From contig NZ_CP010311.1 of NCBI RefSeq assembly GCF_000827125.1, forward strand, positions 1,488,001 through 1,552,000: DNA of 64,000 bases, read 5' to 3'. Position 1 is the stretch's first letter. Every line of letters begins with the position of its first letter. Positions 1 through 64,000 of this stretch are shown here, piece by piece. The notes beneath the pieces were generated by a model that was given only the letters and a program-made list of their open reading frames with translations, did not search any database and was not told the DNA's origin. Made by a program: the position numbers and the translations under genes. Source of the DNA: Geoalkalibacter subterraneus (GTDB taxonomy: Bacteria; Desulfobacterota; Desulfuromonadia; Desulfuromonadales; Geoalkalibacteraceae).

Positions 1-1355
1 TCGTTTTGCGCGAAGGCGGCTTGATTCGCGACGGCTTCGATGCCGACCTCGATGAGCTGCGCGTGATCAGCCGGGAAGGCAAGGGGTGGATTGCCCGGAT
101 GGAGCAGCAGGAACGGGAGAGAACCGGAATCGGCTCGCTCAAGGTTCGCTTCAACAAGGTTTTCGGCTATTACATCGAGGTGACCAAGAGCCACCTGTCC
201 CGGGTGCCCGAGGAATATCAGCGCAAGCAGACCCTGGTCAACGCGGAGCGCTTCATCACGCCTGAGCTCAAAGAGTACGAAAACAAGGTGCTGGGCGCCG
301 AAGAGCGCATTGTCAGTATTGAGTACGATCTGTTTCAGGAGGTGCGGCAGCAGGTGGCCCTGCAGGGCGCGCGCCTGCAGAATACCGCCGAGGCACTGGC
401 ACGGCTCGACGTCATTCTGGCGCTGGCGGACCTGGCCCATGAAGCCGATTATGTGCGTCCCGTCGTGGATGACGGCACTGCAATCGAGATCGAGGACGGC
501 CGTCATCCGGTGGTGGAGCGTGTCAGTCCCGGCGAACGTTTTGTGCCCAACGACGTGCGTCTTGATACCGAGGACGACCAACTGCTCATCATCACCGGCC
601 CCAATATGGCCGGCAAGTCGACTTTCATGCGGCAGGTGGCCTTGATCACGCTGATGGCCCATGTAGGAAGCTTTGTGCCGGCACGTTCGGCGCGCATCGG
701 CCGTGTCGATCGGATCTTCACCCGTGTCGGCGCCAGCGACAATCTGGCTTCAGGTCAGTCGACCTTCATGGTGGAAATGACCGAAACCGCCAACATCCTC
801 AATAACGCCACGCCCCGCAGCCTGATCATCCTCGACGAAATCGGCCGTGGGACATCGACTTTTGACGGGGTCAGCATTGCGTGGGCGGTGGCTGAGTTTT
901 TGCATGACAACAAAAGGGTGGCCGCGCGCACCTTATTCGCAACCCACTATCATGAACTGGCCGAATTGGCCGTGACCCGCGAGCGGGTTAAAAACTATAA
1001 TGTGGCCGTACGCGAGTGGAACGATGAGGTCATCTTTCTGCGCAAGATCGTCAAGGGCAGCGCCGGGCACAGCTACGGGATTCAGGTCGCACGGCTTGCG
1101 GGAATTCCGGCAGCGGTTGTTGAGCGCGCCAAGGAGATTCTGCGCAACCTTGAATCCGGCGAGTTCAGCGACGAGGGGCAGCCCCGCCTGGCGCGCGAGA
1201 GAAAGCGTTCCCGACCTCAGGCGAGCTCTCCACAACTTTCTCTTTTTTCATCCGGCGACCAGGAGTTGCGCCGTAGGCTGGAAGAGGTCGATGTGACGGT
1301 TCTGACCCCCCTTGAAGCGTTGAATATTCTTGATGATCTGAAGAAAATGCTCTGA
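1..1355 (+). CDS. mutS: DNA mismatch repair ATPase MutS, C-terminal half (5' end outside window)
   Basis: MutS recognises mispaired bases and recruits MutL in an ATP-dependent way. About 450 of the usual roughly 870 residues are present. The visible part runs from the core/clamp region ([11 protein letters not shown] near bases 160-195) through the ABC-type ATPase: Walker [10 protein letters not shown] at bases 597-623 and Walker B with signature [13 protein letters not shown] around 823-860. It ends in a short C-terminal region typical of the long MutS1 type. The stop is followed after 19 bases by the amidase gene on the same strand. A mutL gene lies 48 kb downstream in the same window, so the two partners are not in one operon. 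The frame is open to the left edge, so the true start is not visible. Confidence 0.97.
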
Positions 1356-1374
1356 CTCCGGAGGGCACCAAGGC

Positions 1375-2661
1375 ATGGCGATGAGATTCCATTCATTTTT
1401 TTGCTTCACGATAAACCGCAGCGTACGCATCCTTTTCAGTGTGCTGCTACTGGCCTTCTGCTGGCTCAATCCCGTCTCGGCTGAGGCGGAGAGTCCCGCA
1501 CAGATTGTGAATCTGCGCCATTGGACCAATCCGACCTATACGCGGGTCGTGCTGGATCTGTCGCGCACGGCAGACTATAAATACAACGTCCTTCCCGGGG
1601 ATGCGTCTAAAGGACTGAGCCCGCGAATCTATCTCGACATCCCCGACTCGACGCGAGACCTGGCGGTTTCACCCGTTGTTGAAATCGAGGATGGCCTGTT
1701 GCGCAGGGTCCGCTTCGGGACTCCGGAACCCGGCCGGACGCGGATGGTGATTGATCTCGTGACCTCCGCTGACTTCAAGGTGTTTCATCTTGAAGACCCC
1801 TACCGCATCGTGATCGATATCGGCGGCAATCAGAAGCCGGTACTCAGCGCCCGGTCGCCGGAGATTCGCAACAGCCCGCCTGGCCGGGGCAGCGACGCTT
1901 TGGCCGAGGTGTTGGGGCGAAACGCCGCGCCGGCAGCGAAAAAAAGGCCTTCGCCCGCCAACAATGAACGTTCCGGGTTGCGTCGCATCGTGGTCGACCC
2001 CGGGCATGGCGGCAAGGACCCGGGCGCCGTGGGCCCCAATGGCGTGCTGGAAAAAGACATTACCCTGGCCATGGCCAAATTGCTCAAGAAACAGCTCGAA
2101 AAGGATATCGGCTGCGAGGTCATCCTGACCCGCGACCGGGATGTCTTTCTTCCCCTGGAGGCGAGGACCGCCATTGCAAACAAAGTCGGCGCCGATCTCT
2201 TCATTTCTCTGCATGCCAATGCCAGTCATCATCGCAGCGCCCACGGGACCGAGACCTACTACCTCAACCTGTCAAAAAATGATCAGGCCGCAGCCGTGGC
2301 AGCTCGTGAAAACGGTACGACCCTTAAGGAAGTGGGCGACCTGGAAGCGATCCTGTTCGACCTGATGGCCAACGCCAAGATCAATGAATCCGGCCGGCTG
2401 GCGGCAGAGATTCAGAAGTCGATGGTTTCAAGGCTGAGCCGCAAATACAGCAATATCAGGGACCTCGGCGTGCGACAGGGACCGTTCTACGTTCTTCTGG
2501 GGGCGACAATGCCGTCGGTTCTGGTCGAGGCCGCCTTCATCAGCAACCACCGCGAGGAGGCGCGCCTGGTCACCCAGGATTTTCAGCAGAACACAGCTCT
2601 TGCCATCTCTCAGGCGGTGCGTAATTATGGCGTCGCCCTGGAGCTTCTTGCGCAGCGCTGA
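1375..2661 (+). CDS. N-acetylmuramoyl-L-alanine amidase with AMIN domain (AmiC-type)
   Basis: This is a periplasmic zinc amidase that cleaves the bond between the stem peptide and muramic acid in peptidoglycan, usually for daughter-cell separation. The 428-residue protein has an N-terminal hydrophobic signal segment (about residues 14-36, likely cleaved after AEA). An AMIN localisation domain follows (about 42-130), then a low-complexity linker, then an Amidase_3 domain (about 200-420). The zinc and catalytic residues are visible: His in DPGHGGKDPG, Glu in NGVLEKDIT, His in SLHANAS and Glu in VLVEAAF. The start was chosen because GGAGG at 1360-1364 lies 10 bases upstream. The length is normal for the family. 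Confidence 0.93.
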   Translation: MAMRFHSFFCFTINRSVRILFSVLLLAFCWLNPVSAEAESPAQIVNLRHWTNPTYTRVVLDLSRTADYKYNVLPGDASKGLSPRIYLDIPDSTRDLAVSPVVEIEDGLLRRVRFGTPEPGRTRMVIDLVTSADFKVFHLEDPYRIVIDIGGNQKPVLSARSPEIRNSPPGRGSDALAEVLGRNAAPAAKKRPSPANNERSGLRRIVVDPGHGGKDPGAVGPNGVLEKDITLAMAKLLKKQLEKDIGCEVILTRDRDVFLPLEARTAIANKVGADLFISLHANASHHRSAHGTETYYLNLSKNDQAAAVAARENGTTLKEVGDLEAILFDLMANAKINESGRLAAEIQKSMVSRLSRKYSNIRDLGVRQGPFYVLLGATMPSVLVEAAFISNHREEARLVTQDFQQNTALAISQAVRNYGVALELLAQR

Positions 2662-2694
2662 TCGGTTTATTGTTTCTGACGATGGAAAATTTTC

Positions 2695-5403
2695 ATGACT
2701 ATTGCCCCTCTGGTCATTGACCCCATCACCTTTTTCCCTGTTCCTGAATCTGTGCCGAAATCCGTGGTTTTTTCTTCCTGGAGGCCTGAGCTGCTCGATG
2801 CCGCTCAGGCTTATCTGGATCATTACCTGGATGCGATTCAGACTCGCCACCGGCAGGGAGCCAGCGGGCGCGAGGTGGTCGGCGAACTCACCCGCATGTT
2901 CGATATCCTGGTTCAGACCTTGTTCGAAGCGGCCACAATCGATCTCTCCCCCGCTGGTTTCGGCGCCTGTACCCTGATTGCCCTCGGGGGATATGGACGT
3001 GGCGAGATCAACCCCCGTTCCGACCTCGACATCATGTTTTTCTATGGCGGGCGGGATCGCGAATTCGCCGAAAAAATCTCTGAACGCATTCTTTACCTGC
3101 TGTGGGATCTTGGCCTCGATGTGGGGCACAGCATCCGCACCGCCAAGGATTGCCTTGATCACGCCGATCGCGATCTGACCGTGCGTACCGCCCTGATCGA
3201 TTCACGGTTTCTGGCCGGCGACAGCGCCTTGTACGCCCGCTACCAGAAGGAAGTGCTGGCGACGGTGTTGAGCAAAAACACCCAGCAGTTCATCCGCAAC
3301 AAACTGGAGGAGAATAACAAGCGTCGGGAAAAGTACGGCAGCTCGGTTTATCTGCTTGAGCCCAATATAAAGGAGGGCGAGGGGGGCTTGCGCGACCTGC
3401 ATACGGCGGTCTGGATTGCCCAGGTCAAGTACAAGGCCAAAAATCTCAAAGATATGGTGATCAAGGGGGTGATCACCGAAAGCGAGCAGCGCGCCTTTGA
3501 AGATGCCTATGATTACCTGTGGCGCATCCGCAACGAACTGCACTTTATCAGCACCCGCAAGAGCGATCAGATGCATTTCGACCAGCAGGAACGCATCGCC
3601 CGTTTTCTCGGTTATAGAAGCAGCCGGCGCGCCCTGGCGGTCGAGCAGTTCATGCAGGATTATTACTACCGCGCCACCGAAATCGAGCATCTGTCATCCT
3701 CCCTGGTTGCCCGCATTCAGCAGCTTGACAAGCCCACTTCGCGCCTCATCGGCGCTTCACGCAGACGCCAGCTCGACCCCTATTTTTATATTTTAAGGGA
3801 GCAGCTGCGCGTCAGGGGAGAAGAGGTCTTCCAGCAGGATCCCTCCAAAATGATGCGCGCCTTTATGCTCAGCCAGTACCATCAGGTTCCGCTGAGCCTT
3901 TCTTTAAAGGGGCTGATCCGGGACAACCTTCACCTGATCAACGACAAGGTGCGGCGCACGCGGACAATCAACGAGCTTTTTCTTGACATCCTGCGCTCCA
4001 GGCGCGGTGTCAGCGAAGTGCTGCGCGAGATGCACCACCTGCAGTTCCTCAACCGCTTCATCCCTGAATTCGGACGTATCTTCTGCAAGGTGCAGCATGA
4101 CCTCTACCATATCTATACTGTCGACACGCATTCCATCTTTGCCGTCGAGGAAGTTCTCAAGCTGCGCAGCGGTGAATACGGAGAGGAACACCCCATCCTG
4201 ACGCGGATCGCCAACGACATCGAAAAGCCGGAACTGCTCCTGCTTGCGGTGCTGCTGCATGATATCGGCAAAGGGGAGGGCAAAGACCACAGCAACAAAG
4301 GGGCGGCCATGATGCCCACCATTGCGCGGCGCATGGGACTCAACAGGGAAGACAGCCGACGGCTTGAATTCCTGGTACGCCATCATCTGACGATGGCGCA
4401 TATCTCTCAGCGCCGCGATCTGCACGACGATCACATGATTGTGCAGTTCGCCCGCACCATGGAAATGAGCGAAAACCTCAAGATGCTCTACCTGCTGACG
4501 TTTGCCGATCTCAAGGCGGTCGGCCCCGACGTGTGGAGCGACTGGAAGGGGATGCTGCTTCAGGAACTGTACGAAAAAACCTACCAGGTGCTTGAGAAGG
4601 GGAACTTCGCCTTCGAAAAACGCTCGGAGAAGCTGCGCAACCGCAGGCGAGCCGTGGTTCGGGCCCTGGCGGACGAATTGGGAGAAAAGACCGTCAAGGA
4701 AGACCTCAAAACCATGAGCACGCGGTATCAGATGTCCTACGACTCCGCAGAGATCGCTGAACACCTGCGCCTGGTCCACAGCCGCGGGAAAAAGACCCTG
4801 GCGCTCAAACTCGAACACGACTACCAGCGCGGGTTTACCGAGGTGTCGATTACGACCCTGGATGTGCCGGGGCTTTTTTCCATGATTACCGGGGTCATGG
4901 CGGCCAACGGCATCAACATTCTCGGCGCGCAGATCCATACCCGCAAAAACGGCGAAGTGCTCGATATCCTGCAGGTCAACAGCTCCGCCGAAGATGTGAT
5001 CGATGATCCCGAGAAGTGGCACAAGGTCGAGCAGGACCTGGTGATGGTCATCGAGGGGCGCGGAGACGTGGAGCAGCTTGTCGTTCGCCGTCAGCCGCCG
5101 GCGTTCATGACCGACAAACCCCGGCCGCGCTTTCCAACCAAGGTGGAAATTGACAATAACGTCTCACCCGAGTATACCGTCATCGACATATTCGCCCACA
5201 ACAAGGTGGGTCTGCTCTACAGCATTACCCGCACCCTCAAGGACCTGGGCCTGTACATCGGCGTTTCGAAAATTTCCACCAAGGTTGATCAGGCCGCCGA
5301 CGTTTTCTACGTGCAGGACATTTTCGGGCAGAAGGTGATGCAGGAGGAGAAAATCGAGGAGATCAAAACTCACCTGCTTCAATCCCTGGAACGTGAGATT
5401 TGA
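2695..5403 (+). CDS. glnD: [Protein-PII] uridylyltransferase / uridylyl-removing enzyme
   Basis: GlnD is the nitrogen sensor that uridylylates PII when glutamine is low and removes the group when glutamine is high. The 902 residues show the full architecture. The nucleotidyltransferase motif GGYGRGEINPRSDLD is near residue 97. An HD phosphohydrolase domain with HDIGKGEG is near residue 521. Two C-terminal ACT domains start near residues 710 and 825. The upstream Shine-Dalgarno sequence is weak. The stop overlaps a possible TTG for the next gene, and the xerD ATG lies 9 bases after the stop, suggesting translational coupling. Nothing looks damaged. Confidence 0.96.
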   Translation: MTIAPLVIDPITFFPVPESVPKSVVFSSWRPELLDAAQAYLDHYLDAIQTRHRQGASGREVVGELTRMFDILVQTLFEAATIDLSPAGFGACTLIALGGYGRGEINPRSDLDIMFFYGGRDREFAEKISERILYLLWDLGLDVGHSIRTAKDCLDHADRDLTVRTALIDSRFLAGDSALYARYQKEVLATVLSKNTQQFIRNKLEENNKRREKYGSSVYLLEPNIKEGEGGLRDLHTAVWIAQVKYKAKNLKDMVIKGVITESEQRAFEDAYDYLWRIRNELHFISTRKSDQMHFDQQERIARFLGYRSSRRALAVEQFMQDYYYRATEIEHLSSSLVARIQQLDKPTSRLIGASRRRQLDPYFYILREQLRVRGEEVFQQDPSKMMRAFMLSQYHQVPLSLSLKGLIRDNLHLINDKVRRTRTINELFLDILRSRRGVSEVLREMHHLQFLNRFIPEFGRIFCKVQHDLYHIYTVDTHSIFAVEEVLKLRSGEYGEEHPILTRIANDIEKPELLLLAVLLHDIGKGEGKDHSNKGAAMMPTIARRMGLNREDSRRLEFLVRHHLTMAHISQRRDLHDDHMIVQFARTMEMSENLKMLYLLTFADLKAVGPDVWSDWKGMLLQELYEKTYQVLEKGNFAFEKRSEKLRNRRRAVVRALADELGEKTVKEDLKTMSTRYQMSYDSAEIAEHLRLVHSRGKKTLALKLEHDYQRGFTEVSITTLDVPGLFSMITGVMAANGINILGAQIHTRKNGEVLDILQVNSSAEDVIDDPEKWHKVEQDLVMVIEGRGDVEQLVVRRQPPAFMTDKPRPRFPTKVEIDNNVSPEYTVIDIFAHNKVGLLYSITRTLKDLGLYIGVSKISTKVDQAADVFYVQDIFGQKVMQEEKIEEIKTHLLQSLEREI

Positions 5404-5411
5404 CTTTTATC

Positions 5412-6299
5412 ATGGAAGAACTGCTGGACCATTTCATGAATTTCCTTGCCGTCGAGCGGGGGCTTTCAAGCAACACCCTGGAGGCCTACGGCCGCGACCT
5501 GGCCCGCTACCTCGACTTTCTGGAGGGGCGCAGGCTGAACGACCCCGATAAGATCGGCGCACAGGACGTCATGGACTACCTCGAACATCTGCAGGCCCTG
5601 GGTCTGGCGCCGCGCAGTCGCACGCGTGCGCTGGTAGCGTTGCGGATGTTCCACAAATTTCTGCTCGCGGAACAACTGGCTCAATTCAATCCGGCTGCGC
5701 GCATCGAATCCATGAAAATGATGCAGAGTCTGCCCACGGTGCTTGCGCCCAAAGAGGTTGAACGGCTTCTGGAAGCACCCCGCGGCTATCATCCTGTGAC
5801 TCTGCGGGACCGGGCCATGCTCGAACTGCTCTATGCCACCGGACTGCGCGTCTCTGAACTGGTGGGGCTTCGGCTCGGAGATGTTCAGGCCCAGATCGGC
5901 TGCGTGCGCACCATCGGCAAGGGGCGCAAGGAGCGCCTGGTGCCGGTGGGGGAAAATGCCCTGTCGGAACTCGAATCCTACCTGCACAATGGCCGGCCTG
6001 CGTTGGAGAAAGGGCGCGGCAGTTCGGTGGTTTTTCTGAACCGCTCCGGGCAGGGGTTGACACGTCAGGGATTCTGGAAGATGATTAAGCGCCGTGCCCT
6101 GGAGGCCGGTATCCGGACGGACATCACGCCGCACACGCTGCGCCATTCCTTTGCGACACATCTTCTGGAAAACGGTGCCGACCTCAGGGCGGTCCAGGCC
6201 ATGCTGGGACATGCGGACATCTCCACGACCCAGATTTATACCCACGTCACCCGTGAGCGGCTGCGCCGACTGCATGAGCAGTTCCACCCGCGAGGGTGA
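5412..6299 (+). CDS. xerD: Tyrosine recombinase XerD
   Basis: XerD is the chromosome-dimer resolution recombinase acting at dif together with XerC. The 295-residue protein has the SAM-like N-terminal DNA-binding domain (ERGLSSNTLEAYGRDL) and the catalytic domain. Visible active-site residues are Arg in GLRVSEL, Lys in GKGRKERL, His and Arg in HTLRHSF, His in MLGHADIS and the Tyr nucleophile in TQIYTHV. The ATG was preferred over an in-frame TTG 12 bases upstream that overlaps the glnD stop, because family members begin close to this Met. The chromosomal context with glnD, and no phage genes nearby, argue for the housekeeping enzyme; XerC is the main alternative. Confidence 0.9.
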   Translation: MEELLDHFMNFLAVERGLSSNTLEAYGRDLARYLDFLEGRRLNDPDKIGAQDVMDYLEHLQALGLAPRSRTRALVALRMFHKFLLAEQLAQFNPAARIESMKMMQSLPTVLAPKEVERLLEAPRGYHPVTLRDRAMLELLYATGLRVSELVGLRLGDVQAQIGCVRTIGKGRKERLVPVGENALSELESYLHNGRPALEKGRGSSVVFLNRSGQGLTRQGFWKMIKRRALEAGIRTDITPHTLRHSFATHLLENGADLRAVQAMLGHADISTTQIYTHVTRERLRRLHEQFHPRG

Positions 6300-6412
6300 C
6301 CGGGAAATAGCGGGAATTGCACTTTGTCAAATAGAGCATTGTTTCAACTTGCGAAAAATTTTGAACAGTTGAGAGCGGCCCCCTGGGGATGAGTAGGTTC
6401 TTCCCGCGCATT

Positions 6413-6440
6413 CTCACACTTCACGCCTCACCCCTCACTG
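6413..6440 (+). repeat. 7-bp tandem microrepeat in intergenic region
   Basis: Four consecutive 7-base units, CTCACAC, TTCACGC, CTCACCC and CTCACTG, follow the pattern YTCACNN. They lie in the 165-base gap between xerD and the phosphoglycerate mutase-family gene. No function can be assigned from the sequence. The remainder of the gap holds an AT-rich stretch but no convincing promoter. Confidence 0.6.
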
Positions 6441-6464
6441 GTTTTAAAAAAACAAGAGGTCATC

Positions 6465-7673
6465 ATGAAATACATCGTTCTGCTTGGTGACGGCATGTCG
6501 GACGAGCCGCTGGTGGAACTTGGCGGACGCACGCCGCTGGCCAAAGCGGATACCCCCAATATGGACGCCCTGGCTCGCCAGGGTGAAATCGGCATGGTTC
6601 ATACGGTGCCGGAAGGATTTCACCCCGGCAGTGATGTGGCCAACCTGTCTGTTTTCGGTTATGACCCGCGAAACTGCTATACGGGGCGCTCTCCGCTTGA
6701 GGCGGCCAGCATGGGGATCGAACTGGGGCCGGAAGATGTCGCTTTCCGGCTCAACCTGGTCTGCCTGACCCCTCATTATGGGAAAATCTACATGGAAGAT
6801 TTTTCCGCCGGCCATATCTCCACCGAGGAAGCCGGGGAGTTGATCCGCGAACTCGACAAGGAGTTCGGCGGCGGGCCGTTCGAATTTCACGCCGGCGTTT
6901 CCTACCGCCACCTGATGGTGTGGCGCGGCGGGCGTGACGATATGGTGTTCACGCCTCCTCACGATCTGACCGGGCAGAGTATCGAGAACGATCTTCCCCG
7001 CGGCGGGGAAGGCGCGCAGGAGTTGGTCAATCTGATGACTTCCTCACAGCTTCTGCTCAATAACCACGCGGTCAACGTGCGGCGGGAAAAGCAGCGGCTG
7101 CTGCCGGCCAACTCCATCTGGCTGTGGGGACACGGCAAGGTTCCCCAACTGGAGACTTTTGCAGATCGTTTCGGGGTCAGCGGCGCGGTTGTGGCAGCGG
7201 TCGACCTGATCAAGGGAATCGGAATATCCGCCGGGCTCGATGTGATCGAAGTCCCCGGCGCGACCGGCTACCTCGACACCAATTACCGCGGCAAGGCAGA
7301 ATTTGCATTAAAGGCCCTGGAGAGTCGCGACTTTGTCTATCTCCACGTGGAAGCGCCTGATGAGGCATCCCACTCGGGCCAGATCGACGAAAAGATCAAA
7401 GCCATCGAATCCTTTGATCGCGAGGTGGTGGGGCCGGTACGCAAGGGGCTTAAAGAGAAGGGGCCGCACCGCATTCTGCTGATGCCCGATCACCCGACGC
7501 CGGTCAAGAAGATGACCCACACCAATGACCCGGTGCCGTTCGCTCTCTACGATTCCGAGGCGTCCCCCGAACCGAACCCCCGCGTGCGCGGTTACAACGA
7601 GGAGTCCGCCAAGCGGGCGGACAATGTTCTGGTGGACGGTTTTCGCTTGATCGAGAGATTGATTCGAGGCTGA
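6465..7673 (+). CDS. apgM: Archaeal-type cofactor-independent phosphoglycerate mutase family protein (ApgM / proposed homoserine kinase)
   Basis: This is an alkaline-phosphatase-superfamily metalloenzyme of 402 residues. Metal-binding and nucleophile motifs are visible: GDGMSDEP at the N-terminus, GSDVANLSVFGYDP with the Ser nucleophile, HVEAPDEASHSG, MPDHPTP and THTNDPVPF. The family interconverts 3- and 2-phosphoglycerate without 2,3-bisphosphoglycerate. A closely related bacterial subgroup has been proposed to act as an alternative homoserine kinase, and the sequence alone does not separate the two. No threonine-pathway gene is adjacent here, so context does not decide. An AGAGGT Shine-Dalgarno sequence precedes the ATG. 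Confidence 0.85.
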   Translation: MKYIVLLGDGMSDEPLVELGGRTPLAKADTPNMDALARQGEIGMVHTVPEGFHPGSDVANLSVFGYDPRNCYTGRSPLEAASMGIELGPEDVAFRLNLVCLTPHYGKIYMEDFSAGHISTEEAGELIRELDKEFGGGPFEFHAGVSYRHLMVWRGGRDDMVFTPPHDLTGQSIENDLPRGGEGAQELVNLMTSSQLLLNNHAVNVRREKQRLLPANSIWLWGHGKVPQLETFADRFGVSGAVVAAVDLIKGIGISAGLDVIEVPGATGYLDTNYRGKAEFALKALESRDFVYLHVEAPDEASHSGQIDEKIKAIESFDREVVGPVRKGLKEKGPHRILLMPDHPTPVKKMTHTNDPVPFALYDSEASPEPNPRVRGYNEESAKRADNVLVDGFRLIERLIRG

Positions 7674-7698
7674 TGCCCTCTGCGTGCGGGATTTCAAG

Positions 7699-7726
7699 TT
7701 GACGCCTGAAAGTTGCATCTGATAAG
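7699..7726 (+). promoter_or_regulatory. Candidate sigma-70 promoter for the 2-oxoacid oxidoreductase operon
   Basis: TTGACG at 7699-7704 is followed after 16 bases by GATAAG at 7721-7726, in the gap before the ferredoxin gene. A short AGGTC/GACCT inverted repeat lies in the transcribed leader near 7741-7755. Pattern match only. Confidence 0.4.
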
Positions 7727-7781
7727 TTTTGCCCCGTTTCAGGTCGATCGGACCTCATCCCAACCAACCTTCGGACGGATT

Positions 7782-8006
7782 ATGAACCAGACTGTCATCG
7801 ATGAATCGCGGTGCAAGGGGTGCGCGCTGTGCACTATTGCCTGTCCCCACGGTCTGCTGCAGTTGCGCAAGACCATCAATAAACAGGGTTTTCTCCCGGC
7901 GGAAATGATCGCTGGCAAAGAAGATCAATGTACTGCCTGTGCCCTCTGTGCCCAGATGTGCCCCGATCTCGCCATCCGCGTTTTCCGTGAAAAGAAAGCC
8001 AGTTGA
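7782..8006 (+). CDS. 2x[4Fe-4S] ferredoxin, delta-type subunit of 2-oxoacid:ferredoxin oxidoreductase
   Basis: This is a 74-residue electron-transfer protein with two cysteine clusters, CKGCALCTIACPHG and CTACALCAQMCPDLA, each the classic CxxCxxCxxxCP type. It is first in a four-gene operon with the alpha, beta and gamma subunits of a 2-oxoacid oxidoreductase and probably takes electrons from the TPP site. The internal ATG was chosen because the upstream part of the open frame has no homology-like features and ferredoxin subunits start just before the first cluster. The Shine-Dalgarno sequence is weak. Confidence 0.9.
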   Translation: MNQTVIDESRCKGCALCTIACPHGLLQLRKTINKQGFLPAEMIAGKEDQCTACALCAQMCPDLAIRVFREKKAS

Positions 8007-8033
8007 GTTATTTTTTTCTCAGGAGTTTCTATC

Positions 8034-9104
8034 TTGAAGAAGCGTCTTTTCGTCAAGGGCAACGAGGCGGTTGCCATGGGGGCCCTCGAAGCGGGTTGCC
8101 GTTATTATTTCGGTTATCCGATCACGCCCCAGAGCGATATCCCCGAGTTCATGTCGCGCGAGCTGCCCGAAGTGGGCGGCCAGTTCATTCAGGCCGAGAG
8201 TGAAATCGCCTCCATCAACATGCTGCTCGGTGCCAGCGCGTGCGGAGCCCGTGCCATGACCTCTTCATCGAGTCCCGGCATCTCTCTCAAGCAGGAGGGG
8301 CTCTCCTACATGGCGGGTTCGGAACTGCCGGGGCTGGTCGTCAACATTGCGCGTTCAGGCCCGGGGCTTGGCGGAATCGATGCGTCGCAGGCCGATTATT
8401 TCCAGGCGGTTAAAAGCGGCGGCCACGGCGGCTATCGCCTGATCGTGTTGGCGCCTCACAGCGTGCAGGAGATGTACGATTATGCCATGCTGGCTTTCGA
8501 TCTTTCCGATCGCTACCGCATTCCGGCCATGATTCTGGGAGATTCGGTGATCGGGCAGATGAAGGAGGCGTTGATTCCCCACCCGCGCCCCCAGGTCGAT
8601 CTGCCCGCCAAGGATTGGGCTGTCACCGGCAAGGGCGGGCGCGACCATCAGAAAATCGTCAAGTCCCTCTATCTCGGTGATGGCGAGCTTGAAAAACACA
8701 ACTGGCGCCTGTACGAAAAATATCAGCAGATGCAGCGCGACGAGGTGCGTTTCGAGGCGGTCGCGCTGGAAGACGCAGAACTGGTGGTGACGGCTTTCGG
8801 CGTCACCGCACGCATTGCCAAAACGGCGCTGCGCATGGCGCGCGAAGCGGGGATGAAGGTCGGCATGATCCGTCCCATCACGCTTTTCCCCTTTCCCTGC
8901 CAGGCTTTTGCCGATCTGCCCGAGACGGTACGCAAGGTTCTCTGCTTTGAACTCAGCACCGGGCAGATGGTGGAAGATGTGCGCCTTCACACTCCCTGCG
9001 ATCGTGCCGTTGAATTTTACGGACGGCCGCCCGGCGCCGGCTCCCTGCCGCCTCCGGAGGAACTTTTCGAACAGATAAGCCGCCACTACGGGAGGAAGGC
9101 ATGA
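8034..9104 (+). CDS. korA: 2-oxoacid:ferredoxin oxidoreductase, alpha subunit (KorA/VorB type)
   Basis: The 356-residue alpha subunit carries the pyrimidine-binding and transketolase C-terminal-like domains. It works with the beta subunit to decarboxylate a 2-oxoacid to acyl-CoA with reduction of ferredoxin. The motif [15 protein letters not shown] near the N-terminus and [16 protein letters not shown] are typical of KorA/VorB proteins. The start is TTG, supported by AGGAG at 8021-8025, 8 bases upstream. Its last codons overlap the beta-subunit ATG by 4 bases. The substrate could be 2-oxoglutarate or branched-chain 2-oxoacids such as 2-oxoisovalerate; the sequence does not settle this. Confidence 0.9.
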
Positions 9105-9880
9105 CCGGATCGCTCGTTTCCGTTTTCAATCATCCCAACTCGCTTAAGGACGTCGTCACCCATTTCTGTCCCGGCTGCCAGCATGGCACGATTCATCGCC
9201 TGGTCGGGGACGCCCTGGATCATTTTCAGGTACAGGACCAGACCATTGGAGTGGCATCGGTCGGGTGCAGCGTCTTTCTGTATGAATATTTCGATATCGA
9301 CGTGGTGGAAGCGCCCCACGGTCGTGCGCCGGCAGTGGCCACGGGCGTCAAACGCGCCCGCCCCGACAGAATCGTTTTTACCTACCAGGGTGACGGCGAT
9401 CTGGCAGCTATCGGCACCAGCGAGATCATCCATGCCGCCAATCGCGGCGAGGCGATTACCGTGGTTTTCGTCAACAACACCACTTACGGCATGACCGGCG
9501 GACAGATGGCGCCCACGACCCTGGCGGGCCAGCGAACCTCCACTTCACCCCGGGGGCGCGATGTCAGCAGCGACGGTTATCCCATACGCATGGCTGAATT
9601 GATTGCGCAGCTCGAAGGGGTTTCCTTCTCGGCCCGGGTAGCCGTGAACTCTCCCAAAAATGTGATCTCTGCCGGACGGGTCGTTCGTCAGGCTTTTGAG
9701 GCCCAGGTCAAGGAGGGCGGTTTCGGATTCGTCGAAGTTCTCTCCGCTTGCCCGACCAACTGGGGGATGGGCGCACTGGAGGCCAATGACCGGATCGGGG
9801 AGGAAATGATCCCTTATTTCCCCCTCGGAATTTTCAAGGAAGCGGGTCGTCGCCAGGGCGATGCGTCCGCTCAGGGTTGA
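9101..9880 (+). CDS. korB: 2-oxoacid:ferredoxin oxidoreductase, beta subunit (TPP-binding)
   Basis: The 259-residue subunit binds thiamine pyrophosphate. Visible features are the [11 protein letters not shown] motif near the N-terminus and the TPP/Mg motif GDGDLAAIG, followed by [16 protein letters not shown]. It overlaps the alpha subunit by ATGA and has a GGAGG Shine-Dalgarno sequence inside the korA end, so the two are translationally coupled. The gamma subunit begins 4 bases after its stop. It has the short size of the separate-subunit form, not the fused PFOR form. Confidence 0.92.
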
Positions 9881-9884
9881 ACGC

Positions 9885-10436
9885 ATGAATCAGGATGTTT
9901 TTATAGCTGGATTCGGGGGGCAGGGGGTTCTCATGCTGGGCAACCTCATGGCCTATGCCGCGATTCTCGAAGGGCGCAACGTGTCGTATTTCCCCGCCTA
10001 CGGGGTGGAAAAACGCGGAGGAGCCGCCACCTGCACGGTCGTGATCAGTGACGAGGAAGTAGGATCCCCGGTTGTCGGACGACCTCAGGGTGCAATTCTG
10101 CTTAACCCGCTTTCTGCAGAGAAATACCTGGAGCGGGTGCGTCCGGGCGGATTCTGCCTGGTCAATTCCTCCCTGGTGGAGGACGTCCCTGCGGTCGACC
10201 AGGTCGAGATCATCCAGATCCCCATGAACGATGTTGCGATGGAGCTTGGCGACGCACGGCTGGTCAACATGGTCGCTGCAGGCGCTTACCTGGAAAAAAC
10301 CGGCGTCGCCTGCCTTGAATCACTGGAGCAGGCGCTGCGTGATATACTACCGGAGCGTAATCACCGTTTGATCCCCCTCAATGTCAAAGCCATGCAGCGG
10401 GGTGCCGAGCATGTCCGCCGGGCAGCAGCGAGCTAA
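9885..10436 (+). CDS. korC: 2-oxoacid:ferredoxin oxidoreductase, gamma subunit
   Basis: The 183-residue subunit begins MNQDVFIAGFGGQGVLMLG, the glycine-rich signature of the gamma domain, and carries AYGVEKRGGAATCTVVIS, which is also characteristic. The ATG lies 4 bases after the korB stop; the longer upstream reading overlaps korB and was not used. It completes a delta-alpha-beta-gamma operon. In an anaerobe this would feed reduced ferredoxin to respiration or drive reductive carboxylation. Confidence 0.92.
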   Translation: MNQDVFIAGFGGQGVLMLGNLMAYAAILEGRNVSYFPAYGVEKRGGAATCTVVISDEEVGSPVVGRPQGAILLNPLSAEKYLERVRPGGFCLVNSSLVEDVPAVDQVEIIQIPMNDVAMELGDARLVNMVAAGAYLEKTGVACLESLEQALRDILPERNHRLIPLNVKAMQRGAEHVRRAAAS

Positions 10437-10465
10437 AGTCCTGGACCTCGAATCGGATTGCCGTC

Positions 10466-10888
10466 ATGGGAAAACCCTCAATTGAATTCATCAAATTGAA
10501 GCGACCTGAAAAGGCGCTTCATCTGTGTGAGCTTGCGGCCGAGTTCCATGAACATGGGCAGCGGGTGCTGCTGACCGTCCATGACGACAACCAGGGTGTG
10601 ACGCTGGACCGTTTTCTGTGGACCTGGCGCAAGGGCGCTTTTGTGCCTCACTGTTTCGATAACGGCGCGGTCGACTGCTCCGATGAGCCGGTGGTGATCG
10701 TCACCGAGGAGCGAAACAGCAACGGTGCGCGTATCCTGATTATGGGCAAACCCTGTTCGGTGGGATTTCTCCGTCAGTTCGACCAGGTGATCGACTTTGC
10801 CGAGACCTACGAAGATGATCTTCTGCAGGCTTCGCGGCGTCGATTCGCCCAATACCGGGAGGCAGGTTTTGATCCGCGCATGCGCTGA
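10466..10888 (+). CDS. holC: DNA polymerase III chi subunit-like protein (HolC)
   Basis: A 140-residue protein whose layout matches HolC. It has an N-terminal LCELAAEFHEHGQRVLLTV segment, then LDRFLWTWRKGAFVPHCF, which corresponds to the chi motif LDxLLWTxxxxSFLPH. In the clamp loader, chi binds the SSB C-terminal tail and links it to the rest of the holoenzyme. It lies just after the oxidoreductase operon and overlaps the start of rsmE by 20 bases. The Shine-Dalgarno sequence is weak. The assignment rests on motif resemblance; a divergent family member is likely. Confidence 0.72.
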   Translation: MGKPSIEFIKLKRPEKALHLCELAAEFHEHGQRVLLTVHDDNQGVTLDRFLWTWRKGAFVPHCFDNGAVDCSDEPVVIVTEERNSNGARILIMGKPCSVGFLRQFDQVIDFAETYEDDLLQASRRRFAQYREAGFDPRMR

Positions 10889-11636
10889 AGGAAAAGAGGC
10901 GAGCAGCCGCATCGTCGTTGATGCAGAGCTGGTTCTGCAGAAGCCCTTTACGGTTGGCCCGGCTGCACGCGCTGCTTTGGGCCGTTGGCAGCCCCGGATT
11001 GCTGAAGCCTTTACCGTCACCGATCGTGGCGGACGTGAATTCCGCGCGCGGGTGGAGGAGTTGACCGACGATTCAGCCGTGCTGCTGCCGTTCGAATCTC
11101 TCCCGCGGCCGTCCGAGAGTCCGGTGGGGATCACCCTGTATCAGGCCCTGCCGCAGCGCGAACGTTTTGAACTGATCCTGCAGAAGGGCACCGAACTTGG
11201 CGTGCAGCGTTTCGTGCCCTATGTTTCGCAACATTCCATCGACCAGGCCGACTATGACGCCAAGCAGAAAAAATCCCATCGCTGGCCTCATGTTCTGCTT
11301 AAGGCGGCTAAACAGTGTCGCCGGGCCGTTATTCCCGAGTTGGGTGAAACCCGTTCCCTGGATGCGGCCATGTATGAAGCGCGCCAGGCTGACCTGCGAC
11401 TGTTTTTTTACGAGGGCGAGTCCTGCTGGTCGTTGCGTGATGCCATTGGCAGCGAAAAACCTTGCCGGGTGGCACTCTTCGTCGGCCCGGAAGGCGGTTT
11501 TGCCCCGGAGGAGGTGGATGATTTTCGTACTCTCGGTTTTCTGCCTGTCTCTCTCGGACCGCGCATTCTCCGAACGGAAACTGCTGCCATTGCCGGCACA
11601 GCGATCATTCAGCACGTCGTCGGTGACATCGACTGA
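10869..11636 (+). CDS. rsmE: 16S rRNA (uridine-1498 N3)-methyltransferase RsmE
   Basis: This is a SPOUT methyltransferase that modifies U1498 of 16S rRNA. The C-terminal knot signature is intact: FVGPEGGFAPEEVDDF and SLGPRILRTETAA. The mid-region motif ALPQRERFELILQKGTELG is typical. The start was set at TTG because GGGAGG at 10857-10862 lies 6 bases upstream. This gives 255 residues, in line with the family, and an overlap with the end of holC. A longer frame starting inside holC has no Shine-Dalgarno support. The N-terminal PUA-like domain is divergent. Confidence 0.88.
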   Translation: MIRACAEGKEASSRIVVDAELVLQKPFTVGPAARAALGRWQPRIAEAFTVTDRGGREFRARVEELTDDSAVLLPFESLPRPSESPVGITLYQALPQRERFELILQKGTELGVQRFVPYVSQHSIDQADYDAKQKKSHRWPHVLLKAAKQCRRAVIPELGETRSLDAAMYEARQADLRLFFYEGESCWSLRDAIGSEKPCRVALFVGPEGGFAPEEVDDFRTLGFLPVSLGPRILRTETAAIAGTAIIQHVVGDID

Positions 11637-11679
11637 ATCGCTCCGCGTTGCCCATCTTTCTTTTTCCCACGATTTATAA

Positions 11680-12456
11680 ATGATCTTTCAATTTGATAAT
11701 ATCTCTATTGTGCTTGTGGAACCCCAGGGCAGCCGCAACATTGGGTCGGTGTGCCGGGCCATGGCCAATTTCGGATTCAGTGACCTGAGGCTGGTCAACC
11801 CCCAGGTTGATCATTGCGCCCATGAGGCGCGGCAGATGGCGGTCAAGGCCGGCAGTCTTCTTGAGCAGGCGCGGGTGTTCGGCTCCCTGGAAGAGGCGCT
11901 GGCTGATTGTTCGCTGGCGCTGGGGACAACGCGCCGGTTCGGCAAATACCGCGAAGCGTTTCTGCACCCCGATCAGGCGGCGGAGTATTACCTGCCGCGC
12001 GCGCCCCATGGCCGCGTCGCCCTGGTTTTCGGACGGGAGGACCGTGGATTGCTGACCAGCGAGCTCGACCTGTGCCAGCGCTTTATTACGATCCCGACCA
12101 GCGACGACCTGCCTTCGATGAATCTGGCGCAGGCGGTTGCGGTCTGTCTTTACGACGCATCTCGGGTTGCGCACCGCCTGTCCCAGAACGGTGAAAAAGC
12201 GACCGGACGCAAGAGCCTCAGTTCCTCGCGCGTGCTCGAATCCATGTACGGTCACATGCGCCGCACCCTGCTCGATATCGACTATCTCAACCCTGATAAC
12301 CCCGATCATATTCTGCGGGCCTTTCGTCGCATCTTCGGGCGTGCCGGCCTCAATGATCGCGAGGTCCGCATTCTGCGCGGCCTCTGGAGCAGGATCGACT
12401 ACATTGAAGGGCAGAGACGTATTTTGGCCCGGCAGAATAAAGAAAAGGAGGACTGA
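11680..12456 (+). CDS. trmJ: tRNA/rRNA methyltransferase of the TrmJ (SpoU/SPOUT) family
   Basis: The 258-residue protein starts with IVLVEPQGSRNIGSVCRAM, which is motif 1 of TrmH/SpoU enzymes. It continues with LALGTTRRFGKYR, VFGREDRGLL (motif 2) and PSMNLAQAVAVCLYD (motif 3). TrmJ makes 2'-O-methyl nucleotides at position 32 of tRNA. The C-terminal extension after the knot matches TrmJ and not short TrmL. The stop overlaps the next ATG by one base in a TGATG arrangement. Confidence 0.88.
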   Translation: MIFQFDNISIVLVEPQGSRNIGSVCRAMANFGFSDLRLVNPQVDHCAHEARQMAVKAGSLLEQARVFGSLEEALADCSLALGTTRRFGKYREAFLHPDQAAEYYLPRAPHGRVALVFGREDRGLLTSELDLCQRFITIPTSDDLPSMNLAQAVAVCLYDASRVAHRLSQNGEKATGRKSLSSSRVLESMYGHMRRTLLDIDYLNPDNPDHILRAFRRIFGRAGLNDREVRILRGLWSRIDYIEGQRRILARQNKEKED

Positions 12457-12857
12457 TGGAAACATCCGATCCCTATTTTGAGCAGAGTCTGAACAACGGG
12501 TTGATCGTTGAAGTCCAGGACCTCACTCATCGCTATTACGGCGATTATCACAAGGTGACTCTGGATGTTACCCTGCGCGTGCCCCTGGTCGGCGGTCTGT
12601 TTTCCGACCAGGACCATCCCGGAGAAGCGTTGGAAAAAGCGCGCCGCATTCTTGGAGATGAGGCGCGCTCCGTACAGCGACTTGAACGCATGGGTGTCCC
12701 CAGCGATATGGTGGAGACGATTCGCACCCGGTTGTGGGAGAGCTACCAACGCAGCTCCTTTGGTTATTTTCAGCGCCCCGATTACCCTGCCAAGCTGGTG
12801 CGGCAACTTCTGGACAAGCGTAAAAAGACGCGCCCTTTCCTTCAGCCTGTCTCTTGA
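12456..12857 (+). CDS. Conserved protein of unknown function
   Basis: A 133-residue soluble protein with no signal peptide and no recognised motif. The first half (GLIVEVQDLTHRYYGDYHKVTL) looks like beta strands; the second half (EALEKARRILGDEARSVQRLE) is predicted helical and ends in a basic stretch DKRKKTRPF. It starts one base into the stop of the TrmJ-type gene behind AGGAGG, and its own stop overlaps the TTG of the RlmD-type gene. It is therefore translated together with RNA methyltransferases. A role linked to RNA modification is only a guess from position. Confidence 0.8.
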   Translation: METSDPYFEQSLNNGLIVEVQDLTHRYYGDYHKVTLDVTLRVPLVGGLFSDQDHPGEALEKARRILGDEARSVQRLERMGVPSDMVETIRTRLWESYQRSSFGYFQRPDYPAKLVRQLLDKRKKTRPFLQPVS

Positions 12858-14143
12858 GCGCGCCCTCCGAAATTTATATAGACGCTCTGGCGTACGGCGG
12901 TGCCGGTGTGGGGCGACTGGACGGCAAAGCGGTGTTCGTTCCGGGAGTTGTGCCGGGAGACTGGGTGTTGTTCCGCCCCCGGCGCGAGAAGAAGCGTTAC
13001 ATCGAAGGGGAGCTGGTCTTCATAGCCTCTGCGGCACCGAACCGCATCGACGCGTGCTGCGCCGTTTTCGGCAAGTGCGGCGGCTGCCATTGGCAGTGCC
13101 TGCCCTACGCTGAACAACTGCGGTGGAAAAAGAACCTGCTGCAGGATTTTCTCGTTCGGCAGGCCGGTGCGGACCCCAATGCAGAGCTGGCCATGCGGGC
13201 CGCTCCCAACCCCTGGCATTACCGCAGCCGCATTCAGATCAAATGCCGCCGCACGCCCCGCGGATTTGTCATGGGGTTTTATCGGGCGAACACTCATTTT
13301 GTGGTCGATATAGAAGAATGCCCCATTGCAGCCGAAGCTCTGAATGGCCTTCTTCCTCAGCTTCGTGGCTGCCTTGCAGACTGTCGGCACTCCGACCAGG
13401 TCCCCCAGATCGATCTGGCAATCGATGATGAAGGCGCGCGCGCCATCGTCGTTCATTTTATCGGTTCTGACCCGCAACCCGTAGTTGATGCTGTGCTTCC
13501 AATTTGCAAAGCAGAGTCCGTGGCCTTGTTTCTCCAGCAGGGGCGCAAGGAAACGTTGCGCCATATCCACGGTGACCCGGCGCTGCACATCCATCCGTTG
13601 AGAGAAGGCGAGCTGAAGCTGGCTTATCCCGTTGGCGGCTTCGCGCAGGTCAACCTGGATCAGAACCGGCAATTGGTAGCTGAACTGCTGGACTGCCTTG
13701 GCAATGTGCAGGGGCTGCGGATTCTTGATCTTTTCTGCGGCATGGGCAACCTGTCCCTGCCTCTGGTCGCCGCCGGCGCGGAAGTCACCGGTGTGGAGGA
13801 TTTCGCCCCGGCAATCGACTGGGCCCGGTCCAACGCTGCTGCCCATGGTCTCAATGCGCGTTTTGTTCACGCTCCTGCCGAGCGGATTCTTGCCTCGCAG
13901 CCCGATATCTCCTGGGATGTCGTTGTGCTGGATCCTCCCCGCCGGGGCGCCTACGATGTGGCGCGGGAACTGGTGCGGCGCGCTCCCGAGCGCATTGTGT
14001 ACGTATCCTGTGACCCCTCTACGCTGGCCCGGGATCTCAAGCCGCTGCTTCATAACGGTTACCGGCTTGAGCATGCTGTTGGTCTGGACCTTTTCCCGCA
14101 GACCTTTCACATCGAAAGTCTGGTCCTTCTCAAGCGCGTGTGA
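12854..14143 (+). CDS. rlmD: 23S rRNA (uracil-5-)-methyltransferase, RlmD/RumA type
   Basis: This SAM-dependent enzyme makes 5-methyluridine in RNA. The 429 residues show an N-terminal TRAM domain and an iron-sulphur binding cysteine set (CCAVFGKCGGCHWQ near residues 68-80, plus Cys in EECP near 155). The Rossmann methyltransferase domain has LDLFCGMGNLSLPL. Catalytic motifs are LDPPRRG and YVSCDPSTLARDL, which holds the nucleophilic Cys. The start is TTG overlapping the previous stop by 4 bases. TrmA-type enzymes lack the cluster, so RlmC/RlmD is the better class; the exact target uridine is not determined. Confidence 0.9.
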   Translation: MSAPSEIYIDALAYGGAGVGRLDGKAVFVPGVVPGDWVLFRPRREKKRYIEGELVFIASAAPNRIDACCAVFGKCGGCHWQCLPYAEQLRWKKNLLQDFLVRQAGADPNAELAMRAAPNPWHYRSRIQIKCRRTPRGFVMGFYRANTHFVVDIEECPIAAEALNGLLPQLRGCLADCRHSDQVPQIDLAIDDEGARAIVVHFIGSDPQPVVDAVLPICKAESVALFLQQGRKETLRHIHGDPALHIHPLREGELKLAYPVGGFAQVNLDQNRQLVAELLDCLGNVQGLRILDLFCGMGNLSLPLVAAGAEVTGVEDFAPAIDWARSNAAAHGLNARFVHAPAERILASQPDISWDVVVLDPPRRGAYDVARELVRRAPERIVYVSCDPSTLARDLKPLLHNGYRLEHAVGLDLFPQTFHIESLVLLKRV

Positions 14144-14165
14144 CCGGCTTTCGCGATATTTTCCC

Positions 14166-14194
14166 TTGCATTTTTGCCACTCGCATGTTAGTTA
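14166..14194 (+). promoter_or_regulatory. Candidate promoter of the rimP-nusA-infB operon
   Basis: TTGCAT at 14166-14171 and TAGTTA at 14189-14194 are separated by 17 bases. The predicted start near 14201 would give a leader of about 67 nucleotides before the rimP codon. That leader would contain the small hairpin CAGAT/ATCTG (14202-14214) and the terminator at 14223-14249. Confidence 0.5.
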
Positions 14195-14222
14195 ATCTCT
14201 TCAGATTTAATCTGTTCACTAG

Positions 14223-14249
14223 AAAGTGGGCTTCGCGCTCACTTTTTTT
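14223..14249 (+). terminator. Intrinsic terminator / probable attenuator in rimP leader
   Basis: A 9-bp stem, AAAGTGGGC paired with GCTCACTTT (one G-U pair), closes a TTCGC loop and runs into seven T residues. It sits only 19 bases before the rimP TTG start and downstream of a good promoter match. It could simply end readthrough from rlmD, or act as an attenuator of the operon. Bioinformatic rimP-leader motifs ending in such a terminator are known from gamma-proteobacteria. Confidence 0.8.
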
Positions 14250-14267
14250 ATTTGTTCGGAGTGTGTT

Positions 14268-14762
14268 TTGAGCGAAGGGTCCGTGCTGGAAAAAGTTCAA
14301 GCGGTCGCGAAGCCCGTTCTCGACGATCTCGGCTTCGAGCTGGTCGATGTGGAATTCAAGCGCGAAGGCCAGGGATGGGTTCTGCGCTTTTTTATCGATA
14401 AGCCCGGCGGCGTGACTCTCGATGACTGCGCCCTTTTCAGCCGCGAAGTCAGTATGCTTCTCGATGTTGAGGACTTCATCCACAGGGCCTACCACCTGGA
14501 GGTTTCGTCTCCCGGGATCGATCGGCCGCTCAAAACCCGTGAGGATTATCAGCGCTTTTGCGGAGAGCGCATAAAAGTCAAGACCTTTGAGAAGATGGAT
14601 CCGGATGGTCGGGGGAACGCCCGCAAGACGTTCACTGGAGACCTCATCGGTCTTGAAGATGACCGGATTCTGATTCAGCAGACGGATAAGAAAGGTGGGG
14701 TGGTTTCCATTGCTCTGGAGGCCGTCGCCAAAGCTCATCTCGATCCGGAATTCGATTTCTGA
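14268..14762 (+). CDS. rimP: Ribosome maturation factor RimP
   Basis: RimP assists 30S subunit maturation. The 164-residue protein contains PVLDDLGFELVDVEFKREG near the N-terminus and HLEVSSPGIDRPL, the family signature. An Sm-like C-terminal domain follows. The TTG start was chosen because GGAG at 14258-14261 stands 6 bases upstream; the longer open frame begins inside the terminator hairpin. It is first in the operon with nusA, rnpM, infB, ylxP, rbfA, nrnA and truB. The C-terminus is slightly longer than average. Confidence 0.93.
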   Translation: MSEGSVLEKVQAVAKPVLDDLGFELVDVEFKREGQGWVLRFFIDKPGGVTLDDCALFSREVSMLLDVEDFIHRAYHLEVSSPGIDRPLKTREDYQRFCGERIKVKTFEKMDPDGRGNARKTFTGDLIGLEDDRILIQQTDKKGGVVSIALEAVAKAHLDPEFDF

Positions 14763-14847
14763 ATCGGGTTTCGGTTGACGAAAGAATTTGAAAAGACAGG
14801 CCGGGTGCAGTCTGCCCTGCCGAGAAAGTTGCATAGGGAGATCAGAG

Positions 14848-16110
14848 TTGACCAATCTCAACCACATCATCGATCAGGTCGTTAAGGACAAAGGGATTGA
14901 CCGCGCCATTCTGGTGGAGGCGCTTGAGTCGGCCGTTTTGTCCGCCGCGAACAAGAAGTACCGCAACACCCGGGATCTTGAAGCGCACTTCAATGAAGAA
15001 GTCGGTGAGGTCGAATTGTTCGAGTTTGTCACCGTGGTCGAAGAGGTTCAGGATTCCTACAAAGAGATCGACCTGGAGGAAGCCCGCGAAATCGATCCGG
15101 ACGTTGAGGTCGGTGACTCTCTGGGGATGAAGCTTGAATCCGACGGGTTCAGCCGTATTGCCGCTCAGACTGCCAAGCAGGTGATCATCCAGAAGGTCCG
15201 CGAAGCCGAACGCGAGTGGATCTACAACGAGTTCAAGGATCGTCAGGGTGAGCTGGTCAATGGTATCGTGCGACGCTATGAGCGCGGCGACCTGATCGTC
15301 GACCTCGGCCGCGCCGAAGCCCTGCTGCCCCATCGCGAGCAGGTGCCCCGCGAAACCTATCGTCAGGGAGACCGGGTACGGGCCTACATCGCCGATGTGA
15401 AGCTCTCGCCCAAAGGGCCGCAGATCATTCTGTCGCGCACCCATCCTGGAATGGTGATAGAATTGTTCAAGGTCGAGGTGCCCGAAATCAGCGAAGGGCT
15501 GGTGGAGATCAAAGCCTGCGCCCGTGAACCCGGAAGTCGCGCGAAGATTGCCGTGGTCAGTCACGATCATGATGTCGATCCGGTCGGTGCCTGTGTCGGG
15601 ATGCGCGGTTCGCGCGTGCAGAATGTTGTGTCTGAACTGCGCGGCGAGAAAATTGACATCATCCCCTGGACTCCCGACATCGGCCGCTTTGCCTGTTCCG
15701 CCATTGCCCCGGCCGAAGTGGCCCGGGTTTATGTGGACAGCGAGGCTAAAGAACTCGAGATTATCGTGCCGGACGACCAGCTTTCGCTGGCAATCGGCAA
15801 AAAGGGCCAGAATGTGCGCCTTGCCGCTCGTCTGATCGGCTGGAAGATCGACATCAAGAGTGAAACGCGTGCCGCAGAGGCTGCAGAGGCCGCCGAATTG
15901 CAGGAACTCGATCCGGCCGAAGCTGAGATGGAAGCTGAGTCCGAGTTTACTGTGGATGCTCGACCCGAAACGGATGCGCCGCAGGCCGAAGAGGGGGAGT
16001 TTGCTGCTTCCGAGCAGGACGAAGAGGTCTCGGAAGAGGCCCCTGTCGTTGAGGGTGAACAACCGCCTGAAACTGATGACGAGCCGCAAGAGGACGCGGA
16101 AAAGCCCTGA
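14848..16110 (+). CDS. nusA: Transcription termination/antitermination factor NusA
   Basis: NusA binds RNA polymerase and controls pausing, termination and antitermination. The 420 residues comprise the N-terminal polymerase-binding domain, an S1 domain from about residue 134, two KH domains from about 200 to 345 ([13 protein letters not shown] and [17 protein letters not shown]), and an acidic C-terminal tail rich in Glu and Ala after residue 340. The start is TTG, with GGGAG at 14836-14840 placed 7 bases upstream; the upstream in-frame sequence is non-coding-like. The stop overlaps the next ATG by one base. Confidence 0.95.
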
Positions 16111-16703
16111 TGGCCTCAGCGCACCAGCCGCTTCGAACCTGCCTCGGCTGTCGTGGGCAGAAAGACAAAGGCGTCCTTGTACGCTATGTGATGGGCCCCG
16201 ATGGTACTATTCATGTTGATTTGCGGAATAAGCTTCCAGGTCGGGGCGCATATACCTGCGTAGAGCGAGACTGTCTTTTGCAGGCTGTACGACGCGGTGG
16301 TTTCCAGCGCACCTTTCGCGGACGCTGCCTTCCGCCTGATGCCGAAGAGCTGCTGGGGGAGTTGACCCGGCAGCTTGCCGTCAGGGTGGATAATCTTATT
16401 GGTATGCTGCGCAAGGCCGGTCAGATTGTCGGCGGCGGAAACGGCGTGATGGCCGCGTTGGACAAAGGGGAGCCTCTGCAGATGGTTGTAGCTGCTACCG
16501 ATGTTTCGACGGGTATTCTTGAAAAAATAAGGCGTAAGGCGACGGCGCGTGACATTCCCGTTTTTCAATGGGGATCCAAGGCCGAACTCGGCCGACTGAC
16601 CGGCCGCGAGCAACGCAGCGTGTTGGGAATCAGGTCCTGCGCCTTGGCCAAGGCCCTGGATGATGGGCTAAAGCGATACGAGCAATTCGTAGGGGAGATT
16701 TAA
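16110..16703 (+). CDS. rnpM: RnpM (YlxR) fused to an L7Ae-like (YlxQ-type) domain
   Basis: The first 90 residues carry the YlxR/DUF448 signature [17 protein letters not shown] and [11 protein letters not shown]. This family binds RNase P RNA in Bacillus. From about residue 90 the protein continues as an L7Ae/L30e-type RNA-binding domain: [17 protein letters not shown] and [15 protein letters not shown]. In Firmicutes these are two adjacent genes, ylxR and ylxQ; here they form one 197-residue polypeptide. It overlaps nusA and infB by one base at each end, indicating tight coupling. Confidence 0.88.
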
Positions 16704-19513
16704 TGGGAAAGACACGGGTTTTTGAACTGGCCAAAAAAATGGGACTCGAAAGCAAGGAACTGCTTGAGAAGCTCGCACAGGCGGGGGTGTCCGCTGCCAG
16801 TCACATGAGTGTGCTGGAGGATGAGGACATCAAGAAGCTGGAACAGGCTTCGACTTCCACCGTTGAAAAGGTCGAAGAGCAGCGGGTTAAGCCCGGCATT
16901 ATCCGCCGTCGCAAACGCGAAGTTCCTGCACCTGCGGCAGAGCAGGAAAAAGCCGCTGAAGAGCAGAAGGTGGAACAGCCCGAAGTTCCCGCTGCCGAAG
17001 CGCCGTCTGAGCCCGGCGTTCTCGAGAAGGCCAAAGCTGAACAACCCGTTGAGCCGCCGAAGGAAGCAGAGGCGGTTCCAAAGGATGAAGAAGTTCAGGC
17101 CCCGGCTGAAGGTTCCGTAGAGGAGAAAGCCGCTTCCGAAGGTGAAGAGGCCGCAGTGCCCTCCAAGAAAGAAGCGCCGCAGGAAGCCAGGACGGAAACT
17201 TCTGAAGAGAAGCCTGCAGAGACGGAAGCTTCCCAGGCTGATGAAACTCAAAAAAGCGAAGCAAAGAAACCTGCTGCGCGTGAAAAGAAACCCGATAAAG
17301 CGACCGCCTCGCGGGCAAAAGTGTTGGGACGTGTGGATCTGTCCACTCTGTCTGGCGCCCCTTCGCGCTCCGGTGCGCCAAGTCGGCCCGCTGAAAATAC
17401 CCGCCGGGATCGCCCCGCAAGAAGAGATTCCGCTCCCAGGACACCTCCCGCCGGCGCCGGTGATGATCGCCGAGGCGGCGGTGCGGCGGAACGCAGTCGC
17501 CCCAGCTTTACCCCGCCGGCGGCACCTGACGAAGTATTCCAGCCGAAAGAAGTGCGTGGCGGGAAAAAGAATAAAAAAGGAAAAGGCGGAGGGGGGCCTT
17601 CGGAAGATTCCGATCAGCGCCGTGGCCGCAAGGGTCGCAAGCTCGAGGTGTTTGAGCCTGAGCGCAGCGGCAAGATGCGTCGCCCCAAAAAGGGAGCCAG
17701 GCAGACCAAGAAGACCGAAGTCACCATCTCCAAGGCCATTAAGCGCGTGATCCGCATCAGCGATTCCATTACCGTCGGTGAGCTGGCCAAGCGTATGGGG
17801 ATCAAGGCCAATGAGTTGATCCGGGAGCTGATGAAGCAGGGGTCGATGGTGACCATCAACCATCCTCTCGATTTCGAGACCGCTGCTCTGCTTGCGTCTG
17901 AATACAACTACGAGGTGGAAAACGTCGCTTTTGACGAGGCTGCGATTCTGGAAGATTCTCCCGCAGTCAAGCCCGGCACAGAAGAAGACAAGCCGGAAGA
18001 TCTTGAATTGCGTCCGCCTGTCGTGACTGTCATGGGACACGTTGACCATGGCAAGACCAGCCTGCTCGACGCCATTCGCGCGGCCAAAGTCACAGAAGGC
18101 GAGGCCGGTGGCATCACTCAGCATATCGGTGCCTACCATGTCGAGCTTAACGGCCGCAAGATCAGCTTCCTTGACACCCCCGGCCATGAGGCTTTTACCG
18201 CCATGCGTGCCCGCGGCGCCAAGGCGACGGACATTGTCATTCTGGTGGTGGCGGCTGACGACGGCGTGATGCCGCAGACCAAGGAAGCGATCAACCATGC
18301 CAAGGCGGCCGGTGTGCCGATCGTGGTGGCGATTAACAAAATCGACAAGCCTGATGCCAACCCGGACCGCGTCAAGCAGGAATTGACTGAGTTTGAACTG
18401 ATCCCAGAAGAATGGGGCGGCGAGACCATATTTGCTGAAGTCAGCGCCAAGGAGCAGCTCAATATTGAGTCCCTGCTGGAAATGGTGCTGCTGCAGGCCG
18501 AAGTCATGGAACTTAAGGCCAATCCCAACAAACGTGGTCGCGGTATTATCGTCGAGGCCCGTCTGGACAAGGGGCGCGGCCCCGTGGCGACCGTGCTGGT
18601 ACAGGAAGGCACGTTGCACATCGGTGATCCCATTGTTTCCGGGGTCCATCACGGCCGCGTGCGCAGCATGGTCGATGATCGTGGCGAGCGCGTTGAAAAT
18701 GCCGGGCCGTCCATGCCGGTGGAAGTCACTGGTCTATCCGGCGTGCCCGATGCAGGCGATCTGCTCTATGCCGTTGAGGATGAGAAGAAAGCCAAGGATG
18801 TCGCTCTGCACCGTCAGCAGAAACTGCGCGAAGCCGAGCTGGCCAAGACCAGCAAAATCTCCCTGGATCAGCTGTACGCCAAGATCCAGGAGGGCGATGT
18901 CAAGGAACTCAAGGTGGTCATCAAGGCCGACGTCCAGGGTTCCGTCGAGGCCGTCAAAGACGCTCTGGTCAAACTTTCCACCGACGCCTGCCGCCTGGTG
19001 GTGATTCATACAGGCGTCGGCGGGATCAACGAGAGCGACATCAACCTGGCCAGCGCCTCTGATGCCGTGGTTCTCGGCTTCAACGTGCGCCCCGAGCCCA
19101 AGTCCTCGCAGTTGGCGGAAAGCGAAGGGGTGGATATCCGTCTATACAACATCATCTACGATGCGGTTTCGGATATTAAAAACGCTATGGAGGGACTGCT
19201 GGCTCCGACCCTCAAGGAGAAAGAACTCGGTCGCGCCGAAGTCCGCGAGACTTTCACAATCTCCCGCATCGGTACCATTGCCGGCTGTTATGTCCTTGAC
19301 GGCAAAATTCTTCGCAATGCCAAAGCACGACTTGTGCGTGACAGCGTTGTCGTATGGGAGGGCAACCTGTCCTCGCTTAAACGCTTCAAGGACGATACCA
19401 AAGAGGTTGCCACCGGCTACGAGTGCGGTATCTCCCTTGAGAATTACAACGACATCAAGGTCGGCGACATCATCGAGGCCTACGAAATAGTGGAAACTAA
19501 AACCCTGCTGTAA
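16703..19513 (+). CDS. infB: Translation initiation factor IF-2
   Basis: This GTPase delivers initiator tRNA to the 30S subunit. The 936 residues start with an IF2_N domain (about 1-50). A long linker rich in Glu, Ala, Pro and Lys, then Arg and Gly, extends to about residue 330; a second IF2_N domain lies at about 350-410. The G domain has [12 protein letters not shown] near residue 445, [15 protein letters not shown] and [10 protein letters not shown]. Domains II-IV follow. The ATG overlaps the previous TAA. The linker length suits large delta-proteobacterial IF-2 proteins. Confidence 0.97.
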
Positions 19514-19518
19514 TCGAT

Positions 19519-19548
19519 GCTCCCCTGCGCTGTAAAGTAAAGGGGAGC
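19519..19548 (+). other. Hairpin without U-tract between infB and ylxP
   Basis: GCTCCCCT pairs with AGGGGAGC over a 14-base loop, in the 56-base gap after infB. There is no T-run, so it is not a standard terminator. It may stabilise the upstream mRNA or be a processing site; function unknown. Confidence 0.5.
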
Positions 19549-19569
19549 TCAATTCATGGGGGAAAGATC

Positions 19570-19857
19570 ATGGTCGTTGGGATCGCCCGTTACGAGCTAG
19601 TTCTTCATGCGCCGCAGAATCTCAAGGAGAAGCGCGGGATCGTGCGCAAAATTCTCGGACGCTGCCGTGAGCGCTTCCCCATTTCGGCTGCCGAAGTCGG
19701 GTGCCATGACTTATGGCAGCGAGCCAGTATCGGAGTTGCTGTGGTTGTTGCCGACGAGGCTGAAGCAGATTCAGTTTTTGCTCGCATCGAAGAGGAAATC
19801 GACCGCATCGGCCTCGCTGAAGTGTGCGATCGCGAGACCGAATTTGTTCACCTGTAG
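19570..19857 (+). CDS. ylxP: DUF503 (YlxP-like) protein
   Basis: A 95-residue protein with the DUF503 pattern: [18 protein letters not shown] near the N-terminus, then [15 protein letters not shown]. Its position between infB and rbfA is the standard one for the family, which has been implicated in ribosome assembly. The biochemical function is not established. The ATG follows GGGGGAAAG. Its TAG stop is part of the AGGAG sequence used by rbfA. Confidence 0.88.
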
Positions 19858-19868
19858 GAGTTTTGTCT

Positions 19869-20249
19869 TTGTCATCACAACGTTCACATCGTGTCGGAGA
19901 ACAGATACAGAAGGAAATTTCAGCCTTGCTGGTTAAGGGCCTGAAAGATCCGCGCATTGGGTTTGTGACCATCACCGGCGTTGAGATGACGCCGGACCTG
20001 CATCTGGCGCGGGTCTTTTTCTCTGTTATGGGTGATGAAAAAGCCCAGCAGGAAACGGAGGAGGGACTTAAAAGCTCCGTATCTTTTATTCGCCGGGAAC
20101 TCGGCAAGCGCCTGCGTATGCGATATACGCCCGATCTCATCTTCAGCTACGATCACTCTCTGGAGTACGGCAACCGTATTGACACTCTGCTTGAAGAAAT
20201 CCAGGAAACCGGAAAGCGCGATGACCGAACAGATACTGACGAAGATTGA
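19869..20249 (+). CDS. rbfA: Ribosome-binding factor A
   Basis: RbfA is a KH-fold protein needed for late 16S rRNA maturation. The 126 residues include [37 protein letters not shown] and [16 protein letters not shown], all typical. Two TTG codons compete. The second was chosen because AGGAG at 19856-19860 is 8 bases upstream, whereas the first is only 2 bases away. The end overlaps nrnA by 29 bases. The C-terminal tail is acidic. Confidence 0.92.
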
Positions 20250-21174
20250 CCAGGGCCGGCGTTTTCTTGTCGCCTCCCATTCCGGCCCTGATGGTGATGC
20301 CATTGCTTCGACGCTCGCCTTGACCAACGGTTTACGTGCCCTGGGCAAAGAGGTCGTGGCCTACAACCAGGATCCCGTTCCCGATTCGCTACAGTTTCTG
20401 CCCGGCTCCAATCTGATTGTCCATCAAGTTGATGACGGTGCTTTCGATGTTGTTTTCGTGCTTGATGCCGGAGAATTGCATCGCGCCGGAACTCATCTGC
20501 GCGACGCAGGCTCTTTTCTGATCAATATCGATCATCATCCGTACTTCGAAGCCTTCGGCGATATCAACTATGTTGACGAAGAGGCCTGTGCGACCGGTGG
20601 CCTGATCTACCGGATCCTCAAAAAGCGTCCGGCCGCACTTACGCCCGATGTGGCCCTGTGCATCTATACGGCAATTCTTGCCGACACCGGCTCGTTCCGC
20701 TATTCCAATGCCAACCCCGAGGCCTTTCGCATTGCCGCCGATCTGGTCGAAATCGGCGGGATAAATCCCTGGGATGTGGCGGGCGGTCTTTATGAGAGCC
20801 AGGACGAAAAGCGACTGCGCCTTCTGGCTCTGTCTCTTGCGACATTGACCGTCTCCTCCTGCGGCAAATTTGCCACCATGACCCTGACTTCCGAAATGAT
20901 GAGCCAGACAGGCTCCGAAGCTCAGCATACCGACGGCTTCGTCAACTATCCCCGCTCCATTCGAGGGGTCGAAGTCGCCATCCTCTTCAGGCAGACCGGC
21001 CCTCGTTCCTACAAGGTGGGTTTCCGCTCCAAGGGCAAGATCAATGTGGGCGAACTTGCACACCAGCTCGGCGGCGGAGGCCATCACAATGCCGCCGGCG
21101 CAAACCTGGAGGGCGATCTTGACCAGGTCCGGGCGATGGTGTTCGATCGACTGAACATCGAGGTCGGCGCCTGA
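20221..21174 (+). CDS. nrnA: Bifunctional oligoribonuclease / pAp phosphatase NrnA (DHH family)
   Basis: NrnA degrades nanoRNA and dephosphorylates 3'-phosphoadenosine 5'-phosphate. The 317 residues contain the DHH-domain motifs [12 protein letters not shown] and [14 protein letters not shown], and the DHHA1 glycine-rich motif [12 protein letters not shown] near the C-terminus. The ATG lies inside the last codons of rbfA with GGAAAG upstream. The longer open frame beginning in rbfA is a shadow. NrnA next to RbfA and TruB is the usual arrangement. Confidence 0.93.
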
Positions 21175-21181
21175 GCATTTC

Positions 21182-22096
21182 ATGGACGGAATTCTGCTGA
21201 TCGATAAACCGCAGGGACTCACCTCCCATGATGTGGTCGCGCGCGTGCGGCGTCTGTTGCGCACCCGGCGGGTCGGCCATACCGGCACCCTCGATCCTAT
21301 GGCTACGGGGGTTCTGCCCGTGGCCGTCGGCCAGGCGACCCGGCTGGTTGAATTTATCATGGCTGGCGAAAAAACCTATCACGCCACCATGAAGCTTGGC
21401 GTGATCACCGACACCCAGGATGCTGAGGGGCAGGTTGTCGAACGTCGAGCGGTCGAGCCGCACTGCCTTGAACAGCTACCGGAAGTTCTGCCGCGCTTTA
21501 CCGGCGATATCGAACAGATCCCGCCCATGTATTCGGCCATCAAACGCAACGGGGTCGCGCTGCACCGCCTGGCGCGCCAGGGGGTCGATGTGGATCGTCC
21601 GCCGCGGGCCGTACATATCGCCCGCATTGAAATTCTGCGGACCGGGGAAGATGAGGCCGAGCTTGAGGTAACCTGCGCCAAGGGCACCTACATCCGGACG
21701 CTGGTTCATGATATCGGTGAGACGCTGGGGCCCGGTGCCCATCTGACCAGGCTTTGCCGCACCCGCAGCGGATCGTTCAATTTGGCGCAGTGCATTGCGC
21801 TGGATGATGTGGACGAGGGCATCCTGCCCGGGGAAAGTCCCGCATTTCTGACGCCGATTGAAGCGATGCGTGATTATAGCCGCCTTGAGATCGTATCCGA
21901 GGCTGCCGGTCGACTTGCTGACGGTGTGCCGCCTTCTCTCGATCAGGTGGTTGGAAAAGAAGATTTCGCACAGGGGGATGTGGTTGCATTGACCGACGAT
22001 GAAAGGCTGTTGGCGGTCGCGCGCTTCGATCCGACGCGGCAAAAGGAAAAACGTGGAGATTTTGAGCTTTTAAAGGTGTTCAATGTCTTTTCATGA
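21182..22096 (+). CDS. truB: tRNA pseudouridine-55 synthase
   Basis: TruB forms pseudouridine 55 in the T loop of tRNAs. The 304-residue protein has the catalytic Asp in HTGTLDPMATGVLP near residue 40, plus the conserved QIPPMYSAIK and CAKGTYIRTLVHDIG motifs and a C-terminal PUA-like region. It starts 7 bases after the nrnA stop with a weak Shine-Dalgarno sequence. It is the last gene before rpsO, which has its own leader. Confidence 0.95.
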   Translation: MDGILLIDKPQGLTSHDVVARVRRLLRTRRVGHTGTLDPMATGVLPVAVGQATRLVEFIMAGEKTYHATMKLGVITDTQDAEGQVVERRAVEPHCLEQLPEVLPRFTGDIEQIPPMYSAIKRNGVALHRLARQGVDVDRPPRAVHIARIEILRTGEDEAELEVTCAKGTYIRTLVHDIGETLGPGAHLTRLCRTRSGSFNLAQCIALDDVDEGILPGESPAFLTPIEAMRDYSRLEIVSEAAGRLADGVPPSLDQVVGKEDFAQGDVVALTDDERLLAVARFDPTRQKEKRGDFELLKVFNVFS

Positions 22097-22105
22097 TCAT
22101 CTTTA

Positions 22106-22119
22106 GCGCTTTACAGCGC
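22106..22119 (+). other. Small hairpin in the rpsO leader region
   Basis: GCGCT and AGCGC flank a TTAC loop in the 111-base gap before rpsO. S15 binds its own leader in several bacteria, but the leader structures vary between groups. Here only the hairpin itself is seen, with no proof of regulation. Confidence 0.3.
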
Positions 22120-22207
22120 AGCGTGAATTGTGGTAGAAAGCCCACACATAAAAACACAACTGCTGTTCTTGGCAGATCAAGACACAGGATGGAAAGGAGG
22201 TGGCACA

Positions 22208-22474
22208 GTGCTGGCCACGGATCGCAAACAGGAAATTATCGAACAGTTCAAGACGCATGAGGGTGACACCGGCTCGCCCGAGGTTCAGATCGCTCTGCTC
22301 TCAGCGCGCATCATTTACCTGACCGAGCATTTCAAGACCCACAAAAAGGATCACCATTCCCGTCGCGGGCTGCTCAAGATCGTCGGGCAAAGACGGCGCC
22401 TGCTCGATTATCTGAAAGCCAAGGATGTCGAGCGTTATCGCAAGATCATCAAAGAACTGGGCATCCGCCGTTAA
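22208..22474 (+). CDS. rpsO: 30S ribosomal protein S15
   Basis: S15 is a primary 16S rRNA binding protein. The 88 residues include [20 protein letters not shown] and [20 protein letters not shown], which are highly diagnostic. The start is GTG, 7 bases after the strong AAGGAGG at 22194-22200; the first residue before LATDRKQEI matches the family length of 88-89. A strong terminator follows at once. Confidence 0.97.
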
Positions 22475-22479
22475 ACACG

Positions 22480-22523
22480 GGCAGCATGTCTTCCGTACCC
22501 CGGAGGGCTGCTGCCTTTGTTTT
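22480..22523 (+). terminator. Intrinsic terminator between rpsO and pnp
   Basis: GGCAGCA pairs with TGCTGCC, with an inner CTTCCG/CGGAGG stem closing TACCC, and the hairpin runs directly into TTTGTTTTT. It starts 5 bases after the rpsO stop. Confidence 0.82.
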
Positions 22524-22561
22524 TCGGGCAGTGTTTTGACTGGGGAGGTTGACCGGAGAGA

Positions 22562-22591
22562 GATCCCGCCTTCAAAGTGAAGGTCGGGGTC
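22562..22591 (+). other. Long hairpin in the pnp leader
   Basis: The arms GATCCCGCCTTC and GAAGGTCGGGGTC pair over 12 bp with one bulged T, closing an AAAGT loop. No T-run follows, so it is not a terminator. It lies about 80 bases before the pnp ATG. In E. coli the pnp leader forms an RNase III-cleaved hairpin used for PNPase autoregulation; a similar role here is an inference. Confidence 0.6.
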
Positions 22592-22671
22592 TGTCTCGGG
22601 CCATCCTCCTTTGGTCATTCTGCCCGGTTGATTTTCAACCAGGTGCTTGCACCAAAACCAAAGGAATAAAT

Positions 22672-24774
22672 ATGGCTTTTCACAAAGTAGAAACAGAGTT
22701 CAATGGACAACCCCTGACGATCGAAACCGGGAAGATGGCCCGTCAGGCTGACGGCGCAGTGGTCATTACCTACGGTGAGACCAAGGTTCTGTGTACCGTC
22801 GTTTCGGCCCGCAAAATGCGCGAAGGGCAGGATTTCTTCCCCCTGACCGTCAACTACCAGGAAAAATTCTATGCCGCCGGAAAAATTCCCGGCTCCTTCT
22901 TCCGTCGCGAGCGCGGCGCCAGCGAGCGGGAAACTCTCATCTGCCGCCTGATCGACCGCCCCATGCGCCCCCTGTTCCCCAAAGGGTACATGTTTGAAAC
23001 CCAGATCATGCCTTGGGTGATTTCAGCCGACCTGATCAATGATCCCGACACTCTCGCTATTGTGGCAGCATCTGCTGCAGTTGAAGTGTCCGACATCCCT
23101 TTCAACGGACCTATTGCCGCTGTGCGTGTCGGCAGGGTGGACGGAAAACTGGTCGCTAATCCGACTCTTCAGCAGATGGAGAACAGCGATCTCGATATCA
23201 CCGTTGCCGGCTCCCGCGAGGCGGTCATCATGGTCGAAGGCGAAGCAGAGCTGCTGTCCGAGGATGAAATGCTTGAGGCGATCTTCTTCGGGCACGAATC
23301 CCTGCAGCCGCTGATCGATCTTCAGATCAAACTGCGTGACCTGGTGGGTCAGGCCAAGCGTGAATTTGAAATCCCTGAAACTGATGCGTCCCTGGAGGAG
23401 CGTGTTGAGCAGTTGTGCGCCGACAAAGTCCTCGAGGCCATGAAAATTCGCGCCAAGCAGGAGCGTTCTGCTGCCATGAGTGAAATTCGCCAATCAGTGA
23501 AAGACGCTTTGGCCGAAGAGTTCCCTGAAAGTGAAGGGGAGATCTCCGGACTGATCGGCAAGGTTGAAAAGCGCGTGGTGCGCGGCATGATCATCAAGGA
23601 CAAGGTGCGCATCGACGGCCGCGACATGACGACTGTCCGTCCGATCACCTGTGACGTCGGAGTGCTGCCCCGGGCCCACGGCAGCGCCCTTTTTACCCGC
23701 GGGGAAACACAGGCCCTGGTCGCTGTGGCGCTCGGCACCTCGGTGGACGAGCAGCGTATGGACAACGTGCAGGGAATGGAATTCAAGAAATTCCTGCTGC
23801 ACTACAACTTCCCGCCGTTCTGCGTCGGCGAAACCAGCATGCGCCTGTTCCCCGGGCGTCGCGAAATCGGCCATGGTTACCTGGCCGAGCGTTCGGTCGC
23901 AAAAATTCTTCCGAACTACGACGATTTCCCTTATACCATCCGCATTGTCTCGGACATTCTTGAGTCCAATGGTTCATCTTCCATGGCGTCCGTATGCGGC
24001 TCCTCCCTGGCTCTGATGGATGCCGGCGTTCCCGTGAAGGAGCCCGTTGCCGGTATTGCCATGGGCCTGATCAAGGAAGGCGATGATGTCGCGGTTCTCA
24101 GCGATATTCTCGGCGACGAGGACCACCTCGGCGACATGGACTTCAAGGTCACCGGGACCAGTAAAGGCGTAACCGCCCTGCAGATGGACATCAAGATCAC
24201 CGGGGTTACCAAGGACATCATGAAGCAGGCGTTGGAGCAGGCGCGCTCCGGGCGTATGCATATTCTTGGCGAGATGGCCAAAGCGATCGAAAATCCGCGC
24301 GGCGACCTCTCTCCCTATGCTCCGCGCATCACCACTATTCGCGTCAAGCCCGATCAGGTGCGCACCGTCATCGGTTCCGGCGGCAAGAATATTCGTGGGA
24401 TCATTGAAGCGACCGGCTGCGCCATCGACATTGAAGATGACGGCCGCATCAACATCGCTTCCGCCGACGGCGAAGCCGCCAAGAAGGCGATCAAGATGAT
24501 CCGCGACCTGACCCAGGAAGCCGAGGTCGGTAAGCTCTATCAGGGTGTTGTGCGCAAGGTGATGGAATTCGGCGCTTTCGTCGAAATCTTCCCAGGCACC
24601 GACGGCCTGGTCCACGTTTCCGAACTGGCCAAGGAACGCGTGCAGAAGGTCACCGATATTCTCAACGAAGGTGATGAAGTGCTCGTCAAATGCATCGGCA
24701 TCGACAAACAGGGCAAGATCAAACTTTCCCGCAAGGAAGCTCTGGGGCAGAAATCGCCCGAAGACGGCGAGTGA
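22672..24774 (+). CDS. pnp: Polyribonucleotide nucleotidyltransferase (PNPase)
   Basis: PNPase is the phosphorolytic 3'-5' exoribonuclease of the RNA degradosome. The 700 residues show two RNase PH domains (SFFRREGASERE-like region [13 protein letters not shown] near residue 80; [12 protein letters not shown] near 440), an alpha-helical linker, a KH domain with [14 protein letters not shown] near 563 and an S1 domain from about 620 ([15 protein letters not shown]). The start was chosen at the ATG after AAGGA; the long in-frame extension upstream covers the leader hairpin and is not coding. Length is standard. Confidence 0.97.
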
Positions 24775-24789
24775 TTCACAGGCTGATCG

Positions 24790-25415
24790 ATGGTTCGAAA
24801 AACCGTTGTCGACAACGGCATCCGGATAATTTCCGAACAGATGGTGGCGGCACACTCCGCCACCATCTGTGTCTCGGTACGCCGAGTCTTCCGCAGAACC
24901 ATCCTGATCGTTTTCAGGCCCATCTGATCAATGTCATCCTCGGTGGAAGCATGAGTTCCAGGCTGTTCCAGAGTATCCGGGAAGATGCCGGTCTTGCTTA
25001 CTCCATTTACAGTTACCTTAATTCCCATTCCGATTCCGGAGCCCTGGTTGTTTATGCCGGGGTTTGCCCCGATGATCTTCGGGAAGTGGTTTCTCTGATT
25101 CTCAAGGAGCTTGACGATCTGCGCACAATCCCGCTTTCGGAGAGGGAACTTGGCGCGGCCAAGGAACAGCTCAAGGGGCATCTGCTGCTGTCGCTTGAAA
25201 GTACCGACACCCGGATGACACGGCTGGCCAGGAACGAAATTTACCTGGGCCGCGATGTGGATGTCGAGGAGGTGGTCGGCTCCATTGAATCGGTCAACGC
25301 TGCCGACCTGCAGAACCTCGCCCGGCACTTTTTCCAGGACGACTCCCTGATTCTTGAAACCGTTGGGCAGTGTCGTGACCATGATCTGACCATGCTCGAT
25401 CTCGCGCTGTCCTGA
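24790..25415 (+). pseudogene. M16-family zinc peptidase, internally deleted and frameshifted
   Basis: The ATG frame gives a normal M16 N-terminus ([18 protein letters not shown], then [11 protein letters not shown]) but shifts into unrelated residues and stops at 24925. In another frame, from about 24861 to 25415, the C-terminal half of an M16 peptidase is intact: [33 protein letters not shown] and [11 protein letters not shown] full protein is about 420 residues, so roughly 220 residues are missing, including the HxxEH zinc site. The event is a deletion plus frameshift. The position between pnp and dut is the usual place for this gene in relatives. An assembly error is the alternative. Confidence 0.85.
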
Positions 25416-25437
25416 TATCGCTGGAACCAATACTCCC

Positions 25438-25908
25438 ATGAATCATATTGATGTTCGTGTACAGGTCGTCCGTTCCGGCGCAGTTGTGCCGCGCTATATG
25501 TCTGATTGCGCCGCCGGAATGGATCTTCACGCCGCACTGGACGCCCCCGTAAGAGTCAAACCCGGGCAGCGCATGCTGATCCCCACCGGCCTGGCCTTTG
25601 CCATCCCTGAGGGTTACGAAGGGCAGATCCGCCCGCGCTCCGGCCTGGCGCTGCGACACGGCATAAGCCTGGTCAACTCTCCCGGCACGATCGACGCCGA
25701 TTACCGCGGGGAGGTGGGCGTCATCCTGATTAATCATGGCGAGGACACGCTGACGCTCCAACCGGGAGACCGCATCGCGCAAATGGTGCTCTCCAAGGTC
25801 GTGCAGGGGCGGCTGCGGCAGGTGGATTTCCTGGACGAAACCCGCAGGGGATCAGGCGGTTTCGGCCATACGGGGTGGCGCGACGAGGAGGAGATCGACC
25901 ATGAATGA
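25438..25908 (+). CDS. dut: dUTP pyrophosphatase
   Basis: This enzyme hydrolyses dUTP to dUMP, protecting DNA from uracil. The 156-residue protein shows the five trimeric dUTPase motifs: [40 protein letters not shown] and the C-terminal [10 protein letters not shown], which closes over the active site. It ends 8 bases inside the next gene. It is slightly longer than average because of an acidic tail after the last motif. Confidence 0.96.
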
Positions 25909-26176
25909 TCGACACCCGAAACCGGAAGAGTTGTTTGATTTTCCCTGCGATCATGTTTTCAAGGCGATGGGGCCCAACACCGAGCTGTTCGTTTTTGAGG
26001 TAAGGCGGGCAGTTTCAGGCGTTCTTCCCGTGTCGCAGGATGCGGTCAAGGTTCGCCCCAGCGGCAAAGGCAATTATGTCTCCGTTTCCGTTGTGGTTCG
26101 TGTTCACAACTTCGATCAGGTCACAGGGGTTTATGACGCTCTGCGGCAGATCGATGACCTGAAATATCTCCTCTGA
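25901..26176 (+). CDS. ybeD: DUF493 / YbeD-like protein
   Basis: A 91-residue protein with [17 protein letters not shown] and [20 protein letters not shown], which resemble the DUF493 (YbeD) ferredoxin-like fold. The family is structurally similar to ACT-like regulatory domains, but its role is not settled; in E. coli ybeD sits next to lipB. It overlaps dut and has GAGGAGG 7 to 10 bases upstream. Confidence 0.75.
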
Positions 26177-26294
26177 TACAGCGTTTCCCCTCTCTTGCCC
26201 GGTTTCCCATTAGAAAAAGTCTCGTCATTCAAGCTGTTTGTGGTAATATGTCAACTATCTACAGTCTAAACGCCTATCGAGATGAGGTGTACGA

Positions 26295-26909
26295 ATGATT
26301 ATTTCCATCAATCCCGAAAACCCCCAGTTGAGATTGATTCGTCAGGTTGTGGACAAGCTCAAGCAGGGCGGAGTCATTGCCTACCCGACCGATACGAACT
26401 ACGGTATCGGCTGCGATATTTTCAACAAGAAGGGTGTCAAAAACATTTATCAGATCAAGAAACGCGATGCGCGCAAACCCTTCTCCTTCATCTGCGCGGA
26501 CCTGTCCGATGTTTCCAACTACGCCCAGGTCAGCAACTTTGCGTTCAAGATCATGAAACGTCACCTGCCCGGGCCTTACACTTTCGTGCTTGAAGCGACC
26601 CGAGTGGTGCCCGATTCCCTCATGACCCGCCAGAAAACGGTGGGGATCCGGATTCCGCAGAACCCCATTGCGCTGGCTATCGTGCAGGAGCTTGGCCATC
26701 CGCTGGTAACCACCAGCGCCAACGTCTCCGGTCAGGATGTCTACCATGATCCGCTCGATATCGAAGATGCCCTCGGCCATCAGCTCGACCTGGTTATCGA
26801 TGGCGGCATCCTGCGGGGGGATTCCTCTACCGTCATCAGTCTGATCGGCGACCAGGTGGAGGTGTTGCGTGAAGGTTCAGGCGATACCTCCTGGATTCAT
26901 CAGCTCTGA
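26295..26909 (+). CDS. Sua5/YciO/YrdC/YwlC family protein, YciO-like
   Basis: The family contains threonylcarbamoyl-AMP synthases that act in t6A tRNA modification. The 204 residues show GGVIAYPTDTNYGIGCDI, then KKRDARKPFSFICADLS, HLPGPYTFVLEAT and TTSANVSG. The KPFSFIC segment and the overall layout resemble E. coli YciO more than TsaC, whose activity is stronger, so this may not be the main Sua5 enzyme. The stop overlaps the ATG of the PDZ gene in a TGATG arrangement. No clear promoter was found in the 118 bases upstream. Confidence 0.82.
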   Translation: MIISINPENPQLRLIRQVVDKLKQGGVIAYPTDTNYGIGCDIFNKKGVKNIYQIKKRDARKPFSFICADLSDVSNYAQVSNFAFKIMKRHLPGPYTFVLEATRVVPDSLMTRQKTVGIRIPQNPIALAIVQELGHPLVTTSANVSGQDVYHDPLDIEDALGHQLDLVIDGGILRGDSSTVISLIGDQVEVLREGSGDTSWIHQL

Positions 26910-27373
26910 TGTTTTTTGCAATCAAAATAAAGCTTGGGCGACTTTGCTTTTTTCATGTCATCACAGGGCTCTTCTTTGCCCTGCTGTCGTCAGGCGGCGG
27001 CCCCGCAGCTGCTGCCGAGGGGGAGTTTGGCGGCGTTGGGTTGCAGGTGGTCCCCACCGTGCGCGGTGAACTGGTCGTGCTGGCGGTCGTCGCCGGAACC
27101 CCGGCTGAAAAACAGGGGATTGAGCCCGGTGACCTGATTATTGCTGTGGATGGATATCCCCTGCAGGGAACCAATTTCCAGGCGGTGGTGGGCGAGCTTT
27201 TATGGGGGCCTGTCGGGAGTCGCGCCATGCTGAGCTTCAAGCGCCCCGGCGTTGCCGGCCTTAGGCAGGTGGACGTGGTGCGAATCGCTCTGGAGGTGGA
27301 TGACAAACAGTCCATGCCGGGGGTCAGGATGCTGCTGCCGGGGGAGGTTGAAGATGCAGGAAAAAAAGACTGA
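26909..27373 (+). CDS. Small secreted PDZ-domain protein
   Basis: The 154-residue protein has a signal peptide (hydrophobic residues about 10-36, small residues AAAA before EGEFGG). A single PDZ domain follows, with GGVGLQVVP, AGTPAEKQGIEPGDLIIAVDG and GPVGSRAMLSFKRPG. There is no protease or other catalytic domain. It is probably a periplasmic peptide-binding or scaffold protein. It is translationally coupled to the YciO-like gene. Partner unknown. Confidence 0.82.
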   Translation: MFFAIKIKLGRLCFFHVITGLFFALLSSGGGPAAAAEGEFGGVGLQVVPTVRGELVVLAVVAGTPAEKQGIEPGDLIIAVDGYPLQGTNFQAVVGELLWGPVGSRAMLSFKRPGVAGLRQVDVVRIALEVDDKQSMPGVRMLLPGEVEDAGKKD

Positions 27374-27398
27374 AATCTGGTGTTGAGGTGAAACGGCC

Positions 27399-27791
27399 AT
27401 GGAAATGAAAGAAGTGACGGTGGTTTTTTACCGCCGTGAGTTCAAGGATGACAAATGGCGCAATGCGGTTGACGAACAAGGCCTCGACGCCCTGTTCGAG
27501 CGTCTCGGCAAGGATCTCGCTACCGCCGGGGTGCGACTGCTGCGCGCCGAAGATCCGGACATGGTGATGGAGATCAAGGGTTATGGAGATCTGCTCAACA
27601 GCGTCCGCCTTCGTTCCCCCAAAGACGGGGTGGGTAATATGTGCCTCGGTCACGTGATCGGCCGGAGCGCGCATCTCGACCTGGTCGAAGACATCGAAAG
27701 GGGCGTCAACCGCACTGCTTTTGCGCCGGAAACCATCGAACCCGAAGGCAGCGACAAGGTGGTCTGCCACAATTGCGGTTGTGGTTGCTGA
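27399..27791 (+). CDS. Hypothetical protein with C-terminal CxxCGCGC motif
   Basis: A 130-residue cytoplasmic protein of unknown function. Its most striking feature is the very end, VVCHNCGCGC, with four cysteines that could bind a metal or cluster. The body is mixed alpha/beta (VTVVFYRREFKDDKWRNAV near the start). GAGGTG stands upstream of the first ATG; a second ATG 6 bases later is possible. It is the last gene before tRNA-Leu. Confidence 0.75.
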   Translation: MEMKEVTVVFYRREFKDDKWRNAVDEQGLDALFERLGKDLATAGVRLLRAEDPDMVMEIKGYGDLLNSVRLRSPKDGVGNMCLGHVIGRSAHLDLVEDIERGVNRTAFAPETIEPEGSDKVVCHNCGCGC

Positions 27792-27869
27792 CAAGCATTA
27801 ATTGTAGTTCAACAGGGGTGCTGCGAACCCGCGAAGTGAATAGCTACCCAACTTTTTCACAATTTTCTA

Positions 27870-27898
27870 TTGCATTCTCAACAGGCATTTGATATAAA
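27870..27898 (+). promoter_or_regulatory. Promoter of tRNA-Leu
   Basis: TTGCAT (27870-27875) and TATAAA (27893-27898) are separated by 17 bases, placing transcription start a few bases before the tRNA at 27911. Confidence 0.75.
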
Positions 27899-27910
27899 TC
27901 CTCTCGCTTT

Positions 27911-27997
27911 GCCGAAGTGGTGGAATTGGTAGACACGCTAGGTTCAGGGTCTAGTGGGCGTAGGCCCGTGGGAGTTCGAGTCTCCCCTTCGGCACCA
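27911..27997 (+). tRNA. tRNA-Leu (anticodon CAG)
   Basis: An 87-base type II tRNA with a long variable arm and an encoded CCA end. The acceptor arms GCCGAAG and CTTCGGC pair. The anticodon stem is CTAGG/TCTAG with loop TTCAGGG, giving CAG at 27945-27947, which reads CUG. The T arm has GGGAGTTCGAGTCTCCC. The D-loop pattern GGTGGAATTGGTAGAC is typical of tRNA-Leu. Confidence 0.97.
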
Positions 27998-28008
27998 AGT
28001 AAAATCAA

Positions 28009-28039
28009 GGGGTTGGCGGTTTTCCGCTGGCCCCTTTTT
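28009..28039 (+). terminator. Terminator of tRNA-Leu
   Basis: GGGG at 28009-28012 and CCCC at 28031-28034 close a longer stem (GGTTGGCGG with CCGCTGGCC, including wobble pairs) around TTTT. It is followed by TTTTTCTTTGATTTTTT. Confidence 0.75.
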
Positions 28040-28049
28040 CTTTGATTTT

Positions 28050-28087
28050 TTGTCCACATTTGTCCACACCTGTTTTGGGTGTGGACA
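28050..28087 (+). repeat. Direct and inverted TGTCCACA repeats 3' of tRNA-Leu
   Basis: TGTCCACA occurs at 28051-28058 and 28061-28068 in direct orientation, and as TGTGGACA at 28080-28087. The second and third copies form a perfect 9-bp hairpin, GTCCACACC with GGTGTGGAC, around a 7-base loop. The position directly behind a tRNA gene would fit integrase arm or core sites of a lost element, but no integrase is present. Confidence 0.55.
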
Positions 28088-28326
28088 TGCGGTTTTTCTA
28101 TCTGTCGTTTTTTATGCTGCGCGATGGATCGAAGCTGGTCAAGCTGCTGGTGCGTGCCCTGCCTCTGGGCGACGAACGCGAGCACCTGCTGTTCGCCAAG
28201 TTTGCCGAAGTGGCCCGCGCAACGGTTAAGGGAAACCTGGTCGTGGCTGTTGTGCAGGGAACTCTGGGCGGGATCATTTTTGCGATTCTCGGGATATCGG
28301 GAGCGTTGCTGTGGGGGGTCGTTATG
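28087..28326 (+). pseudogene. Internal fragment of an AI-2E (PerM/YdiK) family transporter
   Basis: About 80 residues match the middle of the AI-2E family permease: a membrane segment FFYLSFFML, then RDGSKLVKLLVRALPLGDE, then VKGNLVVAVVQGTLGGIIF and a second membrane segment ending ALLWGVVM. The full family is about 350 residues. The N-terminal half and everything after the VVM are absent; the frame instead continues into the leader of the next gene. No proper start or Shine-Dalgarno sequence is visible. It is therefore a remnant, sitting directly behind tRNA-Leu. Confidence 0.78.
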
Positions 28327-28375
28327 ACTTCCTGGTTTTTCCGGCAGCGAAACGAAAGGAAGGTGAGCTTTAGCC

Positions 28376-28876
28376 ATGCAACCCACGATCTACTTCGCCC
28401 ACGGCAAGGAAAGCGGTCCCTGGGGATCGAAGATTCAGGCGCTGGCCTCGGTGGCTGAGCGTCAGGGCTACCGGGTGGAGAGCCCCGATTATTCCCGCAT
28501 CGCTGATCCCGATGTCCGGGTCGAAAGGCTTCTGTCCCTTGCCGCCCATGAAGCCGGGCCTCTGGTGCTGGTCGGCTCCAGCATGGGAGGCTATGTTTCG
28601 ACGGTGGCCTCGGCGCAGCTTCGGCCGGCAGGATTGTTCCTCATGGCTCCCGCTTTTTATCTGCCCGGGTATGAGGTGCAGGAGCCGGTTCCCGAGGCGA
28701 AGCTGACCGCGCTCGTTCATGGATGGAATGATGAGGTCGTGCCCGTTGAAAACGCCATCCGTTTTGCCGGCAAGCACCGGTGCGAACTCCACCTGTTCCA
28801 CAGCGACCACCGCTTGATGAGCCACCTGCAGGTTATAACGGGGGTTTTCGACGATTTTCTCCGCCGACTGGCCTAG
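28376..28876 (+). CDS. Alpha/beta hydrolase, YqiA/RBBP9-like
   Basis: A 166-residue small alpha/beta-hydrolase. The N-terminal strand and oxyanion motif is IYFAHGKESGPWGSK, the nucleophile elbow is VGSSMGGYVS, an acidic residue lies in HGWNDEVVP, and the His is in HSDHRLMSH near the C-terminus, completing a Ser-Asp-His triad. Relatives are serine esterases with unclear substrates. The ATG has AGGAAGGTGAG 9 or more bases upstream. It is the only intact gene between tRNA-Leu and the convergent isochorismatase-family gene. Confidence 0.82.
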   Translation: MQPTIYFAHGKESGPWGSKIQALASVAERQGYRVESPDYSRIADPDVRVERLLSLAAHEAGPLVLVGSSMGGYVSTVASAQLRPAGLFLMAPAFYLPGYEVQEPVPEAKLTALVHGWNDEVVPVENAIRFAGKHRCELHLFHSDHRLMSHLQVITGVFDDFLRRLA

Positions 28877-28886
28877 CCCAAACGCC

Positions 28887-29471
28887 TTACTTTACACTCG
28901 AACGCGCCTTCACCATCGCGGAGATCTCCTTGAACTGCGGATCGCTTGATACCTTGACCAGTTGAAACACCGCCGTCTCCGAGGTGGTGACCACCGCTCC
29001 CGCCGACCGGGCCGATTCCAGGGCATTGAGATAGTCGATCTCGCCTCGCGACATGATGCCGTCGCGGACCAGGTGCACGTCAAATCCTTCCCGCAGCAAT
29101 CCCAGCACCGTCTGGTAGACGCACACATGGGCTTCCATGCCGACGACAATCGCCTGGCGGCGTCCCAGGGAATTCATGTGCTCGATGAAAGAGGGTTCGC
29201 CGCAGCATCCAAAGGTGAGCTTTTCAATGACCTTGTCGCGACAGGCATCGGCTAATTCGGGTACCATGTGACCGATGCCGCGCGGATACTGCTCCGTGCC
29301 GACCACCGGGACCTCGAGCAGGCGCGCGCTTTTCAGCACGAAATCGATATTGCGCAGAACTTCGGCGTAGCGTCCCTGGTCCATGGCCGGGACCAGCCGC
29401 TCCTGCACATCAACCACGACCAGAACGGCCTGGTCGCGCTCCAGAATGAATTTGCTCACGTTATTGTTCAT
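28887..29471 (-). CDS. Isochorismatase-family cysteine hydrolase
   Basis: The 194-residue protein has the catalytic triad of the family: Asp in VVVDVQERL near residue 20, Lys in VIEKLTFGCC and Cys in VGMEAHVCVYQTVL near residue 115. The family hydrolyses amides or vinyl ethers; this branch (YcaC/ISOC1-like) has no firm substrate. The start was moved to the Met after AAGGAGAATCCCCT because the longer frame lacks a Shine-Dalgarno sequence. It is convergent with the hydrolase gene and divergent from the metal-resistance locus, which begins 104 bases away. Confidence 0.87.
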   Translation of the reverse strand: MNNNVSKFILERDQAVLVVVDVQERLVPAMDQGRYAEVLRNIDFVLKSARLLEVPVVGTEQYPRGIGHMVPELADACRDKVIEKLTFGCCGEPSFIEHMNSLGRRQAIVVGMEAHVCVYQTVLGLLREGFDVHLVRDGIMSRGEIDYLNALESARSAGAVVTTSETAVFQLVKVSSDPQFKEISAMVKARSSVK

Positions 29472-29575
29472 AGGGGATTCTCCTTTGCAGTGTCGGCAAA
29501 AGCAGGATAGAGACAGCATCAAAGTTTACATTGGGAATAGCATTTTTCCTCGCCTTCGGCTACCATGTTTTTATT

Positions 29576-30028
29576 ATGCATCTTCGCCTTCCCCGATATT
29601 TCGTTGCGCTGATCAGCGTGATGGTCTTTGTTCTGGCCGGCCAGACCGGTGTGCAAGGCTACGTCTGGTGCCTTGGTGAGAACGGGCATGCCGCGCTTGA
29701 GCATCCGGTGGCGGGTGACTGTCATGGTGGCGAGCGGGCGCAGGACGATCATTGCGGGGACGAGCACTCCGATGATGAAGCATTTCACGCTTCCTGTGAG
29801 GAGGCTTCATGCGGACCCTGCCTGGATCTGCCTGCCTCGGTTGAAGCCAACTTCCGCCGTGCAGGAGATGTTGATGCGGACGATATTCTGATAGATCTGC
29901 CCTTGGCAGGTTTTTCTTTTCCGCTGGCGTTGTCCTCAGAACGATTTATCCCGCAACTTTTTCCGCAACCCCCTCCAGGCATTGATCCCTTTCTGGTTTC
30001 TCATCGCACCGTTGTCCTTCTGCATTGA
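29576..30028 (+). CDS. Secreted His/Cys-rich protein upstream of metal-efflux genes
   Basis: A 150-residue protein with an N-terminal membrane or signal segment (about residues 8-25, ending near GVQGYVWCLG). A Cys, His and Asp-rich region follows (DCHGGERAQDDHCGDEHSDD and SCEEASCGPCLDLPAS), then a hydrophobic C-terminal part. Such short proteins often precede heavy-metal RND operons and may bind metal in the periplasm; no catalytic motif is seen. The internal ATG was chosen because a positively charged segment precedes the hydrophobic run. Function is inferred from composition and position. Confidence 0.7.
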   Translation: MHLRLPRYFVALISVMVFVLAGQTGVQGYVWCLGENGHAALEHPVAGDCHGGERAQDDHCGDEHSDDEAFHASCEEASCGPCLDLPASVEANFRRAGDVDADDILIDLPLAGFSFPLALSSERFIPQLFPQPPPGIDPFLVSHRTVVLLH

Positions 30029-30211
30029 TTCACCTCCTCCTGTACCATTCTGCTGTATTTTTCTAGCCAAAATCAAAAAAATCAAGAGGTTACGCCTTGG
30101 GTTGATTCTCTCCGCCTGAATCTTGGTCCGTATTCATACGTGCGGATCCGGGTTGTTTGCCCGTTGCGGAGGAGTGAATCGCGGTGCGTGAAACCCTTGC
30201 TCTTCTTCGTT

Positions 30212-30231
30212 GTGCGCTGATGGAGGCGCAC
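30212..30231 (+). other. Hairpin just before the czcC ribosome-binding site
   Basis: GTGCGC and GCGCAC enclose an 8-base loop. The stem ends 2 bases before the GGAGG of czcC, so it could affect access to that site. The rest of the 217-base gap between the secreted protein gene and czcC shows no clear promoter or operator. Confidence 0.35.
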
Positions 30232-30245
30232 TGGAGGTTGTTTGT

Positions 30246-31559
30246 ATGATCCGTAAACTTTTGGCCGGGTTGCTGGCGATGCTGCTGGCGACTCTTGTTC
30301 TGCACAGTCCGCAGAAGGCTTATGCCGCGGATGACACGTCGAGTCTACCCGTTTTGTCTGTGACGGAAGTCATTGCGCTTACGCTTGAAAATAATCCCAC
30401 ACTTTCCGCCGCCGGGCATGAATCAGCAGCCCTGAAGCATGAAGTAGGTCAGGCCGGGGTTCGCCCCAATCCAGAGTTTTCCCTTGAATTGGAGAACTTC
30501 GGCGGCAGCGGCGAGTTTTCAGGGGCCGACCGCGCAGAGACCACGCTGCGCCTCAGCCAACGATTGGAGTTGGGGGGGAAGCGCTCGGCGCGGCAGGATG
30601 TCGCCCGCTCCGGGGAGGAACTGGGCCTTTGGCAGAAGGAGCTTGCCCGCATTGAGATCGCATCCGAGGCGGTCGCACGTTTCCTCGACCTGGTAGCCGC
30701 CCAGCAGCGTGAAGCTGTTGCCCGTGACCAGGTGGCGTTGAATGAAAGCCTGCTGTTCGCGGTTGAGGAGCGGATCGCCGCAGGAAAATCCGCATCCATC
30801 GAGAAAAAGCGTTTTTCTTCCCGTCTCGCCGAGGCGCGATTGGAACTGAGGCGAGTTCAGCGCGAGGTGTCTGCGGCTCGACAGGTGCTGGCCTTGTCCT
30901 GGCAGGGGAGCCAAGGTGATTTCATCGCTGCGGATGAAGATTTTCGTCGCGTTGCTGAGATTCCCGAGCGATCGAAAATTCTTACAGACCTTGAAAGCAG
31001 TCCCGCCGTGCAGCGGGCAAACGGCATGCGGCTCAGGACAGAGCAGGAGCTGCGGCTGGCACGCGCCGAAGGGGTGGTTGATCCGACGCTGAGCCTCGGC
31101 GTCAAGCGTGACGAGGATGCGGATGACCATGCCCTTGTTGCTCAAATTTCCGTACCGCTGCCGTTGTTCAATCGCAACCAGGGCGCGATTGCAGCGGCCC
31201 GCTCGCGTCTTGATAAGGCACGGGAGGAAAAAAACGCCGCCAGGCTTGATCTGGAACGGCAGGTGGTGCGCGGCTGGAGCAAACTTGACAGCGCCTACGA
31301 TGACGTCGTCTCGCTGCGTGACGAGGTGATCCCGGCTGCAGAGGAGACCTTTGAAGGAATCCGGTACGGTTATCAGGCCGGGAAATTCGGACTGCTCGAT
31401 GTTCTGGATGCGGAACAGAGCTTTTTTGCCGCAAAAAGCCTGCAGATCGATGCCCTTCTTTCCTATCACCGAGCCGTGCTCGAATTGGAGCGCCTGCTGG
31501 GACGCAATGTTCTGAAGTCCGTTCAGTACCTGAATTTTTCAAAATACGAGGATAAATAA
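30246..31559 (+). CDS. czcC: Heavy-metal efflux outer-membrane protein (CzcC family)
   Basis: A TolC-type outer-membrane factor of 437 residues. A signal peptide ends near KAYAADD. Two outer-membrane efflux repeats follow, with long heptad-rich helices (for example VIALTLENNPTLSAAGHES at the start and FGLLDVLDAEQSFFAAKS near the end), ending in LLGRNVLKS. The ATG was chosen because GGAGG at 30233-30237 is 8 bases upstream. It overlaps czcB by one base. With CzcB and CzcA it forms a trans-envelope cation pump. Confidence 0.92.
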   Translation: MIRKLLAGLLAMLLATLVLHSPQKAYAADDTSSLPVLSVTEVIALTLENNPTLSAAGHESAALKHEVGQAGVRPNPEFSLELENFGGSGEFSGADRAETTLRLSQRLELGGKRSARQDVARSGEELGLWQKELARIEIASEAVARFLDLVAAQQREAVARDQVALNESLLFAVEERIAAGKSASIEKKRFSSRLAEARLELRRVQREVSAARQVLALSWQGSQGDFIAADEDFRRVAEIPERSKILTDLESSPAVQRANGMRLRTEQELRLARAEGVVDPTLSLGVKRDEDADDHALVAQISVPLPLFNRNQGAIAAARSRLDKAREEKNAARLDLERQVVRGWSKLDSAYDDVVSLRDEVIPAAEETFEGIRYGYQAGKFGLLDVLDAEQSFFAAKSLQIDALLSYHRAVLELERLLGRNVLKSVQYLNFSKYEDK

Positions 31560-32980
31560 TGAAGACGCATTCTCTGATACGCAAGCTGCTGGTTGCTTCG
31601 GCCATCCTTGCGATGGTGCTGATTTACTCCACGATGACCGCGGCCCGCCCTGATGACGGCCACTCCCACGACGAGCACGAACTTGAAGACCTGTTCGATG
31701 ACAGCCCGCAGGGCCGCGATAACCACGACGACCACGACGACCACGACGACCATTCGTCCCATGACTCCCATGACAACCATGACAACCATGACAACCATGA
31801 CAACCATGACCATGGCAGCACCGACGGCACCTGCCCCGAACACCGGGTCCTTGAAGCCGAAGATGCTCTCTGCCACGGCGACCATCTGGCCGAGCTGCAA
31901 CCGGGGCAATCTATGCTGGTCCGTCTCGCTTCTCTCGAAGTAGCGGATCGGGCAGGGGTGATGCTGACCCAGGCTTTGCCGGTCTCGACCGCAAGAGAGG
32001 AAAGCGTGCCTGCCCGTGTCGAGTTCAATCGCAGCCGGCTGGCCCGCATTTCGTCCCTTGCCCAGGGTGTCGTGCGAGAAGTCCTGGTTCGCCCCGGCGA
32101 TCGTGTCACCAAAGGCGCTGTGCTGGCAGAGATCAGCATGCCTGAGCTTGCCGCGCTTAAATCCGAATTTCGCGCGGCACGGGCAGATGCCGCACGCAGC
32201 GAAGCCAGTTATGTGCGCGAACAGGATCTGCTGGCACGTGGCATCAGCTCCCGGCAGGAGTTTCAGCAGGCTGAAGCGGAATACGCCGCCGCGCGTGGCG
32301 AGGTGGAACGCTACCGCCAACAGCTTCTCGATTTCGGTTTGACCGATGAAGGGATCGAGGAACTGGTTTCATCCGAAAAGGGGAGCGCGCGGGTCGCATT
32401 GCGCGCACCTTTTGATGCCGTTGTGATCGAGACAGCCGCTGCCGTGGGGGAGAGGACCTCGCCGGATAGCCCGCTGTTCGTGCTGGCCGATCTCGATAAA
32501 TTGTGGGTTGAACTGAATCTGCCAGCTTCCCGAATTTATGAGGCGCGTGTCGGCGCCGATGTGCGGGCGAGTTTTGACGGACTGCCCGGCATGCACTTCT
32601 CGGGGAAGGTCTTTCAGGTCGGGGCGGCGCTCGACGAACGCAGCCGCACCTTGAAGGTTCTGGCAGAGGTGAATAATCCCCAGCTCCGCCTGCGGGTCGG
32701 TATGTACGGTGAAGCCTGGCTGCTTTCGGAGCAACAGGGGCGTGTGCCGGGTGTCCCCGCGGCAGCTGTGCAGCAGATCGATGGAATCCCCTATCTTTTT
32801 ATCCAGCAGGAGGCCGACCTGTTTGAATTGCGACGGGTTGAAACGGGCCGCCGCGTTGGGGATCTGGTCCCGGTGACGGCAGGGCTGGACCTGCATGAAT
32901 CGGTGGTTTCCGGACAGGGATTCGCGCTGAAATCGGAAATTCTCAAGGCACGCCTGGGTGCCTCCTGTGCGGATCATTAA
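31559..32980 (+). CDS. czcB: Heavy-metal efflux periplasmic adaptor (CzcB family) with His-rich N-terminal tract
   Basis: A membrane-fusion protein of 473 residues. After an N-terminal hydrophobic segment (about 10-30) comes a His/Asp/Asn-rich tract (about residues 35-86) made largely of HDD and HDN triplets, then CPEHRVLEAEDALCHGDH. The rest is the normal adaptor: barrel-sandwich hybrid (RISSLAQGVVREVLVRPGD), an alpha-hairpin from about 205 to 260, and beta-barrel and C-terminal domains. The tract is a likely metal-binding site in the periplasm. It overlaps czcC and is 12 bases before czcA. Confidence 0.93.
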   Translation: MKTHSLIRKLLVASAILAMVLIYSTMTAARPDDGHSHDEHELEDLFDDSPQGRDNHDDHDDHDDHSSHDSHDNHDNHDNHDNHDHGSTDGTCPEHRVLEAEDALCHGDHLAELQPGQSMLVRLASLEVADRAGVMLTQALPVSTAREESVPARVEFNRSRLARISSLAQGVVREVLVRPGDRVTKGAVLAEISMPELAALKSEFRAARADAARSEASYVREQDLLARGISSRQEFQQAEAEYAAARGEVERYRQQLLDFGLTDEGIEELVSSEKGSARVALRAPFDAVVIETAAAVGERTSPDSPLFVLADLDKLWVELNLPASRIYEARVGADVRASFDGLPGMHFSGKVFQVGAALDERSRTLKVLAEVNNPQLRLRVGMYGEAWLLSEQQGRVPGVPAAAVQQIDGIPYLFIQQEADLFELRRVETGRRVGDLVPVTAGLDLHESVVSGQGFALKSEILKARLGASCADH

Positions 32981-32992
32981 AGGGGGGATTAA

Positions 32993-35900
32993 ATGCTGGC
33001 AAAACTGATTGAAGTCGCCCTGCGCAACCGCCTGCTGGTGGTGCTGCTGTTCTGCGTGGCGTTCGCCGCCGGAATCTGGTCGCTGTGGCACCTGCCGGTC
33101 GATGCTTTTCCCGATACGACCCCGGTGCAGGTGCAGATCAACACCACCGCACCTGCCCTGGGCCCGGAAGAGATTGAAAAACAGATTTCGCAACCGGTGG
33201 AGCTGGCGATTTCGGGCCTGCCGGGGCTGGTCCATGTCCGCTCTATTTCCAAGTTCGGCCTGTCGCAGGTGGTGGCGATCTTCGAAGACGAGATGGCGAT
33301 TCTTGACTCCCGTCAGCTGATCATGGAGCGGCTGGCGGGGGTCACGCTTCCAGAAGGGATCGACCCGCCGGAGTTGGGCCCCATCTCCACCGGTCTCGGC
33401 GAGGTTTTTCACTATATCGTGCGCTCCGAGAATCCCGACTACGGTCTCGATGATCTACGCACCCTGCATGACTGGGTCGTCAAGCCCCAGCTGCGCAAGG
33501 TCTCTGGCGTGGCGGAGGTCAACTCCTGGGGCGGGCTGGAAAAGCAGTATCATGTCATCGTTTCGCCGGAAGCGCTGATCAAGTTTGATCTGACATACAA
33601 CGATGTCGCCGAGGCTCTGCGTGAGAACAACGCCAATGTCGGCGGCGGGCAGGTCGTCACCGGCGGCCAGACGCTGCTGGTGCACGGTCTGGGGCGCGTT
33701 GCTTCGGTGGAAGAAATCGCCGATATCGTCATCCGCTCCTACGACGGGGCCCCGGTCCTGATCCGTGATGTGGCCGAGGTGGCCATCGGTCATGAACTCA
33801 GACGCGGAGCGGTCTCTGCCAACGGCCAGGGTGAGGTGGTTCTGGGGCTGGGTTTCATGCTGATGGGCGAGAACAGCCGCGAGGTCACCCGGGATCTGCG
33901 CCAGGCGCTCGATCGCCTGAGTGAGACGTTGCCTGAGGATGTTCTGATCGAGCCGGTGTACGAACGCACTTCGCTGGTCAACCAGGTCATCGATACGGTC
34001 AAGCACAACCTGACCGCCGGGGCGATTCTGGTGATTGCCGTGCTGTTTCTGCTGCTCGGCAATCTGCGCGCCGGCCTGCTGGTGGCGGCCACCATCCCCA
34101 TGGCCATGCTGTTTGCATCGCTGGGAATGGCACAGATGGGGATCGCGGCCAGTCTGCTCTCCCTTGGCGCCATCGATTTCGGCCTGCTGGTCGATGGTTC
34201 GGTGGTGATGACCGAGGCCAACCTGCGGCGCCTGACCGAACGCCGCATGCAGTTGAACCGGCCCTTGAGCGCGGCGGAACGCTTCGATGTGGTGCTGGCC
34301 TCCAGCCAGGAGGTGGCACGCCCCATTGTGTACGGCATGGGGATCATCGTGCTGGTGTTCCTGCCCGTTCTGACCCTTGAGGGGATCGAGGGCAAGATGT
34401 TCAAGCCGATGGCCTGGACGCTGATTTTTGCCCTGGTGGGCGGTTTGCTGGTAGCCATCGTGCTCTCGCCCGTTCTGTCGCTTCAGTTCCTGAAAAACCC
34501 CGCAGTACGCCCCCGCCGCTTTGCGACCGGGTTGCAGAGGTTTTACGAAGCGGTTCTGACCCGGGTGCTGCGTCACCGGCTTGTCTTCCTGGGTGGGGTA
34601 TTGCTGCTGGTGGTGGCGACGGCCGTACCGGCTCTGCGGCTGGGGGGCGAGTTCATCCCGCGCCTGTCCGAGGGGTCACTGGTGGTCAGCGTTGTGCGTC
34701 TGGCGGGTGTTTCGGTGGATGAATCCATTGAATACAACACGCGCATGGAACAACTTCTGCTGGAGGAGTTTCCTGATGAGATCCAGGCGGTGTGGAGCCG
34801 CCTCGGCAGCGCCGAAGTGGCGACCGATCCCATGGGGACGGAACTGACCGATATTTTTCTCACCCTGCATCCGCGCAATCAGTGGACCCGCGCTGCAGAC
34901 CAGGCCCAGTTGAGCGCCCGGGTGGAGGAGGCGCTGCATGGCCTGCCGGGGATCCGCGCCGTTCTCACCCAACCCATCGAGCTGCGGGTGAACGAAATGC
35001 TCTCAGGGATTCGCGGCGACGTGGGGATCAAAATCTTCGGCGAGGATTTCGACAACCTGGTGGCTCTGGGCGAGGAAGTGGAACACCTTCTGACTGGAAT
35101 CCAGGGTGCCTCTGATGTGGCGGTGGAGCAAATTACCGGCCAGCCGACGCTGCGCATCGAGGTTGACCGCAAGGCGCTGGCGCGACATGGTGTTGCCGCG
35201 CGGGAAGTGCTCGATATGGTGGCGGCGGTAGGCACCCCGCAGGTCGGGACTATCTACGAAGGAGAGCGTTCCTTCCCCCTGGTGCTGCGCCTGCCCGATG
35301 CCATGCGCAGCGACCCGGACGCCCTGGCCCGCATGCTGATCCCGACCACCGGCGGCGCGGTGGTGCCCCTCGAGGATCTGGCGCACATCAGCGAGGTGGA
35401 GCGTCCCTCCACCATCAACCGCGAGTGGGGGCGTCGCCTGATCAAGGTGCAGGTCAATGTACGTGATCGCGATATCGCCACCTTCGTCAACGAAGCGCGT
35501 GAAAAGATCGAAAGCCAGATTCAGCTGCCCGAAGGCTATATGATCGAGTGGGGCGGTCAGTTCGAGAACCTGGAACGCTCCCAGAAGCGTCTGATGGTTG
35601 TTGTGCCGCTGACGCTGCTGCTGATATTCTTCCTGCTCTATTTCAGCCTTAAGCGTCTGCGTGATGTACTCATCATCTACACCGGCATCCCGCTGGCGGC
35701 GGTCGGGGGCGTCATTGCCCTTTATCTGAGGGAGATCCCCTTCAGCGTGAGTGCCGCCATCGGCTTTATCGCTCTGTCGGGAATCGCGGTTCTCAACGGC
35801 CAGGTGCTGGTATCGGCGATTCGCGGCCTGCAGAAGGATGGCCTGCCGTTGGTGGAAGCGGTTACCGGGGCAGCCCGACAGCGTCTGGTGCCGATCCTGG

Positions 35901-36103
35901 CCACCGCGGTGACCGATGCGGTCGGTTTTCTGCCGATGGCCATTTCGGTCGGGGTGGGCGCCGAGGTACAGCGACCGCTGGCGACAGTTGTGGTGGGCGG
36001 AGTGCTGACCTCGACCCTGTTGACGCTCTTTGTCCTGCCGACGCTTTATGTCTGGTTCGGCGGTGGCTCGAAGGTTGAGAGGGAAAATCCCCTTGCACAG
36101 TGA
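32993..36103 (+). CDS. czcA: Heavy-metal efflux RND transporter (CzcA family)
   Basis: A 12-TM RND pump of 1036 residues that exports divalent cations using proton motive force. The TM4 signature reads GAIDFGLLVDGSVVMTEA. The DFGxxxDG pattern places it in the HME group for divalent cations (Zn, Co, Cd, Ni) and not the Cu/Ag group. Two periplasmic loops of about 300 residues separate TM1-2 and TM7-8. The ATG follows an AGGGGGGA Shine-Dalgarno sequence. The metal cannot be fixed from sequence; the His-rich adaptor favours Zn, Ni or Co. Confidence 0.94.
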   Translation: MLAKLIEVALRNRLLVVLLFCVAFAAGIWSLWHLPVDAFPDTTPVQVQINTTAPALGPEEIEKQISQPVELAISGLPGLVHVRSISKFGLSQVVAIFEDEMAILDSRQLIMERLAGVTLPEGIDPPELGPISTGLGEVFHYIVRSENPDYGLDDLRTLHDWVVKPQLRKVSGVAEVNSWGGLEKQYHVIVSPEALIKFDLTYNDVAEALRENNANVGGGQVVTGGQTLLVHGLGRVASVEEIADIVIRSYDGAPVLIRDVAEVAIGHELRRGAVSANGQGEVVLGLGFMLMGENSREVTRDLRQALDRLSETLPEDVLIEPVYERTSLVNQVIDTVKHNLTAGAILVIAVLFLLLGNLRAGLLVAATIPMAMLFASLGMAQMGIAASLLSLGAIDFGLLVDGSVVMTEANLRRLTERRMQLNRPLSAAERFDVVLASSQEVARPIVYGMGIIVLVFLPVLTLEGIEGKMFKPMAWTLIFALVGGLLVAIVLSPVLSLQFLKNPAVRPRRFATGLQRFYEAVLTRVLRHRLVFLGGVLLLVVATAVPALRLGGEFIPRLSEGSLVVSVVRLAGVSVDESIEYNTRMEQLLLEEFPDEIQAVWSRLGSAEVATDPMGTELTDIFLTLHPRNQWTRAADQAQLSARVEEALHGLPGIRAVLTQPIELRVNEMLSGIRGDVGIKIFGEDFDNLVALGEEVEHLLTGIQGASDVAVEQITGQPTLRIEVDRKALARHGVAAREVLDMVAAVGTPQVGTIYEGERSFPLVLRLPDAMRSDPDALARMLIPTTGGAVVPLEDLAHISEVERPSTINREWGRRLIKVQVNVRDRDIATFVNEAREKIESQIQLPEGYMIEWGGQFENLERSQKRLMVVVPLTLLLIFFLLYFSLKRLRDVLIIYTGIPLAAVGGVIALYLREIPFSVSAAIGFIALSGIAVLNGQVLVSAIRGLQKDGLPLVEAVTGAARQRLVPILATAVTDAVGFLPMAISVGVGAEVQRPLATVVVGGVLTSTLLTLFVLPTLYVWFGGGSKVERENPLAQ

Positions 36104-36117
36104 GATCGGCCTGTTTA

Positions 36118-36146
36118 CCCTGACCGGAAACACTTTCCGGTCAGGG
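36118..36146 (+). terminator. Hairpin after czcA, probable terminator
   Basis: A perfect 13-bp stem, CCCTGACCGGAAA with TTTCCGGTCAGGG, closes a CAC loop. The following sequence, AGGCCGGATTTTATT, has only a weak and displaced T-run, so termination may be partial before ridA. Confidence 0.6.
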
Positions 36147-36174
36147 AGGCCGGATTTTATTCAGGAGGATTGAG

Positions 36175-36564
36175 ATGGATATCGAACAGATCAGAAGCGG
36201 GCAGGCGCCGGCCGCTATCGGCCCCTATTCACAGGGGGTGAAGGTCGGCGGTTTTTTCTTTTTTTCCGGACAGATTCCCCTTGATCCCGCCAGCGGCGAG
36301 CTGGTCGAGGGCGGCATCGAGGCGCAGACCGAACAGGTGATGGCCAACATGAAGGCTCTGCTGGCCGCCGCCGGGCTCGATTTCAGCCGGGTGGTCAAAA
36401 CGACCATCTATCTGACCGATTTGAGTCAGTTCGGGATCGTCAACGAGATTTATGGCAAATACTTCACCGGGGTCGCCCCGGCCCGCGCTACGGTTCAGGT
36501 TGCGGCGCTGCCGAAAGGGGCGCAGGTTGAAATCGAATGGGTGGCGTGCACCGGAGGGGAGTAG
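36175..36564 (+). CDS. ridA: RidA family reactive-intermediate deaminase
   Basis: RidA hydrolyses reactive enamines and imines formed by PLP enzymes. The 129 residues contain QAPAAIGPYSQGVKVGG near the start, the conserved Arg in APARATVQVAALPKGA and the C-terminal VEIEWVA. AGGAGG lies 7 bases before the ATG. It is convergent with rpmB, with a large compound palindrome between them. Confidence 0.95.
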   Translation: MDIEQIRSGQAPAAIGPYSQGVKVGGFFFFSGQIPLDPASGELVEGGIEAQTEQVMANMKALLAAAGLDFSRVVKTTIYLTDLSQFGIVNEIYGKYFTGVAPARATVQVAALPKGAQVEIEWVACTGGE

Positions 36565-36603
36565 GGCAGAGGGAATAATCGCCGAAAAGATAAAGGGGAG
36601 CGC

Positions 36604-36720
36604 AAGTGTCCGGCATGGGGTCGCAACTCCCATGACAAGGGACACTTTTCGCCATCCATGGCCGTTTGATTGGCGCCATCCCTGGCGCCAAACACCCATG
36701 TCATGGGAGCTGCGACCCCA
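36604..36720. repeat. Compound palindromic intergenic element, copy 1
   Basis: The outer arms at 36616-36636 and 36700-36720 are complementary at 20 of 21 positions (left arm reads TGGGGTCGCA then ACTCCCATGAC). Inside are two small hairpins: GCCATCCATGGC (36651-36662), and TTGGCGCC with GGCGCCAA around ATCCCT (36670-36691). A second, competing pairing exists between AAGTGTCC (36605-36612) and GGACACTT (36641-36648). The element lies between the convergent genes ridA and rpmB. A related copy sits at 55881-56007. Confidence 0.85.
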
Positions 36721-36756
36721 CACAACGGGATGAATAGATACAAAGAAGAACGACAA

Positions 36757-36788
36757 AAAGGGCGGCTCCTGTTCGGGAACCGCCCTTT
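36757..36788. terminator. Bidirectional intrinsic terminator between ridA and rpmB
   Basis: AAAGGGCGG pairs with CCGCCCTTT, with an inner TCC/GGA stem. A-rich and T-rich flanks occur on both sides, so it can serve both convergent transcripts. It is best placed for rpmB, whose stop is 32 bases away. Confidence 0.75.
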
Positions 36789-36819
36789 CCGCATCAATCG
36801 TCAGCGGGGGGAAAAGCGC

Positions 36820-37011
36820 CTAGATGGCTTTTTTCACCGCGCCCGCACGGATACACCGGGTGCAGACCTTGATGGTGCGAACGGTGCCGTTCTGGATCGC
36901 TTTGACCTTCTGCAGGTTGGGGTACCAGGTTTTGCGGGTTTTGTTATGAGCATGACTGACATTATTGCCGGTCGAAGGTTTTTTGCCGCATACCTCACAT
37001 ACTTTTGCCAT
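36820..37011 (-). CDS. rpmB: 50S ribosomal protein L28 (cysteine-containing form)
   Basis: L28 is a small 23S rRNA-binding protein. The 63 residues begin [20 protein letters not shown] and include [10 protein letters not shown]. Two CxxC pairs (CEVC and CTRC) make this the zinc-binding C+ form, not the cysteine-free form. AGGAGG lies just before the ATG on the minus strand. Confidence 0.96.
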
Positions 37012-37044
37012 GGGAACTGACCTCCTGAAATTTTAGAACGTAAG

Positions 37045-37073
37045 TAACTATCACGATTTCGTGTTGATTGCAA
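37045..37073 (-). promoter_or_regulatory. Promoter of rpmB with a palindrome in the spacer
   Basis: Read on the minus strand, TTGCAA (37073-37068) and TAGTTA (37050-37045) are 17 bases apart. The spacer contains the palindrome CACGA-TT-TCGTG (37052-37063), which could be an operator. The start would lie about 27 bases before the codon. Confidence 0.55.
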
Positions 37074-37127
37074 GGACTCATTTGGCGCGCGACCACCAGG
37101 GCGGAGCAGTTCCAGAGCAGAAAGGGG

Positions 37128-37784
37128 TCAGCTGAGGGGCGGATTGATCAGCGCGCGATCCTCGGGGCGATCCGGGTTGAGAATGCGTACTCGGCGCCCT
37201 TCGATCCGCAGCCGGTCCTCAGCGAAAAGCTGAATGGCGCGGGGGTAGATGCGATGTTCCTGCTCCAGGATGCGCGCAGAAAGGCTTTCCTCGTTGTCAT
37301 CTTCATGGATGGGCACCACCGCCTGAATGATGATGGGGCCGGTATCGAGGCCTCCGTCGACGAAATGCACGGTGCAGCCGGAGAAGCGGGCGCCATATTC
37401 CAACGCTTTTCTCTGCACGTCCAGCCCGGGAAAAGCGGGCAGCAGTGACGGGTGAATGTTCATGATGCGGTGGGGGAAGGCCTCGATGAAGACATTGGAG
37501 AGCAGCCGCATGAAGCCGGCCAGGATAACCAGGTCGACTCTGGCTTCGCGCAGGGCCGCAACCATTTCGCGGTCGAAGTCTTCGCGGTTTTTGAACTGGC
37601 GGTGATCAATGGCGCAGGTGGCGATTCCAGCCTCGCCAGCACGCTCGAGCGCCCCGGCATCCGCCTTATTGCTGGCGACCAGTACGATTTCAGCGTCCAG
37701 CCGACCGGCCTGACTTTCTTCGATAATGGACTGCAGATTGGAACCGCGGCCGCTGGCCAGCACTGCAATGCGAATCTTGGGCAC
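37128..37784 (-). CDS. purN: Phosphoribosylglycinamide formyltransferase
   Basis: This purine pathway enzyme transfers a formyl group from 10-formyl-THF to GAR. The 218 residues include RIAVLASGRGSNLQSII at the N-terminus, the catalytic set in MNIHPSLLPAFPGLDVQ, TVHFVDGGLDTGPII and the Asp in GGLDTGP. The C-terminal extension of about 20 residues after RIEGRRVRIL is a little longer than usual. It is downstream of purM on the same strand with a 20-base gap, forming a purMN operon. Confidence 0.95.
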   Translation of the reverse strand: MPKIRIAVLASGRGSNLQSIIEESQAGRLDAEIVLVASNKADAGALERAGEAGIATCAIDHRQFKNREDFDREMVAALREARVDLVILAGFMRLLSNVFIEAFPHRIMNIHPSLLPAFPGLDVQRKALEYGARFSGCTVHFVDGGLDTGPIIIQAVVPIHEDDNEESLSARILEQEHRIYPRAIQLFAEDRLRIEGRRVRILNPDRPEDRALINPPLS

Positions 37785-37804
37785 GCCGCCCCTCCTTCAG
37801 ATCC

Positions 37805-38860
37805 TCAGATCAGTTCGATTTTATCTTCGCTATGATTCTGATCCGCCTTGCCTATTTCACCGATCAGGAAAGCCTCTTCCTTGAGACCGGAGAGACGCAC
37901 CATGATGTCATCGGTCTGCTCGGCCGGGACGATCAGAGCCAGGCCGATGCCGTAATTGAAGGTGCGGTACATCTCGGTTTCTTCGATATTGCCCTGCTCA
38001 CGCAGCATTTCGAACAGCGCAGATTTGGGCCAGGCGTTGCGTTCGATGCGGGCGCAGCAGTTGCGGGGCAGCACGCGGGGGACGTTCTCCAGCAGACCTC
38101 CGCCGGTGATGTGTGCCATGCCCTTGATCTCGAAATCGCGGATCAGGTTGAGAATGGTTTTGACATAGATGCGGGTCGGGCGCAGCAGCGCTTCGCCGAG
38201 GACTTCGCCCAGCTCGTCCACATGGGAGTCGACGGTCAGGTTCAGCGAATCGAAAAAGACCTTGCGCGCCAGGGAGAATCCGTTGGAGTGCAGACCGCTG
38301 GAGGCGATGCCGATGATCTTGTCGCCGACGGTGATGGTCGAGCCGTCGATGATGTCGTTGTCATCAACGACGCCGACGGTAAACCCGGCCAGGTCGTATT
38401 CGCCCTCGTTGTAGAAGCCCGGCATCTCGGCCGTTTCTCCCCCGATCAGGGCACAGCCGGCTTCGACGCAGCCTGCGGAGATACCGCGCACGATCTCCAC
38501 CGCCTTCTCCGGTGCAAGCTTGCCGGTAGCGAGGTAGTCGAGGAAAAACAGCGGTTCGGCCCCCTGAACGACAATGTCGTTGACGCACATGGCGACCAGG
38601 TCGATCCCAACCGTGTCGTGTTTATCCATCAGGAAGGCGAGCTTAAGCTTGGTGCCGACCCCGTCGGTGGACGAAACCAGCGTCGGCTTCTTGTACTTGC
38701 CCGCATTGAGGGAAAACAGTCCGCCGAAGCCGCCGATATCGGTCAGCACTTCCGGCCGGCTGGTAGCTTTGACGAGAGGTTTGATCATCTGCACGAAACG
38801 GTTGCCCGCTTCAATGTCGACGCCTGCTTCTTTGTAAGTATTCACGCTTTTTTCTTTCAA
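37805..38860 (-). CDS. purM: Phosphoribosylformylglycinamidine cyclo-ligase
   Basis: AIR synthetase of 351 residues. The N-terminus YKEAGVDIEAGNRFV, the motif LVSSTDGVGTKLKLA, GGETAEMPGFY and GMAHITGGGLLENVPRVLP are diagnostic of PurM. The start is TTG with GGGAG about 9 bases upstream; a GTG five codons later (giving MNTYKEAG) is a possible alternative. It is transcribed from the promoter at 38897-38925 and leads into purN. It diverges from rimI. Confidence 0.95.
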   Translation of the reverse strand: MKEKSVNTYKEAGVDIEAGNRFVQMIKPLVKATSRPEVLTDIGGFGGLFSLNAGKYKKPTLVSSTDGVGTKLKLAFLMDKHDTVGIDLVAMCVNDIVVQGAEPLFFLDYLATGKLAPEKAVEIVRGISAGCVEAGCALIGGETAEMPGFYNEGEYDLAGFTVGVVDDNDIIDGSTITVGDKIIGIASSGLHSNGFSLARKVFFDSLNLTVDSHVDELGEVLGEALLRPTRIYVKTILNLIRDFEIKGMAHITGGGLLENVPRVLPRNCCARIERNAWPKSALFEMLREQGNIEETEMYRTFNYGIGLALIVPAEQTDDIMVRLSGLKEEAFLIGEIGKADQNHSEDKIELI

Positions 38861-38896
38861 GGAATCGTACTCCCGGCAAGTGGAAAAAACGATTCA

Positions 38897-38925
38897 TTTG
38901 TAAATCAGGGTTTCAAGCTTGTCAA
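38897..38925 (-). promoter_or_regulatory. Promoter of purMN
   Basis: On the minus strand a perfect TTGACA (38925-38920) and TACAAA (38902-38897) are separated by 17 bases, placing the start about 30 bases before the purM codon. No purine-box or riboswitch-like structure was recognised. Confidence 0.72.
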
Positions 38926-38964
38926 TGTCTATCTGCCCAGTGTTTGGCGTATACCAATCTTTGC

Positions 38965-38994
38965 TTTACATATTGAATCCCCCTGCATTATGAT
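38965..38994 (+). promoter_or_regulatory. Promoter of rimI-pyrK-pyrD
   Basis: TTTACA (38965-38970) and TATGAT (38989-38994) are separated by 18 bases in the divergent purM-rimI region. The leader would be about 45 bases. Confidence 0.5.
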
Positions 38995-39044
38995 GCCTGC
39001 TCGATCAGACGGGGCCACAGGCCCGATTTAACAAGTGATTTGCC

Positions 39045-39530
39045 GTGAATATGCCCCCTTATCAAATCCGCCCCATGCGCCGCGAAGATCTTTCCGCGGT
39101 CATGGCGGTGGAACGCGCTGCGTTTACTCATCCGTGGACGGAAGCGATGATGGTCCAGGAGCTGGAGACGCCCCATGCGTCCATCGACCTGCTGTGGGCG
39201 GGTGAGCGATTGGCGGGTTATCTGTGCAGCTGGTACATCTGCCGGGAACTGCACATCCTCAATGTCGTGACCGCGCTCGAATTCCGCCGGCGGGGTGTCG
39301 CCGGACGTCTTCTGGATCATGTGCTTGCACGCGCCTGTGCGTCTGGATTCGATCATGCCCTGCTTGAAGTTCGCAGCAGCAATGCGGCGGCCATTGCCTT
39401 CTATGAGAAATGGGGGTTCCGCCGCGACGGGTTGCGAAAACGATACTATGCCGATGGCGAAGATGCTGTGCTGATGACGCTGCTGCCTCAGAACATGGGG
39501 CGGCGCACAACTGAAATGGTAGCTCCATGA
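39045..39530 (+). CDS. rimI: Ribosomal-protein-alanine N-acetyltransferase RimI-like (GNAT)
   Basis: A GNAT acetyltransferase of 161 residues resembling RimI, which acetylates the S18 N-terminus. Visible are YQIRPMRREDLSAVMAVE, the AcCoA loop LEFRRRGVAGRLLDHVL, LEVRSSNAAAIAFYEKWGF and RKRYYADGEDAVLMTL. GTG is used in this call; an ATG two codons later is equally possible. The last codons overlap pyrK by ATGA, so acetyltransferase and pyrimidine genes are coupled, which is unusual but seems specific to the lineage. Confidence 0.85.
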   Translation: MNMPPYQIRPMRREDLSAVMAVERAAFTHPWTEAMMVQELETPHASIDLLWAGERLAGYLCSWYICRELHILNVVTALEFRRRGVAGRLLDHVLARACASGFDHALLEVRSSNAAAIAFYEKWGFRRDGLRKRYYADGEDAVLMTLLPQNMGRRTTEMVAP

Positions 39531-40384
39531 AAAATTACAAAACGATCGTCCTCTCAAACCAGGAAATCTCCCCCGGTTATTTCCGTATGCGGCTGCTGAC
39601 GCCGGGTTTCAGCGAACATGCCCGCCCCGGGCAGTTTCTCATGATGCGGGTGCAGCGCTCGCTGCCGCCCCTGCTGCGGCGCCCTTTCGGAATCTTCCGC
39701 ACCGGCTTCATGCCCGGGGACTGCGAGGGGATGGAGCCGAAGGAGTACACCGAGATCCTGTATAAAGTGGTCGGGCGCGGAACCAGCATCATGGCGGACC
39801 TGCACCGCGGTGACCGGGTCGAGGTGCTGGGTCCCCTGGGGCGCGGTTTCGATGCCGGAGATCCCGGCCGGGAAAAGATTCTGGTGGGGGGCGGTATCGG
39901 TTTGGTGCCGCTCTACATGCTGGCCGACTCGCTCAAGCCGGCAGGCAGTGTCCGTCTTCTGATGGGCGGCCGGACCCGCGACGATATTCTGGCGGTGACC
40001 GAATTCGAACGACTTGGGGTCGAAACCTACGTGTCCACCGATGACGGCAGTCTCGGCGAAGAGGGGTTCGTTACCCAGGTTCTGGAACGCAAACTGACCA
40101 AGTATCCGCGGGCTATGGTCTATGCCTGCGGCCCCATGCCGATGCTTGATGCGGTCTATCGAATCTGCCGCAAGCACAGTGTGCCGCTGCAGGTCTCCCT
40201 TGAGGCGCTGATGGCCTGTGGCGTCGGAGCCTGTCTGGGGTGCGTCGTCAAAGGGGCAGGGCACACAGAGGAAACGCCCCGCTACCTGTGCTCCTGCAAG
40301 GAAGGTCCGGTTTTCCGTGCCGAGCAGCTGGAATGGACCCGTTTAGGGCTGGAAGATGGTTATTGCGAAGGGTGTAAATCGTGA
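39527..40384 (+). CDS. pyrK: Dihydroorotate dehydrogenase electron-transfer subunit
   Basis: PyrK carries FAD and a 2Fe-2S cluster and passes electrons from class 1B PyrD to NAD. The 285 residues start with a ferredoxin-reductase FAD domain (RPGQFLMMRVQ and LLRRPFGIFR), then the NAD-binding region (ILVGGGIGLVPLYMLAD). The cluster Cys set CGVGACLGCVV with CSC in YLCSCKEGP is near the C-terminus. It overlaps both neighbours by 4 bases. Confidence 0.95.
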   Translation: MKNYKTIVLSNQEISPGYFRMRLLTPGFSEHARPGQFLMMRVQRSLPPLLRRPFGIFRTGFMPGDCEGMEPKEYTEILYKVVGRGTSIMADLHRGDRVEVLGPLGRGFDAGDPGREKILVGGGIGLVPLYMLADSLKPAGSVRLLMGGRTRDDILAVTEFERLGVETYVSTDDGSLGEEGFVTQVLERKLTKYPRAMVYACGPMPMLDAVYRICRKHSVPLQVSLEALMACGVGACLGCVVKGAGHTEETPRYLCSCKEGPVFRAEQLEWTRLGLEDGYCEGCKS

Positions 40385-41343
40385 TGAATGTCAATAAAGA
40401 AATGCAGGAGCGGCGGTGCACTGAATCCGGGCGGCCTGATCTGTCTGTCGACATCGCCGGGATCCATCTGAAGAACCCGGTTATGCCGGCATCGGGCACT
40501 TTCGGTTACGGTGAAGAATATGCCCCCTACCTCGATGTGGAGAAGATCGGCGCAATCGTTACCAAGGGCCTCTCTCTCAAGCCCAAGGCGGGCAACCCCA
40601 CGCCGCGTATCGCTGAAACCATCAGCGGCATGCTTAACGCCATCGGCCTGCAGAATGTCGGCGTCGATGATTTCGTCAAGTACAAGCTGCCGTTTCTGCG
40701 CGAGGTCAACACGCCTGTCATCGCCAATTTTTTCGGCAATACCCTGACTGAATACGGCGAGGTGGCCAAGCGGTTGTCCGATATCCCCGAAATCGCCGGG
40801 GTGGAGCTTAATATCTCCTGCCCCAACGTGAAAAAGGGGGGTATTGTATTCGGCACCGATCCCGCGGCCGCCGCCGAGGTTGTGACCCTGGTGCGCAAGA
40901 ACCTGTCCAAGCCGCTGATCGTCAAGCTCACCCCCAACGTCACCGATATTACCGTCATCGCGAGGGCCGTCGAAGAGGCCGGCGCCGATGCCATCAGCTG
41001 CATCAATACCCTGACCGGCATGGCGGTCGACGTCAACACCCGCAGGCCGCGCCTCGCCAACCGCACCGGCGGCCTGTCCGGGCCGGCGATCCGTCCCGTA
41101 GCGCTGCGCATGGTTCACCAGGTGGTGCAGGCGGTTAAAGTTCCGGTCATCGGCGTGGGCGGCATCGTACGCCCCATGGACGCCATTGAATTCCTGATTG
41201 TCGGGGCGCGAGCGGTGCAGGTCGGCACGGCTAATTTTGTCGATCCCCAGGCGATGATTACGATCATCGAGGGGATCGAAGAGTTTCTCATCGACGAAGG
41301 GCTCGACGATATCGATCAGCTGATCGGCAGTCTGGAGTTGTGA
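40381..41343 (+). CDS. pyrD: Dihydroorotate dehydrogenase, class 1B catalytic subunit
   Basis: An FMN enzyme of 320 residues oxidising dihydroorotate to orotate in pyrimidine synthesis. Motifs include NPVMPASGTFGYGEEY, the catalytic Cys in LNISCPNVKKGG, KLTPNVTDI and IGVGGIVRPMDAIEF. The partner PyrK is directly upstream. The GTG start overlaps the pyrK stop by 4 bases; the next codon is ATG and may be used instead. Confidence 0.95.
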   Translation: MMNVNKEMQERRCTESGRPDLSVDIAGIHLKNPVMPASGTFGYGEEYAPYLDVEKIGAIVTKGLSLKPKAGNPTPRIAETISGMLNAIGLQNVGVDDFVKYKLPFLREVNTPVIANFFGNTLTEYGEVAKRLSDIPEIAGVELNISCPNVKKGGIVFGTDPAAAAEVVTLVRKNLSKPLIVKLTPNVTDITVIARAVEEAGADAISCINTLTGMAVDVNTRRPRLANRTGGLSGPAIRPVALRMVHQVVQAVKVPVIGVGGIVRPMDAIEFLIVGARAVQVGTANFVDPQAMITIIEGIEEFLIDEGLDDIDQLIGSLEL

Positions 41344-41442
41344 AATGGGTGACGGATGATGCATGATGGACAGGGGTATTGAAGGTCTGAACGGTTTTTC
41401 GTCGTTACCCGGCTCCATCAATCATCACGAAGTCGCCATTCT

Positions 41443-44100
41443 ATGGAAGTCATCACTACGCATATCAACGCCGACTTTGATTGCCTCGGCGGGATGATTG
41501 CTGCCAAAAAGCTTTATCCCAAAGCCGAGATGGTCTTTGCCGGTTCTCAGGAACGCAGCCTGCGCGAATTTTTCCTGCACAGTGCCAGCTACGCCTACGC
41601 CTTCAAGCGGGTCAAGGATATCGACCTTGACCGCGTTACCCGCCTGATCCTGGTCGATGTGCGCGAACCCGGGCGCATCGGCCCTTTTGAGGACGTTGCC
41701 CGCCGCTCTGGCGTAGAAATCCATATCTACGATCATCACCAGGACAGCGACGAGGATCATTTGAGCGGCGTGGTTGAAGTGATCGAACCGGTCGGCTCCA
41801 CGGTGACCGTCTTCTCCCATCTGTTCATGGAGCGCGGCATCCACCCCAACGCCGACGAAGCCACCCTGATGATGCTGGGTCTGTACGAGGACACCGGCAG
41901 CCTCATGTTCAGTTCCACAACCGTCAAGGATTTTCAGGCCGCCGCATTTCTGCTTGAACACGGCGCCAACCTCACCGAGGTGGCCGATTTTCTCACCTAC
42001 GAGATGACCCCCGAGCAGGTGCGGCTGCTGCATGATCTGCTGGCCAACCGTATGGTGCTCAATATCCACGGCTACGATGTCTCTGTGGCCCATGCCTCCG
42101 TGGACCAGTTTGTCGGCGATCTGGCGGTGCTGACCCACAAGCTGCGCGATATGGAGAACCTGCGCGCGCTGATCACCGTGGTGCGCATGGGCGATCGCAT
42201 TTTCATGGTCGGCCGTTCGAGCCTGCCCGAGGTGCATGTCGGAGAGATTCTGTCCGAATTCGGCGGGGGAGGACATGCCTTTGCCGCTTCGGCGACCGTG
42301 CGCGACCTGACCCTGGTGCAGGTGCTCGACCGGCTGGCAAGCGTACTCAAGCGTCAGGTCAACCCGCGCCTCGAGGTGCGGCACCTGATGTCCCACCCGG
42401 TGAAAACTGTTGCGCCGGATGAATCCATCGAGCATGTGCGCGAATTTCTGACCCGCTACAATATCAACGCCGTTCCCGTGGTGGAGGGCGATTGCGTCCT
42501 GGGGCTTCTGACCCGCCAGGTGGTGGAAAGGGCGGCCCATCACGGCCTGGGCGACGTGGCGGCGCGTGAATACATGGAGAGCGATTTCGCCACCGTTGAG
42601 CCGGAAGATCCGATCGATATCCTGCAGGACCTGATCGTGCGGCGCAATCAGCGCTTCGTACCGGTGATGTCGGAGGGACAGCTTATCGGCGCCATTACCC
42701 GCACAGATCTGCTGCGCTACATGGTCGACCGCGCGCCTCGCAGTGAAGGCGGACGCGAACCTGCCGAAGAGACAGCGCAGACAGAATATAAGCCGCGTGA
42801 AGTTATTCGGCTGTTGCGCAATCGGCTCCCCGAGAGAATACAGGATCTGCTGGAACAGATCGGTCGCTGCGGCGATGAACTTGGCGTGAAAGTGTTCGTG
42901 GTCGGCGGTTTTGTGCGCGACCTGCTGCTCGACCTGCCCAACCTGGATCTCGATATCGTGGTGGAGGGCGATGGAATCGCCTTCGCCGAACACTATGCAC
43001 GCCAGCATCAATGCCGGGTGCGGGCGCATCAGAAGTTCGGCACGGCGGTGATCGTTCTGCCGGATGAATTCAAGGTCGACGTGGCCTCGACCCGGGTGGA
43101 ATTCTATCTGGAACCTGCCGCGCTGCCGACGGTGGAGAACGCCTCGATCAAGCTCGACCTCTACCGCCGCGATTTCACCATCAACACCCTGGCCATCAGT
43201 CTCAACGGCGAACGCTTCGGGGAAATCCACGATTTTTTCGGCGGGCTGCGCGATCTGCGGCAGAAAGCGATCCGGGTGCTGCACAATCTGAGTTTTGTCG
43301 AAGACCCGACCCGGGTGTTTCGCGCAGTGCGTTTCGAGCAGCGCCTTGAGTTCCACATCGGTAAGCAGACCGAGCATCTGATACGCAGCGCGGTGAGGAT
43401 GGGGTTCCTGGAACGACTCGGCGGGCCGAGGCTCCTTTCGGAGCTGCAGCATATTCTGGAGGAGGAGCATCCGTACCCCGCCATTGAACGTCTGTCGCAG
43501 CTTGACCTGCTCAAGTTTCTTCATCCATCGCTTGACCTGCCCGTCGACTGCGAAGATCTCTTCGACCGTGCGACCCGCTCCTTGAACTGGTTTGACCTGC
43601 TTTATACCGAGGAGTCCTGTCAGCGCTGGCTGGTTTACCTGCTGTGTCTCGTCACCCGTCTTGACGATGATGCCATGCAGGGGTTGTGCGATCGTCTGAG
43701 CATACCGGGCCGTTATCGTTCGCTTCTGGCCGATGAGCGCCACCGGGCCCATGGGGTGCTCAAGGGGATGCGACGGCGGTGGCGTCAGGCCCGGCGCAAG
43801 CCCCGCAACAGCGACCTGTATGTCTGGTTTGAAGGGTTCTCCATTGAAACGCTGCTTTACCTGATGGCGCGTATTGAAACAGAAGACGTCCGTCGCTGGG
43901 TCTCTCTGTACGTCACGCGCCTGCGCGACGAAAAAAGCTGGATCGATGGAGAGGACCTCAAAAAAATGGGGATTCCTCCCGGCCCCCAGTACAAGGAGAT
44001 TCTGCGCCGCGTGCTGCTGGCGCGGCTCGACGGCAAGGCAACCACCCGTGAGGAAGAGATCGCCTTTGTCACCCGCCGCTACAGATCACTGATCACTTGA
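41443..44100 (+). CDS. DHH-CBS-poly(A) polymerase/tRNA nucleotidyltransferase family protein (probable A-adding enzyme)
   Basis: An 885-residue multidomain protein. A DHH phosphoesterase domain (THINADFDCLGGMI at the start, then YDHHQDSDEDH) and DHHA1 (FGGGGHAFAAS near 270) come first. A CBS pair follows (about 314-430). The class II nucleotidyltransferase head VGGFVRDLLLDLPNLDLDIV is near residue 487, with the RNA-binding region after it. This order is known from A-adding tRNA enzymes of Aquifex and Geobacter, where CC and A are added by separate proteins. The DHH part could act as a nuclease or phosphatase. Confidence 0.9.
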   Translation: MEVITTHINADFDCLGGMIAAKKLYPKAEMVFAGSQERSLREFFLHSASYAYAFKRVKDIDLDRVTRLILVDVREPGRIGPFEDVARRSGVEIHIYDHHQDSDEDHLSGVVEVIEPVGSTVTVFSHLFMERGIHPNADEATLMMLGLYEDTGSLMFSSTTVKDFQAAAFLLEHGANLTEVADFLTYEMTPEQVRLLHDLLANRMVLNIHGYDVSVAHASVDQFVGDLAVLTHKLRDMENLRALITVVRMGDRIFMVGRSSLPEVHVGEILSEFGGGGHAFAASATVRDLTLVQVLDRLASVLKRQVNPRLEVRHLMSHPVKTVAPDESIEHVREFLTRYNINAVPVVEGDCVLGLLTRQVVERAAHHGLGDVAAREYMESDFATVEPEDPIDILQDLIVRRNQRFVPVMSEGQLIGAITRTDLLRYMVDRAPRSEGGREPAEETAQTEYKPREVIRLLRNRLPERIQDLLEQIGRCGDELGVKVFVVGGFVRDLLLDLPNLDLDIVVEGDGIAFAEHYARQHQCRVRAHQKFGTAVIVLPDEFKVDVASTRVEFYLEPAALPTVENASIKLDLYRRDFTINTLAISLNGERFGEIHDFFGGLRDLRQKAIRVLHNLSFVEDPTRVFRAVRFEQRLEFHIGKQTEHLIRSAVRMGFLERLGGPRLLSELQHILEEEHPYPAIERLSQLDLLKFLHPSLDLPVDCEDLFDRATRSLNWFDLLYTEESCQRWLVYLLCLVTRLDDDAMQGLCDRLSIPGRYRSLLADERHRAHGVLKGMRRRWRQARRKPRNSDLYVWFEGFSIETLLYLMARIETEDVRRWVSLYVTRLRDEKSWIDGEDLKKMGIPPGPQYKEILRRVLLARLDGKATTREEEIAFVTRRYRSLIT

Positions 44101-44177
44101 TTCCTGTCCTTGCCGGAAGGCAGCATCCGGTGCTTATGAATTGACGTCATGTGCGTTTTAACCTAGGCTGAACCGTC

Positions 44178-44864
44178 ATGGAAACCATTCTTACAAAAAT
44201 TTCAATCATGCTTGTTCCGGCCCTTATGGCCGTGACTTTTCACGAAATCTCCCATGGATTTGCCGCCGAGAGATTAGGGGATCCGACCGCCCGCCTGCTT
44301 GGACGGCTGACCCCCAATCCGTTGCGTCACCTTGATCCCATCGGCACCATCGCCCTTCTCGTGTTCGGCTTCGGATGGGCGCGGCCGGTGCCGGTCAATT
44401 TCAACAACTTGCGCAATCCGAAACGCGACATGATGTGGGTGGCGCTGGCGGGTCCTTCGTCCAATCTTCTGCTGGCCCTGCTGTCTGCTTTTTTTCTGCG
44501 TGGTCTTGAAATGGTTTCAGGGCTGATGCCACCGGGGCAGGAGATGATCGGGCAGTTTATCGAGCCCCTGGCCCTGATGGCCGGCTTCAGCCTCTATATC
44601 AATGTCATACTGTGCGTGTTCAACCTGATCCCCCTGCCGCCTCTCGATGGGGGGCGGGTGATGGTGGGGTTGCTGCCGCAGAAGCAGTCGGAACTGCTGG
44701 CCCGAATCGAACCCTTCGGGTTTATCCTTGTGATTCTGCTGATCTTCTTTACCGATCTCTACCGTGTTGTGCTCGCCCCGGTGATCCTGACGCTGGTTGA
44801 TTTCATGGCCGGCAGCCAACAGTACCTGGTCTACCAGTCCATCGACTTTCTGTTCGGGCGCTGA
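44178..44864 (+). CDS. Site-2 protease family (M50) membrane metalloprotease
   Basis: An integral-membrane zinc protease of 228 residues with about six hydrophobic segments. The zinc ligands are HEISH near residue 22 and Asp in NLIPLPPLDGGRV near residue 155. Short family members like this lack PDZ domains; substrates are unknown. No Shine-Dalgarno sequence is visible before the ATG. The rluB-like gene starts 4 bases after its stop. Confidence 0.9.
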   Translation: METILTKISIMLVPALMAVTFHEISHGFAAERLGDPTARLLGRLTPNPLRHLDPIGTIALLVFGFGWARPVPVNFNNLRNPKRDMMWVALAGPSSNLLLALLSAFFLRGLEMVSGLMPPGQEMIGQFIEPLALMAGFSLYINVILCVFNLIPLPPLDGGRVMVGLLPQKQSELLARIEPFGFILVILLIFFTDLYRVVLAPVILTLVDFMAGSQQYLVYQSIDFLFGR

Positions 44865-44868
44865 TCCC

Positions 44869-45579
44869 ATGTCGGAAAGAGTGCAGAAGATCATTGCGGC
44901 CGCAGGCCTGATGTCGCGACGGCAGGCCGAGACCCTGATTGCGGCCGGCCGGGTGACGGTCAATGATCAGGTGATAACGCTGGGAGCCCGTGCCGATGTG
45001 GCGAGGGACCGGATCACCGTGGATGGCCGTCCGCTGCCTTCGCTGGAAAGTAAAACCTATCTGCTGCTGAATAAACCCACCGGATATGTCACGACTCTGC
45101 GCGACCCGCAGGGGCGGCAAGTGGTGGCGGACCTGATTCGCGACCTGCCGGTGAGGGTTTTCCCCGTCGGGCGCCTCGATGCCGGCACGGAAGGCCTGTT
45201 GTTGCTGACTAATGACGGTGAATTGGCGCAGCGACTGGCCCACCCCCGTCACAAGGTCGAGAAGATCTACCTGGTCAAGGTGCGCGGCCTGCTTGATGAA
45301 AAGGCGCGACGCAGGCTGCAGGAAGGGGTTCTTCTGGATGACGGGCCCACACAGCCCTGCTCTGTGGATAAAATCCGCAGAACCGGCTCCAACACCTGGT
45401 TCGAACTGACCCTGCGTGAAGGGCGCAATCGCCAGGTGCGACGCATGTGTGCCGCTGTGGGTTATCCTGTGGTGCGCCTGAAGCGGATTCGCCTCGGTTT
45501 TCTTGAACTTGGCAACCTTGCACCCGGCGCCTACCGTCAACTGAGCCGCGCAGAGGTTGCGCGTCTGAAAGGTTTGTGA
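44869..45579 (+). CDS. rluB: 23S rRNA pseudouridine synthase, RluB/RsuA family
   Basis: The 236-residue protein has an N-terminal S4 RNA-binding domain (RVQKIIAAAGLMSRRQAETL) and the RsuA/RluB/E/F catalytic domain with Asp in VGRLDAGTEGLLLLTNDG. The signature LREGRNRQVRRMCAAVGYPV also belongs to this group. RluB (U2605) is the most likely member, but RluE/RluF-type specificity cannot be excluded. Confidence 0.88.
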   Translation: MSERVQKIIAAAGLMSRRQAETLIAAGRVTVNDQVITLGARADVARDRITVDGRPLPSLESKTYLLLNKPTGYVTTLRDPQGRQVVADLIRDLPVRVFPVGRLDAGTEGLLLLTNDGELAQRLAHPRHKVEKIYLVKVRGLLDEKARRRLQEGVLLDDGPTQPCSVDKIRRTGSNTWFELTLREGRNRQVRRMCAAVGYPVVRLKRIRLGFLELGNLAPGAYRQLSRAEVARLKGL

Positions 45580-45713
45580 CGGCTGAACTTCATACGCTGT
45601 CACGGCGATCCGGGTTTCGAGATCTGGACATGATGGCTCCAGTCCTTTTCGGTAAGCGCTCTTTTTTTCTTATTTATTTGTTTTTTCAGCGAAAAAATCA
45701 CCTCCCTTTGCGC

Positions 45714-45741
45714 TTGACAGGTCTGATTCCCATAGTTTAAT
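45714..45741 (+). promoter_or_regulatory. Promoter of the TPR-ATPase-mutL-miaA-hfq unit
   Basis: A perfect TTGACA (45714-45719) is followed after 16 bases by TTTAAT (45736-45741). It lies in the 224-base gap after rluB; the rest of this gap contains AT-rich sequence without a clear terminator. Confidence 0.65.
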
Positions 45742-45803
45742 GTGACCAAGTATTTAAGATTTTTCATCCGAATTTTGTTTTGTCGATGCCGGGAGAATTC
45801 CCT

Positions 45804-47891
45804 GTGATTAATAAAGAAAAACTTCTCGCATCCGCTCAGAAGAGCCTCCAGAAGGGGCAGGTTGCCAAGGCGATCAAGGATTATCGCAAGATCGTCGAAA
45901 GCGACCCCAGGGACGTGCGTAATCGGCAGAAGCTGGCCGAACTCTACGTGCGCGCCCAGAAGCCGAAAGATGCCTTGGAGCATTACGAATCCGTAGCGCG
46001 CTATTATGCCGATAACGGTTTCTATCTCAAGGCGATTGCCGTTTACAAGCAGATGCAGCGGGTTGAACCCTCTCGTATCGAGATATACCACCGTCTTGCC
46101 GAACTCAATGCCAAGCAGGGATTGGTGGGCAACGCGCTGGCTGAATACAAAGGCCTGGTGGCCCGCTATGAAAAAGAAGGCCTGCTGTCCGACGCCCTCA
46201 ATGTTCTTCAGAAAATGAAAGATATCGATCCGGACAATCTCAACATCCGGGTCAAGATCACCGATACCTGTGCCCGCATCGGTCAGCGCGATAAAGGCCT
46301 TGCGGAGCTGCGGGCCATGGTTGAGCGTCTGCGGGAAAAGGGCGATACCGGCAAGCTTCTCAAACTCTACGATATTTTCCTGCCCATGTTTCCCGACGAG
46401 GTCGACCTGCGCAGCGGTCAGGCCCGTGCCTTTGTTGACCAGGGAGAGGCTGGCCGAGGGCTCTCGCAGCTCGAAGATCTTGCCCAGCAACACCCAGGTC
46501 GCGCCGATGTGTTACAGAACCTCGCCTATGCAGCGAGAGTTAAGGGAGATACTGCGGTCGAGATGCGGGCTTTTTCCGCGCTTCTTGAACAGCAGCCCGA
46601 CGATCTCCGGGTGCGTGAAGGCTTTGTTCGCGCACTTCTGAAGTCGGACCAGCCCGAAAAAGCCCTGGAAAATCTTGAAAAATGGAAGAATGATTTCCTT
46701 GACGCACAAAGAAGTGATCTGCTCAAGGAATTCTACGAGTCGCTTCGTGCCTCTGTAACTGAAGAGCCACGGATCATCGAAACGCTGCGGCATGTTTACC
46801 AGGTCAGGGGAGAAGGGGACAAGCTGCTTGATCTTGTAGGCCCGGGCGAATTCTCTAGCGGTGACGAGGAGAGTGAGGAGAGCTTCGGCATCACTCAGGA
46901 GAAGGATTCTGTCTTTGAAGAAGATGCGGATTTCGATCAAATCGAGGATCTGCCCATGGAATTTCTCGAGTCGGACTTCGAGGAGAGCCACGAGACAGAA
47001 GTTTCTGAAGAGGAGGGGGGCGATGTTGAGTTGGAGCTTGAGCTTGAACTTGACGGTGACCCTTTTGCCGATCTCAAGCCGGCCCAGTCGCCTGAGAGCG
47101 AGGACCTGCCCGCCCCGGAATCGAACGGGGACAGAGAACTGGAAATGATCGAATTGCCCGCCCTGGATTTCGATGAGGAAACTTCTTCGGGCGCGCAGGT
47201 TGAAGGAATTGCCGGACCTGATGATAGCGGTGGAATGAGCGAGGATTTCTCAGACGATGAACTGCCGGATCTTGCCTTTGACCTCGACGATGCTTTTGGA
47301 GATCTGACCGAGGAACAGCCATCACAGCAGGATACCGTCCCGGATGAGCAGCAAGCGGCGGTGGATCTGCTTTCTGCCTCTGCAAATGCCACGTCTATAA
47401 GTTCAAAAGAGAAAACGCGGCTGGAAGGGGAATTCTCCCGTTTCAAGAAAAGCGTTGAGAGCCAGATCGATGAGAGTGATGCCGAAACGCATTTCAATCT
47501 GGGCATCGCCTACAAGGAAATGGGTTTGTTTGAAGATGCTGTCGGTGAATTCAACCAGGCGATGAAAAATCCCGACCGCCGCACTGATGCTTTGACCCTT
47601 AAAGGGGTCTGCCTTAAAGAAAAGTCCGATTTTGACGGCGCCCTGCGGGCATTCGAAGAGGCCTTGTCCGATTCGAGCCTCGATAGCGAAACCCGCAGCA
47701 ATCTCTACTTTGAAACGGGGCTGTTGCAGGAGAGCCGCCAGGAAGCGGAAGCGGCCCTCAAGTCTTTTGAGAAGGTGGCCGAAATCGATCCTTTTTTCCG
47801 TGGCGCCAACGACAAGATCGCTCAGTTGAGAAGTGCCCTTGGGATTAAAGATGATGCGGGCGGAGATGATGACCGTGTCTCTTATGTCTGA
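45804..47891 (+). CDS. Large TPR-repeat protein with acidic central region
   Basis: A 695-residue soluble protein. The N-terminal third and middle carry several TPR-like helix pairs (KGQVAKAIKDYRKIVESDP, NGFYLKAIAVYKQMQRVEP). Residues about 355-530 form a strongly acidic low-complexity region rich in Glu, Asp and Ser (VELELELELDGDPF). The C-terminus returns to TPRs (AETHFNLGIAYKEMGLFEDA). The start is GTG, chosen for GGGAG at 45791-45795, 8 bases upstream; an ATG six codons earlier is possible. It is 11 bases before the ExeA-type ATPase; the pair may work together, perhaps in secretion or pilus biogenesis. Confidence 0.85.
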   Translation: MINKEKLLASAQKSLQKGQVAKAIKDYRKIVESDPRDVRNRQKLAELYVRAQKPKDALEHYESVARYYADNGFYLKAIAVYKQMQRVEPSRIEIYHRLAELNAKQGLVGNALAEYKGLVARYEKEGLLSDALNVLQKMKDIDPDNLNIRVKITDTCARIGQRDKGLAELRAMVERLREKGDTGKLLKLYDIFLPMFPDEVDLRSGQARAFVDQGEAGRGLSQLEDLAQQHPGRADVLQNLAYAARVKGDTAVEMRAFSALLEQQPDDLRVREGFVRALLKSDQPEKALENLEKWKNDFLDAQRSDLLKEFYESLRASVTEEPRIIETLRHVYQVRGEGDKLLDLVGPGEFSSGDEESEESFGITQEKDSVFEEDADFDQIEDLPMEFLESDFEESHETEVSEEEGGDVELELELELDGDPFADLKPAQSPESEDLPAPESNGDRELEMIELPALDFDEETSSGAQVEGIAGPDDSGGMSEDFSDDELPDLAFDLDDAFGDLTEEQPSQQDTVPDEQQAAVDLLSASANATSISSKEKTRLEGEFSRFKKSVESQIDESDAETHFNLGIAYKEMGLFEDAVGEFNQAMKNPDRRTDALTLKGVCLKEKSDFDGALRAFEEALSDSSLDSETRSNLYFETGLLQESRQEAEAALKSFEKVAEIDPFFRGANDKIAQLRSALGIKDDAGGDDDRVSYV

Positions 47892-47902
47892 TGTGTTGTC
47901 CG

Positions 47903-48808
47903 ATGAGTTATCTTGATCATTTTCACCTGGCCCACGAACCTTTTTCCAATGCCCCCGATGCGCGTTTTTACTTCGATAGCGCACAATACCAGCGCACGCT
48001 GCGCAAGCTTCGTTTTGCGGTGGACTCCAACAAAGGACTGGGAATCGTGGTGGGGCCCATCGGCAACGGGAAAACCACCCTGGCGCGCCGCCTTCTCGAT
48101 CAATTTCCGCCCAATCTCTACCAGTCAAGTCTGTTGATCATGGTTCATTCCGGTGTGACCCCCGAATGGATTCTGACGCGCATCGCCTCCCAGATGGGGG
48201 TTGATCAGCCTCAGGGGGACCGGTTGGCTGTCTTGCGGCAACTTTATGACCGGCTGCTTGAAATCGATGCCGAGGGACGCCGTGCAGTCATACTGATCGA
48301 TGAGGCACAGATGTTGGAGACCCGGGCTCTGATGGAAGAGTTCCGCGGACTTCTCAACCTCGAAATCCCCGGGAAAAAGCTGCTTAACATTATTTTTTTC
48401 GGACTGCCCGAGCTGGAGGAGAACCTGCGGCTCGACCCGCCGCTGGCCCAGCGGGTGGCGGTTCGCTGTTCTCTGAGTTCACTGACTGCCGGTGATACCG
48501 CCGCCTACATCGACCATCGACTGAGAGTGGCAGGCGCCGCCGGAAAGCGGCTGTTTGCGGCCGATGCCATCCAGGCGGTTCATCACTTCTCCGGGGGGGT
48601 GCCGCGTCTGATCAACACCCTCTGCGATAATTGCCTCTTCGAGTCTTTTTCTGTGGGGCTCGATCATGTCAATGAATCGATCGCGCTCAGCGTAGCCGAA
48701 TCCCTTGGCCTGAATGAACATCCGGGAGAGCAGTATCTGCCGGAAGATCTCGATGACGGGCTGGAGCATATCGAATCCATGCTCGACCGCCTGGAATTCA
48801 AATCCTGA
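47903..48808 (+). CDS. ExeA-type AAA+ ATPase
   Basis: A 301-residue ATPase with LVVGPIGNGKTTLARRLL-like Walker A (GPIGNGKTT near residue 55), Walker B VILIDEAQML near 130 and sensor region SGGVPRLINTLCDNCL. The N-terminus MSYLDHFHLAHEPFSNAPD is characteristic of ExeA/MshM-like proteins, which help secretin or pilus assembly. It lacks the ExeA C-terminal peptidoglycan-binding domain. An earlier ATG 12 bases upstream overlaps the TPR gene. Confidence 0.88.
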   Translation: MSYLDHFHLAHEPFSNAPDARFYFDSAQYQRTLRKLRFAVDSNKGLGIVVGPIGNGKTTLARRLLDQFPPNLYQSSLLIMVHSGVTPEWILTRIASQMGVDQPQGDRLAVLRQLYDRLLEIDAEGRRAVILIDEAQMLETRALMEEFRGLLNLEIPGKKLLNIIFFGLPELEENLRLDPPLAQRVAVRCSLSSLTAGDTAAYIDHRLRVAGAAGKRLFAADAIQAVHHFSGGVPRLINTLCDNCLFESFSVGLDHVNESIALSVAESLGLNEHPGEQYLPEDLDDGLEHIESMLDRLEFKS

Positions 48809-48825
48809 CTGTTTCCTTACGCCTT

Positions 48826-50673
48826 ATGTCTTCCAGAATCGCGATTCTCTCCGAGAATATCAGCAACATGATTGCCGCCGGCGAGGTGGTGGAACGTCCG
48901 TCCTCCGTGGTCAAGGAGCTGGTGGAAAACTCCCTTGATGCGGGCGCGCGCGAGATTGTCGTCGAAATTGAGCGCGGCGGGCGGAAAATGATTCGGGTCG
49001 CTGACGACGGCGAGGGGATGTCCCGTGACGATGCCTTTCTGTGCCTGGAGCGTCACGCGACCAGCAAACTGCGTAAACCGGAAGACCTCTCTGCGTTGAC
49101 CACCCTGGGCTTCCGGGGAGAGGCGCTTCCCGCCATCGCGTCCGTCAGCCGTTTGACCCTGCAGACCTGCGGCAATGATGAGGGGGAGGGCGTCGAAATT
49201 CAGGTCGAGGGGGGCACAATCCGCCAGAGCCGGGAAATGGGACTTCCCCGCGGCACCCTCATTGACGTGCGCAACCTGTTTTTCAACACGCCGGCGCGGC
49301 GCAAATTTCTGCGGCGCGACGAAACCGAGATCGGCCACATTGCCGACGTGGTGACCAAACAGGCGCTGGCTCACCCCGACGTCCAGTTCCGTCTCCTGCA
49401 CAACGGGCGCTGCCTGTTCGAAGTGCGGCGCGATTCCTCCCTGCCCGAGCGGATTGCCGCGTTTCTTGGACGACCGCTGCTCAAACAGCTGCTGCCGGTG
49501 GAGGTCGAAGATGGTGTCGACCTGACCCTTTCTGGGTATATCTGTCCGCCGGAGGTCAACCGCTCTACCTCCGGTGCCATCTATACCTTCATCAACGGTC
49601 GTTGCATCCGTGACCGGGTGGTTCAACACGCGGTCATCGAGGGGTATCGCAATCTGCTGATGAAGGGCCGATTTCCGGTCGTGGTCCTGTTTCTGACACT
49701 TGATCCGGCGATGGTCGATGTCAATGTCCACCCTACCAAGCACGAAGTCCGTTTCCGCGACCAGCGCCGGGTGCATGATTTTATCGCCGCCCGTTTGAAG
49801 CAGACCCTGCAGCCGGCTGCCTGGCTCGAGAGCGCGCCAGCGGACGAACCGTCTCCGGGGGCTGAATTGCAACCCTCTGCCTCGCCCCCTGTTGCGCCGC
49901 GCCATCCTCTTGCGCATACCCCGGAAACCGCTGCCGTTTCCCGCCGGGAGCAGGTCCAGGAATCTCTTGATCGTTATGCCCGCCGTTCTTCCGTGGAGTC
50001 GCCTGCGGTGCGACCCTATTCATCTCCGCCGAGATCGGCCCCTGGGGGCGCGACCGCAGAACCCGAAGTGGAGCGGAAGCGCAAAGGCGGATTTTTTTCC
50101 TCTCTGAGATATCTCGGCCAATATCACAACAGCTATCTTCTCTGTCAGCAGGACGAAGACCTGCTGTTGATCGATCAGCATGCCGCCCACGAACGAATCC
50201 GCTTCGAGAAGCTGCGCAGGGATTATCGTCGCGGTGAAGTGCCGCGCCAGGGACTTCTGTTTCCAGAAGTCATCGAATTTGATTTTAAGGCGGCCGCGGC
50301 GCTTCAGGAAGGGCTTGATACGCTTGCTGCCTTCGGGTTTGAAATCGAGCCGTTTGGCGGCAAGGCCTTTGCGGTCAAAAGCGTGCCGGCCGTTCTTGGA
50401 CAGACCAACGTGGAAGAGCTGCTGCACGATGTAGCGTCCGATCTGGAAACCATCGGCAAAAGCGGCGCGCCCGATGATGCGGTGGACGAATTTCTGATGC
50501 GGCTGGCCTGTCACGGCGTCATTCGTGCCAACCAGGCCCTCGCTCCCCCCGAGGTACAGGCGCTTCTCGATGAACTCGATCAGGTTGATTTTAAAGCTCA
50601 CTGCCCGCACGGACGCCCGGTGCAGGTGCGCTTGACCCTGGGAGAGATCGAGCGGTTGTTTAAGCGGACCTGA
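48826..50673 (+). CDS. mutL: DNA mismatch repair endonuclease MutL
   Basis: MutL couples mismatch recognition to strand incision. The N-terminal GHKL ATPase has IAAGEVVERPSSVVKELVEN, VADDGEGM and TLGFRGEALPAIASV. A linker rich in Pro and Ala runs from about residue 330 to 420. The C-terminal domain has the endonuclease motif DQHAAHERIRFE near residue 450 and CPHGRP near 599, so this MutL is predicted to nick DNA itself, as expected outside the MutH-containing group. Length 615. Confidence 0.95.
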   Translation: MSSRIAILSENISNMIAAGEVVERPSSVVKELVENSLDAGAREIVVEIERGGRKMIRVADDGEGMSRDDAFLCLERHATSKLRKPEDLSALTTLGFRGEALPAIASVSRLTLQTCGNDEGEGVEIQVEGGTIRQSREMGLPRGTLIDVRNLFFNTPARRKFLRRDETEIGHIADVVTKQALAHPDVQFRLLHNGRCLFEVRRDSSLPERIAAFLGRPLLKQLLPVEVEDGVDLTLSGYICPPEVNRSTSGAIYTFINGRCIRDRVVQHAVIEGYRNLLMKGRFPVVVLFLTLDPAMVDVNVHPTKHEVRFRDQRRVHDFIAARLKQTLQPAAWLESAPADEPSPGAELQPSASPPVAPRHPLAHTPETAAVSRREQVQESLDRYARRSSVESPAVRPYSSPPRSAPGGATAEPEVERKRKGGFFSSLRYLGQYHNSYLLCQQDEDLLLIDQHAAHERIRFEKLRRDYRRGEVPRQGLLFPEVIEFDFKAAAALQEGLDTLAAFGFEIEPFGGKAFAVKSVPAVLGQTNVEELLHDVASDLETIGKSGAPDDAVDEFLMRLACHGVIRANQALAPPEVQALLDELDQVDFKAHCPHGRPVQVRLTLGEIERLFKRT

Positions 50674-50677
50674 GCTT

Positions 50678-51625
50678 ATGTCGCAATATGATTCTGAAGA
50701 GGCCCCCCCCCTGGTCGTACTCTGTGGTCCCACGGGGTCGGGAAAAACCGGACTGGCCGTGCGCCTCTCTCAATACTGGCCGGTTGAAGTGGTCTCCGCA
50801 GACAGCCGCCAGGTTTATCGGGGGATGGATATCGGCACCGCCAAGGCGACTGCCGAGGAACAGCGCCTGGTTCGACATCACCTGATCGATATTGTCGACC
50901 CGGACGATGATTTCTCCGTGGCCGATTTTATCGAGCAGGCCCGTGTCGCGATCAATGAGATTGCCCAGCGCGGGCATCGCCCCCTGGTGGTCGGCGGGAC
51001 CGGGCTCTATCTGCGCGGCCTGACCCAGGGGCTGATTGATGCCCCGCAGGCCGATCCGGTCATACGGCAAAGGCTGCATGCGCAGGCCGAGCAGCAGGGA
51101 CGCATGGCTTTGTGGCAGTGTCTGCAGCAGGTCGACCCGGTGGCTGCGGCAGCGATCCATCCCAATAATATCGTGCGCGTGGTGCGAGCCCTTGAGGTGT
51201 TCGAACTCACCGGTGAACCCATTTCCTCGCTCCAGCAGCGTCATGGGTTCAGTCAACGCCCTTACCCCAGCCTCAAGCTGGGAATCTGCCCGCCGCGCGA
51301 GGTTTTGTTCGAACGCATCGTGCAGCGGGTCGACGCCATGGTGGACGATGGATTGTTCGATGAGGTGGAGCAGTTGCTGGCTCGCGGGCTTTCTCCCTCA
51401 GGCAACGCTTTGAGAACGCTTGGCTATCGTGAAGTGGTTGACTGTCTGGCAGGGAAGGTGAATCGCGACGAGGCGGTGGAACAGATAAAAACTCACACCC
51501 GGCAGTATGCAAAAAGACAATTGACCTGGTTTCGCAAAGATCCCGAAATAATTTGGGTTGATTCCTTGAGAGAGTTTGCTACAATCCACGAGTTGATTGA
51601 TAAATTTTATTCTGATGTGCACTGA
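50678..51625 (+). CDS. miaA: tRNA dimethylallyltransferase
   Basis: MiaA adds the dimethylallyl group to A37 of tRNAs reading UNN codons. The 315 residues begin with the P-loop LCGPTGSGKTGLAVRL, followed by VSADSRQVYRGMDIGTAK, VVGGTGLYLRGLTQG and RQYAKRQLTWFR. It starts 4 bases after mutL and is followed by hfq, the classical mutL-miaA-hfq order. Confidence 0.96.
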   Translation: MSQYDSEEAPPLVVLCGPTGSGKTGLAVRLSQYWPVEVVSADSRQVYRGMDIGTAKATAEEQRLVRHHLIDIVDPDDDFSVADFIEQARVAINEIAQRGHRPLVVGGTGLYLRGLTQGLIDAPQADPVIRQRLHAQAEQQGRMALWQCLQQVDPVAAAAIHPNNIVRVVRALEVFELTGEPISSLQQRHGFSQRPYPSLKLGICPPREVLFERIVQRVDAMVDDGLFDEVEQLLARGLSPSGNALRTLGYREVVDCLAGKVNRDEAVEQIKTHTRQYAKRQLTWFRKDPEIIWVDSLREFATIHELIDKFYSDVH

Positions 51626-51637
51626 AAAGGAGTGGAT

Positions 51638-51871
51638 ATGGCCAAGACCCCGTTCAATATCCAGGATCAGTATTTGAATCAGGCCCGCAAGGAGCGGGTG
51701 CATGTGACCATAACCATGATGTCGGGTGACAAGTTGGTCGGTTACATCAAATCGTTTGACAGCTTCTGCGTGCTGGTCGACAGCGACGGCGATCTGCTGT
51801 TGTACAAGCATGCCATTTCCTGCATCACCTCCAGTGACGGTCATTTCCGCCTGCATGGAGGCAAGGACTAA
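51638..51871 (+). CDS. hfq: RNA chaperone Hfq
   Basis: Hfq is the Sm-like hexamer that helps small RNAs pair with mRNAs. The 77 residues show Sm1 (NIQDQYLNQARKERVHVTI and GYIKSFDSFCVLV) and Sm2 (LLYKHAISCITS), with a very short C-terminal tail. The start is the ATG 5 bases after AAGGAG (51627-51632); a GTG two codons earlier overlaps this site and is unlikely. Confidence 0.96.
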   Translation: MAKTPFNIQDQYLNQARKERVHVTITMMSGDKLVGYIKSFDSFCVLVDSDGDLLLYKHAISCITSSDGHFRLHGGKD

Positions 51872-51898
51872 GTTCCTGCTGCAGTTTGTCGTACTTGT

Positions 51899-51943
51899 AA
51901 AAGCCCCTGCCAACTGACGCTTGATGCGTCCGGCGGGGCTTTT
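51899..51943 (+). terminator. Terminator after hfq
   Basis: AAAAGCCCC pairs with GGGGCTTTT, with an inner stem GACGC/GCGTC around TTGAT; it ends the mutL-miaA-hfq unit and precedes the DUF512 gene by about 65 bases. Confidence 0.82.
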
Positions 51944-52008
51944 GCGTTTTGTGGGCGGCAGGTTCCTGTTCTCCGCTCTCGCCTTTGCCCATTTTCCGGA
52001 ATGAACCG

Positions 52009-53325
52009 ATGTTGAAAATCACCGATATATACCCTGAAAGCATAGCCGAAGAGATGGAACTTGAAGTCGGTGACGCACTGGTCTCCATCGACGGCAAGCC
52101 GGTTCGGGATCTGCTTGATTATTACCTTTACTGTGGGCGCCGCTCTGAATTCATCCTCGATGTCCTGCGTCGCGACGGTGAACAGTGGGAACTGCATATC
52201 GAAAGGGAGCCTCACGAGGATCCGGGGATGGAGTTCGAACACCCCGACCCGCGGCAGTGCGGCAACAACTGCGTGTTCTGCTTCGTACACCAGCTCCCGC
52301 GCGGCATGCGCCGCACGCTTTACATCAAGGATGAAGATTATCGGTTCTCCTTTCTCTACGGATCCTACATCACCCTGACCAACCTGAGCGAGGATGACTT
52401 CGACCGCATTGTCGAGCAGCATCTTTCCCCTCTGTACATTTCCGTGCATGCGACTGATGATGATCTGCGCAACCGGCTGCTGGGGGCCGAAGCCCCCTCC
52501 ATCATGCCCCTGTTGCGGCGACTGACTGATGCGGGCATCGAGCTCCATACCCAGATCGTCCTTTGCCCCGGGATCAATGACGGTCGCTACCTCGAGCAGA
52601 CCATCGAAGATCTGCATTCCCTGGCGCCGGCTGTCGTTTCGCTGGCTGTTGTGCCGGTCGGCTTGACCGGGCATCGTGAGCGCCTGCCGGACCTGCGGGT
52701 GCCGACCGCCGAAGAAGCGCGGCAGATTATTGATCGCGTCGAGGGCTTTCAGGCACGTTTTCTGGAGTCCGACGGTCGCCGGTTTGTATTTGCCGCCGAT
52801 GAGCTTTATCTTAAGGCCGGGCGCGATATCCCCGACCTTGCCGAGTATGAGGATCTGCCGCAGTGGGAAAACGGCGTCGGCATGCTGGCCCTGTTCCGTT
52901 CCGAGGCGGCAAAGGCGCTGGCCCGCGCAGAGCCCCTGGAATTACAGGAGGTTTCTGTCGTGACGGGCGAATCGGCCGCTGCACAGATTCGCGAATATGC
53001 CGCCCAGCTGAGTGAACGCACCGGCGTGAAGATCAGGGTCTATCCCATCCGCAACCGTTTCTTCGGGGGGCAGGTTACGGTTGCGGGTCTGTTGACCGGC
53101 GGCGATATTCTTGCGCAGCTTGAAGGGCAGCCGTTGGGGCAGGCTCTGTTTATTCCCGATGCGCTTCTCAGGGAAGAACAGGATATACTTCTGGATGATG
53201 TCACGCTGAGCGGCCTGGAAGAAAATCTTGGCATTCCTGTCGAAAAAATCTCTGCAGATCCGTTGGGTTTGCTTTCAGGACTTGAAGTCATGAATGAACT
53301 TCTGAACGAACAGGAGGATATCTGA
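52009..53325 (+). CDS. DUF512 protein with PDZ and radical SAM-like features
   Basis: A 438-residue protein. The N-terminal 60 residues look like a PDZ domain (ITDIYPESIAEEMELEVGD). A radical-SAM type Cys set, CGNNCVFCFVHQLPRGMR, lies near residue 82, and the C-terminal DUF512 domain includes FFGGQVTVAGLLTGGDI. Family members are conserved in Firmicutes and delta-proteobacteria; their reaction is unknown. It overlaps the LUD gene by one base. Confidence 0.85.
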   Translation: MLKITDIYPESIAEEMELEVGDALVSIDGKPVRDLLDYYLYCGRRSEFILDVLRRDGEQWELHIEREPHEDPGMEFEHPDPRQCGNNCVFCFVHQLPRGMRRTLYIKDEDYRFSFLYGSYITLTNLSEDDFDRIVEQHLSPLYISVHATDDDLRNRLLGAEAPSIMPLLRRLTDAGIELHTQIVLCPGINDGRYLEQTIEDLHSLAPAVVSLAVVPVGLTGHRERLPDLRVPTAEEARQIIDRVEGFQARFLESDGRRFVFAADELYLKAGRDIPDLAEYEDLPQWENGVGMLALFRSEAAKALARAEPLELQEVSVVTGESAAAQIREYAAQLSERTGVKIRVYPIRNRFFGGQVTVAGLLTGGDILAQLEGQPLGQALFIPDALLREEQDILLDDVTLSGLEENLGIPVEKISADPLGLLSGLEVMNELLNEQEDI

Positions 53326-53966
53326 TGGATGAACATTTTAACTGGCACCGTCGCACTCTGCTGGAACTTGCAGCCAAGGCTTTTGAGAAAAACGGGTTCG
53401 GTGCCCATGTTTTTGACAGTGTGGAAGAGGCCGTGCCTTTTCTCATGGAGCAGACTGCTGAAGCTCAAACGGTCGGCTTTGGCGGCTCGATGACCCTTGC
53501 CGAAATGGGGCTGCCGGCCCGGTGCGAAGAAGCCGGAAAAAAAACGCTCGTTCATGGACGCCCCGGTCTGACCCCAGAGCAGAAGCGCGAGGTGATGGGC
53601 GAAGAGCAACGCTGCGATCTCTTTTTCACCGGCACCAACGCGATGACCCTGCAGGGGCAGTTGGTCAATATCGATGCCGTCGGCAATCGTGTCTGCGCCA
53701 TGGCCTTCGGTCCGAAACGGGTAATCGTGGTCGCGGGTGTGAATAAAATCACCCATGACCTCGACAGCGCCCTGCGCCGGGTCAAGGATATTGCTTCTCC
53801 GCCCAACGCGCGGCGTCTCAACCTCAATACGCCCTGTGCCAGCACCGGTCTGTGCAGTGATTGCAACTCGCCTGACCGTATCTGTCGAATCACTACAATA
53901 ATTGATCGCGCGCCGCGCCTCACTGATATTCAGGTCTGTCTCATCAACGCCGATCTGGGGTATTGA
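53325..53966 (+). CDS. LUD-domain protein (LutC/YkgG-like)
   Basis: A 213-residue LUD (DUF162) protein related to LutC, part of lactate utilisation complexes, but here outside a lut operon. Motifs include TVGFGGSMTLAEMGLP, DLFFTGTNAMTLQGQLVNID and VVVAGVNKITHDLDSAL. A C-terminal Cys set (CASTGLCSDCNSPDRICR) could bind a cluster or metal. It is coupled to the DUF512 gene. The actual substrate is unknown. Confidence 0.85.
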   Translation: MDEHFNWHRRTLLELAAKAFEKNGFGAHVFDSVEEAVPFLMEQTAEAQTVGFGGSMTLAEMGLPARCEEAGKKTLVHGRPGLTPEQKREVMGEEQRCDLFFTGTNAMTLQGQLVNIDAVGNRVCAMAFGPKRVIVVAGVNKITHDLDSALRRVKDIASPPNARRLNLNTPCASTGLCSDCNSPDRICRITTIIDRAPRLTDIQVCLINADLGY

Positions 53967-54016
53967 ATTCACTTGGAAGCGCTGCCAGCGTTTCTTTCGC
54001 AGAAAGGTCAACTCAA

Positions 54017-54814
54017 ATGCAGGAACTGGAACGGATTCTTGTCCAAGGGCAGCAGTTGCTGGAGACGGGGCAGTTCAGCGAAGCGGCCGAATGTTTCCGC
54101 AAGGTGCTCGCGGCCGATCCTGATGCCGCCGACGTGCATGCGGCGCTGGCCGAAGCCCTGGCTGAACAGGGCAATGGCGCCCAGGCCCGCGATCATCTCC
54201 TAAAAGCTGTTGCCCTTGACCCCCGGGAAACGGATTACCGTTACGCCCTCGGCGATCTCATGTTCGAACTGGGGCAGGCGAAGGAAGCCATGGACGTCTA
54301 TCGGCACATCCTGGATGAATTCCCGGATGAATCGGATGCCTGGGTCAGCCTGGGGCTGGTTCATTTCCACCGTGAAGAGATCGGCGAGGCTCGAAACTGT
54401 TATGAGAAAGCGCTGGCGCTTGAGCCCCAATCTGTTTTCGCGTTGAACTCTCTGGGAGATGTTCACTATGCCGAAGGGCGCTTCGATGAGGCGCTTGAGA
54501 GTTATCGCCGTGTTATCGAGATTGACCCCGAGGATGCCCAGGCGCATTTCAGCCTGGGAGAGATCTGCTATGACACTGAAGACCTGGAAACAGCTGAGCA
54601 GGAATGCCGACGTGCGATTGAACTCGATCCCGAATTCTCCGCAGCTTATCTGACTCTCGGCAACATCTGTCTTGATCAGGAAAAATCACGACAGGCTCTT
54701 GACTGGTTTCAGAAATTTCTGCTCCATGAGCGTTCAACTGGTGCGAAAGATATTCGGGAAGAGGTGGCCGCCGTGGTCGCGGGGCTCAAGGAAGAACTTG
54801 GGCGCAACGTTTAG
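54017..54814 (+). CDS. TPR-repeat protein
   Basis: A 265-residue soluble protein composed almost entirely of about seven TPR units (for example GQFSEAAECFRKVLAADPD, EIGEARNCYEKALALEPQ, GRFDEALESYRRVIEIDPE). No signal peptide or enzymatic domain. The start was set at the ATG after AAAGGTCAA; the longer frame overlaps the LUD gene. It is 12 bases before lrgA. Partner unknown. Confidence 0.88.
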   Translation: MQELERILVQGQQLLETGQFSEAAECFRKVLAADPDAADVHAALAEALAEQGNGAQARDHLLKAVALDPRETDYRYALGDLMFELGQAKEAMDVYRHILDEFPDESDAWVSLGLVHFHREEIGEARNCYEKALALEPQSVFALNSLGDVHYAEGRFDEALESYRRVIEIDPEDAQAHFSLGEICYDTEDLETAEQECRRAIELDPEFSAAYLTLGNICLDQEKSRQALDWFQKFLLHERSTGAKDIREEVAAVVAGLKEELGRNV

Positions 54815-54826
54815 GAGGATAATCCC

Positions 54827-55180
54827 ATGGTGCGTGGCATGGCGATTCTACTCGGCATGCAGTTCATAGGAGAGCTGCTGTCGCGTTTTTTTCATCTGCC
54901 CATTCCCGGCAATGTCATGGGGATGGGACTGCTGCTGATCTGCCTGTGGCGAGGATGGGTCAAGGTGCAATGGATTCAGGAGGCCGCCGAACTTCTGCTG
55001 TCGCACCTGGCCCTGTTTTTCGTCCCGGCCGGCGTCGGCGTGATGGTCTATTTCGATCTGATCGCCGCCGAATGGCTGCCGATCGTCGTTGCGACCGTGG
55101 TGAGTACTTTCGTCGTCATGGCTGTGACCGGTCGCGTCGCTCTGCGGTTATCCTCCAGGGAGACTCGCGATGTGGGGTGA
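54827..55180 (+). CDS. lrgA: LrgA/CidA-family membrane protein
   Basis: A 117-residue protein with four hydrophobic segments and the family pattern FHLPIPGNVMGMGLLLICL, then LLLSHLALFFVPAGVGVMVY. LrgA acts with LrgB; the pair is described as holin-like in Staphylococcus and as glycolate or pyruvate transporters in other organisms. AGGAGG lies 8 bases before the ATG. It overlaps lrgB by 11 bases. Confidence 0.92.
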   Translation: MVRGMAILLGMQFIGELLSRFFHLPIPGNVMGMGLLLICLWRGWVKVQWIQEAAELLLSHLALFFVPAGVGVMVYFDLIAAEWLPIVVATVVSTFVVMAVTGRVALRLSSRETRDVG

Positions 55181-55865
55181 GCTGCTTGAACTGCCGGTAT
55201 TCGGTATCGGCCTGACCCTGGCGGCCTATGCGCTGGCCCAGAAGATGTATCTGCGCACCGGCAGCATTTTCTTTAACCCGGTGGCTCTTTCCATCGGGTC
55301 GATTATCGTTTTTCTGCTGTTGTTCCGCATCCCCTACCAGACATACTTTGAGGGCGGAAGCTACATACATTTTCTGCTCGGTCCCTCCGTTGTAGCGCTG
55401 GCGGTACCTCTTTACAACCGCCGCGAGGAGATCATGTCCCGCAAGAAGCCGATTCTGCTGGGCATTGCGGCAGGCGCAGTGGCCTCAATCGTTTCCGCCT
55501 CGGGGCTGGCCTGGCTGCTGGGGGGCAGTCGGGATGTCGTTCTGTCTCTGGCGCCCAAATCGGTGACCACACCTATCGCGATCGGCATCGTGGAGAAAAT
55601 CGGCGGGATTGCACCGCTGACGGCGGCGCTGGTCGTGTTGACCGGCTGCCTGGGGGCGATCTGCGGTCCGGAGTTCTGCCGCCTGATCGGGGTGCGGGAT
55701 CCCGTCGCCATGGGGCTTGCGGTGGGGACGGCTTCGCACGGCATCGGCACTGCGCGCATGCTGGAAGAGAATCGCCTTGGGGGGGCGGTGTCCGGCCTGG
55801 CGATCGGCCTCAACGGCCTGGTGACCGCTTTTATCCTTCCGCTGCTGGTGACCTGGTTTATCTGA
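55170..55865 (+). CDS. lrgB: LrgB-family membrane protein
   Basis: A 231-residue integral-membrane protein with about six or seven segments. Diagnostic stretches are LLGPSVVALAVPLYNRR, SLAPKSVTTPIAIGIVE and GTASHGIGTARMLEEN. It is translated from AGGGAG inside lrgA. Followed by the second compound palindrome, then a convergent gene. Confidence 0.93.
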   Translation: MWGELLELPVFGIGLTLAAYALAQKMYLRTGSIFFNPVALSIGSIIVFLLLFRIPYQTYFEGGSYIHFLLGPSVVALAVPLYNRREEIMSRKKPILLGIAAGAVASIVSASGLAWLLGGSRDVVLSLAPKSVTTPIAIGIVEKIGGIAPLTAALVVLTGCLGAICGPEFCRLIGVRDPVAMGLAVGTASHGIGTARMLEENRLGGAVSGLAIGLNGLVTAFILPLLVTWFI

Positions 55866-55880
55866 ATTTGTTCGATTGAA

Positions 55881-56007
55881 TGTCCGTGGGGGCGCGACAA
55901 AGCATTCCCCATGCAAAGGACCGCATGAACCCATCCCTGGGGCTTGATTGTCGCCGTCCTGGCGACAAACATCCTTTGCATGGGGAATGCTTTGCCGCGC
56001 TGCGACC
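55881..56007. repeat. Compound palindromic intergenic element, copy 2
   Basis: The outer arms at 55898-55920 and 55972-55994 are complementary at 23 of 23 positions (left arm CAAAGCATTCC then CCATGCAAAGGA), extended by GCGCG/CGCGC. Inside are CCCATCCCTGGG (55930-55941), and TTGTCGCC with GGCGACAA around GTCCT (55948-55968). The order and the inner sequences match copy 1 at 36604-36720, while the outer arms differ but stay paired. It lies between the convergent genes lrgB and the PxxKW gene. Confidence 0.85.
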
Positions 56008-56044
56008 TGTCTTGCGATTTTAGTTTTGGGTACAATTGGAGCAC

Positions 56045-56076
56045 AAAAAAAGCAGGCGACCTTTGCGGCCGCCTGC
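56045..56076 (-). terminator. Terminator of the PxxKW gene
   Basis: On the minus strand GCAGGCG and CGCCTGC form a GC-rich stem followed by seven T residues. Confidence 0.8.
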
Positions 56077-56108
56077 CCTGAGAATGCTGCTCCCGCTGAA
56101 ATGAAGAG

Positions 56109-56396
56109 TTACTTCTTCTTGGCGGCAGCCTTCTTGGAAGCCTTGAGGGGGTTGATCTTGGCTTCCACGGTTTTGATGTCGACCTTTTTGTGGGTGGCGA
56201 AGTTGCACAGGCCTGCTTCCCACTTTTTCGCCGGATCAGGGTAGGCGGAGCAGACCTTGCCGATGGTTCCTTCGACGATGCGGCTGCAGCCTTCGCAGTC
56301 TTCAACGATGACCTGGCAGGAATTTCCTTCAAATGTGCAACCCGATTTAGCCCAAAAGGTGCATTCGGTACCGGGGAGAACTGTCTGGCACTGCAT
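56109..56396 (-). CDS. PxxKW-family cysteine-rich protein
   Basis: A 95-residue protein with nine cysteines (for example MQCQTVLPGTEC, GCTFEGNSC, DCEGCSRIV, KVCSAYPDP) followed by the family motif PAKKW. It ends in a Lys and Ala-rich tail (KASKKAAAKKK). The family occurs mainly in delta-proteobacteria; its function is not known. The cysteine spacing suggests metal or cluster binding. It has a strong AAGGAGG and a good promoter. Confidence 0.85.
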   Translation of the reverse strand: MQCQTVLPGTECTFWAKSGCTFEGNSCQVIVEDCEGCSRIVEGTIGKVCSAYPDPAKKWEAGLCNFATHKKVDIKTVEAKINPLKASKKAAAKKK

Positions 56397-56448
56397 GGGT
56401 GTTTCCTCCTTAATATCTTTCTGGTGCGGTGAATACTCAGAATTTTGA

Positions 56449-56477
56449 ATAATAATGGTTCAATCTGGCCAAGTCAA
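56449..56477 (-). promoter_or_regulatory. Promoter of the PxxKW gene
   Basis: On the minus strand TTGACT (56477-56472) and TATTAT (56454-56449) are 17 bases apart, giving a leader of about 45 bases. Confidence 0.65.
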
Positions 56478-56550
56478 TGCGACAATGCGAAAAAAGTCAT
56501 TTTTTCGTTTTGTCTTTTACTTTGAGCAATTAAGTGCAGGGTGAGTGGAT

Positions 56551-56859
56551 GTGAAAACTGATGATCAATGGGAAGCCCGCTGTCGACGGTGCGGACGCTG
56601 CTGCTATGAAAAAATCGAATACGAAGGCAACGTCTATTACACTGACCGCCCATGCGAAAAGCTTGACCTTGCGACCCGTCTCTGTACCGTCTATGAACAG
56701 CGCGAGACGTTGCGGTCGGGTTGTGTCCGCCTCACACCGGAGATCGCTGCTCGCGGCATTCTGCCGGCGGACTGTCCGTATGTGGCTGATATCCCGGACT
56801 ATCAGTGGCCTTACTGCGGCAACGGAGATAATGAGGATTCCGGGGCGTCGCAAAGTTGA
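56551..56859 (+). CDS. YkgJ-like cysteine-cluster protein
   Basis: A small protein of 102 residues with CRRCGRCC near the N-terminus, CEKLD and LCTVYEQRE further on, and CPYVAD near the end. This matches the zinc/iron-chelating YkgJ family of unknown role. The start is a GTG; two earlier in-frame or nearby GTG codons (56545 is in frame) overlap the AGGGTGAG region and make the exact start uncertain. Confidence 0.8.
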   Translation: MKTDDQWEARCRRCGRCCYEKIEYEGNVYYTDRPCEKLDLATRLCTVYEQRETLRSGCVRLTPEIAARGILPADCPYVADIPDYQWPYCGNGDNEDSGASQS

Positions 56860-56861
56860 TT

Positions 56862-56891
56862 CCTCTGTGGTATTTTTACATCAAACAGAGG
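56862..56891 (+). terminator. Weak terminator-like hairpin before the phosphohexomutase gene
   Basis: CCTCTGT pairs with ACAGAGG over a 16-base loop and is followed by TTTGTCTTTTGGGTTTTT. Confidence 0.45.
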
Positions 56892-56938
56892 GTTTGTCTT
56901 TTGGGTTTTTAGTATTCGCAATTCAGGAGGAATGACGA

Positions 56939-58363
56939 ATGGCGCAAATTAAGTTTGGTACATCGGGATGGCGTGGCATCATGTGTGAAGATTTCATTTT
57001 CGACCATGTCAAGGTCGTCACGCAGGCCATCGCCGATTATCTTCATGCACAAGGGGAGGCCGACAAGGGGGTTGTCATCGGCTATGACGCCCGTTTTATG
57101 GGTGAGCGTTTCGCCCACGAAGCCGCCCGCGTTCTGGCCGGGGCTTCAATCCTTTCCATGGTCTGTGATCGCGATACGCCGACCCCGGTGATCGCGTTCG
57201 AGATTCTTCGTCGCCAGGCCGGCGGTGGAATCAATTTTACCGCCAGTCACAATCCCCCGGAGTACAACGGGTTGAAGTTTTCGCCCTCCTGGGGCGGTCC
57301 GGCGCTGCCGGAAACGACCAGCGACATTGAAAAGCGCGCCAATGCCATGCTGGGGCAGGTTTGCTACAAGGAGATGGCCCTGGATAAGGCGGTGCGCGCA
57401 GGCCTGGTGGAGGAGATTGATCCCCGCGAACCTTATTTCAAAGCGATTCGCTCGCTGGTCGATTTTGACGCCATTGCCCGTTCGGGCATGACCCTGGCGG
57501 TCAACCCCATGTACGGAACGGCGCGCGGTTATCTCGACACCCTCCTGCAGGAGGCCGGCGTCAAGGTGGTCACCATGAACGACCACCGCGACCCCTATTT
57601 CGGCGGCATGCCCCCCGAGCCCTCCAAGGCTCATATTCCTGATTTCATCAAGTTGGTCAAAGAACGTGATGATATCGCCCTGGGACTGGCCACCGATGGC
57701 GATGCCGACCGTTACGGGGTGATTGACGGTGATGGAACCTACATCGAGCCTAACTATATTCTGCCGCTGCTGTACGACTACATGCTGCGGCGTGGCAAGC
57801 GTGGTGACGCGGCCCGGTCAGTGGCGACCTCGCATTTTCTCGACGCCGTGGCCCGCCATCACGGGCAGAAAGTGCTGGAGACATCTGTCGGCTTCAAGTT
57901 CATCGGCGAATATATCCGCGACGATAAAATTCTGATCGGCGGGGAGGAAAGTGCTGGTCTGACCGTGCAGGGCCATGTCCCCGACAAGGATGGGATTCTG
58001 GCCTGTCTGCTGATTGCCGAAATGGTTGCGGTCGAAGGGAAGTCGTTGAGTGCGCTGCTGAGCGATCTCTATCAGCGCGTCGGCGAATTCCACGCCCGGC
58101 GTGAAAATTTCCGTCTGACCCCTGAGCTGGAGGATTCTTTCGCCGAGAAGATCAAATCACCGCCGCAGGCTCTGGCCGGCAAAAAGATTGCTGAAGTGAT
58201 TACCTTGGACGGCTGCAAGTTCCTCTTTGAAGACGGCACTTGGGTGCTTTTCAGGAAATCGGGCACCGAACCGGTGGTGCGGGTCTACGGGGAAGCCGGT
58301 GATGAAAAAGAACTGCAGCGCCTGATCGACGCTGCAGCGGAATTTGTCGGGGTTGTGAAGTAG
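56939..58363 (+). CDS. Phosphoglucomutase/phosphomannomutase family protein
   Basis: An alpha-D-phosphohexomutase of 474 residues that interconverts hexose 1- and 6-phosphates. The four domains show FGTSGWRGIM at the N-terminus, the phosphoserine loop GGGINFTASHNPPEYNG near residue 95, the metal loop ATDGDADRYGVID near 250 and the phosphate-binding loop RKSGTEPVVRVY near 440. AGGAGG is 8 bases before the ATG. The specific sugar is not determined. Confidence 0.93.
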   Translation: MAQIKFGTSGWRGIMCEDFIFDHVKVVTQAIADYLHAQGEADKGVVIGYDARFMGERFAHEAARVLAGASILSMVCDRDTPTPVIAFEILRRQAGGGINFTASHNPPEYNGLKFSPSWGGPALPETTSDIEKRANAMLGQVCYKEMALDKAVRAGLVEEIDPREPYFKAIRSLVDFDAIARSGMTLAVNPMYGTARGYLDTLLQEAGVKVVTMNDHRDPYFGGMPPEPSKAHIPDFIKLVKERDDIALGLATDGDADRYGVIDGDGTYIEPNYILPLLYDYMLRRGKRGDAARSVATSHFLDAVARHHGQKVLETSVGFKFIGEYIRDDKILIGGEESAGLTVQGHVPDKDGILACLLIAEMVAVEGKSLSALLSDLYQRVGEFHARRENFRLTPELEDSFAEKIKSPPQALAGKKIAEVITLDGCKFLFEDGTWVLFRKSGTEPVVRVYGEAGDEKELQRLIDAAAEFVGVVK

Positions 58364-58412
58364 GGTGTTGAGATGGGAGCAATGGGACCCATGAAAAGAT
58401 CAAAAGCATGAA

Positions 58413-58456
58413 TCCCATAAGTCTCATAGCTCTCATAAATCCCATTGTCCCATGAA
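58413..58456 (+). repeat. 9-bp tandem microrepeat between convergent genes
   Basis: Units TCCCATAAG, TCTCATAGC, TCTCATAAA, TCCCATTG (8 bases) and TCCCATGAA follow directly on each other. A partial inverted counterpart, ATGGGAGCAATGGGA, lies upstream at 58371-58385. Confidence 0.6.
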
Positions 58457-58459
58457 TAG

Positions 58460-58491
58460 AAAAAGGCGCGGGGTTTCCTCCGCGCCTTTTT
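58460..58491. terminator. Bidirectional terminator between the phosphohexomutase gene and hcp
   Basis: AAAAAGGCGCGG pairs with CCGCGCCTTTTT around an 8-base loop. It serves both convergent transcripts. Confidence 0.85.
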
Positions 58492-58522
58492 CATATACTC
58501 AGGGTTGAAATCCTGTTCCGGA

Positions 58523-60232
58523 TCAGCCAAGAATCTGCTTGATGTCTTCTTCGGCCGTGCCGATGGGAGCGATATTGTACTTCTCCACCAGGAAGTTGAG
58601 CACGTTGGGCGTGACGAACGCCGGCAGGCTCGGGCCGATCTTGATGTTCTTGATTCCGAGGTGCAGCAGAGTCAGCAGGATAGCAACCGCTTTCTGCTCG
58701 TACCAACTCAGGATCATTGACAGGGGCAGATCGTTGACGTCGCACTCGAAGGCTTCGGAGAGCGCCAGGGCGATCTTGACCGCCGAGTAGGCGTCGTTGC
58801 ACTGGCCGACATCGAGCAGGCGCGGAATGCCGCCAATGTCGCCGAAGTCGAGCTTGTTGAAGCGGTATTTACCGCAGGCCAAGGTGAGGATGACGGTGTC
58901 CTCAGGCAGTTTTTCGGCAAACTCGGTGTAGTAGTTGCGCCCGCTCTTGGCGCCGTCGCAGCCGCCGATCAGGAAGAAGTGACGGATCTGGCCGCCTTTG
59001 ACGGCTTCGATCACTTTGTCGGCAACGCCGAGAACGGCATTATGGCCGAAGCCCACCAGGATCTCTTTTCCGGGATTATCTTCGAAGCCAGGCAGTTCCT
59101 GCGCCTTCTTGATGACCTCGGAGAAATCCCAACCGTCGATGTGGTTGACGTCTGGCCACTGCACCAGTCCCCAAGTGAACAGCCGATCCTTGTAATTATC
59201 CGCCGGGCGCTGGATGCAGTTGGTGTTGAAGATGATTGCGCCGGGGAAGTTCTGGAACTCCTTGGCCTGATCCTGCCAGGCACCGCCGAAGTTTCCGGCC
59301 AGGTGAGCGTATTTATTCAGGCCGGGATAGCCGTGGGCGGGAATCATCTCGCCATGGGTGTAGATATTGATCCCTTTGCCTTCGGTCTGCTTGAGCAGCT
59401 CTTCGAGCATCTTCAGGTCGTGGCCGGAGACCAGGATCGCTTTGCCCCTTTTGGTGCCGAGCTGGACGGGCGTCGGGACCGGGTGCCCATAAGCGTCGGT
59501 GTGGGCCTTGTTGAGCAGTTCCATGGTGATCAGGTTGATCTCACCGCATTCGAGAGCCAGCGTGACAAAGTCCATCAGACCGAGATTCTTGTCGAGCGTG
59601 GCGGCCAATGCTTTGTGGGTAAATGCGTAAATGCGGTCGTCTTCCAGGCCCAGGATATAGGCGTGATCCGCATAGGCCGCATAGCCCTTGATTCCGTAGA
59701 TGAGCAGTTCGATCACCGATTTGACGTCGGGATCAACGCTGTCGTCCTTGACTCCGTGCTCCTCACCCTGTCGGACCATCTCCGCAGTGGTCGACGCGAG
59801 CTTCCAGCTGCCGGCCGCTTCGGGAATATGAGGGCCGCCCTGTGCTTTTTCCGCCAGTGAGCGAGCCTTGTCGCGCATTTCAACGCCTTTGCGGACAAAT
59901 TTTGCGACGGCTTCGGCGTCAAAGTCGACGTTGGTGACGGTGGTGAACAGGCCTTCAATCATAAAGCGGTCGATCTCAGGATCTTTCGCACCCCTTTCAC
60001 GCGCCAGGTTTCCCCAGAAGGCGATGCCTTTCAGAGTGTAAACCAGCAGATCCTGCAATGCCGCGACATCGGGCTGCTTGCCGCAGACGCCGATTTTGGT
60101 GCAGCCGGTGCCCTGAGCGGCCTGTTCGCACTGATAACAGAACATGCTGACATCTTTGGAATCAAATTGAGGAGTGTCGGTGGAATCCTGCTTCTGTTTC
60201 TTCAGACCGAGAAATTCAAGAATTTTGCTCAT
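58523..60232 (-). CDS. hcp: Hybrid cluster protein (hydroxylamine reductase / NO-stress), class I
   Basis: Hcp carries a 4Fe-4S cluster and the hybrid 4Fe-2O-2S cluster; proposed activities are hydroxylamine and nitric oxide reduction. The 569 residues have CYQCEQAAQGTGCTKIGVC near residue 31, spaced C-x2-C-x8-C-x5-C as in class I anaerobe proteins. Later ligand regions include GHDLKMLEELL, NTNCIQRP and CGKYRFNKLDFGDIGGIPR. The Met after AAGGAGAATCAAC was chosen; the longer frame is the promoter region. A regulatory palindrome lies upstream at 60359-60373. Confidence 0.95.
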   Translation of the reverse strand: MSKILEFLGLKKQKQDSTDTPQFDSKDVSMFCYQCEQAAQGTGCTKIGVCGKQPDVAALQDLLVYTLKGIAFWGNLARERGAKDPEIDRFMIEGLFTTVTNVDFDAEAVAKFVRKGVEMRDKARSLAEKAQGGPHIPEAAGSWKLASTTAEMVRQGEEHGVKDDSVDPDVKSVIELLIYGIKGYAAYADHAYILGLEDDRIYAFTHKALAATLDKNLGLMDFVTLALECGEINLITMELLNKAHTDAYGHPVPTPVQLGTKRGKAILVSGHDLKMLEELLKQTEGKGINIYTHGEMIPAHGYPGLNKYAHLAGNFGGAWQDQAKEFQNFPGAIIFNTNCIQRPADNYKDRLFTWGLVQWPDVNHIDGWDFSEVIKKAQELPGFEDNPGKEILVGFGHNAVLGVADKVIEAVKGGQIRHFFLIGGCDGAKSGRNYYTEFAEKLPEDTVILTLACGKYRFNKLDFGDIGGIPRLLDVGQCNDAYSAVKIALALSEAFECDVNDLPLSMILSWYEQKAVAILLTLLHLGIKNIKIGPSLPAFVTPNVLNFLVEKYNIAPIGTAEEDIKQILG

Positions 60233-60358
60233 GTTGATTCTCCTTTGTGACTGGGGATTGTTGTGGTGAAAACTCGCGAAATTTGTCTGATCGGTTATAA
60301 TTTCCCGCGTGATTGATCCGACTGTGAAGCGAACATACCCCATGCGGATTCAACTCAC

Positions 60359-60373
60359 TTTGACCGAAGTCAA
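60359..60373. promoter_or_regulatory. Candidate HcpR/FNR-type operator upstream of hcp
   Basis: TTTGACCGAAGTCAA is a near-palindrome (TTGAC-N4-GTCAA). As I recall it, the published HcpR motif for Desulfovibrio is close to ATTTGACC-N2-GGTCAAAT, and this site matches at most positions. On the minus strand a TATGTT (60337-60332) would put the start of transcription about 41 bases from the palindrome centre, the usual position for an activated CRP/FNR-type promoter. Confidence 0.55.
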
Positions 60374-60402
60374 GAATATCAAAAAAAGTAAGGAATCAAC
60401 GA

Positions 60403-60651
60403 TTGACGCACTCGCAAAATGATCGATTTGATATGCGCGCCAGTCCGGACAAGCCTATCTGGTTTATGGTCGATGTCCAGAATGCTGCAGACCTGGCGCG
60501 TCCGCTGACGCGCGATGTGCTGCGGGATCACCCGATCCTGGCCGGGATGGATGTTTTGAGAAAGGGCAATCGCCTCTCAATACAGCCTGTGACCGAGGAA
60601 CAGTGGCAGGCCGTGTTGGAAATGGGCGGTGCTCAAGATCATTTTGTATAA
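60403..60651 (+). pseudogene. C-terminal half of an EVE-domain protein (partial)
   Basis: An 82-residue frame resembling only the second half of EVE-domain (thymocyte nuclear protein 1-like) proteins: SPDKPIWFMVDV, then RPLTRDVLRDHPILAGMDV, then NRLSIQPVTEEQWQAVLEM. A full domain is about 140 residues; the N-terminal half with its conserved Trp and nucleotide-binding pocket residues is missing, and upstream sequence is the hcp promoter. It can still be translated from TTG, since AAGGA is 8 bases upstream, so a functional short protein is the alternative. Confidence 0.65.
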
Positions 60652-60686
60652 ATTTGAAAATTCATTTTCTTTTCCAGGGAGTTCCT

Positions 60687-63074
60687 ATGAACAAGTTTGT
60701 AAAAATCGGTGCAATTATCGTTGCCGTTCTACTGGTTCTTGTCGTGGCGGTGGCAATTCTGGCCAAGGTACTCATTACTCCTGAGCGGGTACGCTCCACC
60801 GTTCTGCCCATCGCCGAAGATGCCTTGGGGCGCGAGGTGCAGCTCGGTGATATCGAGGTCAGCATCCTTTCCGGAATCTCTTTGAAAGATCTGGCCGTCA
60901 AGGAAAAAGACGGGGGTGAGAATTTTGTCAGTGCTGACGAGGTTGTGCTGCGCTACAAGTTCTGGCCCCTGTTTCTGCTGCAGGTCATGGTGGATGAAGT
61001 ACGTCTGGAGAATCCGAGGATCCGGGTGGTTCGCATGGAGGACGGCTCTTTCAGTTTTGACGATCTCACCGGTGAAAAATCCGACGCTGAAAATGCCGAA
61101 ACTGCTGAACCGCAGCCGGCGGATTCAAGCGACGGGGGCGGGGCGCCCATTAACCTGCTGGTTTCGACGGTACGTCTCAGCGGCGGCGAGCTTCTGTTCA
61201 TCGACCGCATGATCAACGCGGAAGCGCCCTACCGCTACCAGATAGATGAACTCGATGTGGCCGCTCGCGATCTTTCTCTCAATCGCGCCTTCCCCTTTGA
61301 AGTGTCCTGTCGCCTCAACGGTTCGCAGCTGGCTGTGGACGGTCAAGCCGACATCGGCAGGCAGCAGGGTCAAGCCAGTATTGAATTGAAGGATTTTGAC
61401 GTCAGCGGGTTCGCTCCCTATTTTCGGGATCAGCTCCCCGGCAAGTTGGGTGGCCTGAAAATCGACCTTGACCTGGATGCAGAAGGGGGGATGGAGAAAG
61501 TCGTCTCCAAGGGGAGCGTGACTCTCAAGGAACTTGATCTGGTGCTCGATGATCTCAAGGACGCGCCGCTGCGCGACGCGACAATCCGGCTGGACTACGA
61601 TGTGGCAGCGGACCTTGCCGCCGATCGGGTGGATCTGGCAAGCAGCCGTCTCGATTTCAATGGCATCGTAGCCGAGGCATCAGGGACGATCGCTTCAATG
61701 ACCACCCAACCCAAACTTGATCTCAACCTGCTTGTTCCCGGCATTGATCTGCGGCAGGCGCTCAACGCGGTCCCTGCCGAGCTGGTGAAAGATGTAAAGC
61801 CCCTCGATCCAGCCGGTGTCGTCAAGGTGCAGGCCGCCCTGGCGGGAACTCTCGAAGATCCCATGAAGCTTCTGCGCACCGCAAAAATCACCCTCGATGA
61901 TGTGCAGGCGACTGCCGGCGGGCAGCGCCCTGTGATCGCCGGTGAAATCGAGATTGAGGGCGACAAGCTCAGCTCGCGCGATCTTTTTATGAAGATTGGC
62001 GACAACCGGGCCGATATCGCTCTGCAGGCGGAAAACCTGTTCGGCACCCCGATCCGGGTGAAAAACAGTGTGACTTCCGAGCGCTTCCTGATCGATCCCC
62101 TGCTGGCCGGTCCTGCCGCGGCGGCTGCGGCAGACGATAACAAGTCAATCGGCACGGAAGGAAAAAAAGCGCCGGCTGAAGAAATCGGGCCTTTCGATAT
62201 TCCTGTGCAGGCTGAAGGAACGGTGAAGATCGCCGAGGCGCTCTACAAGGGGCTTTCCATCAACAATTTCGATATGGCGTACCGCCTGGTCGACAACGTT
62301 TTCACCATCGATAAAATGACCGGTGAGATGGCCGGCGGAACCTTCAACAACACAGCCCGGGTCGATCTGAGGCAGAAAGGCCTTGTCTATCAAACCAATA
62401 TCGACGTGGAGCGGCTCGGAGCCGATTCCTTCATGCAGGCTTTTTTTCCCAAGGCGCGGGGTACGGTTTTCGGCGATCTGTCCCTGGATCTGGCGATGCA
62501 GGGCAAGGGAACTCTGGTCGAGACAATTAAGAGGAACATCTCCGGCAAGGGGGATTTCGCCCTTTTTGACGGCCGTATTACAGGCTCCGGCCTTGTCGAA
62601 GGATTGTCGCAGTTTCTCTCCCTTGACGAGTTGAAGGAAATCCAGGTCGGCCAGGCCAAGGGGAATATCGTCATCGAGCAGGGCAGGGTGAAGCTCAACA
62701 GCTCCTTCACCGGTGATCGCGTCAAGGCCAGCCCGCAGGGCACCATCGGCCTTGACGGCGGACTCGATCTCAGCCTGAACGCACTGCTCGCCCCGGCACT
62801 GGCGCAGAAACTCGACAGCAAAGGGCAGATCTCCAGTTTTCTTGCCGATGAAGAAGGGTGGACCCAGTTGCCCTTGAAAGTGGCCGGCACGTTCACCTCA
62901 CCCCGCTTTGCTCTTGATACGTCCGGTGTCCAAGAACAGGTCAAGCAGAAAGCCCGGGAGGAAATCGAGAAGAAGGTTTTCGAAAAACTGCTTCCCAAGG
63001 ATGGAGCGGAAGGGGAGCAGGATTCCGGGCGGCAACAGCTGAAAGATGCGGTGAAAGGCCTTTTCGGCCGTTAA
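60687..63074 (+). CDS. AsmA-family protein
   Basis: A 795-residue envelope protein. An N-terminal transmembrane anchor (about residues 7-28) is followed by the AsmA-like region (VRSTVLPIAEDALGREVQLGDIE split over residues 35-60). Long beta-rich repeats follow, and a C-terminal AsmA_2-type region has LDLAMQGKGTLVETIKR and GLVEGLSQFLSL. AsmA-like proteins bridge the envelope and are linked to phospholipid transport or outer-membrane assembly. AGGGAG precedes the ATG; the longer frame overlaps the EVE fragment. Confidence 0.88.
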   Translation: MNKFVKIGAIIVAVLLVLVVAVAILAKVLITPERVRSTVLPIAEDALGREVQLGDIEVSILSGISLKDLAVKEKDGGENFVSADEVVLRYKFWPLFLLQVMVDEVRLENPRIRVVRMEDGSFSFDDLTGEKSDAENAETAEPQPADSSDGGGAPINLLVSTVRLSGGELLFIDRMINAEAPYRYQIDELDVAARDLSLNRAFPFEVSCRLNGSQLAVDGQADIGRQQGQASIELKDFDVSGFAPYFRDQLPGKLGGLKIDLDLDAEGGMEKVVSKGSVTLKELDLVLDDLKDAPLRDATIRLDYDVAADLAADRVDLASSRLDFNGIVAEASGTIASMTTQPKLDLNLLVPGIDLRQALNAVPAELVKDVKPLDPAGVVKVQAALAGTLEDPMKLLRTAKITLDDVQATAGGQRPVIAGEIEIEGDKLSSRDLFMKIGDNRADIALQAENLFGTPIRVKNSVTSERFLIDPLLAGPAAAAAADDNKSIGTEGKKAPAEEIGPFDIPVQAEGTVKIAEALYKGLSINNFDMAYRLVDNVFTIDKMTGEMAGGTFNNTARVDLRQKGLVYQTNIDVERLGADSFMQAFFPKARGTVFGDLSLDLAMQGKGTLVETIKRNISGKGDFALFDGRITGSGLVEGLSQFLSLDELKEIQVGQAKGNIVIEQGRVKLNSSFTGDRVKASPQGTIGLDGGLDLSLNALLAPALAQKLDSKGQISSFLADEEGWTQLPLKVAGTFTSPRFALDTSGVQEQVKQKAREEIEKKVFEKLLPKDGAEGEQDSGRQQLKDAVKGLFGR

Positions 63075-63162
63075 ACATTACCGTGCCGGACTTGACAGCC
63101 TCAATGGCACCGTTAAAGTTTTCGGATACAGTCAAGATTCCAGCAGAAGCGAGGTGTAAAGA

Positions 63163-63678
63163 ATGAACGTTTTTGACTTTGCCATGAAAATGGAAACGGA
63201 CGCGGAAACCTATTATAAAAAACTGGCCGAACAGTCACAGGTCGAGGGGATCAAAAATATTTTTCTTGATCTGGCGGCCGATGAGAAAAAACACCATGAA
63301 ATGTTTCAGACGCTTAAAGACCGAACCGGAAATACGGCCATGGAAGAGAGTGCAGCCCTGGAGAACGCCCGCAACGCATTCTCCCGGATGCTCGAACAGA
63401 AGCCGTCTGCAGATCAGCTGCAGGGCGATCTTGAGGCCTATCGTCATGCCATGAAGATGGAAGCCGAGGGTGCCCGGGTTTATGAAAAGGCCCTGGCCGA
63501 GGAAACTGATCCTGAGGTCAAGACTCTGCTCGAGCGCATCATCAAGGAGGAACAGAAGCATTTCAATATCGTTGAGAACGTTTACAATTTCGCCAATGCA
63601 CCCAACGAACATCTGGCCTGGGCGGAGTTCAGCAATCTGGAAGAATTCCGCAATTTCGGCCGTGATGTGGGGGCGTGA
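63163..63678 (+). CDS. Rubrerythrin-like diiron protein without rubredoxin domain
   Basis: A 171-residue ferritin-like four-helix protein. The four metal-binding helices are visible: MKMETDAETYYKKLAEQ, AADEKKHHEMFQTLK, MKMEAEGARVYEKALAE and IIKEEQKHFNIVENVY, two E/ExxH pairs. The C-terminal CxxC rubredoxin domain of classical rubrerythrin is absent. It probably acts in peroxide or iron handling. Monocistronic, ending in a terminator. Confidence 0.9.
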   Translation: MNVFDFAMKMETDAETYYKKLAEQSQVEGIKNIFLDLAADEKKHHEMFQTLKDRTGNTAMEESAALENARNAFSRMLEQKPSADQLQGDLEAYRHAMKMEAEGARVYEKALAEETDPEVKTLLERIIKEEQKHFNIVENVYNFANAPNEHLAWAEFSNLEEFRNFGRDVGA

Positions 63679-63699
63679 TTCCTGGTGTGCATGAATTGG

Positions 63700-63738
63700 A
63701 AAAACAGGGGGGACCGGCAGCGGTTCGCTCCTGTTTTT
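63700..63738 (+). terminator. Terminator after the rubrerythrin-like gene
   Basis: AAAAACAGG pairs with CCTGTTTTT, with an inner ACCG/CGGT stem, and continues into TCTTTCC. Confidence 0.78.
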
Positions 63739-63799
63739 CTTTCCAGACCTGCTACATTGATTTGCAATTCTGGCTGGAAGGAGCAGATTGGAGGCGCAA

Positions 63800-64000
63800 A
63801 TGCGGAATTTGCCGCTTTTAGTGATGATTTTTATTGCCATGCTGTTTTTCAGTCCGGTGATCGGATATGCAGAAGTTCGCTCCATTGTCCTCGAACATGC
63901 CCAGGCGCGCGAGCTGGTGCCAGTGCTCGAACAGCTGTTCGCAGGTGAGGTCAGGATTGCCGTCTCGGGGAATACCGTGATTCTGCGGGGAGATGCTGCG
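63800..64000 (+). CDS. Secreted protein, possibly secretin-like (3' end outside window)
   Basis: The first 67 residues are visible. A signal peptide (MRNLPLLVMIFIAMLFFSP, cleavage near YAEVRS) is followed by VRSIVLEHAQARELVPVLEQ and VRIAVSGNTVILRGDA. This strand-helix-strand pattern resembles the N-terminal domains of secretins (type II or IV pilus). GGAGG is 5 bases before the ATG. The family cannot be fixed from this length. Confidence 0.6.
   Translation, partial: MRNLPLLVMIFIAMLFFSPVIGYAEVRSIVLEHAQARELVPVLEQLFAGEVRIAVSGNTVILRGDAA

Follow-up and report, generated by a model that had tools for sequence, protein, structure and literature searches.

An IS66-ended miniature element carrying a structured RNA module: a candidate transposon-spread CsrA decoy in Geoalkalibacter subterraneus

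Between the convergent genes for a Rid-family protein (ridA) and ribosomal protein L28 (rpmB) of Geoalkalibacter subterraneus lies a compound palindrome, and the question raised by this locus is what kind of element it is and whether the cell makes use of it. The window analysed here is a stretch of 64,000 nucleotides (C1:1488001-1552000) of the 3.7-Mb genome (G000).

A compound palindrome and its relatives

Inspection of the locus bore out the convergent neighbours, the long arms and the two small hairpins described by the initial annotation, and also the CATCC that it had read in the loops, which is the plus-strand text of what reads ANGGAN on the minus strand. The extent of 36604-36720 originally given captures the palindrome, but the full element with its tips is longer (Table 1); the match of model R1 to this copy covers 36602-36736 on the minus strand at 146.4 bits. 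A separate ordinary terminator had been noted as well and is present behind rpmB. As this is the sole terminator-like site in 36500-37100, where a promoter-like site was not found either, the reading of the element as an intrinsic terminator, i.e. a stem followed by a T run, was rejected.

Table 1. Features of the window copy and of its relative downstream, in window coordinates.
Feature	Positions	Strand	Basis
Whole element, class I copy	36602-36741	minus (strand whose RNA displays the ANGGAN loops)	40-copy alignment
Left tip GCAAGTGTCCGGC, IS66-type; family consensus GTAACTGTTCAGC	36602-36614		copy alignment, IS66 comparison
Right tip ATGAATAGATAC; family consensus GTGAATAGATAC	36730-36741		copy alignment, IS66 comparison
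Left target-site flank, decayed	36594-36601		4/8 identical to 36742-36749
Right target-site flank, decayed	36742-36749		4/8 identical to 36594-36601
Outer stem arm 1	36617-36641		25 modelled pairs with 36695-36719; covariation over 40 copies
Outer stem arm 2	36695-36719		covariation over 40 copies
Hairpin 1, GCC-AUGGAU-GGC (minus strand)	36651-36662	minus	folding, loop columns
Hairpin 2, loop AGGGAU (minus strand)	36668-36693	minus	folding, loop columns
rpmB terminator, outside the element	36753-36792	minus	between rpmB and the 5' end of the element on its RNA strand
Second window copy, diverged class II, without IS66-type tips by eye	55881-56013	minus	R1, 83.6 bits

Searching the genome at the DNA level yielded 40 scored copies from 76 candidates, whereas the covariance model marked 67 places (45 above 115 bits, 17 at 61-93 bits and 5 weaker), counted after 49 of its 116 matches had been left out as second-strand matches on the same palindromes. 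Five of the 45 strong copies are absent from the 40-row alignment used below. The 22 lower-scoring places comprise 11 copies of class II and 11 of class I, the latter decayed or truncated; both classes were assigned with a simple expression. The relative announced 19 kb downstream of the locus does exist, although it belongs to the diverged subfamily, class II, with different arms. ARAGORN calls a tRNA-Ser(gga) at 55902-55988 on the minus strand; since this call lies wholly within the class II copy and is missing from the Rfam gathering scan, we take it as false. Elsewhere in the genome, at C1:1936596-1936887 (L022:1297-1588), a class I copy adjoins a class II copy on the opposite strand. The competing pairing of AAGTGTCC with GGACACTT, which the initial annotation had set against the outer stem, is complete in the window copy (8/8 pairs) but not conserved: over the 40 copies it reaches 8 pairs in this one, 7 in 8 and at most 6 in 31, and it was rejected as a family feature.

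The further copies on which the initial annotation had made its dispersed repeat depend thus occur in this genome and also beyond it. With at most 24 candidates scored per genome, R1 at E ≤ 1e-5 matched 43 of the order's 136 genomes and 28 of its 84 good-quality ones, and match numbers in single genomes, second-strand ones included, reached 99 (G001) and 74 (G032). A pattern scan of named genomes returned at least 119 stretches, of which 80 are listed; among the matches listed are Desulfuromonadales, other deltaproteobacterial records, Marinobacter, Idiomarina, Stenotrophomonas, Halomonas, Vreelandella, Marinobacterium, Yersinia and Pantoea. Applied to 43 loci from among these matches at E ≤ 0.1, R1 gave 63 matches, again with second-strand ones included. 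Five gammaproteobacterial loci (L234, L244, L261, L268 and L317) hold copies paired on opposite strands at distances of some tens of bases, and in eight loci (L226, L228, L238, L240, L253, L303, L309 and L321) the same short insert, starting with CCCAAC, stands directly behind the loop of hairpin 1. Phage carriage was rejected: the five viral-contig pattern matches share one near-identical stretch without matching arms and were taken as chance.

Transposon ends and a folded core

IS66-family elements are marked by GTAA tips and 8-bp target duplications. The consensus ends of the repeat read GTAACTGTTCAGC and, from the other strand, GTATCTATTCACC. Comparison of the 8-base flanks of the 40 copies revealed 171 of 320 positions to be identical, against 89 expected for re-paired flanks (z 9.7), and the register of the duplication is exact, as all 8 positions are raised and the next positions on either side are not. 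Duplications of 8 bp were likewise found in G001 (169/248 vs. 70 expected) and G032 (165/200 vs. 72 expected), the count in other genomes covering two-tipped copies only (31/41, 25/29 and 53/122), with some of the 53 representing chance tips in gammaproteobacterial matches. A possible source of the jumps is found in the same genome, where a 1728-bp element (L058:1331-3058) has GTAACTATTCTGC and GTAACTATTCAGC as its ends, matching the tips of the repeat, and encodes an IS66-family transposase (NF033517, 290.7 bits); its flanks are identical at 3/8 positions by eye, and no similarity was found between its sequence and the interior of the repeat. An element of 1723 bp in G104 (L353) carries the same tips with at most one change, its flanks agreeing at 6/8 positions by eye. 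Across six genomes bearing the repeat, IS66 partners were absent from three, while G001 has a fragment, G032 a tipless one and G104 two, one of them tipped. Judged by its ends and flanks, the repeat is a miniature inverted-repeat transposable element (MITE) with IS66-type tips and 8-bp target duplications.

Folding of 36590-36780 gave -88.5 kcal/mol for the minus strand (z -5.87) and a z of -5.27 for the plus strand, with 0/200 shuffles as good in either case. The modelled minus-strand structure comprises 37 pairs, of which 25 form the outer stem that encloses the two hairpins with ANGGAN loops (9 pairs in hairpin 2 and 3 in hairpin 1). Over the 40 copies, 97.9% of the pairing cells are paired, compared with 32-49% when partners are slid by 1-3 columns. 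Both sides have changed in 18 of the 37 pairs, 17 of them among the 25 of the outer stem, and 64 double-change cells were observed vs. 12 in shuffles; none of 500 shuffles reached the observed value on any of the five measures used. As relatedness alone may beat such shuffles, the strand bias of G-U over A-C cells matters: on the minus (ANGGAN) strand it amounts to 32:5 in the 40 copies, and to 22:5 without the largest contributor (P 0.0015). A cruder arm alignment, which skipped copies unfit to the core expression (16/56 of class I, 9/41 in G001, 1/29 in G032 and 9/12 others), gave G-U:A-C ratios of 94:40 for G001, 93:41 for G032, 73:24 for gammaproteobacterial copies and 6:0 for other relatives; class I of this genome stood at 53:37, which is not significant (P 0.11), and its class II showed no bias (9:10). 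The arms of class II vary from copy to copy, yet each copy pairs with itself. By covariation together with the strand bias of its G-U pairs, the repeat is an RNA element as well as a MITE.

ANGGAN loops and the proposed role in CsrA control

The target of RsmE is described in PMC7652899, in the part of that paper dealing with it, as an ANGGAN hexaloop with variable N positions. Both loops keep their A, G, G and A columns at 0.97-1.00 over the 40 copies, while the four N columns stand at 0.93, 0.88, 0.82 and 0.55, so that, as in the CsrA/RsmE consensus, A and GGA are fixed and N is free. The loop of hairpin 1 reads A-N-GGA-N in nearly all model matches where the hairpin was found, in a survey that required pairing hairpins and left 16/266 sequences without a hairpin pair. 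Its stem differs among these matches: class I shares GCC/GGC with G001, G032 has GUC/GAC, and most class II copies have CCC/GGG; the named loci, which are uninformative on loop conservation as they were picked by a pattern fixing A-N-GGA-N, add the stems UAC/GUA and CAC/GUG. In four class II copies, the loop of hairpin 2 has five bases, AGGAC or AGGAG. The genome encodes a single csrA (83.5 bits), beside fliW and flagellar genes, and its product has leucine 4 and an arginine at the place of R44 by eye. According to a hand tally from the survey tables, csrA occurs in 22/28 good-quality genomes with the element vs. 27/56 others (Fisher P 0.0099, uncorrected for kinship, and drafts may lack csrA); in 6 of these 28 genomes csrA was not found.

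Our main reading, to which we assign a probability of roughly 0.7, is that the element is an IS66-ended MITE which bears a structured RNA module, spreads it and forms a transposon-spread candidate CsrA decoy. An IS66-family transposase would have made the jumps; the genome still contains one full-length element with matching ends. A transcript running through a copy would display two CsrA sites on one RNA, which a single CsrA dimer could grip twice. The outer stem would serve to hold the hairpin pair, tolerating nearly any sequence provided that it is paired. The sequence itself establishes mobility, the strand, the structure, its constraint and the loop type; transcription, CsrA binding and decoy action are what we infer here. 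The decoy is preferred because dozens of copies, each presenting two fixed loops, amount to a dose: every copy would act as a decoy for CsrA, which the 45 strong ones could jointly titrate as CsrB or RsmZ do. The window copy counts against it, as no promoter-like site lies nearby and the rpmB terminator stands in between, so that its expression would need read-through of this terminator or an unseen promoter. Also against the decoy are the scarcity of full IS66 partners, the 6 good-quality genomes that have the element but no csrA match, the random orientation of the MITE copies, the G-U ratios of this genome that are insignificant for class I in the cruder alignment and unbiased for class II, and the absence of gathering-score matches to TwoAYGGAY among 18 named relatives. 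If CsrA binds, transposition spreads sites for a global RNA-binding regulator, and the natural stem variants would provide a ready mutational series for the needs of stem and loop. We regard as conceivable, though doubtful, the wider proposal of a transposition-built, genome-wide CsrA sponge, in which dozens of IS66-mobilised decoys per genome would be maintained by selection and would set the level of free CsrA in FliW-type bacteria, YPAL and TwoAYGGAY being other branches of the same mobile riboregulator.

Alternatively, the copies could tie the fate of their host transcripts to CsrA, a local effect that we consider almost as probable as the decoy. More generally, the element might act in cis on the transcript that contains it, as a 3' stability element, an RNase III site or by CsrA-gated stability, with any effect on the CsrA pool irrelevant, which we consider a tentative option worth keeping in view. 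The copies sit near gene ends, gammaproteobacterial ones lie 27 with and 6 against the upstream gene, and YPAL is reported with upstream genes in the available part of PMC2229807, all of which fits an action in cis. It is opposed by the MITE copies of three genomes, whose RNA strand shows no preference as to the direction of the upstream gene (62 codirectional and 53 opposed, by gene calls from a codon-usage script that missed rpmB beside the window copy); an orientation rule for MITE copies was looked for and not found. In class II of this genome, moreover, the gene on the 3' side of the RNA lies on the other strand in 10/11 copies, 2-56 bp away in 9/10; class II copies are thus found behind gene ends in antisense.

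Random orientation, together with tips and duplications that are genuine and 11 class I copies that are decayed or truncated, would also suit an ordinary IS66-type MITE that serves no function in the cell and whose interior is passive cargo. We consider this improbable, since the stems covary and the interior has not decayed with the ends: identity to the consensus over the 40 copies is 0.957 in the hairpin core vs. 0.727 in the tips, although these copies, chosen by similarity to one copy, are biased toward good cores. The tips decay in step with the target duplications (rho 0.65, P 5e-6), whereas tip decay is unmatched by core identity (rho -0.01) or pairing (rho -0.07), and the 8 copies with tips at 0.36 still have a core of 0.954 and a pairing of 0.99. 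That most copies are undecayed, though decayed ones exist, we read as purifying selection on the RNA, and a core kept near-constant where the ends have decayed suggests that the cell makes use of the folded RNA.

Slightly less probable still is that the constraint acts on DNA, through a cruciform, a protein-binding palindrome or chromosome organisation. Long perfect palindromes can form cruciforms in principle and class II lacks the G-U bias, but G-U exceeds A-C on one strand in most sets, and the asymmetric ANGGAN loops are found on just this G-U-favoured strand. Gene conversion between copies, which 45 similar copies in one genome would permit, is a very unlikely source of the uniform core, given that stems differ among copies yet pair within each and that conversion should carry the tips along, but the tips decay. 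Finally, a REP/REPIN moved by RAYT, suggested by palindromic, intergenic, many-copy repeats and by 26 matches to Y1 transposase genes in the genome, was rejected owing to the exact 8-bp duplications, which come with IS66-type tips, as to our knowledge REP/REPINs make no exact duplication at the target; of the dispersed repeat that the initial annotation had called REP/MITE-like or an RNA element, only the REP part has fallen away.

Comparison with known systems

CsrB/CsrC and RsmX/Y/Z are encoded by few dedicated genes with many sites each. The candidate decoy would work like them in presenting GGA in hairpin loops as paired sites, and differs in its dozens of copies with two sites each and in that an own promoter was not seen. 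To IS66-family MITEs it is linked by GTAA tips and 8-bp duplications, and set apart by an interior that is constrained and has no similarity to the full element.

Among RNA families, TwoAYGGAY (RF01731, Cis-reg) likewise places two A-N-GGA-N hairpins within one outer stem. It aligns end to end and on the same strand in 7/20 loci at E ≤ 10; L085 (G005) reaches 50.9 bits against a cut-off of 43, and the six others score 27.7-38.5 bits. The window copy, at 27.7 of 43 bits, lies below the gathering score, and scanning the window at that threshold gave no match. A survey of the 136 genomes gave matches at E ≤ 0.001 in 7 and a score above the cut-off in 1; none matched at gathering score among the 18 named relatives, a set in which 13 are gammaproteobacterial or carry that label. 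Rfam matches to miRNA families were far below their cut-offs and were rejected as attributable to the palindrome. In the passages concerned, TwoAYGGAY is listed from human gut, gammaproteobacteria and Clostridiales (PMC2864571) and, like the reverse complement of Bacillaceae-1, predicted to bind CsrA (PMC4333381); these passages mention no mobility, in contrast to the many-copy mobile RNA described here.

The printed RU-2/YPAL unit, as given in the relevant section of PMC2759123, presents AAGGAU and AUGGAU loops within a long stem, and folding of this sequence and comparison by eye revealed the same two-hairpin architecture. In a nucleotide comparison covering L260, L293 and L325, the RU-2 sequence printed there was 84-85% identical to L260 from Yersinia pekkanenii over 147 positions and to L325 over 166 positions. 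On the opposite strand to the ANGGAN strand of the YPAL-like copy, Rfam reports Ysr224, a Yersinia sRNA, at L260:3294-3400 (minus, 95.7 bits); the palindrome may have misled the strand call, or the other strand may be the one seen in that work. The available text of PMC2229807 reports YPAL as recently mobile, found with upstream genes and making duplications of 3-26 bp, and YPAL is listed without terminal inverted repeats. The two share the form of a small intergenic mobile repeat with a long stem and two ANGGAN-type hairpins, and differ in the IS66-type tips and 8-bp duplications found here. A link between YPAL and CsrA was not found in the literature searched, which covered few subscription journals; CsrA and miniature inverted repeats occur together in two papers, one of them PMC4383904, which in the portion available discusses MITEs for plant miRNAs.

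The best reading of the element is that of a new variant of the TwoAYGGAY/YPAL kind. It would connect the CsrA network with bacterial MITEs and with the orphan RNA TwoAYGGAY, three subjects kept apart in the literature found, and, if true, the YPAL repeats of Yersinia would gain a testable function.
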